A DNA stretch of 64,000 nucleotides from Enteractinococcus fodinae (GTDB taxonomy: Bacteria; Actinomycetota; Actinomycetes; Actinomycetales; Micrococcaceae): assembly GCF_031458395.1 (NCBI RefSeq), contig NZ_JAVDYJ010000001.1:1860001-1924000 (forward strand), given 5' to 3'. Under the pieces are notes generated by a model that worked only from the letters and a program-made list of their open reading frames with translations, did not search any database and was not told the DNA's origin. Both the position numbers and the translations under genes were made by a program. How positions within the stretch are numbered: the first letter of the stretch is position 1; every line of letters starts with the position of its first letter. Shown piece after piece: positions 1-64,000 of this stretch.

Positions 1-679
1 GCTGCGGGTCATGTCCGACGAACAGATCCACAACATTGGCCACAGGGCCCGGATACGCGATGGCAAAGGCCACGATGCGACCCTGGTGCCGCGTGACGAA
101 GGCCTGCTGAGCCCCGGATTGCGGTGCTAGTAACAGTTGCTGGGCTTGTGTGATGCTGAGACTCGATGGATCCCAGTGGTGCGTGGCGTTGTAGTATTCG
201 GCAGCGACCTTCGATAATTCCACTGAGCCGGTGGCCAGTTGTTCGACCTCGATATCAGGGGCCTCGAAGGTGCCGGCGGCAACAATAACCCGCTGAGAGC
301 GCTGTATCTGGCCGAACCCATGGGCCTGGAGCCACGCAGCGGTAGCATCGTCACCGGCCACCGAGCGTGCTTTCAGCGCGGTATCAGTTGGTATGCGTTC
401 CACAAGCTGGGCCAACAGTGCACTGCCGAACCCCCGGCGTCGTTGCAGCGGAGCGGTCTCGATAAAACACCACATCCGCATTGGATGGATGGCTTGTGCT
501 CGAATCGCTCCGGCTGCAACTGGGACGCCGTCGTCTTCAGCGACGAGACACACACCAGAAGGGTCTTGCGTTGAAGGCCCTAACATGGTGCGGTCGTAGT
601 GGTGTTGTGCGCTTGCTGGATCACCGAAAATCTCCAGTAACCGCAGATCGTCGCCTTCTTGCCATTCACGGATGTGCAC
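1..679 (-). CDS. GNAT-family N-acetyltransferase, C-terminus cut by window edge
   Basis: Reading leftward from a GTG at 679 there is an open frame to the window edge (226 codons, no stop seen). The GTG follows the glyS stop directly (TAAGTG), so the gene is probably translationally coupled to glyS. The product begins HIREWQEGDD and carries the GNAT acetyl-CoA loop pattern around residue 90 (APLQRRRGFGSALLAQL), preceded by the usual hydrophobic strand (MWCFIE). A second half follows with weaker GNAT-like features (AFVTRHQGRIVAFAI), which suggests a two-domain acetyltransferase. The substrate cannot be read from sequence. The 3' end lies outside the window. Confidence 0.75.
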   Translation of the reverse strand, partial: MHIREWQEGDDLRLLEIFGDPASAQHHYDRTMLGPSTQDPSGVCLVAEDDGVPVAAGAIRAQAIHPMRMWCFIETAPLQRRRGFGSALLAQLVERIPTDTALKARSVAGDDATAAWLQAHGFGQIQRSQRVIVAAGTFEAPDIEVEQLATGSVELSKVAAEYYNATHHWDPSSLSITQAQQLLLAPQSGAQQAFVTRHQGRIVAFAIAYPGPVANVVDLFVGHDPQ

Positions 680-2056
680 TTAGAGTCCTAAGCGCTCTGC
701 CAGGTAGTGCTCGACCTGATCCAAGGACACGCGTTCTTGAGCCATCGAGTCGCGATCACGAACAGTGACGGCGTTGTCCTCCAGCGAGTCGAAGTCAAAG
801 GTGACACAGTAGGGCGTGCCGATTTCGTCGTGACGACGGTAGCGACGCCCGATGGCACCGGCATCGTCATAATCGATGTTCCAACGTTTGCGCAGCTGAT
901 CCGCCAGCTGGTTTGCAGGTTCTGCCAACTCAGCTTTCTTCGATAGCGGCAGGACAGCCGCTTTGAAGGGTGCCAAACGTGGATCTAGGCGCAGCACCGT
1001 GCGCTTATCGACGCCACCTTTTGCATTGGGAGCCTCATCTTCGGCATAGGCGTCGACGAGGAATGCCATCAGTGACCGGGTCAGGCCCCATGATGGCTCA
1101 ATGACGTACGGGGTGTAGTGCTCTTCGGTGGCTTGGTCGAAGTATTGCATCTTCGTGCCGGAACCCTTGGTGTGATTCGATAAGTCGAAGTCTCCACGGT
1201 TGGCGATACCCATCAGTTCGCCCCAGTCACTGCCGGCGAATCCGAATTTGTATTCCAGGTCGATGGTCACCGATGAATAGTGGGCCCGTTCGCCGTCTGG
1301 CACATTGTATTGGCGCAGATTATCGGGGTTCAGGCCCAGGTCGAAGAACCAGTCCTGGGCGAGGTTTACCCAGGTGTCGAACCACTGATCGGCTTGGGTC
1401 GGTGGGACGAAGTACTGGATTTCCATTTGTTCAAATTCGCGGGTGCGGAAGATGAAGTTGCCCGGTGTGATCTCGTTGCGGAACGCTTTACCGATCTGGC
1501 CCATCCCAAACGGTGGTTTTTTGCGGGCTGTGTTGACCACATTGAGGAAGTTCAGGTACATACCCTGGGCGGTTTCTGGGCGAAGGTAGTGCAGCCCTTC
1601 GTCATCAGCCACTGGGCCCAGGAAGGTCCGGATCAAACCCGAGAAGGTGCGTGCTTCGGTCATTTGTCCGCGAGTGCCACAATTTGGGCAGACCAATTCT
1701 TCACGTTCTGGGGTGCGACCGTGTTTGGCTTCGAAGGCCTCAATGAGGTGATCATCGCGGTGGCGGTGGTTACACGCCATGCATTCGGCCAGCGGATCCA
1801 CAAACGTTTCGACGTGGCCGGAAGCCTCCCACACTTGGCGTGGCAGGATAATGGAAGAGTCCAACCCGACCATGTCGCCGCGTCCTCGAACGAAGGTATT
1901 CCACCACTGAGATTTAATGTTTTCTTTCAGTTCAACGCCGAGTGGACCATAGTCCCATGCAGAGCGTGAACCGCCATAAATCTCACCGGCCTGGAAGACA
2001 AATCCGCGGCGTTTTGCCAGGTTAATAACCTGGTCGAGAGTGGACGGTTGTGCCAT
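680..2056 (-). CDS. glyS: Glycyl-tRNA synthetase (dimeric class II type)
   Basis: The enzyme charges tRNA-Gly with glycine in the cytoplasm. The protein (458 aa from the chosen start) opens with the typical [17 protein letters not shown], followed by [13 protein letters not shown], the class II core ([21 protein letters not shown]) and the C-terminal anticodon-binding domain. This is the single-chain alpha2 type used by Actinobacteria, and its length is normal. ATG 2056 (MAQPSTLDQ) is preferred over ATG 2074 because a GGAAAG Shine-Dalgarno sequence lies about 10 nt upstream of it, inside the longer frame. A GNAT gene follows without a gap, so the two are probably co-transcribed. Confidence 0.96.
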
Positions 2057-2169
2057 GGAGGTATCACTTTCCATTATCGAAAATTACACATTTGATTGTG
2101 AGGCTGGGATTAACCTTCAACTAGTTTAGGTTAGTCGAAACTTTGATGCTGGTGAGTGACAATAGAATT

Positions 2170-2400
2170 ATGAGCACCAATAGCGAAACCCTAATAATCC
2201 GTGACGAGATGATCCGATTGGGGCAAGCACTCAAACTTGCCAACGTCGTGGAAGACGGCGTCGACGCGCGAGAGGTCATCAGCGCCGGCGAGATTTTAGT
2301 CAACGACGAAGTTGAGACTCGGCGCGGCAGGCAGCTTCGAGCCGGTGACGTCATCACCATTACGCAACTTGATCTCGACGTGATCATTGAGACCGAATAA
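2170..2400 (+). CDS. Small S4-domain RNA-binding protein
   Basis: The product is a 76-residue protein that is essentially one S4 RNA-binding fold: IRLGQALKLANVV, then GEILVNDEVETRRGRQLRAGDVI. The Asn-Asp-Glu and Arg-Gly-Arg segments are the usual S4 signature. It resembles the YaaA/YbcJ type of free-standing S4 proteins, which bind ribosomal or other structured RNA; the target here is unknown. ATG 2170 (MSTNSETL) is the likely start; the upstream ATGs at 2143 and 2146 add residues not typical of the family. It is divergent from glyS, with about 113 bp between the two starts. Confidence 0.8.
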   Translation: MSTNSETLIIRDEMIRLGQALKLANVVEDGVDAREVISAGEILVNDEVETRRGRQLRAGDVITITQLDLDVIIETE

Positions 2401-2513
2401 CGTCCCCTCCCAGCTGATGCCGACTATTAGTTTTGGCACAACACCCTTGTCCGCCACAGGTCAGATACTTACAGTTGAGATTGTGAACTGATTCTTTTTG
2501 AAAGGCCAGATCT

Positions 2514-4160
2514 ATGACTGAAGCATCACACTCAACTCGACCCAACGTGCTCCTCATTTTTGCTGACGACCTTGGTCAAGGGGATGTGTCGTGCTTCAAC
2601 CCCAACGCCGGCTGGGAGACTACAAACATGGACCGCCTGGCGTCTGAGGGCATGCGATTCTACGATTCCCACGCCACCAGCGCGCTGTGTACGCCCTCAC
2701 GGTATGGCCTATTGACCGGACGCTACAACTGGCGCTCGCGACTCAAACGACTGGTGTTACCCGGTGACTCCGAATCACTGATTGAAAAGGATCGGCTGAC
2801 ACTGGCGCAATTTCTGTCCGACCGCGGATATACGACCGCGGTGGTCGGGAAATGGCACTTAGGACTGGACTGGCAGTTATTAGAACACGGCAACGATCTC
2901 GACCGGTATGGGCTGTCGGTTGATGAACATCCCATTCCCCATACTCGGTTCGGTCGCCATGGCAACTTCAATGCCGGCCAGCAGTGGGAGGTCGAAGGGG
3001 CAGACATTGACTACAGCAAACCGGTTACTTTCGGCCCCAATGACCTTGGTTTCGACTACTCTTTCATCACCGCCGCCTCGCACGATCAGCCGCCCTTCGT
3101 GTACATCGAAGATGGACAAGCCCAAGGCATCCCGACCAAATTCGGCGGCGATCAGTGGCAACTCGACCGGGCCACTTCCTCGCAGTGGGACCAGATTCAG
3201 AAAGGACCCATGGTCGAGGACTTTGATGTCACACGCCTGGTGCAAGACTTCCAGGACAAGGCCCTTGACGTGCTCCACGGGATGTTAGAAGGCGACGATC
3301 CGTGGTTCTTATATGTCCCCTCACACTTAGTGCACGGGCCGATCATTCCAAATGAGCCGTGGCAGGGGCGTTCGGGTCTGGGACCCTACGGGGATTTCGT
3401 GTTGCAGTTTGATGACTACGTCGGCCAACTGGTTCAGGCCGTTGATGACGCCGGGCAGCGCGAGAATACCATCGTCATCGTGACCTCGGATAACGGCGTC
3501 TCTCCGGTGGCTGGTTTGCCCGACCTGCGCGCCCAAGGCCATGATCCGTCGAATGGCTGGCGTGGGGCGAAGGCCGATATTTGGGAAGGTGGTCATCGCG
3601 AACCGTTTATTGTGCGGTGGCCTGAGGTTATCGAGCCCGACACAACCTCGGATCATCTCATCTCGCACTCGGATGTTTTTGCTACCCTGTCAGAAGTCTT
3701 AGGTGAGCAACTGCCTGAGACCGCCGCGGAAGACTCCGTGTCGCAACTCCCCGTATGGCAGGGCTCGGACCGTGCTGTTCGACAGGATGTGGTTGCCTCA
3801 TCGGGTGGTGGCGGTCTGGCTATCCGCCAGGGCGACTGGAAGCTCGACTGCGTCACCGATGGCGACGGTTTCCAATCGTTGATGGCACAGCCCGCTGGTG
3901 AAGAAGCCACCCGCTATAAGCCCGCCCAACTGTACAACCTGGCCGAGGATCCCACCGAGACCACCAATCTCCTAGAACAATACCCCGACAAAGTCAGCGA
4001 GCTAGCGCAATTGCTTGCCGAACACATTCGACGCGGCCGCTCCACCCAGGGCGCCCCACAATCCAATGATGCCGGGACCCCAACCAACCGCTGGATGCAG
4101 ATCGAATGGCTCGATGATGCAGACGAGGTCATCTCGCAGTGCAGGACGCATGTCTCCTGA
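2514..4160 (+). CDS. Sulfatase (formylglycine-dependent, arylsulfatase family)
   Basis: This 548-aa alkaline-phosphatase-superfamily sulfatase hydrolyses sulfate esters; the substrate is not predictable. It starts with the metal-binding strand NVLLIFADDLG. Cys59 lies in LCTPSRYGLLTGR, the CxPxR signature whose Cys must be oxidised to formylglycine. VVGKWHLGL and IVTSDNG supply further active-site residues. No signal peptide or membrane segment is visible, so it probably acts in the cytoplasm. A GAAAGG ribosome binding site precedes ATG 2514. The next gene, encoding the maturing enzyme, overlaps its 3' end by 11 bp, so enzyme and activator are made together. Confidence 0.93.
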   Translation: MTEASHSTRPNVLLIFADDLGQGDVSCFNPNAGWETTNMDRLASEGMRFYDSHATSALCTPSRYGLLTGRYNWRSRLKRLVLPGDSESLIEKDRLTLAQFLSDRGYTTAVVGKWHLGLDWQLLEHGNDLDRYGLSVDEHPIPHTRFGRHGNFNAGQQWEVEGADIDYSKPVTFGPNDLGFDYSFITAASHDQPPFVYIEDGQAQGIPTKFGGDQWQLDRATSSQWDQIQKGPMVEDFDVTRLVQDFQDKALDVLHGMLEGDDPWFLYVPSHLVHGPIIPNEPWQGRSGLGPYGDFVLQFDDYVGQLVQAVDDAGQRENTIVIVTSDNGVSPVAGLPDLRAQGHDPSNGWRGAKADIWEGGHREPFIVRWPEVIEPDTTSDHLISHSDVFATLSEVLGEQLPETAAEDSVSQLPVWQGSDRAVRQDVVASSGGGGLAIRQGDWKLDCVTDGDGFQSLMAQPAGEEATRYKPAQLYNLAEDPTETTNLLEQYPDKVSELAQLLAEHIRRGRSTQGAPQSNDAGTPTNRWMQIEWLDDADEVISQCRTHVS

Positions 4161-5025
4161 ACTCACCGAGCTGGTGACGATCCCTGGTGGCACCTCGTGG
4201 CAGGGGTCTGACGACTTCTACCCGGAAGAAGCACCCCGTACTCAGGTGACAGTGGAGAGCTTCGAGTTGGAACGCCACCCGGTGACCAACGCGCAGTTCG
4301 CAGCATTTGTGGCCGATACGGGGTGGGTTACGACAGCCGAACGTCCCATCCCCGATGACGTCGTGGGGATACCACCCGAGATGCGGGCTCCTGGATCCTT
4401 AGTCTTCACCCCCACGACCGGGCCAGTGGACTTATTGCGCTGGGAATTATGGTGGCGATGGGTTCCGGGCGCCAACTGGCGGCACCCCGGCGGCCCAGCA
4501 TCCGACCTTGCCGGGCTCGATCACCACCCCGTGGTGCACGTGTCCTACGAAGATGCTCAAGCGTATGCGACATGGGCCGGTCGACGTCTTCCCACTGAAA
4601 CCGAATGGGAGCATGCGGTTGCTTCGCCAGCGGGTCACGCCTATGCATGGGGTGCTGAGTTCATGCCCGCCGGACAGCTGATGGCCAACACCTACCAGGG
4701 CAACTTTCCCTATGAAAATACCGGAGCCAACGGGTGGGTCGGCACCAGCCCGGTCGGAGCATTCCCGCCGACAAAACATGGATTGTTCGACATGATCGGC
4801 AACGTGTGGGAGTGGACAACCAGCGACTTCAGCTCCGTCCGAGACTCGCCGTCTTCGTGTTGTGCAGCTCCGACCGATCCGGCATCCGACGCCGAGCACC
4901 TCGTGGTAAAAGGAGGCTCTCATCTGTGCGATCCCACATACTGTGCCCGGTACCGGCCCGCAGCCCGGCAACCACAAAGCCCCGACTCGGCCACCACTCA
5001 CCTCGGATTCCGGTGTGCCCGCTAA
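4150..5025 (+). CDS. Formylglycine-generating enzyme (SUMF1/FGE family)
   Basis: This 291-aa protein converts the signature Cys of type I sulfatases to C-alpha-formylglycine. Diagnostic parts are the start VTIPGGTSWQGSDDFYPEEAP, HPVTNAQFAAFV, RLPTETEWEHA, GLFDMIGNVWEWT and the C-terminal SHLCDPTYCARYRPAAR, which holds the two active-site/copper-binding cysteines five residues apart. ATG 4150 lies inside the sulfatase gene (11-bp overlap, different frame), which indicates coupled translation. The preceding sulfatase carries the matching LCTPSR target, so the substrate assignment follows from context. No secretion signal is visible. Confidence 0.93.
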   Translation: MSPELTELVTIPGGTSWQGSDDFYPEEAPRTQVTVESFELERHPVTNAQFAAFVADTGWVTTAERPIPDDVVGIPPEMRAPGSLVFTPTTGPVDLLRWELWWRWVPGANWRHPGGPASDLAGLDHHPVVHVSYEDAQAYATWAGRRLPTETEWEHAVASPAGHAYAWGAEFMPAGQLMANTYQGNFPYENTGANGWVGTSPVGAFPPTKHGLFDMIGNVWEWTTSDFSSVRDSPSSCCAAPTDPASDAEHLVVKGGSHLCDPTYCARYRPAARQPQSPDSATTHLGFRCAR

Positions 5026-5135
5026 CTAGCAACATCAGATAACCATCCGGTAAACCGAGAGCGGTGCCATGCGTCTTGTCGTGGCAATCCGTAGCATAAA
5101 ACTGCAAGGAAATAACCCCGTTCTAGGAGGATGTT

Positions 5136-6182
5136 TTGCGCGCAGTAGTGTTCGAAGACTGGAAAACGTTTCCGGTGCTCAAAGACGTAGAAAAACCCAC
5201 GCCTGGTCCCGGTGAAGTGTTACTCAAAGTAGCCGGAGCCGGTGCCTGCCACTCAGATGTGGCAATCTTCCAGGACTACGATGCTGATTTTAACCCCGCG
5301 GGTTTATCGACCGGCTTTGTGCTGGGGCATGAAAACGCCGGTTGGGTTGAAGAGGTCGGTCAGGGGGTCACCGGTTTCGATCAGGGCGACGCGTATTTGG
5401 TGTATGGTCCAGTCGGTTGCGGCCGGTGTAAGGCCTGTTCCCGAGGCCAAGATACGTATTGTGAAAATGCTGCGACCAACCCGTATCCGGGCATCGGCTT
5501 AGGCCGTGATGGCGGGATGGCCGAATACGTCTCGGTGCCGGCACGTAACTTGGTTCCCTTGGGTGACGCTGATCCAGCCACAGCGGCGCCGCTGGCTGAT
5601 GCTGGGCTCACGCCCTATCACGCGATCAAGCTTGCGCTACCAAAATTAGCGGGCGCAGATACCTACGCGCTGGTTATTGGTCTCGGGGGTCTCGGCCTGT
5701 TGGGCGTACAGATTCTTCAAGCTCTGACGGGGGCGACGATTATCGCCACGGACATGAAAGAGGATGCGATGGCCGAAGCTGAACAGCTTGGTGCCGTCAC
5801 GGTGCCGGGTGGCGACGATCAGGCCGCAAAAATCCGTGAGCTGACCGGTGGCAAGGGTGTCGATGCCGCGTTTGATTTCGTGGGTGTCTCCCCCACGATT
5901 AACGCCGCGATGCAATCCATGGCGGTACAGGGTCGACTCACGGTGTTAGGTATCGCGGGGCAGCCCTATGAGTGGACGTTTTATACCACGCCCTATGAGG
6001 TGGAACTGACCAACAGTTACTGGGGCACTATCGAGGACTTACATGAAGTCGCGGACCTGTTCCGGGCTGGCAAGATCGCACCGAAAGTGACCAAGTATCC
6101 CATGGACAAAGCCTTAGACGCTTATCAAGATCTCGTAGATGGGAAGGTGTCGGGTCGCGCCGTGGTCACGCCTCACGGCTAG
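5136..6182 (+). CDS. Zinc-dependent alcohol dehydrogenase, NAD(P)-binding
   Basis: This 348-aa MDR-superfamily dehydrogenase has the catalytic-zinc Cys in GACHSDV and GHENAG. The four-Cys structural zinc loop reads GCGRCKACSRGQDTYC. The Rossmann fold starts around residue 180 with VIGLGGLGLLGVQ. Its length is normal for NAD+-dependent alcohol or diol dehydrogenases of Actinobacteria. The start is TTG 5136, placed 5 nt after a perfect AGGAGG; the ATG at 5131 is in another frame and hits a stop at once. It is separated from the sulfatase pair by about 110 bp, so it probably has its own promoter. The substrate is unknown. Confidence 0.9.
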   Translation: MRAVVFEDWKTFPVLKDVEKPTPGPGEVLLKVAGAGACHSDVAIFQDYDADFNPAGLSTGFVLGHENAGWVEEVGQGVTGFDQGDAYLVYGPVGCGRCKACSRGQDTYCENAATNPYPGIGLGRDGGMAEYVSVPARNLVPLGDADPATAAPLADAGLTPYHAIKLALPKLAGADTYALVIGLGGLGLLGVQILQALTGATIIATDMKEDAMAEAEQLGAVTVPGGDDQAAKIRELTGGKGVDAAFDFVGVSPTINAAMQSMAVQGRLTVLGIAGQPYEWTFYTTPYEVELTNSYWGTIEDLHEVADLFRAGKIAPKVTKYPMDKALDAYQDLVDGKVSGRAVVTPHG

Positions 6183-6255
6183 TCCTGCACTGCTTGAGCC
6201 GGGGTGGAGGGCTACCCAGTCTGAAGCCTCGGCCCGAGGGGCTGTCGAAGGTGGT

Positions 6256-6882
6256 CTAGACGTGCACCTTCAGAAAGCCCAGGAAATCATTGATTTCTTG
6301 CGGGTGGATGCCGTGACCAATTCCCTGGTACGTTTTTTCGACCAGGTTTACTCGCGGACGCAACCAGTTGGCAGTTTGTGCAATCCGATCGGCTGCGACA
6401 ATGGGATCTTCCGGGTCGTATCCCCAAAACATCAACTGGTTGGAGGTTGCGAACGCTTCGTCGTCAAATAGGTCATCGAGCTCGGCGGCTTCGATCACGA
6501 AACCCGACAGGCCGATCACGGTTGGGTAGAATCCGGGGCGCATCCGCATCAGCGAGGTGGCCATCGCCATGCCCTGGGAAAAGCCCAGCAAGGACACACT
6601 GCGGTACTGGTCAGCGACCGACTGGACCCACTCGTCTAATTGCACGATGGCGGTCCGGACTTCTTCGGCATTTGCTTCAAGCTCGGTCGAGATCGGGAAC
6701 CAGCAGTAGCCCCCGAAATGCGGTGGCAGCTGCTTGGGCGCTTGAACGCTGGCGATGGTGAAGCGATCATCGAAGTAGTTGCCCAGAGGAAACAGGTCGT
6801 TTTCATCGGCACCGAAGCCGTGCAGAAAGACTACGAGGTCTGTATCTGGGCGCGGTTCGTCGTGTGACCAGCGAACATGCAT
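6256..6882 (-). CDS. Phospholipase/carboxylesterase family alpha/beta hydrolase
   Basis: This 208-aa serine esterase of the YpfH/LYPLA-like family has an oxyanion region (VVFLHGFGADENDLFPL), a nucleophile elbow (LLGFSQGMAMA), an Asp near VAADRIAQT and a C-terminal His in YQGIGHGIHP. It is the third gene of the leftward metY-metX unit, 4 bp after metX. Its physiological ester is unknown; a link to O-acetylhomoserine metabolism would be speculation from position only. Confidence 0.88.
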   Translation of the reverse strand: MHVRWSHDEPRPDTDLVVFLHGFGADENDLFPLGNYFDDRFTIASVQAPKQLPPHFGGYCWFPISTELEANAEEVRTAIVQLDEWVQSVADQYRSVSLLGFSQGMAMATSLMRMRPGFYPTVIGLSGFVIEAAELDDLFDDEAFATSNQLMFWGYDPEDPIVAADRIAQTANWLRPRVNLVEKTYQGIGHGIHPQEINDFLGFLKVHV

Positions 6883-6886
6883 GCGG

Positions 6887-8017
6887 TTAAAGTCCTAACG
6901 TCTTGATCATCTCGTCGGCCACTTGGTGCAGGTCGGTGAGAAAGCCATCATGTCCGATGGGCGAGTCGATCAGGTGCACCGGAGTGTGCGGACCGAAGTC
7001 AGCTGCCAGTTGGTAACTTTGTTCTGGGAAGTACAGCCTATCGGAATTGACCGCGGCGATGAACGGTGTTGCGCTGATCTTGGCCACCGCTGCAGCCTGT
7101 CCCCCACGGCCACGCCCGACATCGTGCGACATGAGCGCTTCCGTCAGGGCGATGTAGGAGTTCGCGTCGAACCGACCGGCCAAGTCCTGAGCCTTGTAGT
7201 TCAGGTAGGACTCAACTTGGTAGCGACCCTGCCGGGCTGCAACCGGGGAGCCCAGCGGGTTCTCATTACCTTGAAACTTGCGACCGAAGCGCACGTTGAG
7301 TTCCGGCTCGGAACGATAGTTAATGTGGGCGATTCGACGCGCAATCCCCAGGCCTTGAATTGGTGCCGGTCCGCCGTAGTAGTCTCCGCCCTTGAAGTTT
7401 GGATCTAGCCGAATGGCTTCGACTTGTGCTTGTGCAAACGCGATCTGTTCGGCGGTGGATTGCCCGCCGCAGGCGATGACTCCAACACCCGAAACACGAT
7501 CCGGATACATTGCGGCCCACTCCAGAGCACGCCCACCACCCATGGACCCTCCCAGCACCGCGTGGAAGCGTTCAATCCCAAGGATGTCGGCAAGCTTGGC
7601 TTCGGCGTTTACAGCATCCCGGATCGTAACGAACGGGAACCGTGACCCGTAGGGCCGGTTGTGCTCATCTAACGATGAAGGGCCGGTTGACCCGTAGCAC
7701 CCGCCGACCATATTGGTCGCAATGACAAACCATTTATTGGTATCGATGGGCTTGCCGGGCCCAACCAGGTATTCCCACCAGCCCGCTTCGGGCGCCAGTT
7801 GCGAAGACGCTACATGGCTGTCACCGGTGAGGGCATGCTGGATCAGGATGGCATTGGTTTTTGTCTTGTTGAGGGTCCCCCAGGTTTCATAGGCAAGCTC
7901 AACATTTGGCAGGTACCCGCCGGTCTCAAAATGTAATTCGCCAATCGCGACTGTGGTGAGCGCTGACTGGCCTACGTATGTCGCCGGGTCGGTCACTGAT
8001 TCTAGATCCAATGACAT
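6887..8017 (-). CDS. metX: Homoserine O-acetyltransferase
   Basis: MetX transfers acetyl from acetyl-CoA to L-homoserine, the committed step towards methionine. The 376-aa alpha/beta-hydrolase-fold protein contains NAILIQHALTGDSHV, the nucleophile elbow VLGGSMGGGRALEWA (Ser of GGSMGG), and the C-terminal catalytic Asp and His (VHLIDSPIGHDGFL). Its length matches the family. It lies 14 bp downstream of metY, so both should respond to the SAM-IV riboswitch in front of metY. Confidence 0.96.
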   Translation of the reverse strand: MSLDLESVTDPATYVGQSALTTVAIGELHFETGGYLPNVELAYETWGTLNKTKTNAILIQHALTGDSHVASSQLAPEAGWWEYLVGPGKPIDTNKWFVIATNMVGGCYGSTGPSSLDEHNRPYGSRFPFVTIRDAVNAEAKLADILGIERFHAVLGGSMGGGRALEWAAMYPDRVSGVGVIACGGQSTAEQIAFAQAQVEAIRLDPNFKGGDYYGGPAPIQGLGIARRIAHINYRSEPELNVRFGRKFQGNENPLGSPVAARQGRYQVESYLNYKAQDLAGRFDANSYIALTEALMSHDVGRGRGGQAAAVAKISATPFIAAVNSDRLYFPEQSYQLAADFGPHTPVHLIDSPIGHDGFLTDLHQVADEMIKTLGL

Positions 8018-8031
8018 GACCTCACTCCTTG

Positions 8032-9369
8032 TTAGTTCGTGGCAACGGCATCAAAGCCGGACTGCAGATCGTCGAGAATGTCTGTGATGTCTTCGATGCC
8101 TACCGAGAGACGGACCAGGCTCGGGTTGACACCGGCTGCTAGCTGCTCAGCTTCAGAAAGCTGACTGTGGGTCGTGGTAGCCGGATGAACAACAAGTGAC
8201 CGCACATCTCCGAGGTTCGCGACCAGTTTGTGCAACGTCAGCGATTCAGCAAATTTCTGTCCTGCGGTCGCGCCACCGACGATATTGAAGGCCACTATTC
8301 CGGAGGTACCGTTGGGCAAGAGCTGCTGCGCCCGGTCGTACCAGGGGGAAGATTTCAGCCCGGAGTATTGCACGCTTTCGACCTGCGGGTGCGCCTCGAG
8401 CCATTCAGCAACTCGCTGTGCATTTGCTATGTGGCGTTCCATGCGCAGCGAAAGCGTTTCGAGCCCTAGGTTGATCAAATACGCACTAAACGGTGAGGCT
8501 GAATTCCCCATGTCACGCAACAGCTGGGTGCGGATGCGCAAGATGTAGGACAGGTTTGCCCCCAGTGGGCCGTTGGGGCCAAAATCGGTTCCGAACACCA
8601 AGCCGTGATAAGACTCATCGGGTTCGTTAAACCATGGGAATTTTTCAGGATTGGCTGTCCAGTCGAAATTGCCGGAGTCCACGATGACCCCACCCAGACC
8701 GTTGGCGTGACCGCTGAGGTATTTGGTGGTGGAGTGGATGACTACATCGGCTCCGTGTTCAAACGGACGGATGAGCGTTGGCGGAGTTAAGGTCGAGTCC
8801 ACGATCAGCGGGATACCGGCTTCATGTGCGATATCGGCCACCGCTGGAAGGGCGAGCACATCGGCCTTAGGGTTGCCTAAGACTTCTGAAAAGAGTGCTT
8901 TGGTGTTGGGTTTGATCGCTTGGCGCCACTCGTCGAGGTTGTGCGGATCTTCGACGAAGATCGTTTCAATACCCAACCGTGGCAGCGTGTGTTTGAACAA
9001 GTTTTGCGTCCCGCCATACAGCGAGGCCGAGACCGCAACCGAGTCACCGCTACCAGCCACGTTCAGGATGCTCAGCGTCGTGGCTGATTGTCCTGAGGAC
9101 AGCAGCACCGCACCAACGCCACCTTCCAAGGCGGCTATCTTATTTTCGACCGCATCGGTTGTGGGGTTTGTGATGCGGGAATAAATCGGTCCCAGCTCGG
9201 AGAGTCCGAAACGGCCGGCGGCAGTGGCAGTATCAGGAAAATTGAAGCTGGTCGTCTGGTAGATGGGCAGCTGTGTCGAGCCGTACTCAGAATCCACATC
9301 CATTCCAGAGTGGATCTGACGGGTCGAGATACCCCAAGTGGACTGATCAGTGATGTCGCGTTGTGCCAA
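8032..9369 (-). CDS. metY: O-acetylhomoserine sulfhydrylase / aminocarboxypropyltransferase
   Basis: This PLP enzyme makes homocysteine directly from O-acetylhomoserine and sulfide. It has the Cys/Met-metabolism fold-type I features: SGQSATTLSILNVAGSGD, the PLP lysine in VIHSTTKYLSGH, and a C-terminal SLVVHPATTTHSQL. I prefer the TTG at 9369 (MAQRDITDQ, 445 aa) because AAGGAG lies 9 nt before it; the ATG at 9387 has a GAAGG only 1-2 nt upstream. The AAGGAG is also the sequence masked in the riboswitch expression platform. First gene of metY-metX-esterase. Confidence 0.95.
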   Translation of the reverse strand: MAQRDITDQSTWGISTRQIHSGMDVDSEYGSTQLPIYQTTSFNFPDTATAAGRFGLSELGPIYSRITNPTTDAVENKIAALEGGVGAVLLSSGQSATTLSILNVAGSGDSVAVSASLYGGTQNLFKHTLPRLGIETIFVEDPHNLDEWRQAIKPNTKALFSEVLGNPKADVLALPAVADIAHEAGIPLIVDSTLTPPTLIRPFEHGADVVIHSTTKYLSGHANGLGGVIVDSGNFDWTANPEKFPWFNEPDESYHGLVFGTDFGPNGPLGANLSYILRIRTQLLRDMGNSASPFSAYLINLGLETLSLRMERHIANAQRVAEWLEAHPQVESVQYSGLKSSPWYDRAQQLLPNGTSGIVAFNIVGGATAGQKFAESLTLHKLVANLGDVRSLVVHPATTTHSQLSEAEQLAAGVNPSLVRLSVGIEDITDILDDLQSGFDAVATN

Positions 9370-9448
9370 GTGGAAAGACTCCTTCATACCTTCAAGGGGT
9401 CTTCTCAACGCCCGTCTGCCGCGCAGCTAATGACGTGCGCGAAGACCC
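9369..9448 (-). promoter_or_regulatory. Expression platform of the metY riboswitch with competing stems
   Basis: On the minus strand GGGTCTTC (9448-9441) can pair perfectly with GAAGACCC (9404-9397). The same right-hand segment continues as GACCCCTT and can instead pair, with one mismatch, with AAGGAGTC, which contains the metY Shine-Dalgarno. The two pairings cannot coexist, so ligand-dependent masking of the ribosome binding site is a plausible mechanism. No U-tract terminator is seen. This is a structural inference from base complementarity. Confidence 0.6.
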
Positions 9449-9472
9449 GCGCTTGTCTCAATTTGTCATGAG

Positions 9473-9556
9473 ACCTGGTCCTCACCCGGGGCACCCCACC
9501 GCGGTGGAGGGTTGCCGGTCAGTAAGCCGGGGCATATTTACTGACACTCGTGACCA
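9473..9556 (-). ncRNA. SAM-IV riboswitch aptamer
   Basis: Read on the minus strand, the segment begins GGTCACGAGTGTCAGTAAAT, continues through GCCCCGGCTTACTGACCGGC, AACCCTCCACCGCGGTGG and GGTGCCCCGGGTGAGGACC. This follows the actinobacterial SAM-IV consensus from memory almost base for base, including the closing GGTCA/TGACC-type P1 and the CGCGG loop region. SAM-IV elements are known upstream of methionine and sulfur genes in Actinomycetales, and metY follows here. A further GTCTCA..TGAGAC hairpin (about 9454-9473) sits just downstream of the core. Confidence 0.93.
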
Positions 9557-9699
9557 ACACCCACTACTATGCCAGAAATCAATCAAAATGGCGACTTCTG
9601 AGACCGGTTATCCACACCGTGGGCTGAATTTATGATGTACGCAATAATTCGGACTGATCAACGCTCCAAAATCGAGATGACAAGTTGTATTGTTGTCGT

Positions 9700-10794
9700 A
9701 TGGAACAACTCGGATACTTTGATCAGATCACCGCTGATGACCTGAAAGCCATGGCCGCAGCCACCGGGCCAAAGGTCACTATATTTCTGCCGACCGCTCC
9801 ACCACAACATCAACCCCAAGATACCGCCACCCGTGTTAAGTCACTGGTCAAGGAAGCACGACGGAAACTCGTCAATGCTGGGGTCCCCGAATCAGACGCC
9901 AAAGATATGTTGGCTTCCTTTGATGCCATCGCCACTGATGCGCCGTTCTTACGTCAGCAGGGTGAATCACTTGCCCTTTTCGCTGCCAAAGGCCTGAACC
10001 TCATCTATCGGCTCGGCGTTCCCGTGTCCGAATACACCCATGTCGCAGAACACTTCGTGCTGCGCCCGATTTCTGAAGCCCTCACCAAATCCCACGCGTA
10101 CTATATTCTGGCGATCTCACGCAAGAAAGTACGCGTCCTTGATGCCACTAAAGACTCGGTGGTCCAGCTCGATCTGCAAGACATCGTTCCGGAATCACTT
10201 GAAGACGTCGTCGACACTGACGATCGTCAATCTCAGCTGCAAAACCGCTCACTTGGCGGTGCGGGCCCCGTCTTCCACGGCCACGGTGGGGCAGCTGACA
10301 ACCAAGAAGTCGAAATTGAACGATTTTTACAAGAAGTCGGCTCATCTCTTGGAGATCTCCTCGGCAGGGCTCGCTCCCAGCCGATGGTCCTAGCTGGCGT
10401 TGCCGAAAACGTTGCATCGGTTAAAGCTGCATCGTCCTACCCGGTGGTTGCCGAAGATTTCATCTCAGGTAATCCAGACGTTTCAACGAACCGCGAATTG
10501 CAGCAAGCCGGTTGGGACGTGGTGCGCCCGCACTTTGCTGCCAATGATGACGCAGCATACGAGCGTTTCGCAGATGTTTCCGGCACCGGTCTGGGTGAAA
10601 CACAGCCAGATCTTATCCGCGAGGCGGCAGTTGCTGGTCGTGTGGACACGTTATTTATTAACCCGTCGCTGAACGCCTCGGACGGCACCGGGGACGTGAA
10701 CACGGCGATCTTGCACACCAAACTCAATTCCGGAGATATCGTCATCATCTCCGATGGTCGTGTTGAAAACGTTGCGGCGCTCATGCGCTACTAG
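9700..10794 (+). CDS. baeRF-type (archaeo-eukaryotic release-factor-like) protein
   Basis: This 364-aa protein is of the bacterial aeRF1-like (baeRF3-type) group. The N-terminus has FDQITADDLKAMAAATGPKV and a VTIFLPTAPPQ strand followed by a helical segment (RVKSLVKEARRKL). The middle has FVLRPI and AYYILAISRKKVRVL. The C-terminal domain ends in the family's GDIVIISDG..NVAALMRY. Family members are proposed to act at stalled ribosomes, but the function is not established. ATG 9700 (MEQLGYFDQ) is chosen over 9685, whose extra residues MYCCR are atypical. It is divergent from the metY leader and followed by a strong terminator. Confidence 0.75.
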   Translation: MEQLGYFDQITADDLKAMAAATGPKVTIFLPTAPPQHQPQDTATRVKSLVKEARRKLVNAGVPESDAKDMLASFDAIATDAPFLRQQGESLALFAAKGLNLIYRLGVPVSEYTHVAEHFVLRPISEALTKSHAYYILAISRKKVRVLDATKDSVVQLDLQDIVPESLEDVVDTDDRQSQLQNRSLGGAGPVFHGHGGAADNQEVEIERFLQEVGSSLGDLLGRARSQPMVLAGVAENVASVKAASSYPVVAEDFISGNPDVSTNRELQQAGWDVVRPHFAANDDAAYERFADVSGTGLGETQPDLIREAAVAGRVDTLFINPSLNASDGTGDVNTAILHTKLNSGDIVIISDGRVENVAALMRY

Positions 10795-10813
10795 AAACCC
10801 CACGCACCAAATA

Positions 10814-10851
10814 CCCCTCGAGAAATGTTTCGACGTTTTTCGAGGGGTTTT
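10814..10851 (+). terminator. Rho-independent terminator after the baeRF gene
   Basis: The arms CCCCTCGAGAAA and TTTTTCGAGGGG (12 bp with one G-U) are separated by a 10-nt loop and followed by TTTTGCG. It lies 20 bp after the stop codon. Confidence 0.85.
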
Positions 10852-11022
10852 GCGTACCCTGTCCCATCCCCCAACGCAACGAATGGCGCCGGATTCTAGT
10901 AATACAGCGCAGCGGCAAAGTTTTTTCTAAAGTCCCTTGTGACAGGCAGAAATACTGCCGGACGGGCATGCCACAAAACAGCATAATGTGACACATTTCA
11001 ATTTCAACGGCGCTTTCGTGAC

Positions 11023-11679
11023 ATGCTGATGAACATGCGCTTGGATCATGTTTCTTATGCTGTAGGTCCGGAAGGACTCCATGCCACCGCCGATAGGATG
11101 GCCGAGCTTCTCGGCGTCGATTGGGTCAACGGTGGGGTACACCCGCGTTTCGGGACGCGCAACCTCTTTTTCCCGATGAAAAACCGACAATACTTTGAGA
11201 TCGTTGAGGTGCTGGAACACCCAGCAGCCGAAAAGGCGCCCTTCGGGCAGGCCGTTCGAGCTCGTTCGAATATGGGCGGCGGTTGGATGGGCTGGGTCGT
11301 TTCCGTAGACGACATGGCACCGTTTGAAGAACGCCTCGACCGTCGCGCCGTGCCCGGTGCTCGGACCTTCCCAGATGGTCGCACTTTAGAGTGGCAACAG
11401 ATCGGTATTAAGGGCCTCATCGCCGACCCGCAGGTGCCCTATATTCTGCGGTGGAACGAGGGGACCGAAGATCTGCACCCTTCGCAGGCAGAGCCCGCTG
11501 AGGCCGCGATCGAGTCGATCACCATCGCAGGCAATCGGCCGCGTGTGCGAGATTGGCTGGGATTGGCCGATTCCGATGAGATGGTCGAAGATCTGAACAT
11601 CAAGTACATCTCCCCGTCCGGCACACCGGGTATCGCAGAAGTCACCTTCTCAACACCAAAGGGTCTCGTAACGGTCTAG
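11023..11679 (+). CDS. VOC-superfamily protein (glyoxalase-like domain)
   Basis: This 218-aa protein begins MRLDHVSYAVGPEGLHATADRM, with the His-containing first beta strand of a vicinal-oxygen-chelate fold. It continues with GTRNLFFPMKNRQYFEIVEV, whose Glu could be a metal ligand. A second related half runs from IESITIAGNRPRV. It resembles the Glyoxalase_3 type, for which no general reaction is known. Three near in-frame ATGs (11023, 11029, 11035) compete and none has a clear ribosome binding site. A second, sequence-unrelated VOC gene faces it across a shared terminator. Confidence 0.7.
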   Translation: MLMNMRLDHVSYAVGPEGLHATADRMAELLGVDWVNGGVHPRFGTRNLFFPMKNRQYFEIVEVLEHPAAEKAPFGQAVRARSNMGGGWMGWVVSVDDMAPFEERLDRRAVPGARTFPDGRTLEWQQIGIKGLIADPQVPYILRWNEGTEDLHPSQAEPAEAAIESITIAGNRPRVRDWLGLADSDEMVEDLNIKYISPSGTPGIAEVTFSTPKGLVTV

Positions 11680-11704
11680 GCTTACCAAGAATCCCGGGGG
11701 AAAG

Positions 11705-11754
11705 AAAACGGTCATTGGGAGGACAACACATTGCCCAACCCAATGACCGTTTTT
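11705..11754. terminator. Bidirectional terminator between the two convergent VOC genes
   Basis: The arms AAAACGGTCATTGGG and CCCAATGACCGTTTT are perfectly complementary (15 bp) around a 20-nt loop. An A-rich left flank and a TTTT right end let it serve transcripts from both directions. Confidence 0.85.
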
Positions 11755-11808
11755 CTCTGTCTCTGGAGCCTCAGCTCACGCCTCTAGAGCGTGGCTCACA
11801 GCGTGAAC

Positions 11809-12696
11809 TTAAGCATCGGCGGCTTGGATCCGGAGTTCATTGGCCCAGGGATCTTCGAAACGGACGGTTCGGCCGTCATCAGCGACTTGTACGCCGTAGT
11901 GTTTGACGCGTTCGGTCACTTCACCGAGGGCATCCTTGCTAGGTAACACGATATCGACTTGACCTAAGCCGAGGGTGTTGTCACGGCGGCCGGCTCCTTG
12001 GCTATTCCAGATGTTCATCGCCATGTGATGGTGATACCCGCCGGCACTGACGAATAAGGCACCCGGAAAGTTCGCTTTTGTCGCATCAAAGCCCAACCAA
12101 TCGACATAGAATTTCCGAGCTCCAGCCAGGTCACCCACTTGTAGGTGGACGTGACCAATCTCTGCTCCCCCGATCACGGGGTTCTGGATCGCATCTTCGG
12201 TTAAGTAGTCACGGAGATACTGGTTGGGATCTAATAACAGGTTATCCATCTCCACTTGACCGTGCACCCAGCTCCATTCACTGCGGTCACGGTCCCAATA
12301 GAGCTCAATACCATTGCCTTCTGGATCATTGAAGTAAAAGGCTTTACTCACTAAGTGATCGGCACTACCAGTAAAGGAGTTGGGGGCATATTGAGCTGCT
12401 GTATAGAGAGCAGCAGCCAGGGCCGTTTCGGTTTCAAAAAGGATTGCCGTGTGGAATAGACCGGCTGCACGTCGGGAAGCGTGCTGGAGTTCTGGAGCGT
12501 GTTCCAGGATCACAAGTGGCCGGTTGCCCCGACCAATGATCGCGGAAGAACCTTGCTGATCAATTACTTGCAGCGGAAGCGCGTGGGTGTAGTACTTGAT
12601 CATGTTGTCCAGGTCCGCAACCTTGAGGGTCACCGCACCCATTTCAGTATCGTCTGCAAGTCGGGCGTTTTCGATGGGATCTATCTGTTGAGTCAC
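11809..12696 (-). CDS. VOC-family ring-cleavage-dioxygenase-like protein (CatE type)
   Basis: This 295-aa protein has two VOC modules. Module one runs from MGAVTLKVADLDNMIKYYTH through FYFNDPEGNGIELYWDRD. Module two runs from IGHVHLQVGDLAGARKFYVD through FVSAGGYHHHMAMNIW. The HVHLQV and HHHMAMN His residues and a Glu near the C-terminus (WANELRIQ) fit a 2-His-1-carboxylate metal site as in catechol-2,3-dioxygenase-like CatE. The actual substrate is unknown. GTG 12696 (MTQQIDPIE) is chosen because AGAGGAA lies 5 nt upstream. Confidence 0.8.
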   Translation of the reverse strand: MTQQIDPIENARLADDTEMGAVTLKVADLDNMIKYYTHALPLQVIDQQGSSAIIGRGNRPLVILEHAPELQHASRRAAGLFHTAILFETETALAAALYTAAQYAPNSFTGSADHLVSKAFYFNDPEGNGIELYWDRDRSEWSWVHGQVEMDNLLLDPNQYLRDYLTEDAIQNPVIGGAEIGHVHLQVGDLAGARKFYVDWLGFDATKANFPGALFVSAGGYHHHMAMNIWNSQGAGRRDNTLGLGQVDIVLPSKDALGEVTERVKHYGVQVADDGRTVRFEDPWANELRIQAADA

Positions 12697-12823
12697 TCGG
12701 ATTCCTCTCGATTCAGTCTTACAGCAAACACCGTCTGCCGTTAAAATTTGAAGCAACTACCTCCAGTGTAGATTACTTTCCGCAGAAAGTCATATTTTGA
12801 GGGCAAGTGCATTTCAGGGGGCA

Positions 12824-13147
12824 TCAATTGGTCACGCTGTCGCGCATCCACTGCAGATACCCGGGACTCCCATCAAGAATCGGTATAACCACGACTTCGG
12901 GCTCATCATATGAATGCTGGTCGGCAAAAAGCTTCTTGAGTTTATCGACCGCCGCGGCGGTGGTTTTGAAGGACAGCAGGAATTCAGAATCGTGGTGCAC
13001 CTGCCCTTCCCAGCGGTAGTAACTTTGCACTTGGGAGACCTGCACACAGGCGGCCAGCTGCTGTTCCACAGCGGCTGCGGCCAGTTGCTGAACTTCTTCC
13101 TCGGAGTCGGTGGTGGTCTGGACGATGACAAATTCTGGAGTATTCAT
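12824..13147 (-). CDS. cutA: CutA1-type divalent-ion tolerance protein
   Basis: This 107-aa protein has the CutA1 features: an N-terminal strand FVIVQTTTDSEEE, LAACVQVSQVQSYYRWEG (the family's ACVN-like turn and YxW), LLSFKTT and YDEPEVVVIPI. It is a cytoplasmic trimer, historically linked to copper tolerance and of uncertain direct role. The length is exactly as expected. It is read leftward, about 50 bp from the DUF2238 gene. Confidence 0.92.
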   Translation of the reverse strand: MNTPEFVIVQTTTDSEEEVQQLAAAAVEQQLAACVQVSQVQSYYRWEGQVHHDSEFLLSFKTTAAAVDKLKKLFADQHSYDEPEVVVIPILDGSPGYLQWMRDSVTN

Positions 13148-13199
13148 GCAGCCAGTCTGCCTGAATCATCATCGCACCGGAAGGCTCGAAGCTACAGAC

Positions 13200-13868
13200 T
13201 CACTGCGCGTTGCCAGCGCCTACTTTGCTGGGCTGTTGCACGTCCAATAAGGTACCGATGTAGCCAACAGCGCCGCGGCGGCGATAGGCGAAAAGCATCC
13301 CAGCGATAAACAAGGATGGCGTCAACCCCGCGATCATGTCGGTCATGGTGTCGAAGTTCCCGCCTTGGGTTCGGGTGTCAAAGGTGAGGTCGAAGACAAA
13401 TTCTCCGATTTCCCAGGCCAGGGCGATGAATGCCTTCGCAGTGATCAGCATGACCATCTCAACCCACACCGGAAGTCTGAGTCGGTAGGCATCGAGTGTT
13501 TTACCCAGCGCTAAGATGAGTGCGAAACTAACGAAAATGCCCGAGTACAAGTGGACGACGGTATCCCATGGTTGCCATATTTCATACCACCGCCAGTACC
13601 CTCCCAAGTAGGGTCCCGTCAGCAGCAGTAGGCCGTACTGCAACTGAATACTGAGCGGCACCTGCAGATTTACCCAGCGTTCGGCAAGGAGTGGTGCAAA
13701 GACCAAAATGGTTGCAATTAGCGCGATCGAGAAGTTCCGCCAGTCTTGGGCAATGAGTGCTAACACGGCTGAGCCGGCGAACAGCACCCCGGCTCCGATC
13801 ATCGGCCAATGGCGATACGCTTGAGCGGTGGTTGGGCGTTGTACAGTGTTGACGCTTGAAGTAGGCAT
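13200..13868 (-). CDS. DUF2238-like integral membrane protein
   Basis: This 222-aa protein has about six hydrophobic segments, for example at residues 22-40, 44-62, 77-93, 105-124 and 137-155. Conserved-looking polar residues lie inside them: WDTVVHLYSGIF, LAWEIGEF and FDTMTDMIAGL. The pattern of WD..H, E..E and D..D fits the YjdF/DUF2238 family of membrane proteins of unknown function. It lies between cutA and a TrhA-type gene, all leftward; co-transcription is possible but no function follows from it. Confidence 0.65.
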   Translation of the reverse strand: MPTSSVNTVQRPTTAQAYRHWPMIGAGVLFAGSAVLALIAQDWRNFSIALIATILVFAPLLAERWVNLQVPLSIQLQYGLLLLTGPYLGGYWRWYEIWQPWDTVVHLYSGIFVSFALILALGKTLDAYRLRLPVWVEMVMLITAKAFIALAWEIGEFVFDLTFDTRTQGGNFDTMTDMIAGLTPSLFIAGMLFAYRRRGAVGYIGTLLDVQQPSKVGAGNAQ

Positions 13869-13938
13869 TATTTTTCACCATACCGACGCTGTCCCGTCTT
13901 GGCGATGCTTGATCACGTATTTAGCTGGGAAAGTATTG

Positions 13939-14622
13939 TCACATCGAGACAAGGATCGCAACGTAATGGCACGCCCAAGCAATCACGGTACACACGTGGA
14001 AGATCTCATGAAACCCGAATGAGTACGGGAAAAAGTTTGGTCGTTTCAGCGCATACACCACCGCACCGAGGGTGTAAAAGACGCCACCTAGCACGATGAA
14101 GGAGACGACCAGGCCCCCGCTTGCTGCGTAGAAGTCTGGTAAATACCAGACCGCTACCCAGCCCAGAGCGATGTAGATCGGCACATATACCCATCGCGGC
14201 GCCCAGATCCAGAATTGGCGCATCAAAATGCCGCCCAGCGCGGCAATCCAGATAACGGTCAGGAGCAATTGCATTTGGCTCTGGGGCAGCAGCATCACGG
14301 CCAAGGGGGTGTACGTGCCAGCAATGAGCAGAAAAATATTGGAATGATCAAGCCTACGCAACGCGGCCATAACGCGCGGGGACCAGTTCCCGCGGTGATA
14401 CACCGCGGAGGAGCCGAACAACACCACCGAGCAGATTCCGAAAATGGCCACACTCAAACGCTCGGTGAAGGTCTCCGGAACAGCGACCGACAGCATGGTG
14501 GCGATCAAGGCGAGCGGTGTCGCAACCAAGTGGATCCAACCTCGGGCGCGTGGTTTCGTCAGGAGAGCTTTCGGATCGATCGAAGGCCGACTCTTTCGCG
14601 CTGTGGTTGGTTTGGATGTCAT
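13939..14622 (-). CDS. Hemolysin III / TrhA family membrane protein (PAQR-like)
   Basis: This 227-aa protein has seven predicted membrane segments. It carries the family's SAVYHRGNW (first conserved Ser/His), RLDHSNIFLLIAGTYTPLAV and the C-terminal GFHEIFHVCTVIAWACHYVAI with His residues that would form a metal site as in PAQR proteins. Such proteins have been implicated in membrane fluidity homeostasis. A GGAG motif 5 nt before ATG 14622 supports the start. The 195-bp gap to the divergent gene at 14818 holds promoters; no other structure was seen there. Confidence 0.9.
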   Translation of the reverse strand: MTSKPTTARKSRPSIDPKALLTKPRARGWIHLVATPLALIATMLSVAVPETFTERLSVAIFGICSVVLFGSSAVYHRGNWSPRVMAALRRLDHSNIFLLIAGTYTPLAVMLLPQSQMQLLLTVIWIAALGGILMRQFWIWAPRWVYVPIYIALGWVAVWYLPDFYAASGGLVVSFIVLGGVFYTLGAVVYALKRPNFFPYSFGFHEIFHVCTVIAWACHYVAILVSM

Positions 14623-14817
14623 CTATTCTCCGGGCTATCCTGTCGGGACATGAGCGGCTCATTGGATTGGGCATGAGGCCGGCGACTCAGTGTTGGGCGC
14701 CAGTAGGAATCGTGCCATATAAGGCTGGCTTGACCGTAACACACCGTTTTGGCGCCGACAATGCTCGCCTGAAGCCATGTGCCACAACCGCTTCTGATGC
14801 CTGGCTAAGATTGAACC

Positions 14818-15651
14818 ATGCCTGCTACCCGCGCTGCGATGCTCAGTCGTCGACTCCTCCCCTCAGTCCCCGAGCATCTCGCGACACAGCTGGGAGGTTA
14901 TGACTGGCGAACGGCGCAAGTCGTGGAACGCGGAAAAGATCACACCATCTTGGTCGCAGAAAAGCTCGCGGTGGCGCGCATTCCGCGCCAGACCGACCCG
15001 GATCTGAGCCGCAAAATGCAATTGCTTACAGATCTTGAGCTTCCCTGGGCGGTGCCCACACCGCTATCGGAAGTTGAGCACGGCGTGCTCCAGGCCTATA
15101 TTCCTGGCACCGCTCACCCACACGGTCGCGGTGAACCCCACATGCTGGCAAGTATCGTGTCCGAGCTTGAGACCTATGACACGACAGGCTTAACACTGAA
15201 CGTTCCGTTTGCTCAGCGGGGCCAGATCACCCGTGTAATGCTCGAAGCATTAGATGCGGTCGTACCTGATCGGATGGCCTGGTCGATCGCCGAGCACGTG
15301 CACGGGTGGACCGATGATCAGGTGGGTTGCGGTCTGGTGCATGGCGACTTGGCCGGGCACAATATGCACTGGGTCGACGGCGAGCTGGTGGGAATTCTGG
15401 ACTGGGACTACGCGGCCAACTGGGATACCGCACTGAATGCCACCTACCTGAGCCTCTGGCACGCGGTGCGACCGGAGGAATTTACTGCGGTCCCGAATCG
15501 CGCGCGAGTTTGGTCAGGCGCGCTGGGCTTGTACGCACTGGCCGATGCGCTCAGTTGGAATGTGTCGGCAGCAGGCTGGCGCAGACTCAAGAAGAAAGTC
15601 CAACCGAGGATTCTCGAGGCTTATCGGGCGATCCCGTACGCCGAGGACTAA
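14818..15651 (+). CDS. Aminoglycoside-phosphotransferase-like kinase
   Basis: This 277-aa protein has the APH/choline-kinase fold. The N-lobe contains VERGKDHTILVAEKLAVARIPR. The catalytic loop GLVHGDLAGHNMHW has the Asp-x4-Asn pattern, and the Mg-binding segment is VGILDWDYA. It resembles the macrolide phosphotransferase subgroup, but chromosomal members in Actinobacteria often have unknown metabolic substrates, so resistance should not be assumed. Its stop overlaps the stop of the convergent FAD oxidoreductase by 4 bp, leaving no room for a terminator. Confidence 0.8.
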   Translation: MPATRAAMLSRRLLPSVPEHLATQLGGYDWRTAQVVERGKDHTILVAEKLAVARIPRQTDPDLSRKMQLLTDLELPWAVPTPLSEVEHGVLQAYIPGTAHPHGRGEPHMLASIVSELETYDTTGLTLNVPFAQRGQITRVMLEALDAVVPDRMAWSIAEHVHGWTDDQVGCGLVHGDLAGHNMHWVDGELVGILDWDYAANWDTALNATYLSLWHAVRPEEFTAVPNRARVWSGALGLYALADALSWNVSAAGWRRLKKKVQPRILEAYRAIPYAED

Positions 15652-16712
15652 CGCAGCCGGTCAGGAGCGAGGTCTTGCACCGATTGGGAGGTAACCCAGT
15701 CCCCCGCTGTCCCATCTACAAGCAGGTCGGCTGCCAGGCGAGCGAAACCCAATGAGGTCTGGAAACCATAACCTGACTGACCGGCCAACCAGAAAAACCC
15801 GGGGTGCTGATCGAACCCGACCACCGGGACGCCGTCCGGGGCTTCGGTGCGCAGACCGGTCCAGGCTTGGCGGACCCCGGTCACATGCAAGGTGGTATCG
15901 GCTTGGATCTCGTGAATCAGCGCATCGATATCTTCAGGATTCGGTTGGGCGTCTTCGGGCGGCGAGGCCACGGCTTCTTGCGGAGAGGCCAGAATGGCTT
16001 GGGGATCTTCGTACCGGTAATAGTAACCGTCGGCTTTCATCACCATGGGACGGTCAGGGCGCAGCGAGTCATCGAGGTCGAGAATCGCAGCCGTACGACG
16101 TAGGGGCGTCAGCCCCAGCGGTGCGATCCCACACCGTTCGGCAACCTCATCGGCCCACGCGCCAGCAGCATTAATCACCGTTTGTGCCCGGTAGGTGGCA
16201 TGATTGGTGGTCACCGTCCACCCGCCGTGGTCATAGGCTGCGGTAACGACGCGTTCGTTGCGCCGAACGGTCATGTTCGAGGCATCATGCACCAGCCAGT
16301 CGAGCATCGCTTCGGCTTTGGTGCGTAAGGAACGCTCGTCGAGGGCCCCGGCGGCAAACCTGTCGGCGCGCAGCTCGGGTGCCAGGTGCCGCAGCTGCTC
16401 GGCGTCCAGCCGGAGCTGTCCCGGATAGGCGCCCTCGTCAATTTCTCCTGGTGTGCCGACCATCAGAAATCTTGAGGGCCACACAACTGGCTGGGCCAGC
16501 GCTTGCTGTTGGTCCAGCAGCATCTCGACGGTAATGTCGGTCAATTCCCGCACCGCAGGCGGCCCATATCCCAGGACGAGTTGTTGCGCTGACCGCCCAG
16601 AGGTGTGATAGGCCAGCTGCGGCTCGGCTTCCAACAAGGTGACGTGATGCCCACGGACTGACAGTTCTCGCCCCAGCGATATGCCGGCGATTCCGCCGCC
16701 TATGATGAGCAC
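15648..16712 (-). CDS. FAD-dependent oxidoreductase (DAO / glycine oxidase-like family)
   Basis: This protein (354 aa from the chosen start) opens directly with the FAD dinucleotide fold VLIIGGGIAGISLGRELS and has the family's C-terminal FFWLAGQSGYGFQTSLGFA, which closes the FAD site. It probably oxidises an amine or amino acid; the substrate is unknown. GTG 16712 is preferred because GGAAGG lies 9 nt upstream, although a GTG at 16742 would add ten residues. It lies downstream of gatB across a 9-bp GC-rich hairpin, so it is likely its own unit. Confidence 0.82.
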   Translation of the reverse strand: MLIIGGGIAGISLGRELSVRGHHVTLLEAEPQLAYHTSGRSAQQLVLGYGPPAVRELTDITVEMLLDQQQALAQPVVWPSRFLMVGTPGEIDEGAYPGQLRLDAEQLRHLAPELRADRFAAGALDERSLRTKAEAMLDWLVHDASNMTVRRNERVVTAAYDHGGWTVTTNHATYRAQTVINAAGAWADEVAERCGIAPLGLTPLRRTAAILDLDDSLRPDRPMVMKADGYYYRYEDPQAILASPQEAVASPPEDAQPNPEDIDALIHEIQADTTLHVTGVRQAWTGLRTEAPDGVPVVGFDQHPGFFWLAGQSGYGFQTSLGFARLAADLLVDGTAGDWVTSQSVQDLAPDRLR

Positions 16713-16746
16713 CTGTGCAGTCCTTCCACGATCCAGTTCCACGGCT

Positions 16747-16777
16747 CAACGCGGGGCGGTGATACCGTCCCGCGTTG
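16747..16777 (-). terminator. GC-rich hairpin between gatB and the FAD oxidoreductase gene
   Basis: CAACGCGGG and CCCGCGTTG pair over 9 bp around a loop that itself contains a CGG/CCG pair. There is no U-tract, so it may be a weak terminator, an attenuator or an RNA-stability element at the end of the gatCAB transcript. Confidence 0.45.
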
Positions 16778-16794
16778 CGCCGATGGAGTCCTGG

Positions 16795-18267
16795 TTAGCC
16801 GATCTTTTCCAGGATAATTTCGCGAACCTTGCCGGCATCGGCTTGACCCTTGGTGGCCTTCATGACGGGACCGATCAGCGCGCCCACGGCCTTCATGTGC
16901 CCGTCTTTAATGCGCTGGACGACATCGGGGTTGGCTGCCATTGCTTCGTCAACCGCACTGGACAGCGCGCCATCATCCGAGACCACAGCTAGCGAGCGAG
17001 CTTCGACGATCTGCCCGGGACGGCCTTCTCCGGCAGCAATGTAGCCCACGACCTGGCGGGCGATCTTGTCGTTGATGGTGTTGTCGGCAATCAACTGCTC
17101 GATTTCGACCACATCGGCGGGCGTGACACCTAGGGCTTCTGGGGAGACGCCTTCTTCGTTGGCCAGGCGGGCGATTTCGCCCATCCACCATTTCCGTGCG
17201 GCTTCCGGGGTCGCCCCGGCGCTGACGGTTTGTTCGATTTCGTCAAGGATCCCGGCAGCGACCACATCGCGGAACTCAGTCTCGGAGAACTGCCATTCGT
17301 CGCGCAGACGGCGACGACGCTGCACCGGGTTTTCTGGCAGATCGGCCCGGAGCCGATCAATCCACGCCTCATCGGTGACGATCGGCACCAGATCGGGGTC
17401 TGGGAAGTACCGGTAGTCGTCGGCGTCAGATTTTGGTCGCCCGGAACGGGTGGACCGGTTTTCCTCGTCCCAGTGTCGGGTTTCTTGGACGATGGTTTCG
17501 CCCGCGTCCAAGGCTTTGGCCTGCCGGATGATCTCGGATTCCACGGCGGCGGCCACCGCACGGGTCGAGTTCACGTTCTTGGTTTCGGTGCGCGTGCCAA
17601 AGGTTGTTGATCCGATGGGCATCAGCGAGACGTTGGCGTCACAGCGAATATTGCCGCGTTCCATGCGCGCATCGGATACGCCCAGCGCTTTGACGATGTC
17701 GCGGATCGTGGCCAGGTAGGCGCGAGCCAATTCTGGGGCTCGCTCGCCGGCACCGGTAATCGGTTTGGACACGATCTCAACCAGTGGTACCCCGGCCCGG
17801 TTGTAGTCCACCAGTGAGGCCGAGGAGTTATGAATACGGCCGGTCGAGCCGATGTGGGTGAGTTTGCCCGCATCTTCTTCGATGTGGGCGCGTTCAATTT
17901 CGACCCGGAAGATTTCCCCGTCATCGAGTTCGACATCGACATAGCCGTCGTAAGCGATCGCGGGTTCTTCTTGCGAGGTCTGATAATTTTTGCCCAGATC
18001 CGGGTAGAAGTACTGTTTGCGAGTGAACCGTGACTCTGGTGCGATAGTGCAGTTCAGCGCCAGTCCCAGCTTGATGCCGTAGTCGATACCGGCAGCGTTA
18101 ATGGTCGGCAGCGTACCGGGGAGCCCAAGGTCTCCGGGGGTCACGTTGGAGTTTGGTTGGTCTCCGAAGGCGTTGGTCGCGGTGGAGAACATTTTGGTTG
18201 TGGTGTTGAGTTCGACGTGGACTTCAAAACCCAACACGGGTTCGTAGGTTTGTAAAGCGGTTTTCAT
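16795..18267 (-). CDS. gatB: Asp-tRNA(Asn)/Glu-tRNA(Gln) amidotransferase subunit B
   Basis: GatB phosphorylates mischarged Glu-tRNA(Gln)/Asp-tRNA(Asn) and transfers ammonia onto it. The 490-aa protein is complete. YEPVLGFEVHVEL holds the conserved Glu and His. IERAHIEEDAGKLTH and SLVDYNRAGVPLVEIV hold the acidic Mg/ATP residues, and the C-terminal YqeY-like tRNA-binding tail runs from about residue 335. The zinc cysteines of some GatB proteins are absent (MFSTATNAF, NVTPGDLGLPG), as I recall for other Actinobacteria. Its ATG overlaps the gatA stop (ATGA). GatB looks functional while its partner GatA does not. Confidence 0.95.
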   Translation of the reverse strand: MKTALQTYEPVLGFEVHVELNTTTKMFSTATNAFGDQPNSNVTPGDLGLPGTLPTINAAGIDYGIKLGLALNCTIAPESRFTRKQYFYPDLGKNYQTSQEEPAIAYDGYVDVELDDGEIFRVEIERAHIEEDAGKLTHIGSTGRIHNSSASLVDYNRAGVPLVEIVSKPITGAGERAPELARAYLATIRDIVKALGVSDARMERGNIRCDANVSLMPIGSTTFGTRTETKNVNSTRAVAAAVESEIIRQAKALDAGETIVQETRHWDEENRSTRSGRPKSDADDYRYFPDPDLVPIVTDEAWIDRLRADLPENPVQRRRRLRDEWQFSETEFRDVVAAGILDEIEQTVSAGATPEAARKWWMGEIARLANEEGVSPEALGVTPADVVEIEQLIADNTINDKIARQVVGYIAAGEGRPGQIVEARSLAVVSDDGALSSAVDEAMAANPDVVQRIKDGHMKAVGALIGPVMKATKGQADAGKVREIILEKIG

Positions 18268-19535
18268 GATGCTGCTCCTGCCGATTCGACAACGGCGCTG
18301 ATGCGATAGACCAGTTCATCTGCATAGGTTGGTGCGGAAATGTGGACGCCGGCCACACTGGCGGCGGGTAGCCCGGCAAGAGACGCCCCCACGCCCGGGT
18401 TAGTGGAGTCGTATTCGGCGCCCTGGATGGTCGCGGCGGGCACGGCGAGCGCATCTACCGTGTCAAACGCGGCGTTGTGGTCGTTGATGACGGCCGTGCG
18501 GACGCGCTGGGCCGGGTAGAAATGCGAGGTGATGGTGCCCGAGGACAGCAACTGCGTGCCCAGGATAATCCGACGTTTGGTCTCGTAGCCAAAACCGGCC
18601 CCGCGCGAGGCCATGATGACGTCTTGCATGGTCGCGTTGTCGGGGGTGACGCGGTTGCCGAAGCGGATGCCATCAAATTTGGCTAGGTTGGCGGAAAATT
18701 CGGCCGCACCGATGATGTGGGTGGCTTGGCGTGCCTGTTCCAGGGACTCCAGGGTGACCTCGGTGGTCGTGACACCGGCACCTTCCAGTGCGGCAAGACC
18801 GTTTTGATACAGGGCCCATGCGCCGTCGTTGACGTCTACGGGCTGGGCTGTGATGACACCAATGGTGAGGCCCGCAACATCGGAGGAACTGTCGAGGTCC
18901 CACTCGTAGTGCAGACTCGTGGGGTCTTGGGCGTCAGGTCCGGCGAGAAGTGCATGCAGCGCTTTGGCATCCGCCGTGTTCCGGGCAATCGGGGTGATGG
19001 TGTCCATGGAGGACACGGCGGCTACCAGACCGTATCGGGAGATGGCCCCGTAGGTCGGTTTGACGGCGACGACACCGGTTTTTGCGGCGATGTGCCGGGC
19101 TGTGCCGGCGGTATCGGAAACCACCGCGAACGGGGCCTGGTGGTTGCTCACGGCCTGGTGTGCACCGGATTCTTCGCCGATACCAAATTCGGAGACGGTC
19201 GCTTTGCCTAAAATAGGCAGTCCGGCTGCGCGTAAGCGGGTCACGACGGTGGCCTCATACGGCGACACCCACCCGGCGAGGTAGTCGGAACCGGCCTCGG
19301 TGGGCATGTCAGCGGTGACGATGACATCGGATAACACGACGGGGACCCCGGCCAGCGGATGATCGTATTTGCCGGCGTCTACGTCGGCTGCCACGGCCAG
19401 TGCATCATCGGCGTTGACGTAGGCGTAGGCGTCGGAGCCAGCATCGAGGTGTGCGGTGACCAGTTCCACTGCGGTGGTGTCACCGGCACGCAGTTGTGCC
19501 GCCATTTCGGTGGCGGTCAGGTGGGTAAGCGACAT
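18264..19535 (-). CDS. gatA: GatA homologue lacking the amidase catalytic triad
   Basis: By position (gatC-gatA-gatB, overlaps of 1 and 4 bp) and by fold this is GatA. PTYGAISRYGLVA, RFDGIRFGNR-like FDGIRFGN, ASRGAGFGYETKRRIILGT and AQRVRTAV all match the family. It is only 423 aa against about 480-510. The catalytic Lys (family GI/VKD) is Ser69 in AGVPVVLSD. The Gly/Ser-rich signature loop carrying the cis-Ser is deleted around residues 131-138. The nucleophile motif TGGS reads TAGT (Thr145). The segment near the C-terminus that carries the glutamine-binding Asp is also missing. The frame is open throughout, so this looks like a maintained pseudoenzyme rather than a decayed gene. Ammonia release from glutamine should be lost. 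Confidence 0.85.
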   Translation of the reverse strand: MSLTHLTATEMAAQLRAGDTTAVELVTAHLDAGSDAYAYVNADDALAVAADVDAGKYDHPLAGVPVVLSDVIVTADMPTEAGSDYLAGWVSPYEATVVTRLRAAGLPILGKATVSEFGIGEESGAHQAVSNHQAPFAVVSDTAGTARHIAAKTGVVAVKPTYGAISRYGLVAAVSSMDTITPIARNTADAKALHALLAGPDAQDPTSLHYEWDLDSSSDVAGLTIGVITAQPVDVNDGAWALYQNGLAALEGAGVTTTEVTLESLEQARQATHIIGAAEFSANLAKFDGIRFGNRVTPDNATMQDVIMASRGAGFGYETKRRIILGTQLLSSGTITSHFYPAQRVRTAVINDHNAAFDTVDALAVPAATIQGAEYDSTNPGVGASLAGLPAASVAGVHISAPTYADELVYRISAVVESAGAAS

Positions 19536-19801
19536 TATTCTCCGTCCAGAATCGCAGGGACCATGAATTGACCGTCTTGAGCTTCAGGGGCCCCCGAGAT
19601 GGCTTGTTCAGTGGTGAGTTCGTTGGCGACGGTGTCGTCGCGTAGCACGTTGTTGACCGGCAGCGGGTTGACGGTTGCAGGCAGCTGTGGATCAGCGGTC
19701 AACGTAAGGGACTCGATGATCGGATCGAACTCAGCGGCAAGTTTGGTGCGCTCGTCTTCGGTGAGCGCGATATGTGCGGTTGCGGCAATGTGCTCAACCA
19801 T
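19535..19801 (-). CDS. gatC: Asp-tRNA(Asn)/Glu-tRNA(Gln) amidotransferase subunit C
   Basis: This 88-aa GatC stapler subunit wraps around GatA and GatB and stabilises the complex. It keeps the N-terminal helix (VEHIAATAHIALTEDE) and the C-terminal family pattern (NVLRDDTVANELT then ISGAPEAQDGQFMVPAIL). It is slightly shorter at the N-terminus than usual. Its stop overlaps the gatA ATG by one base (TAATG). Twelve bases separate it from the upstream GNAT gene, so it belongs to the long leftward operon. Confidence 0.93.
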   Translation of the reverse strand: MVEHIAATAHIALTEDERTKLAAEFDPIIESLTLTADPQLPATVNPLPVNNVLRDDTVANELTTEQAISGAPEAQDGQFMVPAILDGE

Positions 19802-19813
19802 ACAGCTCCTTCA

Positions 19814-20325
19814 CTAGGGGGTTGAATTCAGCGGGTGGACGTAGACCAGGAAGGTTTCGAGTCCTTCGTCATGATCCACGATGCCTGCGGTGTAGAGGTT
19901 CCAGTCGCGCTGCGGGGCCCGTCGGAACCCCATGGCATGATACATGGCCTGGGCGGTGGTCATGGATGCCATGGTGGTAATCGCGACCGCGTCCGCATTG
20001 CGGGTGCGAGCCAGGTCTAACGCGTAGGTGACCAGTGCTCGCCCGATGCCTTGGCCCTGGAAGTCCGGGTGCACCGCCAGCATACGAAACTCTAATTCGT
20101 TATCGTAGGCTACCTCGGTCATGCCCGATGGTGGCGGCGCAATATTGACGCTGCCTGCGACCTGTCCGTCGACCTCGGCCACATACAGTCCCTCGGCGCG
20201 TGCCGGGATGTCGGTCAGCGTTGCGGCGTAGTCAGATTCCGGGGCGATGTGCCCGGCGGCTATATAAGCGGCATGCGTGAGGTCGCGCACCGCCGGATAA
20301 TCTTCGGGGGTCGCCGGACGGATGG

Positions 20326-20329
<4 letters not shown>
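19814..20329 (-). CDS. GNAT-family N-acetyltransferase
   Basis: This 171-aa protein is a single GNAT domain: VTIRPATPEDYPAVRDL at the start, FRMLAVHPDFQGQGIGRALV as the acetyl-CoA loop, and YHAMGFRR near the end. The GTG at 20329 overlaps the stop of the upstream phosphatase gene (GTGA), the usual coupling in this operon. A longer open frame exists upstream to 20749, but it is the shadow of the phosphatase gene and is rich in Arg/Pro. The acetyl acceptor is unknown. Confidence 0.88.
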
Positions 20330-24329
<4,000 letters not shown>

Positions 24330-24330
<1 letters not shown>

Positions 24331-25481
24331 TAGTCAACCTCTATCCCGTCTCCGGCGCCGCGCAGCAGCATGGAGGGATTAATCGGACCGAACCCGCGCA
24401 CCGACTGCGGTGGTTGGGGAATTAAAATATACCGTTCATCATCGGCTAGTACATTGGCGGTTAACTGATCCACCAGCACTGTCCCTGGATCGGCCAGTGC
24501 TGTTAACCGTGCCGCGAGGTTGACGGTCGGGCCATAAATATCCCCCAATCGCGACAGCACACGGCCCCACACCACCGAAACGCGCGCAGATGGCAACACG
24601 GCATCTTCATTCAGGGCTTGGGACAGCGCCAGCGCAATGTCGGCTCCGGCTTCGGGAGTTTCGGCGTTGAACAACACTTCATCCCCGACGGTTTTGACCA
24701 GGTGGCCACCGCCCACGGCGATGATTTCGGCACAGATTTGTTCAAACCGCTGCACCATTTGGGCCAGTGTCCGCTCGCTCATGGTCCGCGACAAGGCCGT
24801 ATAGGACACCATGTCGGCGAAGCCGACGGCTCGGGCCAACGGCAGGGGTGTATCGTCCTCGGTACCGTCCCGGCCTTCTTCGGAAGCCGCTAGACCGGCT
24901 TCGACACGTACGGTCAGTCGCTGTAAAGCAGAGTTGAGCTGGCGCCGGTAGGAGTAGGTTACGACGTCTTCTAAGGATTCGATGACCGAGGGCAGCAGTC
25001 GCACGACTTCCCGGCGGGCTTCGGGGTCCGAGAGTCCTTCGGCGCTCATCTTGTCTTCCACCAGGGCCTCAATTTGCCACACCACCATGCGGTCGGTCAT
25101 CTGCCCGATGGATCGGGCAATTGAGATGGCGGTTTCTTCGTTGAGGACATCTTCGCGAACCAATTCCACGATGGTGGCCATGGCTGCGACATCTTGTTGG
25201 GTAAAGACCTTTTCGTCGGCTTTGATGTTCGGAAAGCCCATGGCACGCCAAATCTTGCGGGCCGATACGATTGAGACACCAAGTTCTTTTGCCAGGTCGC
25301 GCGGGGTCAGAAGCCGTGGGCCACCGATGAGTTCTTCATCGAGGACTTTGATGGCTTGGGTCCAGGTTTCCGAAAATGGTTCCGCGGCGCCTAAGTCTGC
25401 TGAACTGGCCGGCGTTGGCTGCACTATATCAAGTGGCTGGGTTGGTGTGGGTTCAGCGTGCGTATCTGAATCTTTGGTCAC
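24330..25481 (-). CDS. Class III adenylate cyclase with N-terminal HTH-like regulatory region
   Basis: This 383-aa protein has residues 60-130 resembling a MerR/HTH-type fold (LTPRDLAKELGVSIVSARKIW). A long helical linker follows, and the C-terminal cyclase domain runs from about residue 215. The cyclase has the metal Asp in GFADMVSYTALS, LVKTVGDEVLF with the second Asp, and YGPTVNLAARL. The layout resembles soluble actinobacterial cyclases with an autoinhibitory N-terminus. It should make cAMP for a CRP/GlxR-type regulator; a candidate target site lies before gluA in this window. There is no membrane segment. Confidence 0.88.
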
Positions 25482-26017
25482 AAGCCCCTACTTTCACTGA
25501 GCGAACCGTTAGCGTAACGGCCATGGGAACCGAAGCGTTCCGTATCGACAAGGGTTTGAAATTCTGAAATTTCTGGGATGTCATGCAGCACCCAGGTTTG
25601 GCCACGAGAGTTCATCAGGTGCAGATCCCCTGAACCACGACGTCGCTGGCGACGCGACTGATGCACCTTCAGCGACACTAAGGAATGTAGCGCAACCCAG
25701 TGTCGCTTCACAGCGATCGCTCCCAGTTTGTGGGCAACGCGATGCGTTGTGATCTCATACCGCGACACTAACCACTGCCACAGTGGTCGGATAACTGTCA
25801 GGAACACGCCGATGGCAATCAACCCCAGCCCGATGGTGGTCAGGGTCGGACTTGCACTCCGGATGAAGTCGGGCATCGTATAACTGGCCAGCACACCGGA
25901 GAACAACCCTGCAGCCCCAGCCCATAAAATAAGGTACCAAGCCGGGCGGATTAACACCGATGGGTGCGCACGGGTACGCACCAGCAGGTGTTCACCCGTC
26001 ACATAGTGCGTTCGCAT
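25478..26017 (-). CDS. Membrane protein with bacterial PH domain
   Basis: In this 179-aa protein the first 25 residues (LLVRTRAHPSVLIRP) are followed by two hydrophobic helices (about residues 27-47 and 56-78). A bacterial PH-like domain comes next, with the characteristic RYEITTHRVAHKLGAI and a C-terminal WVLHDIPEISEFQ. Such proteins are membrane-anchored and of unknown biochemical role. It overlaps the adenylate cyclase gene by 4 bp, an arrangement that may tie the cyclase to membrane status, though that is speculation. Confidence 0.75.
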   Translation of the reverse strand: MRTHYVTGEHLLVRTRAHPSVLIRPAWYLILWAGAAGLFSGVLASYTMPDFIRSASPTLTTIGLGLIAIGVFLTVIRPLWQWLVSRYEITTHRVAHKLGAIAVKRHWVALHSLVSLKVHQSRRQRRRGSGDLHLMNSRGQTWVLHDIPEISEFQTLVDTERFGSHGRYANGSLSESRGL

Positions 26018-26043
26018 GTCCCTCCTTGAGGTGTCGCGCCCAA

Positions 26044-26778
26044 TTATGAGGCCGGTCGTAAATGTACAATATCTGCGGCAAAGATTTCTTCATCCGTGTC
26101 ACCGCGTACTATCAGGCTACCGGTGGCGCCAAGACCCACGGCAGTCCCGTAAATGTCGTTGCCCCCGGGCATAATCGCTTTGACCTGTTGGCCGATAGTC
26201 GTCATCGTAGGTTCCAATGCGGAAATATCCGGCGCAGCCGCGAAATCGTCGACGGCCTCAACCAAACGGTCACGAGCTGCGATCACAAAGTCTTGGGCTG
26301 GCATGTCCAGGCCATAGTCCGCCAGGGCGCCAGCTGTGTCAAGCCTCGGATGCTCTCCGAAATTCAGGTTCGTGCCCACACCAACCACCACGGTGTGGGT
26401 TTCAGGCAGCCACTGCGCCAAAATACCGCACAGTTTCTTACCATCTGGACCTTGCACATCGTTGGGCCACTTCACCCCGGCTGTCACACCAAGGTCACGA
26501 AACCAGCGCACGAGGCCATCAGCCACCACCAGTGTCAACACGCCCATTAGGTCTGATGCCAGCTTGGGTCGTAACGCGATCGACATGGCGGCTGCGGTGC
26601 CGGCGGGAGTGTCCCAGCTACGATCCAGCCTGCCACGCCCTGCCGTCTGGTGGTCAGTGGCAATAACATCCCCATGAGCAAGCTCGTGCTGAGCTGCGAT
26701 CACCAGATCCTGCGTCGAACCGGTCTGTTCAACCCAGTACACCCCGGGGGCGATCTGTTGCTGCTGTAGTTGCGCCAC
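26044..26778 (-). CDS. birA: Biotin--[acetyl-CoA-carboxylase] ligase
   Basis: This 244-aa enzyme attaches biotin to the carboxyl-carrier Lys. It has the biotin-binding HQTAGRGRLDRSWDTPAG segment, VKWPNDVQGPDGKKLCGIL and a C-terminal SH3-like domain. There is no N-terminal DNA-binding domain, so it is a pure ligase. It is divergent from accD, which fits its role: the biotinylated target encoded in this window is the alpha chain at 34.7-36.5 kb. First gene of the long leftward operon. Confidence 0.93.
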   Translation of the reverse strand: MAQLQQQQIAPGVYWVEQTGSTQDLVIAAQHELAHGDVIATDHQTAGRGRLDRSWDTPAGTAAAMSIALRPKLASDLMGVLTLVVADGLVRWFRDLGVTAGVKWPNDVQGPDGKKLCGILAQWLPETHTVVVGVGTNLNFGEHPRLDTAGALADYGLDMPAQDFVIAARDRLVEAVDDFAAAPDISALEPTMTTIGQQVKAIMPGGNDIYGTAVGLGATGSLIVRGDTDEEIFAADIVHLRPAS

Positions 26779-26852
26779 GTACGAGAACCTTCATCTTAAA
26801 CAACCGGTAGTATTATCCAGGATACAGGCCATACTCTACCCTGGAGGACCCG

Positions 26853-28472
26853 TTGACCAACCCCGCACAGTCTGGTGACAACCTGGGCGTCACTACCCCG
26901 GATCTCACCACCACTGCTGGCAAACTCGAAGACTTTTTCCACCGGCGCGAAGCAGCTCTGCTGCCCACCGGTCAGGGACCCGTCGATCGCCAACACGCCC
27001 GGGGAAAACAAACCGCCCGCGAACGGATCCAAGCACTGCTCGATGACGGTTCCTTCGTGGAATTCGATCAGCTGCGCACCCACCGCACCACCTCGTTTGG
27101 GATGGATGCCCGCCATCCAGAAGGCGACGGGGTCGTCGCGGGATACGGAACCATTGATGGACATAACGTCGCCATCTACGCCCAAGACTTCACCGTGTTT
27201 GGCGGCTCGCTGTCGAAGGTCAACGGCGAAAAGATCGTCAAAACCCAAGAATTCGGGGCCACGAATGGTTTCCCAATTATCGCTATCAACGACGGTGGGG
27301 GCGCTCGCATTCAAGAGGGCGTGGATTCGTTGGCCATGTTTGCCGATATCTTCCGCAATAACGTCATGGCCTCAGGTGTGGTCCCGCAGATTTCGATCAT
27401 CATGGGCCCGGCCGCCGGTGGGGCGGCCTACTCCCCTGCCCTGACCGATTTTGTGGTCATGGTTGACCAGACCTCTCACATGTTTATCACCGGCCCAGAT
27501 GTCATCAAGTCGGTCACGGGTGAAGAGGTCGACATGGAAACCTTAGGAGGGGCTCGTCAACACAATGAGACCTCCGGGACGGCCGCGTATATGGCCGCTG
27601 ACGAACAAGACGCCTTTGACTGGGTCTCTGAACTGCTCGACTACCTGCCGGCACATAATTTCATCACCCAAGAGGCAACTTTCCAGCAGGACTTAGAAAC
27701 CAGTGTCGAAGATCTGGCCCTGGATACTATTATCCCGGACTCCGCGAACCAGCCATATGACATGCGTCAAGTCATCGCGGCCATCGTGGACGATGGGGCG
27801 TTGCTGCAGATCCAGGAACGATACGCACCCAACGTGATTGTGGGTCTGGCTCGCATCGAAGGTCGCACCGTGGGTGTGGTCGCGAACCAGCCGTCACAGC
27901 TGGCCGGCACCCTGGATATCGCGGCCTCGGAAAAGGCTGCACGCTTTGTACGGTTCTGTGATGCGTTCAGCATCCCGATCGTCACACTGGTCGATGTTCC
28001 TGGCTTCTTGCCCGGCGTCGACCAAGAACACTCCGGAATCATTCGCCGCGGTGCAAAACTCATTTACGCTTACGCTGAAGCAACCGTACCCAAGATTACG
28101 ATTATCACGCGCAAGGCGTTTGGTGGCGCCTACATTGTCATGGGATCCAAGAAGCTGGGCGCCGACGTCAACCTTGCTTGGCCCACCGCCCAAATCGGTG
28201 TCATGGGCGCCCAGGGAGCCGTGAATATCTTGTATCGGCGAGATCTCGTCGCGGTCGAACAAGACGGCGGGGATGTCGAGGCACGACGGGCTGAGTTGAT
28301 CGAAGATTACGAAACCGCACTACTGAACCCCTATGAGGCTGCTGACTCCGGGTACATTGACGCGGTCATCGCTCCGTCAGAGACCCGCGCACAAGTAGTG
28401 CGTGCCCTGCGGGCAACCGTGGCGAAACGTGAATCACGTCCAGCAAAGAAGCACGGAAACATACCACTATGA
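26853..28472 (+). CDS. accD: Acyl-CoA carboxylase beta subunit (carboxyltransferase)
   Basis: This 539-aa carboxyltransferase moves CO2 from carboxybiotin to acetyl- or propionyl-CoA for fatty-acid synthesis. It contains both crotonase-fold halves with oxyanion motifs ([18 protein letters not shown], and [16 protein letters not shown]) and the usual [14 protein letters not shown]. The start is TTG 26853, 5 nt after GGAGG. The gene overlaps accE by 4 bp (ATGA). The alpha chain is 6 kb downstream, separated by a transporter operon and two other genes. Confidence 0.95.
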
Positions 28473-28675
28473 CAGGTCAACCACCATCTACCGGCATTCG
28501 GGTTAACGGAACGTCGCTGACCGAAGAAGAAACCGCCGCGTTGTTGACCGTGATCAACACACAGCTGGTCGAGACCCCACCGGCTGAACCCCCGGTCGAT
28601 CATTCGACACGCAATCGTGTGATCTCGACTTGGGCTGCGATTGACGGGTGGCACGAGTCACCCCGCGGCCACTAA
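28469..28675 (+). CDS. accE: Acyl-CoA carboxylase epsilon subunit
   Basis: This 68-aa protein fits the small actinobacterial epsilon subunit that stabilises the carboxylase: [21 protein letters not shown] at the start and a C-terminal [13 protein letters not shown] (the family's W...W end). It starts inside the accD stop codon region, so the two are made in a fixed ratio. Its stop overlaps the stop of the convergent gluD gene by 4 bp. Confidence 0.85.
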
Positions 28676-29613
28676 TCGCGCGGTCGGTCTTGGGCAATAA
28701 TCGCTTGGGACCGGGTTTCGGTGGGTTCTGACTCGGCGGGAGCGTCTTCGGCGATTTGTACCATCCCGGGAATGCCCACCCCGACGTCGCCTGATGTGCG
28801 CGAACTGAGACGTCGTGACAAGCGTTGTGCTAACCACACCAGGGCGTAGTTGATGACGATAAAGATCACCGCTGCAACAACGAGCGCTTGCAGGATATTG
28901 CCGTAGCCGGCGCCCAGATGGCGTGAGTAACGCAACAGTTCAGCAAACCCGATGATGTAACCCAGTGCTGAGTCTTTCAGGATGATCACGAATTGGGATA
29001 CCAGCGATGGCAGCATGGCCACCAGAGCTTGCGGGACTTCAACAGTTCGAAGCGATCCCGTAGTGGTCATTCCGACGGCCAGTGCCGCTTCACGTTGGCC
29101 AGCCGGTAGCGACCGCACCCCGGAGCGCACCAGTTCAGCAATAACTGCGCCGTTATAAAGTGTCAGCGCAACGATCACCGCATAATAGGCGGAATCTCGC
29201 GGGTCAATGATGCCAGATAAGTACTGTGAGAAGAAAAAGTAGAAAAATACCATCAGTACCAGCACGGGCACTGCGCGGAAGAATTCGACCACCACCATCG
29301 CGAGGCCTCGAACGAGCTTGAACGGTGCGAGCCGTAAGAACCCGAATAGCAGGCCAAAGATCACGGAGGAGACCACCGCGATGGCGGCGGCTTGGAGCGT
29401 GAACTGGATGCCGGGCAACAGATAGTTCCCCCAGGCGTTGGCATTGATGGCGTTCCACCAGAGGTGTGGGCGCATTTGGCCTTGTGCTGCTAAGGCGAGG
29501 TACACCCATACCAGCACTGCGACCGCAATGAGTGCGACGACAATGTTGAGGATAGTGATGATTTTTCGTGCCCGTGGGCCTGGTTCATCAAAGAGGACAT
29601 AGGTGGTACTCAT
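28672..29613 (-). CDS. gluD: Glutamate ABC transporter permease (second subunit)
   Basis: This 313-aa inner-membrane permease of the polar amino acid family has about six hydrophobic segments and the EAA loop (LPAGQREAALAVGMTTTGSLRTVEVPQAL). The N-terminal part with one extra helix (VVALIAVAVLVWVYLAL) and a C-terminal cytoplasmic tail are typical of GluD. ATG 29613 (MSTTYVLFDEPG) overlaps the gluC stop (ATGA) and is preferred over the upstream ATG 29643. Last gene of gluABCD. Confidence 0.92.
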   Translation of the reverse strand: MSTTYVLFDEPGPRARKIITILNIVVALIAVAVLVWVYLALAAQGQMRPHLWWNAINANAWGNYLLPGIQFTLQAAAIAVVSSVIFGLLFGFLRLAPFKLVRGLAMVVVEFFRAVPVLVLMVFFYFFFSQYLSGIIDPRDSAYYAVIVALTLYNGAVIAELVRSGVRSLPAGQREAALAVGMTTTGSLRTVEVPQALVAMLPSLVSQFVIILKDSALGYIIGFAELLRYSRHLGAGYGNILQALVVAAVIFIVINYALVWLAQRLSRRLSSRTSGDVGVGIPGMVQIAEDAPAESEPTETRSQAIIAQDRPRD

Positions 29614-30284
29614 CGTGTCACCGCCAGTTTCACAGATAACCACGTGGTCAGGAGCCCCACCGGTATAACGATCAGGCTGAATCCGATCGCGATAATCAAG
29701 AAGATCGCGACCATGACATTGGGGTTGAATTCGATCATGGTGCGCATCACGCCGGAGGCCTCCATCACGGATCCGGCGGCAGCTACCGTCGTATTTTTAA
29801 TCAAGGCGATAAGTGTATTACCAATCGGGGTAATAGCACCTCGCAGTGCCTGGGGAATGATCACGTGGCGCGCCGCGGGGAAAAAGCCGAGCCCGATGGA
29901 ACGGGCCGCTTCAGCTTGTCCAGCGGGTACCGTATTGACACCGGAACGAATGGCTTCGGCAAAGAATGGGGCGTGGTATACCGATAGGGCTATGGTCGCC
30001 AGGATGAAAAAGTTCGTATCGAAGTTTGAGTGCATGCTGATTTGAAGTTGGCCCCAGAACACGAGGACAGCCATAACAACCAGCACAGTGAGCGGTGTAT
30101 TTCGTACCAGGTTGATGAATGCTGCACTCAGCCAGCTCATTGAGCGCACCGGTGAGATGCGGAATAGAGCAAGGATGACCCCAAGCGTAAAGGCAGAAAT
30201 GCTGGCCCAGAATGCCAGTTGGATGTTGGTCCAAAACCCTTCGAAGATGGGATATTGCTCAAAAAGAAAGAGAATATCTTCCAT
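29610..30284 (-). CDS. gluC: Glutamate ABC transporter permease (first subunit)
   Basis: This 224-aa permease has five or six transmembrane helices. The EAA motif NTVPAGQAEAARSIGLGFF contacts the ATPase. The N-terminal FWTNIQLAFWASISAFTLG and NLVRNTPLTVLVV are characteristic of the HisMQ-type amino acid permeases. It pairs with GluD. A 131-bp spacer with hairpins separates it from gluB, consistent with higher expression of the binding protein than of the permeases. Confidence 0.93.
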   Translation of the reverse strand: MEDILFLFEQYPIFEGFWTNIQLAFWASISAFTLGVILALFRISPVRSMSWLSAAFINLVRNTPLTVLVVMAVLVFWGQLQISMHSNFDTNFFILATIALSVYHAPFFAEAIRSGVNTVPAGQAEAARSIGLGFFPAARHVIIPQALRGAITPIGNTLIALIKNTTVAAAGSVMEASGVMRTMIEFNPNVMVAIFLIIAIGFSLIVIPVGLLTTWLSVKLAVTR

Positions 30285-30323
30285 AGCTGTTGCCTGCCTG
30301 TTGGTGTGAGTTCGAGTCAGATG

Positions 30324-30400
30324 TCACCGAGCCCGGTGCCCAGGCAGAAGCTGAGGACACCGAACTCGGTGATGAATAGACGAACCCGGCAGGTGCCGGG
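30324..30400 (-). promoter_or_regulatory. Structured gluB-gluC intercistronic spacer
   Basis: Downstream of gluB the minus strand has a compact hairpin, CCCGGC/GCCGGG with a 4-nt loop (30385-30400). A second, long-loop 8-bp pairing TCACCGAG/CTCGGTGA joins 30324-30331 and 30365-30372. There is no strong U-tract, so it probably protects the gluB mRNA 3' end or attenuates read-through into gluC. Confidence 0.45.
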
Positions 30401-30415
30401 CTTTGCGATTACGGT

Positions 30416-31285
30416 TTATTCACACTCTCGCAGCTCAAGATTATCGTTGAGCTCGGCATTTGCTTCGTAGTCAACTCCTTCGGTGTTAGCTGCGAGCAGT
30501 TCGTCGATGGTGCCGTCATCACGCAGCGTCTGGATGGCTTCATTGACCTGTTCACAGGTCTCAGTTGAACCGTTGGGCAGGCCGACGCCATAGGGTTCTT
30601 CCGTGAAGGCTTCACCTACGACTTTGAACTCGCCAGCGTATTCATCTGAAGCTGCAAGACCGGCAAGGATAATGTCGTCGGTCGTAACGGCATCAACTTG
30701 ACCCGATTGCAAGAAGGTCAGGCATTCGCTGTACCCGTCTTGTTCGACCAATTCAACTTCGTCGGCGTAGGTATCGCGGACGTTTTGTGCTGGGGTGGAG
30801 CCAGTAACAGAACAGAGGTTCTTACCATTGAGATCTTCTGGTCCGTTGATCTCTTCGTCATCTACGCGAACCAAAATATCTTGTCCGGCCATAAAGTATG
30901 GTCCTGCAAAGTCGACTCGCTCAGCACGTTCTTCGGTGATGGAGTAGGTTGCGAAGATCATGTCAACCTGTCCGTTTTCCAGCATGTTTTCACGCTGCGG
31001 AGTGGGTGCTTCGGCCCATTCGATCTGATCTTCTTCATAACCCATCTCGGCTAACACGGCCTTGGCTACGTCCACGTCGAAACCGGTGGGTTCATTATTT
31101 CCTTCTCGGAAACCAAGACCCGGCTGGTCATATTTGATCCCGACGGTGATGGTCTCCCCACCTCCGCCGTTTCCTTCGGCTTCGGTATCGGTCTCTGCGT
31201 CTTCTGAGGCCCCTGGGGAACATGCCGATAATGCCAGAGCGGCAGCGGCGCCGAGGGCTGCTATTTTCTTCCATGGTGTCTTCAT
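30416..31285 (-). CDS. gluB: Glutamate-binding lipoprotein of the ABC importer
   Basis: This 289-aa periplasmic-binding-protein-type lipoprotein has a Lys-rich start, a hydrophobic signal and the lipobox LSAC (Cys22), so it is anchored outside the membrane. The family fold follows: VGIKYDQPGLGFREG, GFDVDVAKAVLAEMGY, and ATYSITEERAERVDFAGPY, the signature for solute-binding family 3. An acidic linker (residues 27-46) follows the Cys. Confidence 0.93.
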   Translation of the reverse strand: MKTPWKKIAALGAAAALALSACSPGASEDAETDTEAEGNGGGGETITVGIKYDQPGLGFREGNNEPTGFDVDVAKAVLAEMGYEEDQIEWAEAPTPQRENMLENGQVDMIFATYSITEERAERVDFAGPYFMAGQDILVRVDDEEINGPEDLNGKNLCSVTGSTPAQNVRDTYADEVELVEQDGYSECLTFLQSGQVDAVTTDDIILAGLAASDEYAGEFKVVGEAFTEEPYGVGLPNGSTETCEQVNEAIQTLRDDGTIDELLAANTEGVDYEANAELNDNLELRECE

Positions 31286-31324
31286 GGGGGTACCTTTCGG
31301 TTCAGGGTGTTTGTGATGGGGTAT

Positions 31325-32086
31325 TTACTCGGTCAAAATTTTGGATAGGAAGTCTTGGGCCCGTGCGGTCTGAGGGTTGGTGAAGAAATTCTCTGGGGTG
31401 GTATCTTCTATGACTGCGCCTTCGGACATGAAGAGCAACCGGTCCCCTGCTTTGCGGGCGAAGCCCATTTCGTGGGTTACGACCACCATGGTCATCCCGC
31501 CGGCCGCTAGGTCAACCATGACGTCGAGTACTTCTTGGACCATTTCAGGGTCAAGCGCTGAGGTGGGTTCATCGAAGAGGAGGACTTTGGGCTTCATCGC
31601 CAGTGCTCGGGCGATTGCGACGCGTTGCTGTTGCCCGCCAGATAAGTGGGCTGGCAGTTTCCGCGCTTGCTCGCCGACGCCGACTCGGTCCAGGTAGTCC
31701 ATGGCTTCTTTTTCTGCCTGTCGTTTGGGCAGCTTGCGGACTTTGATCGGTCCCAGCGTGACGTTTTCGAGAATGCTCTTGTGGGCAAAGAGGTTAAACG
31801 ACTGAAACACCATTCCAACATCGGCTCGAAGCGCTGCAAGAGCTTTGCCCTCTTCCGGCAAGCGCTTCCCATCGATTTCGATGTAACCACCGTCGTCGTC
31901 AATCGTTTCGAGACGATTGATGGTGCGGCACAGCGTGGATTTTCCGGAACCAGAGGGGCCCACAACGATGCAGACCTGGCCTTTTGGGATATCAACGTTA
32001 ATATCGGATAGTGCTTTGAAATTTCCGAAATGTTTATTGACTCCGGATATTCTGACCAGCGGTGCTTTCGTGGTCTCTGGCGTCAT
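31325..32086 (-). CDS. gluA: Glutamate ABC transporter ATP-binding protein
   Basis: This 253-aa ATPase has Walker A GPSGSGKSTLCR, Q-loop MVFQSFNLF, signature LSGGQQQRVAIARALA, Walker B VLLFDEPTSALD and switch His VVTHEMGFA. ATG 32086 (MTPETTKAP) has a GAGGAG 6 nt upstream. The frame also stays open to 32119, but those residues come from the upstream hairpin. First gene of gluABCD. Confidence 0.95.
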   Translation of the reverse strand: MTPETTKAPLVRISGVNKHFGNFKALSDINVDIPKGQVCIVVGPSGSGKSTLCRTINRLETIDDDGGYIEIDGKRLPEEGKALAALRADVGMVFQSFNLFAHKSILENVTLGPIKVRKLPKRQAEKEAMDYLDRVGVGEQARKLPAHLSGGQQQRVAIARALAMKPKVLLFDEPTSALDPEMVQEVLDVMVDLAAGGMTMVVVTHEMGFARKAGDRLLFMSEGAVIEDTTPENFFTNPQTARAQDFLSKILTE

Positions 32087-32098
32087 GATGAGCTCCTC

Positions 32099-32122
32099 AA
32101 GAAGTGGCCTCACGGCCACTTC
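32099..32122 (-). promoter_or_regulatory. GNRA-capped hairpin just upstream of the gluA ribosome binding site
   Basis: GAAGTGGCC and GGCCACTTC pair perfectly over 9 bp, closed on the minus strand by GTGA, a GNRA-type tetraloop. It ends 2 nt before the TTGAGGAG ribosome binding site, so it could act on gluA mRNA stability or initiation. Confidence 0.6.
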
Positions 32123-32135
32123 TCAAACACAGGTG

Positions 32136-32151
32136 AAGTGATGTAGATCAC
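32136..32151 (-). promoter_or_regulatory. CRP/GlxR-type operator at the gluA promoter
   Basis: On the minus strand TGTGATCTACATCACT matches TGTGA-N6-TCACA at nine of ten defined positions. A -10-like TAGAAT lies directly upstream (32158-32153), so the site would cover the transcription start and act as a repressor site. cAMP-GlxR control of glutamate uptake is known in Corynebacterium. Confidence 0.6.
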
Positions 32152-32254
32152 ATTCTATCAGGTGAGGTCGCTTTTACTAGGGGCGATATCGCAAAATTTT
32201 GGAGCTCGGGAGGCTCTTGGTGTCGTCTGAACCCAGAGATACTAAGATGACCTC

Positions 32255-33883
32255 ATGCCCAAAACCTCGATTGATGCGCTGGCAGAGCGCTATGCAGCAG
32301 GTTTAGCCGAACTAGATCCTGTCTCAGCGACCGAAATCGGATTACCCGGTTACGCCGATAAGCTGCCGGATTATTCGCCCGATGGTGCCGCTGCACTCGA
32401 TGAACTCCAGGCTCGTACCCTGACGCAACTGCACGAACTGACAGCAGCCAATGCCCAAGACAAGGTAACGCGCAGCGCAATGATCGAACGACTCACCGTC
32501 GATCGTGAGCTCTACGCGACCGGGCTCGTGGAGCTTAATAACATCGCTTCGCCAGTTCAAGACATTCGCTCCACCTTTGACTTGATGCCCACAGACACGA
32601 CTGAAGACTGGGGCAATATTGCAGCACGTCTCACGCAGGTCGAGGCCGCCCTGACTGGCTATCAGGATCGACTCGAGGCTGCAGTCAAACTCGGGCTACC
32701 GCCGGCTCAACGCCAAGTCGATGCTTGCATTAGACAGTCTCAGGCAGCCGCGCAGGGCTTCTTTCCTGAGCTCGTCGCCACGACCGAGGGGCTTGATCAA
32801 GCACGACACACTGAGCTGGAGGATGCTGCAGCACAGGCTGCACAAGCCTATGCAGATTTCGCTGAGTACTTGGCCTCTGACCTGTATCCGGCAGCGCGTG
32901 CTGAAGATGCGGTGGGCAAAGATTACTATGCTCTGGCATCGCGGCGGTTTTTGGGCGCCGAAATCGATCTGGCCGAAACCTACCAGTGGGGTCTGGCTGA
33001 GCTTGCTCGCATCGTAGAGCAACAACACCGGGTGGCTGACCTTATCCACCCGGGAGCCACCATTGAGGAAGCCCGGCAGCGGCTATCTGCCGATCCGGCC
33101 CGAAAATTACACGGCACTGAGGCGCTGCGGCGATGGATGCAGGACCTGTCGGATACCACCATCGAAGCAATGAAGCAGCATTTTCATATTCCTACCCCCA
33201 TGGACTACGTGGAAGCGATGATTGCGCCGACCCAGGACGGTGGGATCTACTACACGGGGCCCTCCGCAGACTTCTCCCGCCCCGGACGTATGTGGTGGTC
33301 AGTTCCAGAAGGCGAGGAAACGTTCACCACGTGGCAGCAAACTACCACGGTCTTCCATGAAGGGGTCCCGGGACATCATCTGCAAATCGCCACCGCGATG
33401 CTGAACGCTGACGAGTTGAACTCCTGGCGGCGTCACTGGTTGTGGGTGTCGGGTCATGGCGAAGGCTGGGCGCTCTATGCCGAGGAGCTCATGCGCGAGT
33501 TGGGATACCTCGACGATCCCGGAGATTACCTGGGCATGCTAGACGCTCAGCGGATGCGCGCCGCGCGGGTCGTTTTCGATATTGGTGTGCATTGTGGGTT
33601 TACCGCCCCGGACGCGTGGGGCGCACAAAGCTGGGATCCGGGGGTCGGTTTTGCTTTCTTGCAAGAGCATCTGTACGAGTCCCCTGGGGTTTTGGACTTT
33701 GAATTTACTCGGTACCTGGGATGGCCCGGACAAGCCCCGAGCTATGCGGTAGGGCAACGAATCTGGCAACAGATCAGGGCCCAGCACGAAGCCCTCCCGG
33801 GATTCGATCTCAAAACATTCCACACCCGCGCCTTACAGTTAGGTTCGATGGGACTCGACACGTTAGAAGAGGCACTTCGATGA
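32255..33883 (+). CDS. DUF885-family putative metallopeptidase
   Basis: This 542-aa protein is of the DUF885 family. It has long helical segments and the conserved TVFHEGVPGHHLQIA, a zinc-site-like HExxxGHH motif, then GEGWALYAEELMRELGYL with a downstream Glu. The C-terminal GQRIWQQIRAQHE is also typical. Members are thought to be zinc peptidases related to M32/M3, but substrates are mostly unknown. No signal peptide is visible, so it is cytoplasmic. It overlaps maf by 4 bp (ATGA). Confidence 0.85.
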   Translation: MPKTSIDALAERYAAGLAELDPVSATEIGLPGYADKLPDYSPDGAAALDELQARTLTQLHELTAANAQDKVTRSAMIERLTVDRELYATGLVELNNIASPVQDIRSTFDLMPTDTTEDWGNIAARLTQVEAALTGYQDRLEAAVKLGLPPAQRQVDACIRQSQAAAQGFFPELVATTEGLDQARHTELEDAAAQAAQAYADFAEYLASDLYPAARAEDAVGKDYYALASRRFLGAEIDLAETYQWGLAELARIVEQQHRVADLIHPGATIEEARQRLSADPARKLHGTEALRRWMQDLSDTTIEAMKQHFHIPTPMDYVEAMIAPTQDGGIYYTGPSADFSRPGRMWWSVPEGEETFTTWQQTTTVFHEGVPGHHLQIATAMLNADELNSWRRHWLWVSGHGEGWALYAEELMRELGYLDDPGDYLGMLDAQRMRAARVVFDIGVHCGFTAPDAWGAQSWDPGVGFAFLQEHLYESPGVLDFEFTRYLGWPGQAPSYAVGQRIWQQIRAQHEALPGFDLKTFHTRALQLGSMGLDTLEEALR

Positions 33884-34512
33884 GCACCATTATCTTGGGA
33901 TCGGCTTCTGCTGCTCGGACAGCTATCCTGCACAGGGCAGGCATACCGTTTATCCAACAACCTGCCGACATCGATGAGGAAGCTCTGACGGTGGATAGTG
34001 ACCCACCACCAGTCCAAGCACAGGCTCTTGCCACCGCCAAAGCACACGCCGTCGCGGATCTACTCATCAGCACCGACCAAGCACAACAACCCACCTATGT
34101 CCTCGCTGCTGATTCGATCTTCGAGTTTGAAGGACGTCCTTACGGCAAGCCCCACCGACCTGAGGTTGCACGAGCTCGCTGGCGGGCACAGCGCGGCAAA
34201 TCCGGAACCTTACACACCGGACACTGCATTATCGCGGTGCTGGAGGAATCGAAACATCGAGTGCTGCAAGAAACGGTCAGCGCCACGGTGACTTTTGCCA
34301 ACGCCAGCGACAAGGTGATCGATGATTACATCGCCACGGGTGAGCCGTTGGGCGTTGCCGGCGGCTTCACCTTAGAAGGGCATGGGGCCACGATGATCTC
34401 GTCGGTCCATGGTGACCCCAATGCCGTCCTGGGTCTCTCGTTGCGCGCTGTGCGAGAGCTCTTAGAACGCGTCGACGTCGACCTCACCGCACTCTGGGAG
34501 GCGAACACCTAG
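33880..34512 (+). CDS. maf: Maf-family nucleotide pyrophosphatase
   Basis: This 210-aa house-cleaning enzyme hydrolyses non-canonical or modified NTPs. It has the N-terminal [19 protein letters not shown] (family SxSpRR-like loop), [18 protein letters not shown] with the catalytic Asp, and [18 protein letters not shown] near the C-terminus. It begins within the DUF885 stop codon. Presence of maf just before the carboxylase alpha gene is, as I recall, common in Actinobacteria. Confidence 0.9.
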
Positions 34513-34682
34513 CCCACATTTTTGTAGCATTCCTACAAGAAAATCGGTATTTTTGGCTCCGCCGGTGCGTCATCCTGTATGGTTTCCACGGATTCGGCCT
34601 AAGCTGCTTGAGATGGCAACGATGCGACTCGTGCTTTGCGTGCCATTTTTGCGGAGCGTTCCAACCAAGGAGAATTGTTTCT

Positions 34683-36524
34683 ATGTCCATGACCAGCGCG
34701 TCATCCTCGATGATCTACCAACCCTTTTCGAAGGTTCTGATCGCCAATCGGGGTGAGATCGCGGTCCGCATTATTCGCGCTGCACAAGACGAGGGACTAG
34801 AAGCGGTAGCCATCTACGCCAACCCGGATCGCGATGCGATGCACGTTCGGCTCGCGGACCACGCATTTTCTCTCAACGGTGACACGGTCACCGACACCTA
34901 CCTGTCGGTCGAGAAAGTATTGCGCGCTGCCCGTGATTCCGGGGCCGACGCCGTGCACCCGGGCTATGGGTTTCTGGCGGAAAATGCTGAGTTCGCTCAA
35001 GCGGTGCTTGATGCAGGTTTAACCTGGATCGGCCCGCCTCCGGCAGCAATTCACGCGCTCGGTGACAAAGTAGCTGCCCGTCATATTGCACAGCGGGTTG
35101 GGGCGCCACTGGCACCAGGCACCGCCGATCCCGTACAAACCGCCCAGGAAGTCGTGGATTTCGCCGATGAGTACGGCCTGCCGTTGGCTATCAAAGCCGC
35201 TCACGGCGGTGGCGGACGTGGCATTAAGGTTGTTCGGCAGCGTTCAGAGATCCCGGAGGCTTTTGAGTCGGCGGTTCGCGAGGCCACAGCAGCGTTTGGC
35301 CGCGGCGAATGCTTCGTCGAACGCTTCCTGGATGCCCCGCGCCACCTGGAGACCCAGTGTTTGGCGGATCAGGACGGCAATGTGGTGGTCGTCTCGACCC
35401 GTGACTGCTCCTTACAGCGGCGCAACCAAAAACTCGTTGAAGAGGCGCCCGCACCCTACCTAACCGCCGAGCAGGAACAACAACTCTATGACGCCTCTGT
35501 GGCGCTGCTCCAAGAAGCTGGCTACGTTGGCGCCGGCACCTGCGAGTTTCTCATTGGCCAAGACGGTACGATCTCATTTTTGGAAGTCAATACCCGACTC
35601 CAGGTCGAGCACACGGTTTCCGAAGAAGTCACTGGCATAGACCTGGTGCGCGAACAATTCCGGATCGCCCGCGGTGAGCTACTGGGCTATGACCATCCCG
35701 AGGTTCATGGCCACTCGTTTGAATTTCGGATCACCGCCGAAGATCCCGGCCAGAATTTCATGCCGGCCCCGGGCACGGTTACGAAAATGCGGTTGCCGGG
35801 AGGTCCCGGTGTGCGCATTGACACCGGCATCGAAGAGGGCGAAACCATTTCGGGAGCTTTCGACTCGATGGTCGCCAAGCTCATTGTCACCGGACGGGAT
35901 CGCAAAGAAGCATTACAGCGTTCCCAGCGTGCCCTCAACGAGATGCGCATTGCCGGGTTGGCAACCGTACTGCCTTTCCATCGCACGGTGATTCAGGATC
36001 CAAATTTTGCTCCCGAGTTGGATCAGCCAAACCAGAAGGTTCCGGTTGAGGGGCCCTTTACGGTGCACACTCGATGGATTGAAACCGATTTCATCAACGA
36101 GTTGCAACCACAGTCTGTGGTCCCCGGCATGGATGACCAAGACGAGGTCGAACGCCGGGTGGTCACGGTGGAGGTCAACGGCAAGCGGGTAGAGGTAACG
36201 CTGCCCGATTCGCTGGCCGGTATTGCTGCGGTGGATGCCAAGCCCCAGCGCCGTCGTCCATCACGCACGGCAACGAAAGCTTCAGGTGCCTCGGCGGCAG
36301 GGGCATCGGGGGACACCGTGACCTCACCGATGCAAGGCACCATCGTGAAACTGGGCGTGGAAGTCGGTGCAGAAGTGGTCGAAGGCGACCTGATTTTGGT
36401 GCTGGAAGCCATGAAGATGGAACAGCCTATCACCGCGCATAAGGCCGGTACCGTGACGGAACTCACCGCCGAACCCGGAGCGACCGTCAATGCCGGAGCG
36501 GCGTTAGCAACCATCGAGGGGTAA
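34683..36524 (+). CDS. accA3: Acyl-CoA carboxylase alpha subunit (biotin carboxylase + BCCP)
   Basis: This 613-aa fused protein has a biotin carboxylase domain ([23 protein letters not shown]-grasp loop [30 protein letters not shown]) and a C-terminal biotinyl domain with [19 protein letters not shown], whose Lys is biotinylated by BirA. An Ala/Ser/Arg-rich linker lies between. ATG 34683 has AAGGAG about 10 nt upstream; a longer frame to 34608 has no such support. It works with AccD and AccE at 26.9-28.7 kb. Confidence 0.95.
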
Positions 36525-36536
36525 CAAAGTGTAGAA

Positions 36537-36591
36537 GTGTCACCCGGTGAAACTGCGCTTATATACACTGAGGTGGTTTCACAGGTGACAC
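36537..36591 (+). promoter_or_regulatory. Paired palindromic operators around a candidate promoter of the MHS transporter
   Basis: GTGTCACCCGGTGAAAC (36537-36553) and GTTTCACAGGTGACAC (36576-36591) are each near-palindromic and are also inverted copies of one another (16 bp, one bulged base). Between them TATATA (36560-36565) lies 17 bp after GTGTCA, a 4/6 match to TTGACA. The first operator therefore covers the -35 and the second lies at the start region. As RNA the whole would form one long hairpin. Confidence 0.55.
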
Positions 36592-36653
36592 CGCACGTCA
36601 TGCACCACTCAGACGTCACCTGACCGTTTCTATCCACGACGAAAGTTCATTTG

Positions 36654-38066
36654 ATGTCAACGCAACCCGCAGCGACTTCGCATGGTATTCAAGATGCCGA
36701 CCTGGGCGTGCCCCGGTGGAAAATCATCATGGCCTCGGTTGTAGGCACTACCATCGAATTCTACGATTTCTATATTTACGCCACCGCAGCTGTATCAGTG
36801 TTCCCACTGATCTTCTTCCCCGGCGGCGACGCCCAAACCGCCCTGCTTGCCTCGATGGCGACCTTTGGTGCGGCGTTTGTTGCTCGTCCCCTCGGATCCA
36901 TCATCTTCGGTCACATGGGCGACCGACTGGGCCGCAAAGTCACACTCATTGGTGCCCTGCTGACCATGGGTATCGCGACCTTCATCATCGGGTTGTTGCC
37001 AACGTATTACCAGATCGGGCTCTGGGCGCCGGCGATGCTGACCATCCTGCGCTTCTGTCAGGGTCTTGGTCTGGGTGGTGAATGGTCCGGTGCTGCCCTG
37101 CTCGTCACCGAAACCGCCAAACCTGGCAAACGCGCATCCGCGGCGATGTGGCCACAGTTGGGCGCGCCCTTTGGGTTCTTGCTCGCCAACGGTTTCTTCC
37201 TGGTGCTGGCCCTGGCTTTCGATTACGATTCGGCAGCCCACGGTGCTGACCACGTCTTTGTTGACTGGGTGTGGCGCATACCGTTTTTGGCCTCCATCGT
37301 TATGGTGGCCATTGGACTTTGGGTTCGCGTTTCGCTGGAAGAGACCCCGGTCTTCAAACAGGCCATTGCCAAAGATGAGCGCGTCAAAGCCCCATTGAAA
37401 GACGTGTTCGCCAAAAACTGGTGGCAGCTCATCCTGGGAACGTTCATCATGTACGCCACCTACGTGCTGTTCTACCTGATGACCACCTGGATCCTGTCTT
37501 ATGCCATCGGTGCACCAGAAGCCGGCGGGCTGGGAACCTCCTATAATGACTTCCTGGTCATCCAGCTGATCTCGATTCTGTTCTTCGCAGCCTTTGTGCC
37601 GGTTGCTGGGATGCTAGCGGATAAATTCGGTCGAAAGCCGACGATGCTGACCATTACCACGCTGATGATCATTTTCGGTCTGCTGTTCGGGTGGTGGCTC
37701 AACGCGGATGTCATCGTCGATGCCGACGGCACACTCAACACCACGCGCATGATCGTGTTCATGATCGTAGGCATGTCCCTGATGGGCCTGACCTTCGGAC
37801 CAATGTCGGCGATCCTGCCGGAATTGTTCCCAACGGAAACCCGCTACACCGGCTCCGGCATTTCCTACAACGTCTCGTCCATTCTTGGTGCAGCGCTGAC
37901 ACCGTTCATCGCCACCTGGCTGATGGGCACCTTCGATGTTTCCTACGTGGGCTACTACTTGGCAGCCGCCTCGGTGATCACCTTGATCTTCTTGGCACTG
38001 AGCCCTGAAACCAAATATCGTTCACTGTCAGCCCTTGATCAAGACGAAATCGAGCGCACCCGCTAA
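36654..38066 (+). CDS. MFS transporter, metabolite:H+ symporter (MHS) family
   Basis: This 470-aa, 12-helix major-facilitator protein has the MHS family's ASVVGTTIEFYDFYIYATAA in helix 1, the loop motif GHMGDRLGRKV after helix 2, LGGEWSGAALLV in helix 4-5, and MLADKFGRKPTM between helices 8 and 9. Substrates in this family include dicarboxylates, proline/betaine and shikimate; none can be assigned. ATG 36654 is used. It is transcribed away from accA3 behind a palindrome-rich promoter region, so it is likely regulated separately. Confidence 0.92.
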   Translation: MSTQPAATSHGIQDADLGVPRWKIIMASVVGTTIEFYDFYIYATAAVSVFPLIFFPGGDAQTALLASMATFGAAFVARPLGSIIFGHMGDRLGRKVTLIGALLTMGIATFIIGLLPTYYQIGLWAPAMLTILRFCQGLGLGGEWSGAALLVTETAKPGKRASAAMWPQLGAPFGFLLANGFFLVLALAFDYDSAAHGADHVFVDWVWRIPFLASIVMVAIGLWVRVSLEETPVFKQAIAKDERVKAPLKDVFAKNWWQLILGTFIMYATYVLFYLMTTWILSYAIGAPEAGGLGTSYNDFLVIQLISILFFAAFVPVAGMLADKFGRKPTMLTITTLMIIFGLLFGWWLNADVIVDADGTLNTTRMIVFMIVGMSLMGLTFGPMSAILPELFPTETRYTGSGISYNVSSILGAALTPFIATWLMGTFDVSYVGYYLAAASVITLIFLALSPETKYRSLSALDQDEIERTR

Positions 38067-38097
38067 CCCTTACTTTCGGGCGCCTTAGATACCAACA

Positions 38098-38139
38098 GCC
38101 CGGATACCTCGGCGGCACTGAGCCGTCGAGGATCCGGGC
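38098..38139. terminator. Long hairpin between the convergent MHS and acetoacetyl-CoA synthetase genes
   Basis: GCCCGGATACCTCGGCGGC pairs with GCCGTCGAGGATCCGGGC over about 17 bp with one bulge and one G-U, around a 5-nt loop. No T-tract follows on either side, but its position between two converging stops fits a bidirectional terminator. Confidence 0.6.
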
Positions 38140-38159
38140 CGTTGTCGTACCCAGTCCTA

Positions 38160-40145
38160 CTACTTCGCGGTGTCTGCGGCGTAGTCGAGGTACCACTCCA
38201 GCACAGCTGGATCAGCGGCGGTTTCCTTGGCCACCTTCTCCGGTGCCATCCCCTGCAAGACGCGTTTAATCGGAACTTCCATGAGCTTGCCGGTCTTCGT
38301 CATGGGCACCCCCGGTGCGATGATGATGTCATCGGGCACATAGCGCGGGGACAGTTCGGTACGAATCGCCTCGGTGATGATGTCTTTGAGCTGCTCGGGG
38401 GCGATCTCAGGGTCCGTGGGCACCACAAACAACGGCATGTAGTAGTCGCCGTCGTCGAGTTCTGCTCCGATCACCATGGATGCTGTGACTTCATCGAGGG
38501 CATCAACCACCTGGTAGAGGTCACTGGACCCCATGCGAATACCGCCGCGATTCAGGGTCGCGTCGGACCGGCCGTGGATCACGAAGGATTGCCGAGAAGT
38601 CTGGGTGGCAAAGTCTCCGTGGTACCAGATATGTGGGTCCTGGCTGAAGTAGGCCTCATGATACCGCTCATCGTCCGGATCGTTCCAGAAGTACAGGGGC
38701 ATGGTGGGCATCGGTTTGGTGATGACCAGTTCTCCCACCTGATCCGTTACTGACCTGCCGGATCCGTCAAAGACGTCGGCTGCAACACCGAGTGCCGGTC
38801 CCATGAGCTCATTGACGCGCACCGGATCCATCGGGTTGGAACCTACGAATACGGAGCACACATCGGTGCCACCGGAATCCGACCGGAGCCGCACATCCGG
38901 TTTGACGGCATCATAGACCCAGTGCCAGGTTCGCGCTGGAAGCGGTGACGCCGAGACTAGGATATCGGTCAGATTCGACAGGTCGTACTCGTTTTTCGGG
39001 ACCAACCCTGACTCTTGAACGCCGGTCAGGATGGCGGCACCACACCCATAGAGCGCAACGCGTTCCTGGGCCAAAATCTCAAACTGCCGCCCGGGTCCCC
39101 CGGCGAACACCCCGCCGGAGTAGGTGATGGCTTTTGCACCGATAATCAGCGAGCCCACCAGCATGTTCCACAGCATCCAGGTGGTTGAGGTTGAAATGTA
39201 GACGGCCTCGCCCTGGGGGACGTGATAATGCAGTCCAAAGGATTTGGCGATCTCCAACACGGTCCCGCCTTGGCTTTGCACAATGCCCTTGGGCGTACCG
39301 GTGGTCCCAGAAGAATACAACACCCACAGCGGGTGAGAGAAATCCACCGCGGTAAATTCGGGTTCGCGACCTTCCGCCACGATCTCGTCAAAGACCGCGG
39401 TTTCAACGTTATGGGAGGCCACAATCTCTGCGACCAAAGAGTGATCGCCGGCGTGTGTATTTTCGACCAACACGTGATGAGTCACAGAGTCGAGTTCCTG
39501 TAACAGGCGATCGAGGTCGCCAATTTGATCGCGCACTGTGCCGCCGAGTTCCAACCCATCAATGGTCATGAGCACTTTAGGTTGCAGCTGTTGGAAGCGC
39601 GTGACGATACCGGGCACCCCGAAATCAACGTTGACCACCGACCAGATGGCGCCCACGGCTGCGGAGCCCAGCAACCCGACAATGGCTTGCGGGATATTGG
39701 GCAACGCGGCGGCGACCACGTCCCCCTCAGTGACGCCGATCGTTTTCAAATGGTGTGCAAACGCCCCGACCTGTTCATTGAGCTGTTGCCACGTCAGCGC
39801 GGTACGGTTGAGGGATTCATCCAGACCGACGACGGCTTCTTGGTCCGCCATCTTGGTGGCATGACGCAGAATATTTTCTGCGTAGTTCACTTTGGCGCCT
39901 TGGGCCCATTGTGTGCCGGGCATCTGCCCCTGCACCATCGGGCCGGTGGGCTTGTGCCCGATGATGTCGAAATACTCCCAGATTTCGGTCCAGAAAACTT
40001 CAAGATCATCAACCGACCAGTTCCACAGGTCCAGGTAGGTCTCCATGGCCAGACCGTGTTTGGTTTTCATGGCCTGCATGAACTGATACATCGCGGTCTG
40101 TTGCACCGTTTCAGCTTGTGGTTGCCACAGAATATCGTTGCTCAA
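38160..40145 (-). CDS. Acetoacetyl-CoA synthetase (acetoacetate--CoA ligase)
   Basis: This AMP-forming ligase (661 aa from TTG 40145) activates acetoacetate with ATP and CoA. It has the acetyl-CoA-synthetase N-terminal domain (VFWTEIWEYFDIIG, KVNYAENILRH). The ATP loop is VLYSSGTTGTPKGIVQSQGG, followed by LRSDSGGTDVCSVFVGSNP and the C-terminal Lys region MTKTGKLMEVPIKRVLQG. The length and these motifs match AacS rather than acetyl-CoA synthetase. TTG 40145 follows GGGAGA by 4 nt. Confidence 0.92.
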   Translation of the reverse strand: MSNDILWQPQAETVQQTAMYQFMQAMKTKHGLAMETYLDLWNWSVDDLEVFWTEIWEYFDIIGHKPTGPMVQGQMPGTQWAQGAKVNYAENILRHATKMADQEAVVGLDESLNRTALTWQQLNEQVGAFAHHLKTIGVTEGDVVAAALPNIPQAIVGLLGSAAVGAIWSVVNVDFGVPGIVTRFQQLQPKVLMTIDGLELGGTVRDQIGDLDRLLQELDSVTHHVLVENTHAGDHSLVAEIVASHNVETAVFDEIVAEGREPEFTAVDFSHPLWVLYSSGTTGTPKGIVQSQGGTVLEIAKSFGLHYHVPQGEAVYISTSTTWMLWNMLVGSLIIGAKAITYSGGVFAGGPGRQFEILAQERVALYGCGAAILTGVQESGLVPKNEYDLSNLTDILVSASPLPARTWHWVYDAVKPDVRLRSDSGGTDVCSVFVGSNPMDPVRVNELMGPALGVAADVFDGSGRSVTDQVGELVITKPMPTMPLYFWNDPDDERYHEAYFSQDPHIWYHGDFATQTSRQSFVIHGRSDATLNRGGIRMGSSDLYQVVDALDEVTASMVIGAELDDGDYYMPLFVVPTDPEIAPEQLKDIITEAIRTELSPRYVPDDIIIAPGVPMTKTGKLMEVPIKRVLQGMAPEKVAKETAADPAVLEWYLDYAADTAK

Positions 40146-40245
40146 AGTGTCTCCCAACGTCGTTGATGCCAAGGTGGGCACCGTTGAATGCTCACCTCAA
40201 ACTCCTGGACCACAGTGTAGTCCAGATCACCTTGTTGAGCGCGGT

Positions 40246-41652
40246 CTAAAACTCTTCGCGACGGTGCAGCTGACGTGCAACTTCTGCCACCGTGCCCGAC
40301 AACGACGGGTAGATGGTGAAGGTCTCGGCCAAGTCATCAACGTGGAGTTTTTGCGAGACAGCCAACGAAAGCGGATAGATCAGATCGGAGGCGCGCGGTG
40401 CGACGATGACCCCACCCACAACGTGACCCGAGCCGCGCCGGGAGAAGATTTTAACGAAGCCGTCTTCAACGTTCATCATCTTGGCGCGCGGGTTGGATGC
40501 CATCGGAATGACATGCTGATCCACTTGATACTCACCGGTCGCGACCATCTCAGCGGTCACACCCACCGTGGCGATCTCCGGGGACGTGAAGATGTTAGAG
40601 GCCACTTGGTTACTGGAAAACGGTTTGACGATATCACCCAGCAGGTGGTTGACGGCGATCCGCCCCTGCATGGCGGCCACCGACGCGAGCGCAAGGCGGC
40701 CGGTGCAGTCCCCTGCGGCATAAATGCTGGAGACCGAAGTGCGCGAAACTGCGTCAATCTTGATGTGGCCGGACGGGGTCATTTCCACCCCAATGTCTTC
40801 CAGTCCCAGATCAGCGGTATTCGGAATACCACCAACGGCTAAGAGACAGTGCGTGCCCTCCACGTATCCCCCGGCGGAGAGCTCCACGCGCACTCCGTCG
40901 CGAGTCCTGGTGACCGATTCGGCGCGCGTCCGCGAGATCACGTTCACACCGGTTTCCGAAAACACGTCCTCGAGCACTTGGGCCGCGTCTGGATCCTCGC
41001 CGGGCAGCAGGGTTTCGCGCGAGGACACCAGGGTGACGTTGGAGCCCAGCAGCTGGTATGCGGACGCGAATTCTGCACCGGTCACACCAGAACCGACCAC
41101 GACGAGGTGCTCTGGGAGCTCATCGATCGAGTACAGCTGTTTCCAGTTGAAGATGCGTTCGCCATCGGGTTTGGCTGAATCCAGTTCGCGAGGTGTCGCA
41201 CCGGTGGCGATGAGTGCTGCATCAGAGGTGATCGTCTCGGTTTTGCCATCCATCGTGACCACTTCGACCACGTTACGTTCGACGAATTTGGCCTCCCCGA
41301 CGACAATCCGCACCCCGTTGGCTTGGAGGCGGCGACGAATATCCTCTGACTGTTCAGAGGCTAGACGCAACAGGCGCTGGTTAATGCCCTCGAGATCCGA
41401 CCGCACGGACTTTGCGTCAAAGTCCAGACCGAGACCTGGAGCGCCCATTACCCTGCGACGAGAGTCAGCGGCAGCGATCAGCGTTTTGGAGGGGACCACG
41501 TCGGTCAGTACCGCCGAGCCGCCGATGCCGTTGCGTTCAACCAGCGTGACGTCGGCACCAAATTTTGAGGCCACCAGGGCGGCTTCGTACCCGCCGGGGC
41601 CGCCGCCGACAATAGTAATGGACGGACGAGGAACTATTTCTAAAGTGCTCAC
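40246..41652 (-). CDS. LpdA-like NAD(P)H dehydrogenase (flavoprotein disulfide reductase fold, no redox Cys pair)
   Basis: This 468-aa FAD/NAD(P) protein has the FAD site SITIVGGGPGGYEAALVA. Where dihydrolipoamide dehydrogenases have a CxxxxC pair, it reads GIGGSAVLTDVVPSKTLIA, so there is no redox disulfide. This fits mycobacterial LpdA (Rv3303c)-type quinone reductases. NAD-binding VVVGSGVTGAEFASAY and the dimerisation domain with LHRREEF at the end are present. GTG 41652 (MSTLEIVPRP) is the likely start; the frame upstream is open by chance and overlaps the divergent phosphorylase gene. Confidence 0.85.
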   Translation of the reverse strand: MSTLEIVPRPSITIVGGGPGGYEAALVASKFGADVTLVERNGIGGSAVLTDVVPSKTLIAAADSRRRVMGAPGLGLDFDAKSVRSDLEGINQRLLRLASEQSEDIRRRLQANGVRIVVGEAKFVERNVVEVVTMDGKTETITSDAALIATGATPRELDSAKPDGERIFNWKQLYSIDELPEHLVVVGSGVTGAEFASAYQLLGSNVTLVSSRETLLPGEDPDAAQVLEDVFSETGVNVISRTRAESVTRTRDGVRVELSAGGYVEGTHCLLAVGGIPNTADLGLEDIGVEMTPSGHIKIDAVSRTSVSSIYAAGDCTGRLALASVAAMQGRIAVNHLLGDIVKPFSSNQVASNIFTSPEIATVGVTAEMVATGEYQVDQHVIPMASNPRAKMMNVEDGFVKIFSRRGSGHVVGGVIVAPRASDLIYPLSLAVSQKLHVDDLAETFTIYPSLSGTVAEVARQLHRREEF

Positions 41653-41754
41653 GTTGTCTATTGTGGTCTGTTTCGGAACCGAATGCACACAGACTACGCC
41701 GGTGGAGCTTGTATTGCGTTGGTTTTGGCTGATACCGGCGATACAGTAGGTGCT

Positions 41755-42582
41755 GTGAACGATACTCAACACTTTCTGCGTGGCGACCATCCCGGCTTTG
41801 ACCTGGCGCGTGAAGCCGCCAGCATGCTGGCCGAACAGTTCGATACCCCCAAACATGACCTCGGTGTGGTGCTTGGCTCCGGGTGGGCTCACACGATCGA
41901 TGCACTGGGTGAAGTGACCGGTGAGGTCTCGTTCGACAAGGTTCCCGGGCTAGGTGGCGACGGGGTTGCCGGACACGTCCAGAAGGTGTCTTCGGTACGG
42001 TTGCCCAATGGTCGGCGGGTGCTGGTCTTCGGGTCTCGCACGCACTTCTATGCCGGTCGGGATGTCCAAGCCGTTGCGCACGTGGTCCGCACCATAGCAG
42101 CCACCGGTGCATCCACCGTGGTGCTGACCAACGGTTGTGGCGGTTTAGACCCGAACCTGGCGCCTGGCACCCCCGTGCTGATTTCTGATCACATCAATCT
42201 CACCGGGACAACTCCGCTGGTGGGGCCAGAGTTCGTCGATATGACCAACGCGTACGCCAAACACCTGCGCGAAGTCGCCAGGCGCGTCGAGCCGTCCCTC
42301 ACCGAGGGTGTATACGTCCAGTTTGCCGGGCCACAGTATGAGACCCCAGCAGAAGTTGCCATGGCCGCCACACTCGGTGGCGATCTCGTGGGTATGTCCA
42401 CGGCACTGGATACCATTGCCGCCCGGCACGCCGGTCTCGAAGTATTGGGCATCTCGTTAGTCACCAATGCCGCAGCCGGAGTGACCGATGCCCCCTTAAC
42501 CCACGAGGATGTCATCGCAGCCGGCAGCGCTGCCGCGCCCCGTGTCTCCAAAATTTTGGCGGATATTATTCATGCAATCTGA
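41755..42582 (+). CDS. Purine-nucleoside phosphorylase (trimeric class I type)
   Basis: This 275-aa enzyme splits purine (deoxy)nucleosides with phosphate. It has LGVVLGSGWAHTIDAL (phosphate loop), VLVFGSRTHFYAGRD, VLTNGCGGLDPNLAPG, QFAGPQYETPAEV and the base-binding Asn in LVTNAAAGV. GTG 41755 is chosen over the longer frame because AGTAGG lies just before it and the family starts there. It overlaps the following phosphomutase gene by 11 bp. With deoC it forms a nucleoside degradation cluster. Confidence 0.92.
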   Translation: MNDTQHFLRGDHPGFDLAREAASMLAEQFDTPKHDLGVVLGSGWAHTIDALGEVTGEVSFDKVPGLGGDGVAGHVQKVSSVRLPNGRRVLVFGSRTHFYAGRDVQAVAHVVRTIAATGASTVVLTNGCGGLDPNLAPGTPVLISDHINLTGTTPLVGPEFVDMTNAYAKHLREVARRVEPSLTEGVYVQFAGPQYETPAEVAMAATLGGDLVGMSTALDTIAARHAGLEVLGISLVTNAAAGVTDAPLTHEDVIAAGSAAAPRVSKILADIIHAI

Positions 42583-44278
42583 ACTCGAAGATGTCATGGC
42601 CCTCGCGCGTGAGTGGATGGAACTCGATCCTGCCAACGCTGGTGTGCTCGAAGCAGAAATTGCTGCCGCAGAACGCGGAGACGACACAGCACATGCCGCG
42701 CTAACAGCTCGGTTCGCCGGGTATTTGACGTTCGGGACCGCAGGTTTGCGGGCGCCGCTTGGCCCCGGCACCACCCGAATGAACCGCGTGGTCGTCCAAC
42801 GCGCAGCCGCCGGTATCGCTGACTTTGCGACCGCTCACGTGCCCGACCCGGCCGTGATTATTGGCTACGACGCCCGGCACGGCTCGAAAGATTTCGCGCT
42901 GGATTCTGCTGCGGTATTTACGGCGGCTGGGTGCCGAGTTCAACTCATGGCGATGCCAACGCCCACCCCGGTTGTTGCCTTCGCGCTGCAAAGGTCTCAG
43001 GCAGACGTTGGGATTATGGTCACCGCATCGCACAATCCGCCCACTGATAACGGGTACAAGGTGTACTTAGGCGCCCGGCTCGCCGATGCTGCTGGAGCCT
43101 ATGCCCAGATCACGGCCCCACTTGATCAGCAGATCGCCACCCATATTCAGCGTTGGAACGTAGCCCCTGATCTACCTGATCGTGCGGACACAGGCTGGGA
43201 AATGATTACCGAAGCGGTCATCGACGAATATGTTAAAGCCGTGGCAGCATTCCTCAACGACCTGTCCCCCACCGAAACACACCGTCGGCATCTCAGCGTG
43301 GTCTATACGCCCCTGCACGGTGTGGGAGCGGCAACCTTTTGTGAGCTCATGGAAGCCACCGGGTTTTCGGCCCCCACTGTGGTGACGGACCAGGTGCAAC
43401 CCGATCCAACATTTCCAACCGTGGACTTTCCGAATCCCGAAGAACCCGGTGCCCTCGATCTTGCGGTCGCCACAGCGCAGACCCACCCCGATACCGACCT
43501 CGTTATTGCCCACGACCCGGACGCCGACCGGCTTGCCATCATGGTCCCCATCGACGGTCAATGGCAGCGCCTGACAGGTGACCAGATCGGGTTGATCATT
43601 GGTGCGCGGCTAATGCCCTACTTGTCAGCGCACGACCTGACCACAGCAAATTCGGTGGTCTCAGCCCCACAGCTAGCCCAACTAGCCCAACACCACGACG
43701 TCGAACATGCGATTACCCCCACGGGTTTCAAATGGATCTGCCGCGTACCGAATTTAGGGTACGGCTACGAAGAGGCCCTGGGCTATGCCGTCGCCCCACA
43801 GATAGTCAACGATAAAGATGGGCTCTCAGCCGCCGTGGTTGTCGCCGACCTAGCGGCCGAGTTGAAAGCCAAGGGCAGCTCCCTGGTCGACTACCTCTCC
43901 GAGTTGACGGAAAATATCGGACCTGCCCTGTCGAAGCAGATATCTGTGATGGTGCCCTCCCCTAGCGTTGGGACACTACTCGTCGAAGATTTACGGACCA
44001 ATCCGCCCGAGACACTCGCCGGCTACGGACCGGTGACGACTATTGATTATCAGCAGGACGATGTCCTACTCGCCCAACGCTACGGGCCGCAACATATGGT
44101 CGAATTTGCGACCACCGGTGACATTTCAACTCGGTTGATGATCCGGCCCTCGGGCACCGAGCCCAAGGTCAAGTGTTACATTTCGGTGCTGGCAGAACCC
44201 GGCATCCCCCTTGCCACTGTTGAAGCGGTCATGCATCAGTTACACACTGAAGCTGCCACCCTCGTGGAAGTCACCTAA
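42572..44278 (+). CDS. Phosphomannomutase/phosphopentomutase-type hexose phosphate mutase
   Basis: This 568-aa alpha-D-phosphohexomutase family protein has the active-site phosphoserine loop MVTASHNPPTDNGYKVY, the Mg site IAHDPDADRLAIMV, the sugar loop GYEEALGYAV and the phosphate-binding C-terminal MIRPSGTEPKVKCYIS. The length is typical for PgmB/YhxB-type enzymes, which act on glucose-, mannose- or ribose-1-phosphate. Its place between purine nucleoside phosphorylase and deoC suggests it converts (deoxy)ribose-1-P to the 5-phosphate here. Confidence 0.88.
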   Translation: MQSELEDVMALAREWMELDPANAGVLEAEIAAAERGDDTAHAALTARFAGYLTFGTAGLRAPLGPGTTRMNRVVVQRAAAGIADFATAHVPDPAVIIGYDARHGSKDFALDSAAVFTAAGCRVQLMAMPTPTPVVAFALQRSQADVGIMVTASHNPPTDNGYKVYLGARLADAAGAYAQITAPLDQQIATHIQRWNVAPDLPDRADTGWEMITEAVIDEYVKAVAAFLNDLSPTETHRRHLSVVYTPLHGVGAATFCELMEATGFSAPTVVTDQVQPDPTFPTVDFPNPEEPGALDLAVATAQTHPDTDLVIAHDPDADRLAIMVPIDGQWQRLTGDQIGLIIGARLMPYLSAHDLTTANSVVSAPQLAQLAQHHDVEHAITPTGFKWICRVPNLGYGYEEALGYAVAPQIVNDKDGLSAAVVVADLAAELKAKGSSLVDYLSELTENIGPALSKQISVMVPSPSVGTLLVEDLRTNPPETLAGYGPVTTIDYQQDDVLLAQRYGPQHMVEFATTGDISTRLMIRPSGTEPKVKCYISVLAEPGIPLATVEAVMHQLHTEAATLVEVT

Positions 44279-44287
44279 GGAGAAAAC

Positions 44288-44983
44288 GTGTCACCTACTG
44301 CATCCATGACCCCCGAGCAGGTCGATCAGCTCGATGCTACTGAACTGGCCGCTCTGATTGATCACACGCTCTTGGGGCCCACCGCGTCGGCTCAAGACAT
44401 TGACACGTTGTGCGAGCAAGCACAATCGTATGGCACAGCCTCGGTCTGCATTCAGCCCATCTGGGTCGAACGCGCGGCCACACGATTAGCTTCCAGTCCA
44501 GTGAAAGTCTGCACCGTGATTGGCTTCCCCTCCGGCGCCCAGACCCCAGAGACGAAGGCCTACGAAACCTCCCAAGCAATTCAACACGGCGCCGATGAGG
44601 TGGACATGGTCATTGATCAGGCCGCCGCGCTGGCCAACGATAAGGCAACACTGGTCCGTGACATCGGTGCGGTCGTCGAAGCTGCCGCTGGCCACGACGT
44701 GGTGGTCAAGGTCATTTTGGAGACCGCCGCACTGACGGACCAAGCAAAGATCATTGCCTGTGAAGCAGCAGTGGAGGCCGGGGCACACTACGTGAAAACC
44801 TCAACCGGCTTCGGCCCCGGCGGGGCGACAGTCGCAGATGTCGCTTTACTCCGCTCGACCGTTGGCGACGGGGTCGGTGTAAAAGCCTCCGGAGGCATCC
44901 GCACCCGCCAAGATGCCATTGATATGCTCAAAGCTGGCGCAACCCGCCTGGGAGCCAGCGCGACATACGCTATTGTAAGTTAA
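44288..44983 (+). CDS. deoC: Deoxyribose-phosphate aldolase
   Basis: This 231-aa class I aldolase cleaves 2-deoxyribose-5-phosphate to glyceraldehyde-3-P and acetaldehyde. It has LIDHTLLGPTASAQDI, SVCIQPIWVERA, CTVIGFPSGAQ, the proton-relay Lys region VKVILETAAL and the Schiff-base Lys in HYVKTSTGFGPGGAT, then VGVKASGGIRT. It is 9 bp downstream of the mutase, with AGGAG just before the GTG start. Last gene of the nucleoside cluster. Confidence 0.95.
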   Translation: MSPTASMTPEQVDQLDATELAALIDHTLLGPTASAQDIDTLCEQAQSYGTASVCIQPIWVERAATRLASSPVKVCTVIGFPSGAQTPETKAYETSQAIQHGADEVDMVIDQAAALANDKATLVRDIGAVVEAAAGHDVVVKVILETAALTDQAKIIACEAAVEAGAHYVKTSTGFGPGGATVADVALLRSTVGDGVGVKASGGIRTRQDAIDMLKAGATRLGASATYAIVS

Positions 44984-45053
44984 CAACACATCATCGCATC
45001 GTCGTCCGAGGTAAGCTGACGACTGTAAACTTTCTGAAAGAACGAGGTGTCCC

Positions 45054-45326
45054 TTGATTCGTGACGGCAAACCGGCAAACTTTTCCGGTGAAGGAAACGC
45101 GGCTGGCAACTGGTTGATCTTTGGCGTCTCCCTGGTGCTATTCCTAGTGAGCCTTTACCTGCTGAATTTCGCCGATTTTGAAAACGTATGGTGGACCTTC
45201 GGCGGCCTGCTTGTGCTGTCTACCATCGTCTTTTTCATCGGCTGGCAGTTCACCGGACAGTCCAACACCGTGGATGAAGATTTCGTGACAGACCCAATTC
45301 ACGAAACCAAGTCACCTAACCTCTAA
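45054..45326 (+). CDS. Small two-helix membrane protein, function unknown
   Basis: I do not recognise a family in this 90-aa protein. It has a short polar N-terminus, a hydrophobic helix at about residues 18-38 (LIFGVSLVLFLVSLYLL), a second at about 49-69 (WWTFGGLLVLSTIVFFIGW) and an acidic C-terminal tail. TTG 45054 follows GAGGTG by 4 nt. A strong terminator follows directly, so it is transcribed alone or as the end of the deoC unit. Confidence 0.65.
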   Translation: MIRDGKPANFSGEGNAAGNWLIFGVSLVLFLVSLYLLNFADFENVWWTFGGLLVLSTIVFFIGWQFTGQSNTVDEDFVTDPIHETKSPNL

Positions 45327-45351
45327 ACCGCGAGCCTCTAAAACACTTCGC

Positions 45352-45390
45352 GCAGCACCCGGGGTCGTTACACCCCGGGTGCTGCTGTGT
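45352..45390 (+). terminator. Strong terminator after the small membrane protein gene
   Basis: GCAGCACCCGGGGT and ACCCCGGGTGCTGC pair perfectly over 14 bp around a 6-nt loop, followed by TGTGTTT. The next gene starts only about 15 bp later, so its promoter must lie inside or before this element, or it depends on read-through. Confidence 0.8.
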
Positions 45391-45401
45391 TTGCACACCT
45401 T

Positions 45402-46460
45402 ATGAAAACAACACACCGTAACCTCGGCATCGATGCGCTGCGCGTCTTCTCCATCGCCATGGTCATACTCGGTCACGCCGGAACCTTTGATGGTTCGACG
45501 TTGCTGAGCATTTGGCGTATGCCGTTATTCTTCATCCTTTCCGGGTTCTTTCTTGTCCCATACGGTCGCTCCCTACGTTTCGAAGCAGCCCGCCGGTGGG
45601 AGACACTGGTCATCCCGTATTTGGCCTGGTCGATGATCATCACCCTGGTCGTGTTAGTCGTGAAGTGGTCAGATCCCGCCGAGCTGCTACATCACCTACA
45701 CACCGGGTGGCGCGGTGGCACCGGGCGGTCGATCTTTTGGATGTCATCCTGGTTCTTACTCACGCTTGCTATCTCAGCTGTCATGCTGCGGTATTTCGAG
45801 CGCTTCCCCCGCTGGGTCGCCTGGGCTGTCGGCATCGGAGGCATCGTGGCATCGCGGGTATTTGTCTACTTGGACCGCGCCGATGTACTCGATGGACATC
45901 CGTTTGCCGAACTCCCACTACGGTTGGGTATCAGTCTGCCGGTCATCTTCTACTTGCTGATCGGTCAAGAAATCAGGACGCGGATCATGCCCATCGTGAC
46001 TGAGCTTTCTGCCACGCGCGCCACCTCGATCGGTGTCGTGCTGATTGTTGCTCCGCTGATTTTGGTGGCACATTTCAACATCCCCGCCCAGTATATTCAC
46101 GCCGGGCTGTTCGGTTGGCCAGTCATCACGCCAGCAATCTCCATTATCGTCACGATCGGATTCTTGATGGTGTTTGCCACCGGGGTCAACCGGGCCCTAC
46201 ACCGCTGGGTGCTTGCAGCCCGACTGATTGGACGCTTAGCCCGGACGGGTTCTACCGTGGTGCTGGGCCACGGTCTGATCCTGCTGTACATGTATAACGT
46301 CGGCTTCAATGGCAGCTCACTCACTGATCTGGCCATCCGGTTCAGTGTGACGCTCGTGCTCGCCTTCGCTATCGGTGTGCTTGTGAACATGACCCCCGCG
46401 GCCCGACTATTTTCGGGCGTGCCGCGGGAACGTCCGGCGCGCATCGCCACCGCGGCCTAA
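45402..46460 (+). CDS. Acyltransferase-3 family membrane protein (first of a tandem pair)
   Basis: This 352-aa integral membrane protein has about ten hydrophobic segments. It carries the OafA/NodX-type signature: RNLGIDALRVFSIAMVILGHAG (the key His is in LGHAG), WRMPLFFILSGFF, WETLVIPYLAWS and FWMSSWFLLTL. It probably acylates a cell-envelope glycan or lipid. It lacks a C-terminal SGNH domain. ATG 45402 (MKTTHRNLG) has no clear ribosome binding site. The next gene is a clear paralogue. Confidence 0.85.
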   Translation: MKTTHRNLGIDALRVFSIAMVILGHAGTFDGSTLLSIWRMPLFFILSGFFLVPYGRSLRFEAARRWETLVIPYLAWSMIITLVVLVVKWSDPAELLHHLHTGWRGGTGRSIFWMSSWFLLTLAISAVMLRYFERFPRWVAWAVGIGGIVASRVFVYLDRADVLDGHPFAELPLRLGISLPVIFYLLIGQEIRTRIMPIVTELSATRATSIGVVLIVAPLILVAHFNIPAQYIHAGLFGWPVITPAISIIVTIGFLMVFATGVNRALHRWVLAARLIGRLARTGSTVVLGHGLILLYMYNVGFNGSSLTDLAIRFSVTLVLAFAIGVLVNMTPAARLFSGVPRERPARIATAA

Positions 46461-46473
46461 GGGAAACGAGCAT

Positions 46474-47529
46474 ATGCCGACGACACGCCCACCACGCAAT
46501 ACCGGAATCGACCTGCTGCGGGTCTTTTCCATCGTCATGGTCGTGGTGGGCCATGCGGGGGCGTTTCCCCACCAAGAACTGCTGACTATCTGGCGTATGC
46601 CCCTGTTCTTCATGTTGTCGGGGTTCTTCTTCACGGCCGGACGAACCTTCCAATCCGAGTTCACCCGGCGGTGGGATACTTTGGTCATCCCCTACCTTGC
46701 CTGGTCGGTGATCATTTCGGTGTGGTTGATCACGGTGACATGGGGTCAAGAAGACGTCATTTTGGAACACCTCGAGTCCGGGTGGTTAGGGGGCACCGGG
46801 CAGTCAATCTTTTGGATGGCCGCCTGGTTCGTGACCACACTGGCCGGGGCCACGATTTTACGACGGTTTCTCGAACGCTTCGGTACAGCGGTGGTGTGGA
46901 GTGTCGCGGTCCTTGGGATGGTCGCGACCTATGTGGCTTCATACCTGGTGAGTACCGGAGTGCTTGAGACGCATGTTCTGGTAGATACGCCGCTGCGCCT
47001 GGGACTGGCGTGGCCTGTGATGTTTTACCTGTTAGTCGGGGAACTGCTGCGCAAACTGTTGATGCCGATCGTGCAGCACTTTTCCTCACACCTACTCGCG
47101 GTATTAGGCCTGCTGTTGGTTGTCGGGGCGTTGGTCGTCACGGCGACCACCGACGTGAGTGCCCACTTCATTCAAGCAGGAAATTTTGGCACGCCGATCT
47201 TAACCCCATTGATCGCGATTGCAGTGACGATCGGGTTTATCTTGGTGTTTGCTACCTGGGTGAATGATGCCCTCGAAAACTTCCCCTGGACTCGCGCTGG
47301 TGTCTCACGGCTGGTCCGAACGGGTACGACCGTGGTATTTTTCCACGGGCTCATGCTGATCTGGATGTACCAGAACGGCTATGGTTCTGATTCACTGCAA
47401 GACTTCTGGCTGCGCATCGGAGTGGCCCTGTCAACCTCATTTGCCGTAGGCCTGCTGATCAACATGACCCCGGCAGCACCGTTACTTTCGGGAGCGCGTC
47501 AAGAGCGCAACATCTTCCGCAACCGGTAG
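46474..47529 (+). CDS. Acyltransferase-3 family membrane protein (second of a tandem pair)
   Basis: This 351-aa protein has the same architecture as its upstream neighbour: RNTGIDLLRVFSIVMVVVGHAG, WRMPLFFMLSGFFF, WDTLVIPYLAWSVII, GGTGQSIFWMAAWF and a matching C-terminus ending INMTPAAPLLSGA. The two share blocks of near identity across their length and are separated by 13 bp, so they arose by tandem duplication and are probably co-expressed. Whether they form a heterodimer or act on two substrates is unknown. It converges on mfd. Confidence 0.85.
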   Translation: MPTTRPPRNTGIDLLRVFSIVMVVVGHAGAFPHQELLTIWRMPLFFMLSGFFFTAGRTFQSEFTRRWDTLVIPYLAWSVIISVWLITVTWGQEDVILEHLESGWLGGTGQSIFWMAAWFVTTLAGATILRRFLERFGTAVVWSVAVLGMVATYVASYLVSTGVLETHVLVDTPLRLGLAWPVMFYLLVGELLRKLLMPIVQHFSSHLLAVLGLLLVVGALVVTATTDVSAHFIQAGNFGTPILTPLIAIAVTIGFILVFATWVNDALENFPWTRAGVSRLVRTGTTVVFFHGLMLIWMYQNGYGSDSLQDFWLRIGVALSTSFAVGLLINMTPAAPLLSGARQERNIFRNR

Positions 47530-47542
47530 CCGACGCGCGGGA

Positions 47543-50500
47543 CTAGTTATCACCGAAGATGTTGGCAATGAATTCCCCGGCCCATGCCAACAGCTCTGCA
47601 TCGACCAGCTCTTTTCCGGTGACTGCCTGCGTCTTGGGTCTGGGGACCATGATGGCCTTCAACGGCGCCCGGTATGTAGCCCCGGGATACATCCGCTTCA
47701 GCCGCATCGCTCGGGAATCCGGGAGCTCTTCGATAGGACCAAATTTGATGTTCTTACCCATCAGCATGATCTCGTAGATCCCGTACTCGCGCGCTGTGTT
47801 TCGGAAGTTCGCAACTGCTACGAGGTTCTGAGCGGCTTCAGGTAGTTCACCATAGCGATCGTTGAGTTCTTCGACGACGGCGTTGACCGCATCGGTGTCG
47901 GTAGCTTGTGCCAAGTTACGGTATGCCTCCAAGCGCAGCCGCTCACCCGGCACGTAGTCGTGCGGTAGATGCGCGTTGACGGGCAGTTCAACTTTGACCT
48001 CTTGTGGGGAGGTATCTTCTTCGCCCTTGAAATCGGCGACCGCTTCGCCGACCATCCGCAAGTATAAATCGAAGCCCACCCCGGCGATGTGCCCGGATTG
48101 TTCGCCACCCAATAAGTTGCCGGCGCCTCGAATTTCGAGGTCTTTTTGGGCCAGCTGCATCCCCGAACCTAGTTCGTTGTGGGTGGCCACTGCTTTGAGC
48201 CGTTCCATCGCGGTTTCGTTGAGCGGTTTGGCAGAGTCGTAGAGGAAATACGCATAGGCACGGTCCCGGCCGCGTCCGACACGACCCCGCAACTGGTGTA
48301 ACTGGGACAGCCCATAACGGTGCGCGTCTTCAATGATCAGGGTGTTGGCGTTGGCGATATCGAGGCCCGTTTCGATAATCGTGGTCGACACCAGAACATC
48401 GTATTCCTTTTCCCAGAAGTCGACCATGATTTGTTCCAACGTGGACTCGGACATCCGACCGTGGGCGATAGCAACCCGCGCTTCTGGTACGAGCTCTTGG
48501 ATCCGGCTGGCGACCTTATTGATGCTGTTCACCCGGTTGTGGACGTAGAAAACTTGACCTTCGCGCATCATTTCTCGCCGGATGGCCGCAGTGATTTGCT
48601 TGTCGGTATACGGGCCCACGTAGGTCAGCACCGGGTGGCGTTGTTCTGGTGGAGTGGCAAGCGTCGAGGTCTCGCGGATGCCGGTCATCGACATTTCCAA
48701 CGTTCGTGGGATCGGGGTGGCCGTCATAGCCAGCACATCGACGTTGGTACGCATGTGTTTGAGCTTTTCTTTATGCTCGACACCAAACCGTTGCTCCTCA
48801 TCGACAATGACCAGTCCAAGATCCTTAAACTGGATTTCATCGGATAGCAGTCGGTGAGTCCCGATGACCATATCGACGCTGCCGTCGGCTAGGCCCTCAA
48901 CGGTCTCCCGCGACTCCTTGGCTTTTTGGAACCGCGATAATGCCCGGACGGTCACGGGGAAACCAGCAAAACGTTCGGTGAATGTTTCTGCGTGTTGTCG
49001 TGCTAACAGCGTGGTTGGCACAAGCAGGGCCACCTGTTTACCGTCCTGGATCGCTTTGAAGGCAGCGCGCACTGCGACTTCGGTTTTACCAAAGCCCACG
49101 TCTCCTGCGACCAGCCGGTCCATGGGCACTTCGTTTTCCATGTCTTTTTTGACTTCGTCAACCGTGGTGAGCTGATCGGGGGTTTCAATGTGAGGGAAGG
49201 CTTGTTCTAGTTCATCCTGCCACGGGCTATCCGACGAAAACGCGTGTCCTCTCGTGGCCATTCGCGCAGAATACAACTGGATAAGTTCTTTGGCGATCTC
49301 GCGAGTCGCTCGTCGGGCTTTACTTTTAGTCTGGGCCCAGTCGGAACCGCCCATTTTCGACAAGGATGGCACATCGCCGCCCACATACTGGCTGACCTGG
49401 TCGAGCTGGTCGGTCGGGACGAAAAGCCGGTCGCCGGCCCCACCGCGTTTTGACGGAGCGAACTCCAACACGAGGTATTCGCGGTAGCCTTCTTCGCCCG
49501 CTGTAGAGCGGGCTCCAGCCACCTTACGTCGTTGGAGTTCAATAAATTTGGCGATACCGTGTTGATTGTGGACCACGAAGTCGCCTTCTTCCAAGGCCAG
49601 CGGGTCCACTGCGTTGCGACGTTTACGCGCCAACGAGCGTTTCTCGCCACGTTGGCTACCGGCTGCTTGTCGACCGAATAGATCGTATTCGGTAACAATG
49701 GCTAACCGTTGGTCCTGCCACGCAAAGCCGGCTCCCAGCGAAGCCACCGTGATCTGAATCTGGCTTGGTTTGGGTTCGGTGATGGCGTCGACCACTGAAG
49801 CGGTGTGTCCTTGTTCGCCGAAGAGTTCTGCCAGTCGTCGTGCCGGACCGGGGCCGTGGGTGGCCACCACAATTGACCACTTGTCCCGGATGCGGTTGGA
49901 CACGTGTTCTTGCATTGCTGCCACATCACCGGCGAACTGTACCGGAGACCTGAAACCCGAACGCAGTGCTGTGGCATCAAACGTCTCATCAGTGTCGAAC
50001 GCCGTGAACTGCCACCACCCCTGGTCCTGTTCGAGGGCCACGGTGCGGGTATCCCCCAGGGTCGCGAACCCACCGGCTTCCTGTTGGTTTTCCACCGGAG
50101 CTGACAGCCCTTCACCGGCGGCAGCCCAGGCGGCTTCCAAAAATTCTTCGTTGGTGGTCAATAGGTCATGAACCCGGCCGCGGACTTTTTCAGGCTCTAC
50201 CAGAATGGTCATCGAGCCTTCGGGCAGTACTTCGAGGAAAGACTCCATCTCGGTGACCAGCGGGGCCAACGACTCCATGCCTTCGACTGCCATGCCGTTG
50301 GACATGGGCTCTAGCATCTCCAGCACATTGGGCATGGAGACTTGCAGGTCACGGGCCTTTTGCTGAACTTCTTCGGTCAACAGCAGTTCGCGGCACGGTG
50401 GCGCATACATGTTGGTCGGGGTTTCCGATCCGTCATCGGAGGTATCAACGAGTGATCTCTGGTCAGCGATCGAAAAGTAGCGGATCTCCTCGACTTCGTC

Positions 50501-51151
50501 ACCGAAAAATTCGATACGATACGGGTGGGGTTCGGTGGGCGGGAAAACATCGATGATGCCGCCGCGGACAGCGAATTCTCCGCGCCGGGAGACCATATCC
50601 ACCCGGGTGTAGGCAGCGTTGGCGAGGTCTTCAATGACCTGCTCGAAGTCGTAAAATTCGCCGGTTTGTAATAAGACCGGTTCCAAGTCACCCAGGTCTT
50701 TGACGATCGGCTGGACGATGGACCGCACCGGGGCCGTGACAACTTTCAGAGGTGCTTGACCGTCTCGGCCGGGGTGGGCCAATTTACGGAGCACTGCCAT
50801 GCGCTCGCCCACCGTGTCGCTGCGTGGTGACAGACGCTCATGCGGCAAAGTTTCCCACGATGGGAAGTGCGCGACGGTTGAGGCATCCATCCAGGCACTC
50901 AACCCTTGTGCCAGGTCTTCTGCTTCGCGAGCAGTAGCGGTCACTAAGAGTACAACCGGGGCTTCAAACGCTGACTCGCACAAAGCCTGTGCCAGGCTGG
51001 CGGTCACAGCTTCCCGTGCGCCGTCTGGCAGCGAGAGCGACAAGTCCGCGGTACGGTCGGTACGCGTGATGGAGGTTCGCATTGCTGCGACGGCGGAATC
51101 GGATTCAATCTGAGCCAAAAGCCCTGAGAGCACAGCGTCTTCAGACAACAT
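47543..51151 (-). CDS. mfd: Transcription-repair coupling factor
   Basis: Mfd displaces RNA polymerase stalled at DNA damage and recruits UvrA. The roughly 1200-aa protein has the UvrB-like N-terminal module ([17 protein letters not shown]), the RNA-polymerase-interacting domain ([17 protein letters not shown]), the RecG-like translocase motor ([67 protein letters not shown]) and the C-terminal D7 domain. The start is uncertain: ATG 51151 has GGAAG close by, GTG 51178 has GAAGG 10 nt before, and ATG 51199 is unsupported. Domain order and length are normal. Confidence 0.96.
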
Positions 51152-51270
51152 TAACTTCCAAATCTTGGGGATATTCACAAGTGGCGCGCCTTCCAGCATA
51201 ACTGTTTTACAAGCCGCATCGTCTACACTTACCTTCTATCCACTGTTAGCGAGCAGCAAAGAGGGAACCC

Positions 51271-51795
51271 ATGGCTTTCAATGAATCCACGACGATTTCT
51301 CACCCACCGCAGCGTGTGTTTGAGGGACTGATTAGCCAAGATTTTCAGCAGCACGTCGCTGAAGAGTTCAATGCCAGTGTTGATAAATTTACTGTTGTGC
51401 CACCGCAGCCTGCTGCTAGTGACACGGTCTCCGTGACCATTCACCGCAGTGTCAATGGCGAACAAGTCGCTCAGCGGCTGCCATCGGCGGTGCAGCGTTT
51501 CGTCAAAGGCCGCGTGAACATTGAGCAATCCGAGGCGTGGTCCGCTGCGTCCGGGGACGGCGCTCGTGATGCCAATGTAACGATTAAAGTGCCTATGGCC
51601 AAAGCGACCGGTACGGCAACAATCAAGCTGGCCCCGACTGCTGATGGGACCGGTACGACCGTGAATGTTTCGGGATCGTTGAAATCTTCAATCCCGTTGA
51701 TGGGGTCGAAGATCGCGCAGATGGCTGAGCCTCAAGTAGGAAAAATGCTGACTGAAATGAACAAGAAATTGGATGCTTGGTTGACGCAGCACTAA
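51271..51795 (+). CDS. DUF2505 family protein
   Basis: This 174-aa protein starts with FNESTTISHPPQRVFEGLIS and ends in GSKIAQMAEPQVGKMLTEMN. This is the pattern of the actinobacterial DUF2505 family, which has a START/Bet v1-like fold (polyketide-cyclase-like) and probably binds a hydrophobic ligand. GAGGGA lies 4 nt before the ATG. It is divergent from mfd and has its own terminator. Confidence 0.82.
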   Translation: MAFNESTTISHPPQRVFEGLISQDFQQHVAEEFNASVDKFTVVPPQPAASDTVSVTIHRSVNGEQVAQRLPSAVQRFVKGRVNIEQSEAWSAASGDGARDANVTIKVPMAKATGTATIKLAPTADGTGTTVNVSGSLKSSIPLMGSKIAQMAEPQVGKMLTEMNKKLDAWLTQH

Positions 51796-51813
51796 CGTAC
51801 TACCAAGCGCGTT

Positions 51814-51850
51814 TGCGGGATGGTCCTTCTGGGGTCATCCCGCATTTTTG
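51814..51850 (+). terminator. Rho-independent terminator after the DUF2505 gene
   Basis: TGCGGGATG and CATCCCGCA pair over 9 bp around a 13-nt loop, followed by TTTTTG. It lies between the DUF2505 stop and the convergent pth stop. Confidence 0.85.
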
Positions 51851-51859
51851 TGGGCTTTC

Positions 51860-52465
51860 TTAGTGAAAACGATTTTGTGCGGTGGTGAGTCCGTCTTCGA
51901 CCAAGACTTCCACGGCGTCTGCTGCCCGGTCAATGTGCATTGGCAGCGTTTCGAGTTCGGTGGTCGAAAACGGACGCAGGACATAATCTGCCGGAGCCAT
52001 CCGTCCTGGGGGACGTCCAATACCGGTTCTGACGCGTAAGTACTCTTTGGTGCCCAGTGCCTGAGACGTGGATTTTAGGCCGTTATGTCCACCTTCGCCC
52101 CCACCGCGTTTGAGGCGAATAGTGTCGAATTCAATGTCGAGTTCGTCGTGCACCACGATGAGATTCTCGGGCCCGATTTTGAAGAATTTTAACAGTGCGG
52201 CAATGGGCTTGCCCGATAGGTTCATATACGTGGCCGGTTTGGCCAGCACAATCTTGGAGCCTCCGATGCCCAAGCGGAATTCTGCGACCGCAGCCCCTGC
52301 CTTGTGAGTGTTCCATCGTTGGCTGTTGCGTTCGGCTAGCTCATTGACCACCATGTGACCGATGTTGTGGCGGGTTGCGGCATATCGGTCGCCGGGGTTG
52401 CCCAATCCCACCACCAGAACTGGTCCGGTGGTGGGATCGAGCGGTCCTACGGTGTGAGTCGACAA
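51860..52465 (-). CDS. pth: Peptidyl-tRNA hydrolase
   Basis: This 201-aa enzyme recycles peptidyl-tRNAs dropped from ribosomes. It contains VVGLGNPGDRYAATRHNIGHM with the catalytic His, LAKPATYMNLSGKPI with the substrate Asn, VVHDELDIEFDTIRLKRGGG with the catalytic-relay Asp, and GHNGLKS. The length is normal. It lies 8 bp downstream of rplY, the usual arrangement in bacteria, so the two are co-transcribed. Confidence 0.96.
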   Translation of the reverse strand: MSTHTVGPLDPTTGPVLVVGLGNPGDRYAATRHNIGHMVVNELAERNSQRWNTHKAGAAVAEFRLGIGGSKIVLAKPATYMNLSGKPIAALLKFFKIGPENLIVVHDELDIEFDTIRLKRGGGEGGHNGLKSTSQALGTKEYLRVRTGIGRPPGRMAPADYVLRPFSTTELETLPMHIDRAADAVEVLVEDGLTTAQNRFH

Positions 52466-52473
52466 GGCGAGTT

Positions 52474-53112
52474 TTACTCGTCGGCCGATTTCGCAGCTGC
52501 TTGTTCAGCTACGGTTGGGACTTCGCCTGATGCATCTGCGTCGGTGTCTTCGCCGAGGTCCTGTTCGGAGACTTCGTCAACGGTGGCGATGAGGTACTCT
52601 TCTGGGTCCTCAACATCCAGCGTGACGCCTTCTGGGAGGATGACGTCAGTTCCGTAGACGTGTTCGCCTGCGGTACGGCCGGTCAGGTCGATCTCGACAG
52701 ATTCAGGCAGATCCAGTGCATCGGCTTCAACAGGAATGCTGTTAGCTTCGAGCACGTAGGTGTGGTCTGGTGCAGGTTCACCGATGACTTCAACCCAGAC
52801 ATCCACGGTGACAAGTTCACCGCGACGGACCAGGATCAAGTCGACGTGGTCGACTTCGTCTTTCAGCGGGTTGCGCTGGATGTCTTTTGGCAGTGCCATT
52901 TCGGCGCTATCGCCTTCAACTAGGCGCAGCAGCTGGTTTGCGTTACGCAGTGCCAGGAAACCTTCGTGGCGTGGCAGCAGCAGGTGGCGTGGTTCTTCGC
53001 CGTGGCCGTAGAGTACGGCGGGAATGTAACCGTCACGGCGTGCACGGCGGGCAGCACCTTTACCGAAGTCGGTGCGGTTTTCTACTGTGAGTTCAATATA
53101 GTCAACAGCCAT
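52474..53112 (-). CDS. rplY: 50S ribosomal protein L25 (Ctc family)
   Basis: This 212-aa L25 binds 5S rRNA. It has the N-terminal L25 domain (RTDFGKGAARRARRDGYIPAVLYGHG) and the TL5/CTC C-terminal beta domain (VDVWVEVIGEP, LPESVEIDLTGRTAGEHVYGTD). The tail is acidic and Ala-rich, as in actinobacterial L25. ATG 53112 follows a perfect AGGAGG; the frame upstream to 53187 is not used. First gene of rplY-pth. The 191-bp gap upstream holds its promoter; no other structure was recognised. Confidence 0.95.
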   Translation of the reverse strand: MAVDYIELTVENRTDFGKGAARRARRDGYIPAVLYGHGEEPRHLLLPRHEGFLALRNANQLLRLVEGDSAEMALPKDIQRNPLKDEVDHVDLILVRRGELVTVDVWVEVIGEPAPDHTYVLEANSIPVEADALDLPESVEIDLTGRTAGEHVYGTDVILPEGVTLDVEDPEEYLIATVDEVSEQDLGEDTDADASGEVPTVAEQAAAKSADE

Positions 53113-53378
53113 ATGTGTGTTCCTCCTAGGTTTTTCCAAAGTGCGGGATGCACTCATATTTTCCAGGCAGGAACAGTAAAACACCAAAAGTGGGTGCTAC
53201 TCAGCCTCGTCGATCACGGAGTGGTGAGACTCCCTCGCCTGGGCAACGACTCATTACTATAGCACCTGTGCCTGCTGCAGACGAATCTACCCTTGGCAAC
53301 TCCAAGATTGGTACTTACGCCCCGCGACTAGCAGCGTCCCGGTGCGCGCACCTTCGGGTGGGCATGGTGGCATGGGTG

Positions 53379-54721
53379 TTAGGCTGCGACGGGCCAGGCG
53401 ATGTCGATGGGTCCCATGGGTGGGTCTGTGGTGTCGTGGCGGAGTTGGCTGATCGGGGGTCGGGTGGGCACCGTGTACTGGTGCCCGGTCGGGGTGGTCA
53501 CCATGAGTAGGGCTGGGGTCCCGGAATACTTCCAACCCCGATTTTCTTTGCGCTGGTTACAGCGTTTACACAGCCCGGTGGCATTATCCCAGCTAGTGGT
53601 CCCACCCTGGGCCCAGGATTTCCGGTGATCGGCATCTTCCACCGGGCTATTGCACCATGGCGTCGCGCACGTGTCGTCCCGGATGGCCAACATCTTAGAC
53701 AGCCCTTCGGGGAAGTGACGTCGTTTAGATTCCAGTGCCACGAGTTGGCCATCGGTGGCGCGGGTGTACATGCGCCGGAAAAACTTCGCCGCCTCAGGCT
53801 CTGCCAACCAGCGTTTCACCATGCCGGCAGGTAACGGCCCGTGGCCGGGGATCCAGGCCGGCACATCATCATCACCCAACAAGCTCGTATCGTGCATCAC
53901 GACCACGACTTCGGCGGTCACCCCCCCCCGGCGGTGGTTTGGCCGGTGAGCAGTTCCACGAACACATCGGCCATAACTTGGTCGCGGCTCAAGGGCTCGG
54001 CCGCAGGGGTGTCAGCGGCGGCTTCGGCCTCGGTCTGTCGCCGGCGTTGGGCGGCCAGGCGTGTATTGGTCTGTTGCCTCAGTGCGTCCATGACCGCTAC
54101 CGCCTGGTGAGTCGGCAACTCGGCGGTGAGATACGAGAAGCCGTCGCTGCCCGGATCCAAACACACCCGGCGATCCCGCTGATTCTGTGCTGCCCGTTGC
54201 TCAGCGGCCGCACGATCCAGTCGGTAGGAATGTCCCAGAATCAGCTTGCGTAACTGGGAGCTGGAGGCCTTGCCCAACCGGTGGGCAATCAGCCCATCAA
54301 TCTCCCGACGATGAGCATCCGAGAGATGACTCGTCTGCTCGGCCACGATCCGAGCATGATATTCACTGACACGCCCAGCAGCTAACGCCGCATAGGTGTT
54401 CGGTAGAACGTTACACAACGCGGTGGCCGTATAGGTCAGCGCGGCGCCGACAAACGGCGATTCCCCACGGGCTAGGCCGACTTCGGCCTCAATGCCTTTG
54501 AGTTGCTCGGAGGTCGTGATCCGCATCCCGGCCTCATGGGCCTTACGCTGCTCCACAAACGCATTCGTCGCACTCGCCTGGGCAGCAGCCAGAGCTCGTT
54601 TGGCGCGCTCCAGGTGTTGGAGCCGGTCAATGTTGCCTTCCTCGGACGCAGCAGGCGGCAACTCGGCCAGGGAGTCAACGAACTCCTGGACCAGATCTGC
54701 CATCTCAACCGCTGTTTCCAT
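53379..54721 (-). pseudogene. DUF222/HNH endonuclease-domain gene, split at a G9 tract
   Basis: Two frames together make one DUF222-HNH protein. The first (54721 to 53918, 267 aa) holds the DUF222 helical region (LQHLERAKRALAAAQASATN, YLTAELPTHQAVAVMDAL). The second (53921 to 53379, 180 aa) holds the rest and an intact HNH domain (CATPWCNSPVEDADHRKSW then NATGLCKRCNQRKENRGW). They meet at nine consecutive G on the minus strand (53929-53921), where the first frame ends GGG GGG GGG TGA and the second begins GTGACC. Seven or ten G would join them. It could be a pseudogene, a phase-variable gene, a frameshifting site or a sequencing error. Confidence 0.8.
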
Positions 54722-54872
54722 ACCACAATGCTAGCTATTCACACGGACATGATAAGGGAAAACCCACGCTTTGTGGACAACCCCACGAAGACCTCCGAGC
54801 CTGTGGAAAAACGCCACGAGATCTCCCGGCGTGCGCTATCGTTGGCAAACCAAAAGGTTCCAGAGACGAAAT

Positions 54873-54900
54873 CACCCGCTCCCCTTGCGGAGAGCGGGTG
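54873..54900 (-). terminator. Terminator hairpin after prs
   Basis: CACCCGCTC and GAGCGGGTG pair over 9 bp around a 10-nt loop, followed on the minus strand by ATTTCGT. It lies 22 bp after the prs stop. Confidence 0.7.
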
Positions 54901-54922
54901 AGAATACGATGGGCCGGCGTGT

Positions 54923-55903
54923 TTAAACGTTGCCGTCGAACAAGCTCGTAACCGATCCGTCTTCGAAGACTTCGCGGATCGCGTTGGCCAGGACCGGCGC
55001 GACTGACAGCACGGTGAGGTTGTGGAAGCGCTTTTCTTCCGGGATTGGCAGAGTATTGGTGACCACGACTTCCGAGGCACCTGAGTCTGCCAAACGCTGC
55101 GCAGCTGGGTCTGAGAAGACCGCGTGAGTAGCAGCGATGATGACTTCCGCAGCGCCGGCATCCTTGAGGATCTGTACGGCACCGGCGATGGTACCGCCGG
55201 TGTCAATCATGTCATCGATCAGGACGCAGGTGCGGCCTTCAATCTGGCCGACCACGGTTTTGGATTCGGCTTTATTGGGCTGGGAAAGGTCACGGGATTT
55301 GTGCACAAATGCTAGTGGTGCACCACCGAGCCGGTCGGCCCACTGCTCGGCTACACGGACGCGTCCGGTGTCAGGTGAAACGACTGTGACCTTGTCGATG
55401 TCAACCCGCCCACGGATGTAGTCAACCAGGATGGGGAAGGCGAACAGATGGTCTACCGGTCCGTCAAAGAAGCCCTGGATCTGCGAGGTATGCAGATCCA
55501 TGGTCATGATGCGGTTAGCTCCGGTGGCCTGATACAGGTCAGCGATCATCCGCGCGGAGATGGGCTCACGTCCGCGGCCTTTTTTGTCTTGTCGAGCGTA
55601 CGGATAGAACGGTGAGACTACGGTGATGCGACGAGCGGAGGCACGTTTCATCGCATCGCATAGCAATAGTTGTTCCATGACCCAGTTGTTCATGGGCGCT
55701 GGGTGGGACTGCAGGATGAAAACGTCTTTGCCGCGCACCGACTGGCTTGGGCGAACATAGGTTTCACCGTTTGCAAAGTCGTAGGCGTCTAAGGGTAGTA
55801 GTTCGGTGCCAAGATGCTCTGCTATTTCTTCTGCAAGCTCCGGGTGCGCTCGACCCGAGGCCAATACGAGCTTCTTGTTCTCATTGGTGACAATTTCGCT
55901 CAA
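54923..55903 (-). CDS. prs: Ribose-phosphate pyrophosphokinase (PRPP synthetase)
   Basis: This 326-aa class I enzyme makes PRPP from ribose-5-phosphate and ATP for nucleotide, His, Trp and NAD synthesis. It contains FANGETYVRPSQSVRGKDVF, VSPFYPYARQDKKGRGREPIS (flexible ATP loop), MTMDLHTSQIQGFFDGPVDHL, and the PRPP/ribose-phosphate loop VLIDDMIDTGGTIAGA. It follows glmU by 83 bp, the standard glmU-prs pair. Confidence 0.97.
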   Translation of the reverse strand: MSEIVTNENKKLVLASGRAHPELAEEIAEHLGTELLPLDAYDFANGETYVRPSQSVRGKDVFILQSHPAPMNNWVMEQLLLCDAMKRASARRITVVSPFYPYARQDKKGRGREPISARMIADLYQATGANRIMTMDLHTSQIQGFFDGPVDHLFAFPILVDYIRGRVDIDKVTVVSPDTGRVRVAEQWADRLGGAPLAFVHKSRDLSQPNKAESKTVVGQIEGRTCVLIDDMIDTGGTIAGAVQILKDAGAAEVIIAATHAVFSDPAAQRLADSGASEVVVTNTLPIPEEKRFHNLTVLSVAPVLANAIREVFEDGSVTSLFDGNV

Positions 55904-55986
55904 CCAGTTCTCCCTTGAACATACGGCGTGCTGCTGGTGCTTTCACTGTAGGGGTTCTTACAGTGTTGAAACATACGGGCGGCAAA

Positions 55987-57441
55987 TTATGACGCCTCGT
56001 TGGCCTTGCGAGCAGCGTCGGCTGCTGCGGTGTCAGGTCGACGCTTGAGGACCCAATCTTCGATGATGCGCTGGTCCACAGCGTTCATGGTCAGTGCACC
56101 GGGTGGAACATCTTTACGCACAACTGCTCCGGCTGCGGTGTACGCGCCGTCTCCGATGCTCACCGGTGCGGTGAACACGGTGTTGGAGCCGGTGCGGACT
56201 TCGGCGCCAATGACGGTCCGGTGCTTTTGCACTCCGTCGTAATTCGCGGTGATATTGCCACAGCCGATGTTGGTATTCTCGCCAATATCAGCATCGCCGG
56301 CGTACCCGAGGTGGGAGAGTTTGGCGCCTCGGCCAATGTTGACGTTCTTCGTTTCGTAGAAGGCGCCGATTTTGCCGGTCTCACCCAGCACGGTGCCCGG
56401 ACGAATGTAAGTGAAGGGTCCGACTTTAGCCCCTTGGCCGATGGTGGCCTCGGTTGCTTCGGTACGGCGAATGTTCGCGTCTTGGCCAACGACGACGTCG
56501 ATCAGTGTGGTGTCGGGACCAATCACCGCGCCGGTAGCAACCTGTGTCTTGCCGTGCAGTTGTGTGTTGGGCTTGATGGTCACGTCCTGGTCGAGTTCGA
56601 CGTCGACATCAATCCAGGTAGTGGAGGGGTCCACGATGGTCACGCCCTCGCGCATCCAGCGTTCAGTGATCCGACGATTCAAGACCGCACCCAGCGTGGC
56701 GAGCTGCACGCGGTCGTTGACGCCTTCGACTTCCCAGAGGTCTTCGGTGACATAGGTGGCTACCCGTCCGCCTTCGGCGCGGGCCAGACTCAAGACATCG
56801 GTCAGATATTTTTCGCCCTGGACGTTGTCGGTGGTGACTTCGGCGAGTGTGCGGGCGAGCACTTCACCGTCAAAGGCATAGATCCCAGAGTTGATCTCGG
56901 TGATGTCGGCGATCGTGGTATCACCGGTATCTTCAGCAATTTTCAGCGCGTCTTTGTGTTCGACAATTTCGGTCACCAGACCATTGTCGTCGCGTACGAT
57001 GCGGCCGTAGCCGGTGGCGTCCGGCACGTTGGCGCTCAATACCGTCACTGCGTTTGCAGATTCTTGATGTTCGGTCACCAGCGCGTTGAGCGTCTCAGGG
57101 GTCAGCAGCGGCACATCACCGTAGGTCACCACAACGGTGCCAGTGACATCGCCGATGGCTTGTAGACCGAGTTCTACTGCGCGTCCGGTACCTGGGATGT
57201 CATCTTGGTCGGCGATGACGAGATCGGGCGTGTGCGAGAGCAGGTGTTCAACGACGCGTTCACGTTCGTGACGTACAACGGCGACGAGGTGCTCAGGGCT
57301 CAGACTAGCTGCAGCGTCGAGGGCGTGCCCGACCAGCGAGCGTCCGGCCATCGGATGCAAAACTTTGGGGAGTGCCGATTTCATTCGTGTGCCAGCGCCG
57401 GCGGCTAGCACGATAACAGCCGCGGGAGAAGAAGAATTCAA
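55987..57441 (-). CDS. glmU: Bifunctional UDP-GlcNAc pyrophosphorylase / GlcN-1-P acetyltransferase
   Basis: GlmU makes UDP-N-acetylglucosamine for peptidoglycan. The 484-aa protein has the uridylyltransferase start VIVLAAGAGTRMKSALPKVLH, TYGDVPLLTPETL, then a left-handed beta-helix of hexapeptide repeats (about residues 255-440) with FTYIRPGTVLGETGKIGAF and SHLGYAGDADIGENTNIG for the acetyl-CoA site. The length is normal. It sits 52 bp downstream of tRNA-Gln in the same direction, probably on one transcript. Confidence 0.97.
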   Translation of the reverse strand: MNSSSPAAVIVLAAGAGTRMKSALPKVLHPMAGRSLVGHALDAAASLSPEHLVAVVRHERERVVEHLLSHTPDLVIADQDDIPGTGRAVELGLQAIGDVTGTVVVTYGDVPLLTPETLNALVTEHQESANAVTVLSANVPDATGYGRIVRDDNGLVTEIVEHKDALKIAEDTGDTTIADITEINSGIYAFDGEVLARTLAEVTTDNVQGEKYLTDVLSLARAEGGRVATYVTEDLWEVEGVNDRVQLATLGAVLNRRITERWMREGVTIVDPSTTWIDVDVELDQDVTIKPNTQLHGKTQVATGAVIGPDTTLIDVVVGQDANIRRTEATEATIGQGAKVGPFTYIRPGTVLGETGKIGAFYETKNVNIGRGAKLSHLGYAGDADIGENTNIGCGNITANYDGVQKHRTVIGAEVRTGSNTVFTAPVSIGDGAYTAAGAVVRKDVPPGALTMNAVDQRIIEDWVLKRRPDTAAADAARKANEAS

Positions 57442-57493
57442 GGAGATCTCACCTTTGATCGTAAGACGCTATTTCTCAACCGCGTTGCGGCAG

Positions 57494-57565
57494 TTCCGCC
57501 CCTAGGATTCGAACCTAGACCACACAGCTCCAAAGGCTGGCGTGCTGCCATTACACCAGGGCGGA
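57494..57565 (-). tRNA. tRNA-Gln (anticodon UUG)
   Basis: On the minus strand a 72-nt cloverleaf starts TCCGCCC and ends GGGCGGA plus discriminator A. The anticodon loop reads CTTTGGA, giving TTG, and the T-arm is CTAGG-TTCGAAT-CCTAG. CCA is not encoded. The U1-A72 pair occurs in tRNA-Gln of both direct-charging and transamidation bacteria, so it does not discriminate between routes. It lies upstream of glmU. Confidence 0.95.
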
Positions 57566-57676
57566 CTGTTGATTGATCATCAACACCTGAATTATTGTGC
57601 CACATTTGCCCTGAACTTTCGAATTGTCACGATTCTGGGTTCGAAACCCGGGGTGGCGGCGCAGTGTTTTGGCGGG

Positions 57677-59437
57677 CTATACCTCTGCTTCATCAATACC
57701 TTCGGCTTGCAGGGCCTCGACCAACTGTGCTTTGCGCATGGTCGATCGTCCAGCAATGTCCAACCGTTGCGCCACCCGATACAGCTCATTTGCCGTCAGC
57801 TCATCAAGCGGTCTCGCTTCGTCAGCATGCTCTTCAGCGTCTTCCTCAGCAGGGGCCCCTTCTATTACAGGTTCCCCATCGGCTACTTCATGCACCCCTT
57901 CGGCCTGTAGGGCTTCGACCAACTGTTCCTGGTCCATGGTCGCTCGACCAGCAATGTCCATTTGTTGCGCCACCGGATACAACTCATCTGCCGGCAGATC
58001 CTCGAGCGCTCTCGCTTCATCAGCTGCTTCTTCAGACTCATCCCCCGCAAAAGCTTCTTCTCCTACAGGTTCCCCATCGACTATTTCTTGAACCCCTTCG
58101 GCCTGTAGGGCTTCGACCAACTGTTCCTGGTCCATGGTCGCTCGACCAGCAATGTCCATTTGTTGCGCCACCCGATACAACTCATCTGCCGGCAGATCCT
58201 CGAGCGCTCTCGCTTCATCAGCTGCTTCTTCAGACTCATCCCCCGCAAAAGCTTCTTCTCCTACAGGTTCCCCATCGACTATTTCTTGAACCCCTTCGGC
58301 CTGTAGGGCTTCGACCAACTGCGCCTGATCCATGGTCGCTCGACCAGCAATGTCCATTTGTTGCGCCACCGGATACAACTCATCTGCCGGCAGATCCTCG
58401 AGCGCTCTCGCTTCATCAGCTGCTTCTTCAGACTCATCCCCCGCAAAAGCTTCTTCTCCTACAGGTTCCCCATCGACTATTTCTTGAACCCCTTCGGCCT
58501 GTAGGGCTTCGACCAACTGCGCCTGGTCCATGGTCGCTCGACCAGCAATGTCCATTTGTTGCGCCACCGGATACAACTCATCTGCCGGCAGATCCTCGAG
58601 CGCTCTCGCTTCATCAGCTGCTTCTTCAGACTCATCCCCCGCAAAAGCTTCTTCTCCTACAGGTTCCCCATCGACTATTTCTTGAACCCCTTCGGCCTGT
58701 AGGGCTTCGACCAACTGCGCCTGATCCATGGTCGCTCGACCAGCAATGTCCATTTGTTGCGCCACCGGATACAACTCATCTGCCGTCAGCTCCTCGAGCG
58801 CTCTCGCTTCATCAGCTGCTTCTTCAGACTCATCCCCCGCAAAAGCTTCTTCTCCTACAGGTTCCCCATCGACTATTTCTTGAACCCCTTCGGCCTGTAG
58901 GGCTTCGACCAACTGCGCCTGGTCCATGGTTGCTCGACCGGTAATGCCTAGACGTTGCGCCATCGGATACAACTCATCTGCCGTCAGCTCCTCGAGCGCT
59001 GTCGCTTCATCGGCTGATTCTTCAAGCTCATCGGACTCATCGTCTGCAGGGACCTCTTCGTCTACAGGTTCTTCTGCGGCGGCTTCCCTACCTGACTCGT
59101 CAGCTTCACCCTCAGTAGGGGTCTCTTCCGCAACTGGCTCGTCTTTGGCTACTTCATAAGTAGACTCTTCGGATTCTTGAGCCTCATTCTCAGGTGTCCC
59201 TTGAGCTTCATCCTCAGCCGGGGCCTCTTTTACTGTCGACTCCTCCTCACTTGCTTCAGCAGCCGTCGCAACAGTTTCCTCAGCCGCCTCATCAGCTGAA
59301 GGCTCTTGGCTCTCCTCTGGGTTGGATCGCCTCCGCGTTGCATAGAGGGAAACCGCAACTGCGGCCGCGGTCAGCACACTGCGACCGACAAGCCGACCCA
59401 GTCGGCGAATGAGGGAAGTATCTTGTGATGAGTCCAT
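57677..59437 (-). CDS. Acidic protein with seven tandem Rho_N-type motifs and an N-terminal hydrophobic anchor
   Basis: This 586-aa protein starts with a basic segment and a hydrophobic stretch (SVLTAAAVAVSLYATRRR, about residues 20-37), perhaps a single membrane anchor. About 130 very acidic Glu/Ala-rich residues follow. Seven 66-residue units come next, each with a helical motif of the type ADELYPVAQQMDIAGRATMD and QLVEALQAEG, which fits the Rho termination factor N-terminal (Rho_N, SAP-like) motif. Only the last unit keeps the basic STMRKAQLVEAL form usual for nucleic-acid binding; the others have MDQ and acidic linkers. Function unknown. Confidence 0.75.
   Translation of the reverse strand: MDSSQDTSLIRRLGRLVGRSVLTAAAVAVSLYATRRRSNPEESQEPSADEAAEETVATAAEASEEESTVKEAPAEDEAQGTPENEAQESEESTYEVAKDEPVAEETPTEGEADESGREAAAEEPVDEEVPADDESDELEESADEATALEELTADELYPMAQRLGITGRATMDQAQLVEALQAEGVQEIVDGEPVGEEAFAGDESEEAADEARALEELTADELYPVAQQMDIAGRATMDQAQLVEALQAEGVQEIVDGEPVGEEAFAGDESEEAADEARALEDLPADELYPVAQQMDIAGRATMDQAQLVEALQAEGVQEIVDGEPVGEEAFAGDESEEAADEARALEDLPADELYPVAQQMDIAGRATMDQAQLVEALQAEGVQEIVDGEPVGEEAFAGDESEEAADEARALEDLPADELYRVAQQMDIAGRATMDQEQLVEALQAEGVQEIVDGEPVGEEAFAGDESEEAADEARALEDLPADELYPVAQQMDIAGRATMDQEQLVEALQAEGVHEVADGEPVIEGAPAEEDAEEHADEARPLDELTANELYRVAQRLDIAGRSTMRKAQLVEALQAEGIDEAEV
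57690..59010 (-). repeat. Seven-copy 198-bp in-frame tandem repeat
   Basis: The landmark CGGCCTGTAGGGCTTCGACC recurs at 57901, 58099, 58297, 58495, 58693 and 58891, with a diverged form at 57703: exactly 198 bp apart each time. The central copies differ by only a few bases, so they were amplified or homogenised recently; the outer copies are diverged. Each unit encodes one Rho_N-type motif plus an acidic linker. Confidence 0.95.
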
Positions 59438-59548
59438 GTTCTCTATTCTGCACTAGTTAGACGTGTCACAGGTATGGGTCCTGCCCGCCTAGGTACGCCG
59501 ATGTTTCCAATGGATGCATGAACTTTCGCCGATTGACTGTTTAAGGAC

Positions 59549-59584
59549 ATTCGGCGCGAATACAATTTTGCATCCGCGCCGAAT
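59549..59584. terminator. 10-bp inverted repeat downstream of the DJ-1/PfpI gene
   Basis: ATTCGGCGCG and CGCGCCGAAT are perfectly complementary around a 16-nt AT-rich loop. It lies 16 bp past the stop of the leftward PfpI gene and about 110 bp before the leftward repeat-protein gene. There is no long U-tract, so it is a weak terminator or an operator. Confidence 0.5.
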
Positions 59585-59599
59585 AAAGGGTCATCGAGG

Positions 59600-60127
59600 T
59601 TAGTTCTCTTCGGTGAGCTTGTTGATAATCGCTTCGTTGAAGGCTGGCAGGTCGTCCGGTGTGCGTGAAGTAATCAGGTTGCCATCCACGACGAGTTCTT
59701 CATCGGACCAGTTCGCGCCCGCGTTCCGCAGATCGGTCTGCAGGCTTGGGTAGCTGGTCATATTCCGGTCTTTGACCACATCGGCTTCCGTGAGAATCCA
59801 CGCTGCGTGACAGATCGATGCCACCGTTTTATTGGCATCAAAAAACGCGCGGGTGAAGTTCACGGAATCTTGATCCATGCGGATCTTGTCGGCATTTTTT
59901 GTGCCGCCAGGTAACACCAGTGCGTCAAAATCTTCTGCTTTCGCTTCGGCCACGTGCAGATCGACTTTTTGGGAATGATCCCCGCTACTGACTTTGTCAG
60001 ATTCTGGGGAGACCAGGACAGCTTCGCCGCCCTGATCGGTCACGGTGTCCCATGGTGAAGTGAGTTCCGACGGTTCATAACCATTGGTAACCAGAAATGC
60101 TATGCGACGTCCTTGAATGTCGCTCAT
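59600..60127 (-). CDS. DJ-1/PfpI family protein
   Basis: This 175-aa class I glutamine-amidotransferase-like protein has RIAFLVTNGYEPSELTSPW at the start, VLPGGTKNADKIR, and the nucleophile elbow VASICHAAWILTEA with Cys followed by His. It resembles YhbO/PfpI-type proteins, described as stress proteins with protease, deglycase or glyoxalase III activity in different reports; the in vivo activity is unsettled. It is transcribed alone. Confidence 0.9.
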   Translation of the reverse strand: MSDIQGRRIAFLVTNGYEPSELTSPWDTVTDQGGEAVLVSPESDKVSSGDHSQKVDLHVAEAKAEDFDALVLPGGTKNADKIRMDQDSVNFTRAFFDANKTVASICHAAWILTEADVVKDRNMTSYPSLQTDLRNAGANWSDEELVVDGNLITSRTPDDLPAFNEAIINKLTEEN

Positions 60128-60181
60128 GAATTCACTCCTATTCAGATTGGGTGCAACACCAGCCTAACGAGCGTCCTGGGC

Positions 60182-60775
60182 CTATGAAAGGTCAGAGGAT
60201 CTTCGAAACGGGAAGGTATCAACCATGCCCACGGCCTCCATCAGGGAGAAGATCGTTGTGGGACCAACGAAGCGAAAGCCGTGGCGCTTGAGCTCTTTGG
60301 CTAGCGCGATAGATTCCTGGGACTGGCTTGGCGGATTACCATCGTCGTCTAATTCCGGAGCTTCGACGGGTTGATATGACCAGATCAGGTCAACGAGACC
60401 TATGGTTTCTCGCAGCGCCAGGGTGGCTTTCGCGTTTTGGATGACGGCGAGAATCTTTTGTCGGTTGCGAACAATCTGGTCGTTGGTCATGAGCCGCTCC
60501 ACATCGCCGTCTGTAAATACGGCCACGGCCTCAGGATCGAACTCGGCAAACGCTGCCCTGAAAGCCGGTCGCTTGTTCAGGATGGTCAGCCACGAAAGTC
60601 CGGCTTGGAACCCTTCAAGACTGAGCCGTTCAAAGAGACCGAGTTCATCGCGAACCGGGCGCCCCCACTCCGTGTCGAAGTAGTGCTGTAAGACGAGATT
60701 AGATACCGCCCATCGGGGACGAGCTACACCTTCGTCGTCGATGAGCACATTGGCGTATTTAGGATGTTGGCGCAT
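60182..60775 (-). CDS. tag: DNA-3-methyladenine glycosylase I (Tag), subtype without zinc ligands
   Basis: This 197-aa enzyme excises 3-methyladenine. It has YFDTEWGRPVRDELGLFERL, LEGFQAGLSWLTILNKR (catalytic Glu region), VRNRQKILAVIQNA and GFRFVGPTTIFSLMEAVGMV. The zinc-snap ligands of E. coli Tag (Cys4, His17, His175, Cys179) are all replaced (RPRW, YFDTEW, VDTFPFR). I believe a Zn-free subtype exists in Micrococcales, so this need not mean inactivity. ATG 60775 (MRQHPKYAN) overlaps the ogt gene by 17 bp; the frame upstream is the ogt shadow. Confidence 0.88.
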   Translation of the reverse strand: MRQHPKYANVLIDDEGVARPRWAVSNLVLQHYFDTEWGRPVRDELGLFERLSLEGFQAGLSWLTILNKRPAFRAAFAEFDPEAVAVFTDGDVERLMTNDQIVRNRQKILAVIQNAKATLALRETIGLVDLIWSYQPVEAPELDDDGNPPSQSQESIALAKELKRHGFRFVGPTTIFSLMEAVGMVDTFPFRRSSDLS

Positions 60776-61301
60776 CTGGGTTTTCGCCTCGTTCGAAAGC
60801 CAAGAGGTATTTCTTCGCCGCCGGTGTTCCACTGAAATCACCGATTGTCCCGTCGGCTCGGACAACGCGATGGCAGGGTTGGATCAGCGGCATGGGATTT
60901 CGGGCGCACGCACTCCCCACCGCCCGAGCAGCACCGGGACGCGCCAGTTCGGTAGCAAACTCGCCGTACGAACGGGTTTGGCCGTACGGGATCGTGGTGA
61001 GGCGTTGTTGCACCTGACTATTGAATCGATCTGGTGAAATTTGCCGTGTGGGCAGTTGGAAACTGTAGCGGGTGCCGGCGAAATATTCCTCGAACTGATC
61101 GGTTGCGAACTGTAATGCGTTGTCATCCCGGTGGACGGGACCACCGAACTGGGTCTGGAGCCCGGTGATAACAGTGTCGAAATCCTGATTGTGAAACGCC
61201 ACGCGGACAATCTCTTGGTTAATCGCGGCGATCAGGAGCTGACCGATGGGCGATGTCTGGATGGTGTAGTGAACGGTTTCGGGTACAGCAGTGTGGGTCA
61301 T
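60759..61301 (-). CDS. ogt: Methylated-DNA--protein-cysteine methyltransferase
   Basis: This 180-aa suicide enzyme removes methyl groups from O6-methylguanine. It has the acceptor Cys in LIQPCHRVVRADG, IPYGQTRSYGEFA before it and the helix-turn-helix Arg finger region (GAARAVGSACARNP). There is no Ada-type N-terminal domain. It overlaps tag by 17 bp, so two alkylation-repair enzymes are produced from one message. Confidence 0.94.
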   Translation of the reverse strand: MTHTAVPETVHYTIQTSPIGQLLIAAINQEIVRVAFHNQDFDTVITGLQTQFGGPVHRDDNALQFATDQFEEYFAGTRYSFQLPTRQISPDRFNSQVQQRLTTIPYGQTRSYGEFATELARPGAARAVGSACARNPMPLIQPCHRVVRADGTIGDFSGTPAAKKYLLAFERGENPDAPTS

Positions 61302-61400
61302 GATCTACCCCTTTGGTTGAACGTTATACACCATTATGCCCGCTCGAGTCGAAGAGGTAAGGCCCGCCCTGTCGGCCTGTGGATAGCTCGGTGAACGTGT

Positions 61401-61429
61401 TTGACATTACACTCCACCCCGTTCATACT
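61401..61429 (+). promoter_or_regulatory. Promoter of the NAD synthesis operon
   Basis: A perfect TTGACA (61401-61406) is followed after 17 bp by CATACT (61424-61429), a 4/6 match to TATAAT. The start site would lie near 61436, inside the palindrome that begins 3 bp downstream. Confidence 0.75.
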
Positions 61430-61431
61430 TG

Positions 61432-61454
61432 CTTAGAGTCAATATGACTTTAAG
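61432..61454 (+). promoter_or_regulatory. 23-bp palindrome, candidate NrtR-type operator
   Basis: CTTAGAGTCA, then ATA, then TGACTTTAAG: the arms match at 9 of 10 positions. It sits over the predicted transcription start and 28 bp before the regulator gene, the right place for autoregulation of nrtR-nadA-nadB by the encoded Nudix regulator. Confidence 0.7.
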
Positions 61455-61482
61455 GGTTGCAGTCGGCATCAGGAAGGAAGCG

Positions 61483-62346
61483 ATGGTTCAGTTATCTGCA
61501 CCGAGTGCCTCAGAGCGGCGGTTTATGCCCCCGGCCGTTGCAGTGTCGACCGTTGCGTTCGCGCTGCATCCACCCGTGGACGCCAATGTGGCAGACCCCG
61601 GCACTGGTGAGGTGATTTCGACATGGGGTGAGTATGCCGGCCGCGAGGGAGCCCGTGATGAGCATTCGACCACGCTGTGGTTGCCCTTAGTGCGCCGGAC
61701 TCGTCCTCCCTTTGATGGACTTTGGGCGCTGCCGGGAGGGCCCATTCCGTGGGATGAGGATCTAGACCAAACGGCAGCACGGACCCTGCACGAAGCGGTG
61801 CTGCGCTCCCCCGGGTACCTGGAACAGCTCTACAGTTTTGGTGCGACCACCAGATCAGCCACAGCACAACGCTTGGTCACCATTGCCTATTGGGGGTCGT
61901 ATGGCGCGCTCGATCTGGCCTCGCCGCCAAGTCCTCAACCGTCCCGCGATGTGGCATCTGACGTCGCAAGCGCCGCGCCTGACGCGGTGACCGAATTTTC
62001 AGGCGCCCTGGTGGCCAGCGCCGATGATAACGTTGCCTGGTTTTCGATTGACCGGCTCCCTGAGCTCGCATTTGATCACACCGAGATTATCGACTACGCC
62101 GTCTGGCGCCTACGGCAACGCACCGAATATTCCATGGTGGCTCACCGATTTCTCGGTCGCGAATTTACCCTGGCCCAGCTGCGGCGCGTCCACGAGGCGA
62201 TTCTGGGTGAGCAACTCGATCCCGCCAATTTCCGGCGAGACATGCTGGCCCAAGGGCAGCTGGAAGATACCGGGCGAGTGGAACAAGGCACACCACACCG
62301 CCCTGCGCGGCTTTATCGTTTCACAGCAGAACCTGAAAAGGCCTGA
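61483..62346 (+). CDS. NrtR-like Nudix-domain transcriptional regulator
   Basis: This 287-aa protein has an N-terminal Nudix fold (FDGLWALPGGPIPWDEDL) and a C-terminal winged-helix part (VAHRFLGREFTLAQLRRVHEAILG, then RRDMLAQGQLEDTGR). The Nudix box is degraded: where REUxEE is expected it reads RTLHEAVL. It probably senses a nucleotide such as ADP-ribose or NAD rather than hydrolysing it. ATG 61483 follows AGGAAGGAAG. Being first in an operon with nadA and nadB makes a repressor of NAD synthesis the best reading. Confidence 0.82.
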   Translation: MVQLSAPSASERRFMPPAVAVSTVAFALHPPVDANVADPGTGEVISTWGEYAGREGARDEHSTTLWLPLVRRTRPPFDGLWALPGGPIPWDEDLDQTAARTLHEAVLRSPGYLEQLYSFGATTRSATAQRLVTIAYWGSYGALDLASPPSPQPSRDVASDVASAAPDAVTEFSGALVASADDNVAWFSIDRLPELAFDHTEIIDYAVWRLRQRTEYSMVAHRFLGREFTLAQLRRVHEAILGEQLDPANFRRDMLAQGQLEDTGRVEQGTPHRPARLYRFTAEPEKA

Positions 62347-62376
62347 GCAGAACTCATCCGAAGACGAAGGAGTCCT

Positions 62377-63690
62377 ATGACAAGCGTTGCGAATTTGATC
62401 GCGGCCGCCGCCGAAACTGAACGGCGCACTCGCACGATGCTGGGCGATACGATCGCTATTGGCCAGCCGGCAACCATGACCACCACGTGTGACAGTCAAT
62501 TGACCGCAGACCCGTGGCAGATCGACACCGAGCCCGGCTATGGGCCGGGAGCTTCAACGGGCGATGTTGCACCTGCTACCGCTCCGCAGCAAAAAGCTAT
62601 CCCGGCGAGCTACACGCAGGCGACAGATGCAGAGCTACACGATCGGATCGTTGCTGCCAAAGCTCAGCTGGGTGATCGCGTGAAAATTTTGGGCCATTTT
62701 TATCAACGCGACGAAGTCGTCAAACACGCCGATTTTGTGGGCGATTCGTTCATGCTTGCTCAAGCAGCCAAAGATCACCCCGAAACTGAGGCATTTATCT
62801 TCTGTGGGGTACATTTCATGGCTGAAACCGCAGATATCTTGTCGTCCGCTGACCAGGCCGTGATGTTGCCAAACCTGGCAGCAGGGTGCTCGATGGCAGA
62901 TATGGCCACGATTGACCAGGTCGAATCCGCCTGGCAACAACTTACCGAGGCGCTCGGCACCTCTTCCGGGGACAAAGCTGAAGTGATCCCGGTGACGTAT
63001 ATGAATTCCTCGGCTGCGATCAAAGCATTTTGTGGTCGCAACGGTGGCATCGTGTGTACGTCGTCGAACGCCGCGACTGTGCTGGAGTGGGCGTTTGAAC
63101 GCGGTAAGCGCGTCATATTTTTCCCGGATCAACATCTCGGTCGCAATACTGCCAAGGCCATGGGGATCAGTGAAGACCACATGCCACTATGGCGTCCCTA
63201 CCTGCCCATGGGTGGTAACACCATGCAACAGCTCCAGGACGCTAAGGTCATTTTGTGGAACGGGTTCTGCTCGGTGCATAAGCGCTTCACGGTCGCCCAA
63301 ATCGACAAGGCCCGTGCGGACTACGACGATGTGCAGGTTATTGTGCATCCGGAATGCCCTGCGCCGGTTGTTGAAGCCGCCGATGGTGTGGGCTCAACTG
63401 AATACATTCGCAAAGCGATCGCGGCGGGCAAACCCGGCGACGTGTTCGCCGTCGGGACAGAGATCAATTTGGTCAACCGGCTCCAGGCCCAACACCCGGA
63501 AATGACCATTTTCTGTCTCGATCCGGTGGTGTGCCCGTGTTCCACGATGTACCGTATTCACCCGGCTTATCTGGCCTGGGTCTTAGAAGAATATGTCGCC
63601 GGGCGGGTGGTCAACCAGATTTCGGTAGACCCGACCGTGACGGCTGATGCCGAGGTGGCTTTGGAGCGGATGCTGGCGGCTCGACCATGA
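62377..63690 (+). CDS. nadA: Quinolinate synthase A
   Basis: NadA condenses iminoaspartate with dihydroxyacetone phosphate to quinolinate, using a [4Fe-4S] cluster. The 437-aa protein has the substrate segment ILGHFYQRDEVVKHADFVGDS-type ILGHFYQRDEVV and three cluster cysteines in IFCGVHFMAE, GIVCTSSNA and VVCPCSTMYRI. An additional N-terminal stretch of about 75 residues is typical of the actinobacterial form. AAGGAG lies before the ATG, and the stop overlaps nadB (ATGA). Confidence 0.95.
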   Translation: MTSVANLIAAAAETERRTRTMLGDTIAIGQPATMTTTCDSQLTADPWQIDTEPGYGPGASTGDVAPATAPQQKAIPASYTQATDAELHDRIVAAKAQLGDRVKILGHFYQRDEVVKHADFVGDSFMLAQAAKDHPETEAFIFCGVHFMAETADILSSADQAVMLPNLAAGCSMADMATIDQVESAWQQLTEALGTSSGDKAEVIPVTYMNSSAAIKAFCGRNGGIVCTSSNAATVLEWAFERGKRVIFFPDQHLGRNTAKAMGISEDHMPLWRPYLPMGGNTMQQLQDAKVILWNGFCSVHKRFTVAQIDKARADYDDVQVIVHPECPAPVVEAADGVGSTEYIRKAIAAGKPGDVFAVGTEINLVNRLQAQHPEMTIFCLDPVVCPCSTMYRIHPAYLAWVLEEYVAGRVVNQISVDPTVTADAEVALERMLAARP

Positions 63691-64000
63691 TCGTGGTGAT
63701 CGGAGCCGGCGTTGCGGGCTTGACTGCGGTAGACCGGTTGGCACGCGAGGGTGTGCCGGTGACGCTCGTGACCACCGGGCGTTTCGGCGTCGATGAGCTC
63801 GCGGCTGGCAATACTGCACTGGCACAGGGTGGGATCGCAGCTGCCCTCGGGCCGAGCGATACGCCGGCCTCACACGCCGCCGATACCGTCACCGCCGGTG
63901 CTGGGCTTGTCGATGCGCATGTTGCGCGTCTGCTTGCAGAACAGGGCATCGGGTGCGTCCACGACTTGCTTGACGAAGGCTTCCCAGCAGACCGTGACGA
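63687..64000 (+). CDS. nadB: L-aspartate oxidase, N-terminal part (cut by window end)
   Basis: NadB oxidises aspartate to iminoaspartate for NadA. The visible 104 residues start with the FAD fold IVVIGAGVAGLTAVDRLA and include NTALAQGGIAAALGPSDTP and the SHAADTVTAGAGL region, all typical of NadB. The ATG lies in the nadA stop (ATGA), giving coupled translation. A nadC gene would be expected next, outside the window. Confidence 0.93.
   Translation, partial: MIVVIGAGVAGLTAVDRLAREGVPVTLVTTGRFGVDELAAGNTALAQGGIAAALGPSDTPASHAADTVTAGAGLVDAHVARLLAEQGIGCVHDLLDEGFPADRD

Follow-up and report, generated by a model that had tools for sequence, protein, structure and literature searches.

A gatC-gatA-gatB unit lies on the minus strand, between positions 19801 and 16795, of the window analysed here, a stretch of 64,000 nucleotides (G000:C1:1860001-1924000) from a genome (G000) that is a single contig of 2.93 Mb. 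Its gatA is an open-frame gene for a GatA that lacks the catalytic Lys, the loop with the cis-Ser, the nucleophilic Ser and the glutamine-binding Asp. We use the suffix -d for this triad-less unit, that is, for its genes (gatC-d, gatA-d and gatB-d), its proteins (GatC-d, GatA-d and GatB-d) and the complex that they would form (GatCAB-d). The gatA-d reading frame starts with ATG and has no internal stops. The stop of gatC-d and the start of gatA-d overlap by one base (TAATG), and the stop of gatA-d and the start of gatB-d overlap by four (ATGA). An earlier note, made from the letters of the window, had described the open frame, the length of 423 aa, both overlaps and the four losses in GatA, and the analysis bears it out on each of these points (Table 1).

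Table 1. Positions in the window of the triad-less gatCAB unit, of selected GatA-d residues and of a tRNA gene
Feature	Position	Strand	Remarks
gatC-d	19535..19801	(-)	88 aa; relatives have about 10 more residues at the N terminus
gatA-d	18264..19535	(-)	423 aa; amidase-signature fold (predicted) without catalytic triad
gatB-d	16795..18267	(-)	490 aa; kinase/transamidase subunit
GatA-d Ser69 codon	19329..19331	(-)	replaces catalytic Lys (S. aureus K79)
GatA-d deletion junction, codons 123/124	19164..19169	(-)	Gly/Ser loop including cis-Ser removed
GatA-d His126	19158..19160	(-)	new invariant residue; canonical Ala 69/70
GatA-d Thr145 codon	19101..19103	(-)	replaces nucleophilic Ser (S. aureus S178)
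GatA-d His273	18717..18719	(-)	newly invariant; Tyr in 67/70 canonical GatA; S. aureus Y310
GatA-d His338	18522..18524	(-)	newly invariant; Tyr in 69/70 canonical GatA; S. aureus Y374
GatA-d codon 378	18402..18404	(-)	place of lost glutamine-binding Asp; canonical Asp 69/70
tRNA-Gln (TTG)	57493..57565	(-)	first base pair U1-A72; presumed substrate of GatCAB-d

Loss of the catalytic and glutamine-binding residues in GatA

We aligned 70 canonical GatA sequences with eight triad-less ones, that of the window included. The family Lys, present in 69 of the 70 canonical sequences, is Ser or Ala in all eight. All eight also lack the PGGSxGGS loop (normal-copy residues P162-G167). Altogether, 23 alignment columns are absent from GatA-d, most of the PGGSGGGS loop among them. 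The aligner places this deletion after residue 123 and the HMMER join falls at residue 120, and by either account the cis-Ser position has no Ser. The motif DTGGS has become DTAGT, with Ser in 69/70 canonical sequences and Thr in every triad-less one. Lastly, the Asp of the C-terminal ND..T.PANLAG motif is replaced by Thr or Ala in 8/8, and the segment that holds this site is shortened and altered. We take K79, S154, S178, Y309, R358 and D425 to be the catalytic and glutamine-binding residues of S. aureus GatA. When Y. halotolerans GatA-d is mapped onto that protein, position 69 corresponds to K79, 145 to S178, 272 to Y309 and 322 to R358; Arg322 is retained and the Tyr at position 272 is gone. 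For yeast GatA, the available part of PMC4027206 gives S154-cisS130-K52, D418 and R334.

Across the whole protein, 71 of 122 conserved GatA columns are kept in at least seven of the eight triad-less rows, and the 51 that are lost take in all of the named triad and glutamine-site positions except the Arg. A further 58 columns are invariant in GatA-d in a state that is present in at most two of the 70 canonical rows (these include the start Met and a column that most canonical rows leave as a gap); His126, His273 and His338 are among them. The conservation alignment kept, by length, 57 of 71 outside GatA sequences and 51 of 60 outside GatB sequences. The GatB alignment was made without the GatB of genome G022, which is a fused ORF; genome G007 (see below) has no full GatB.

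Family models and predicted fold

GatA-d scores 267.4 bits (window) and 271.1 bits (Y. halotolerans) against TIGR00132, under the cut-off of 481.1; the normal GatA of the window genome scores 564.8 bits. The triad and glutamine-binding Asp expected of a GatA equivalog are absent from all eight GatA-d. In a phylum sample of 393 genomes at least 98% complete, a GatA over the TIGR00132 cut-off was found in 384; six had no match and three had only a weaker one. Against PF01425, GatA-d gives 139.6 and 69.8 bits in two stretches, over the cut-off of 27. The predicted model of GatA-d (pLDDT 87.2, pTM 0.89) has GatA chains as its closest PDB entries. Its TM score is 0.86 by query length and 0.76 by target length against the crystal structure 2df4 (rmsd 4.9), and 0.87 by query length against the integrative model 9a62. 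GatA-d is thus predicted to retain the GatA, or amidase-signature, fold.

GatC-d scores 50.3 bits against TIGR00135, over the cut-off of 47.1. GatB-d is over the cut-off of four of the six GatB models that it matched (793.4 against 653 for NF004013, 538.9 against 338, 501.3 against 414, and 438.6 against 314.8 for TIGR00133), and under it for NF004011 and NF004015. Conservation across 62 canonical GatB reaches 95% or more in 107 columns, of which 102 are kept in at least seven of the eight GatB-d rows; 12 of 13 motif positions are canonical, the other being Thr to Ser. Glu15, His17, Glu130, Glu131, Glu164, Asn231 and Ser234 are kept in 8/8, in agreement with the earlier remark that gatB retains its key Glu and His residues. 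Matched by motif to the yeast GatB described in the available part of PMC4027206, these seven would be metal and ATP residues.

Distribution and ancestry of the triad-less unit

The earlier note had suggested an alignment with related GatA proteins, and within the genus (Yaniella/Enteractinococcus) eight of nine genomes indeed have the same losses, with identities of 75-81%. Besides the window genome, the eight are Yaniella halotolerans DSM 15476 (type strain, G003), Enteractinococcus helveticum (G005), E. coprophilus DSM 24083 (G006) and the MAGs Yaniella sp. 38_S52 (G001), Ca. Y. excrementavium (G002), Micrococcaceae KG10 (G004) and Ca. Y. excrementigallinarum (G008). The ninth genome, G007, is 71% complete and has only a normal gatCAB. 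A search of 59 genomes, that of the window included, found GatA-d in all other members of the genus except G007. In a family search of 395 genomes, which scored at most four candidates per genome, GatA-d was found in eight (at least 838 bits), and the next match, at 320 bits, is at the level of ordinary GatA. Across 84,980 species, a pattern scan from which the window's own genome was possibly excluded gave seven full relatives among the best 80 of 96 matches, all of the genus (six titled Yaniella or Enteractinococcus and one Micrococcaceae MAG); the other 73 are 30-38% identical. Because the losses are common to eight separate assemblies, we reject sequencing error or chance as the cause of the loss of the triad. 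The habitats of the group are soil, litter and faeces.

The unit is flanked by ligA (NAD-dependent DNA ligase), an inositol monophosphatase gene, a GNAT gene and gene f6 in 8/8 genomes, and by a DAO gene (an FAD oxidoreductase downstream of gatB) in 7/8, the exception being KG10. All five flanking genes are also found at the gatCAB of genome G024, whose GatA is normal and which has one additional gene between gatB and DAO. A GatB tree, in which the fused G022 ORF was represented by its last 505 residues, groups the triad-less copies in one clade (support 100/100) and the genus's normal copies in a second (98/96). The fork that unites the former clade with G024 has a support of 93/92, below the starred level. 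Base composition is similar in the triad-less and normal units. We read the triad-less unit as the genus's housekeeping gatCAB, passed on vertically and still at the ancestral, ligA-linked locus. We also considered the DAO protein as a source of ammonia and dropped it, because its gene also lies close to the gatCAB of G024, a normal one, and is absent beside the unit of KG10.

Species with only the triad-less unit

The window genome has a second gatCAB at another locus, complete and with intact motifs. Normal copies are present in five of the nine genomes of the genus, and the window genome, KG10, E. helveticum and E. coprophilus carry both kinds. The suggestion that a second, functional GatA exists is therefore correct for these four, but genome searches found no normal GatA in 38_S52, Ca. 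Y. excrementavium, Y. halotolerans or Ca. Y. excrementigallinarum, which we call the degenerate-only species. Each of the latter has exactly one GatB match, and its partner is the triad-less GatA. Three of these genomes are MAGs (97%, 88% and 99% complete for G001, G002 and G008), and the fourth is that of the type strain of Y. halotolerans (100% complete, 6 contigs). Tracing the RibD-like gene that adjoins the normal operon showed no gatCAB beside it in G003, G008 or G004; in G001 the contig ends about 0.8 kb past the gene, and in G002 the match is cut by a contig end.

The degenerate-only species are probably not one clade. In a LigA tree, KG10, which has both copies, nests within them. Support is 98/99 for the five together and 94/92 for the fork that puts G008 outside, and no starred branch forces the placement of KG10. 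The GluRS and AspRS of KG10 have their highest identity (95%) with those of 38_S52. Its normal gatCAB is in a different place from that of the window genome, E. helveticum and E. coprophilus. If KG10 is nested in this way, then two separate losses, or one loss followed by a regain, would be the simplest readings.

Selection on the unit

Median dN/dS values (NG86) for the triad-less unit, over 28 pairs, are 0.091 for GatC, 0.091 for GatA and 0.037 for GatB; the genus's normal copies, over six pairs, give 0.147, 0.110 and 0.120. Within the same six species pairs, a few of which are saturated by NG86, dN is 0.031-0.065 for GatB-d versus 0.060-0.235 for normal GatB, and 0.053-0.170 for GatA-d versus 0.069-0.211 for normal GatA. 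Substitutions between two gatA-d copies number 69, 49 and 246 at codon positions 1, 2 and 3. With the 364 gatA-d substitutions placed at random, the frame was still open in 3 of 5000 trials. These patterns indicate that the triad-less unit is under purifying selection. The earlier note had held that a normal GatA elsewhere together with a dN/dS near 1 would point to decay; the normal GatA is there, but dN/dS is about 0.09.

Charging of tRNA-Gln and tRNA-Asn

Each of the nine genomes has one class-Ic synthetase, and that of Y. halotolerans is GluRS by NCBIfam. The AspRS/AsnRS/LysRS class has two members in seven genomes and one in the incomplete G002 and G007. In Y. halotolerans and Ca. Y. excrementigallinarum these were identified by name as AspRS and LysRS, and the synthetases of the remaining genomes were counted by class. 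In both species AspRS is matched by the ordinary bacterial model, but not by the archaeal-type model of non-discriminating enzymes. Searches of the synthetase classes gave no GlnRS and no AsnRS match in the four degenerate-only species. With one class-Ic synthetase per genome and at most two enzymes of the AspRS/AsnRS/LysRS class, we reject direct charging by GlnRS or AsnRS, and the idea that the cell charges both tRNAs directly while the complex has taken on a new role finds no support here. Since the indirect pathway is known, the GatB of the unit is the sole one found and GlnRS and AsnRS are unmatched, GatCAB-d should be the maker of both Gln-tRNA and Asn-tRNA in the four degenerate-only species, as judged from gene content.

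Discussion

GatCAB is taught as a glutamine-dependent enzyme with two sites joined by a tunnel. We propose, with a probability of roughly 0.65, that GatCAB-d is an ammonia-using transamidase in which GatA is kept as a scaffold, and that it is the housekeeping copy of the genus. The unit itself is real; that it functions, that free ammonia is its donor and how the ammonia enters are what we infer. GluRS would load tRNA-Gln with Glu, and AspRS would load tRNA-Asn with Asp. GatB-d would then phosphorylate the side chain with ATP and amidate it with cellular ammonia, not with ammonia from glutamine split by GatA. GatA-d would have lost its glutaminase activity and been retained as a structural subunit, and the ammonia would most likely pass through the opened former glutaminase pocket into the old GatA-GatB tunnel. 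The earlier note had raised the possibility that GatB uses free ammonia or another donor with GatA as scaffold. Of the note's readings this one has the strongest support, since four relatives show the triad-less unit and no other; no feature of the sequence points to the donor. The presence of a normal gatCAB in five of the nine genomes suggests that GatCAB-d may not suffice everywhere.

The ecology of the group agrees loosely with the use of ammonia. E. helveticum was obtained when bacteria were selected for high ammonia tolerance, and growth of Enteractinococcus spans pH 7.0-11.0 (PMC4966478); these facts come from species with both copies, not from the degenerate-only ones. In the available part of one poultry-litter study, Yaniella accounts for 3.1% of the sequences from reused litter and 0.5% of those from fresh litter, although Yaniella units are among those that the study lists with fresh litter as well. 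Cellular levels of free ammonia are generally low, according to the available part of PMC3376133. Going further, and with somewhat less than even confidence, we speculate that several species of the clade make all of their Gln-tRNA and Asn-tRNA with a glutaminase-free GatCAB, so that protein synthesis would depend directly on free ammonia, and that the dead GatA may have been rebuilt as an ammonia entry port with the three new invariant histidines.

GatCAB-d could also be a working transamidase that receives ammonia in trans, from an amidase or glutaminase outside the complex. Three of the four degenerate-only genomes (G001, G003 and G008) encode an amidase (L103, L104 and L105; 485-512 aa, with triad motifs and 406-419 bits against PF01425), and the five genomes with a normal GatA have no PF01425 match that strong except the normal GatA itself (one-sided Fisher value of 4/84, kinship ignored). 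However, these amidases score 346-364 bits against TIGR00132, below its cut-off, and by eye they are missing the SSNLxRFDG segment conserved in GatA, which makes a GatA-like docking unlikely. In G003 and G001 the gene adjoins that of an AmiS/UreI amide transporter, an arrangement that fits amide uptake. Moreover, G001 and G003 are closely related, and a PF01425 search found no amidase of the L103 type in G002. Supply in trans is thus unlikely in our view.

We think it quite unlikely that GatA-d has instead acquired a new glutaminase or amidase site, built for instance around Thr145 and Asp141 with His126, His273 and His338. The three histidines, invariant in 8/8, replace Ala or Tyr residues found in 67-69 of 70 canonical GatA, many other residues of GatA-d are newly invariant, and the Arg that corresponds to R358 is kept. 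Nevertheless, position 272 has lost its Tyr, and the Lys, the cis-Ser, the Ser and the glutamine-binding Asp are gone too. Very unlikely, too, is a different job for GatCAB-d, with the Gln-tRNA of the degenerate-only species coming from another, unknown route. The stem branch of GatB-d is long (0.33 changes per column), which suggests that something changed in the ancestor, but GatB-d passes most of the GatB models and keeps its residues, and the four degenerate-only genomes have no other GatB_N match and no second class-Ic synthetase. A decaying duplicate, with the normal gatCAB doing the work in the window genome and the three relatives that have both copies, is hardly tenable and we reject it, given the low dN/dS of GatA-d and GatB-d, the random-placement trials, frames intact in eight species and four species in which a normal copy was not found.

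The triad-less unit shares with canonical gatCAB the gene order, the overlaps, the GatB and GatC families, the GatA fold and the ancestral locus, and differs in being without the triad, the cis-Ser loop and the glutamine-binding Asp. With 423 residues, the GatA-d of the window also falls 94 short of the 517 in its genome's normal GatA. A literature search on GatCAB with missing catalytic residues or ammonia use, with most subscription journals outside its scope, met no natural triad-less GatA among the matches listed, in line with the earlier suggestion that a retained pseudo-GatA of this kind is undescribed. If our reading is correct, then a natural complex would separate the glutaminase and transamidase halves without mutagenesis, GatCAB-d would show what the GatA scaffold contributes apart from catalysis, and the supply of two amino acids for translation would be tied to ambient ammonia.

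Parts of this arrangement have likenesses elsewhere. Yeast mitochondrial GatFAB takes ammonium chloride as donor in vitro in place of glutamine, and a truncation of GatF, in the segment that supports GatA, raises its use of ammonium (available part of PMC4027206); unlike GatA-d, its GatA is an intact glutaminase. The ammonia-using NAD synthetase, single-domain NadE, as described in the available part of PMC3376133, works with free ammonia in a reaction for which its relatives rely on a glutaminase; NadE lacks that glutaminase altogether, whereas GatCAB-d would keep its own as a dead subunit. If our reading is right, GatCAB-d would also work like carbamoyl phosphate synthetase I (CPS1), which, in the available part of PMC4655335, keeps an inactive, ancestral glutaminase-like domain and uses outside ammonia. 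As in CPS1, the triad-less unit has a glutaminase subunit without catalytic residues, apparently under selection, beside an intact synthetase. In contrast to GatCAB-d, CPS1 belongs to an unrelated glutaminase family and serves the urea cycle, not tRNA. If our reading holds, GatCAB-d would be the tRNA counterpart of the switch from glutamine-using to ammonia-using carbamoyl phosphate synthetase.

Second copies of gatCAB and other amidases in the genus

The GatC encoded beside the triad-less GatA (GatC-d) has the same late start in all eight genomes that carry this unit. The normal gatCAB copies of the genus (L086, L087, L088 and L090) occupy a common site in the Enteractinococcus fodinae genome, E. 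helveticum (G005) and E. coprophilus (G006) and a different site in the Micrococcaceae MAG G004, where one contig carries both units, the normal and the triad-less, roughly 35 kb apart.

The triad motifs are present in three further amidase loci, L103, L104 and L105. Amidases of this type were found in three of the four species without a normal gatCAB, and none was seen in the species that have one. In Yaniella halotolerans (G003) and a Yaniella MAG (G001), an AmiS/UreI gene adjoins the amidase gene.

ARAGORN, run on the whole window, detected tRNA-Gln as the sole tRNA gene.

Features located in the window
Feature	Position	Strand	Remark
gatC-d	19535-19801	-	start ~10 residues later than in canonical GatC
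SAM-IV riboswitch	9444-9555	-	102.4 bits
tRNA-Gln (TTG), U1-A72	57493-57565	-	ARAGORN

GatA elsewhere in the phylum

Among the genomes sampled from the phylum, six had no GatA match (G530, G553, G574, G595, G749 and G766), and in five others the best match was weak (G429, G463, G515, G615 and G653). There may be further losses of GatA among these genomes.
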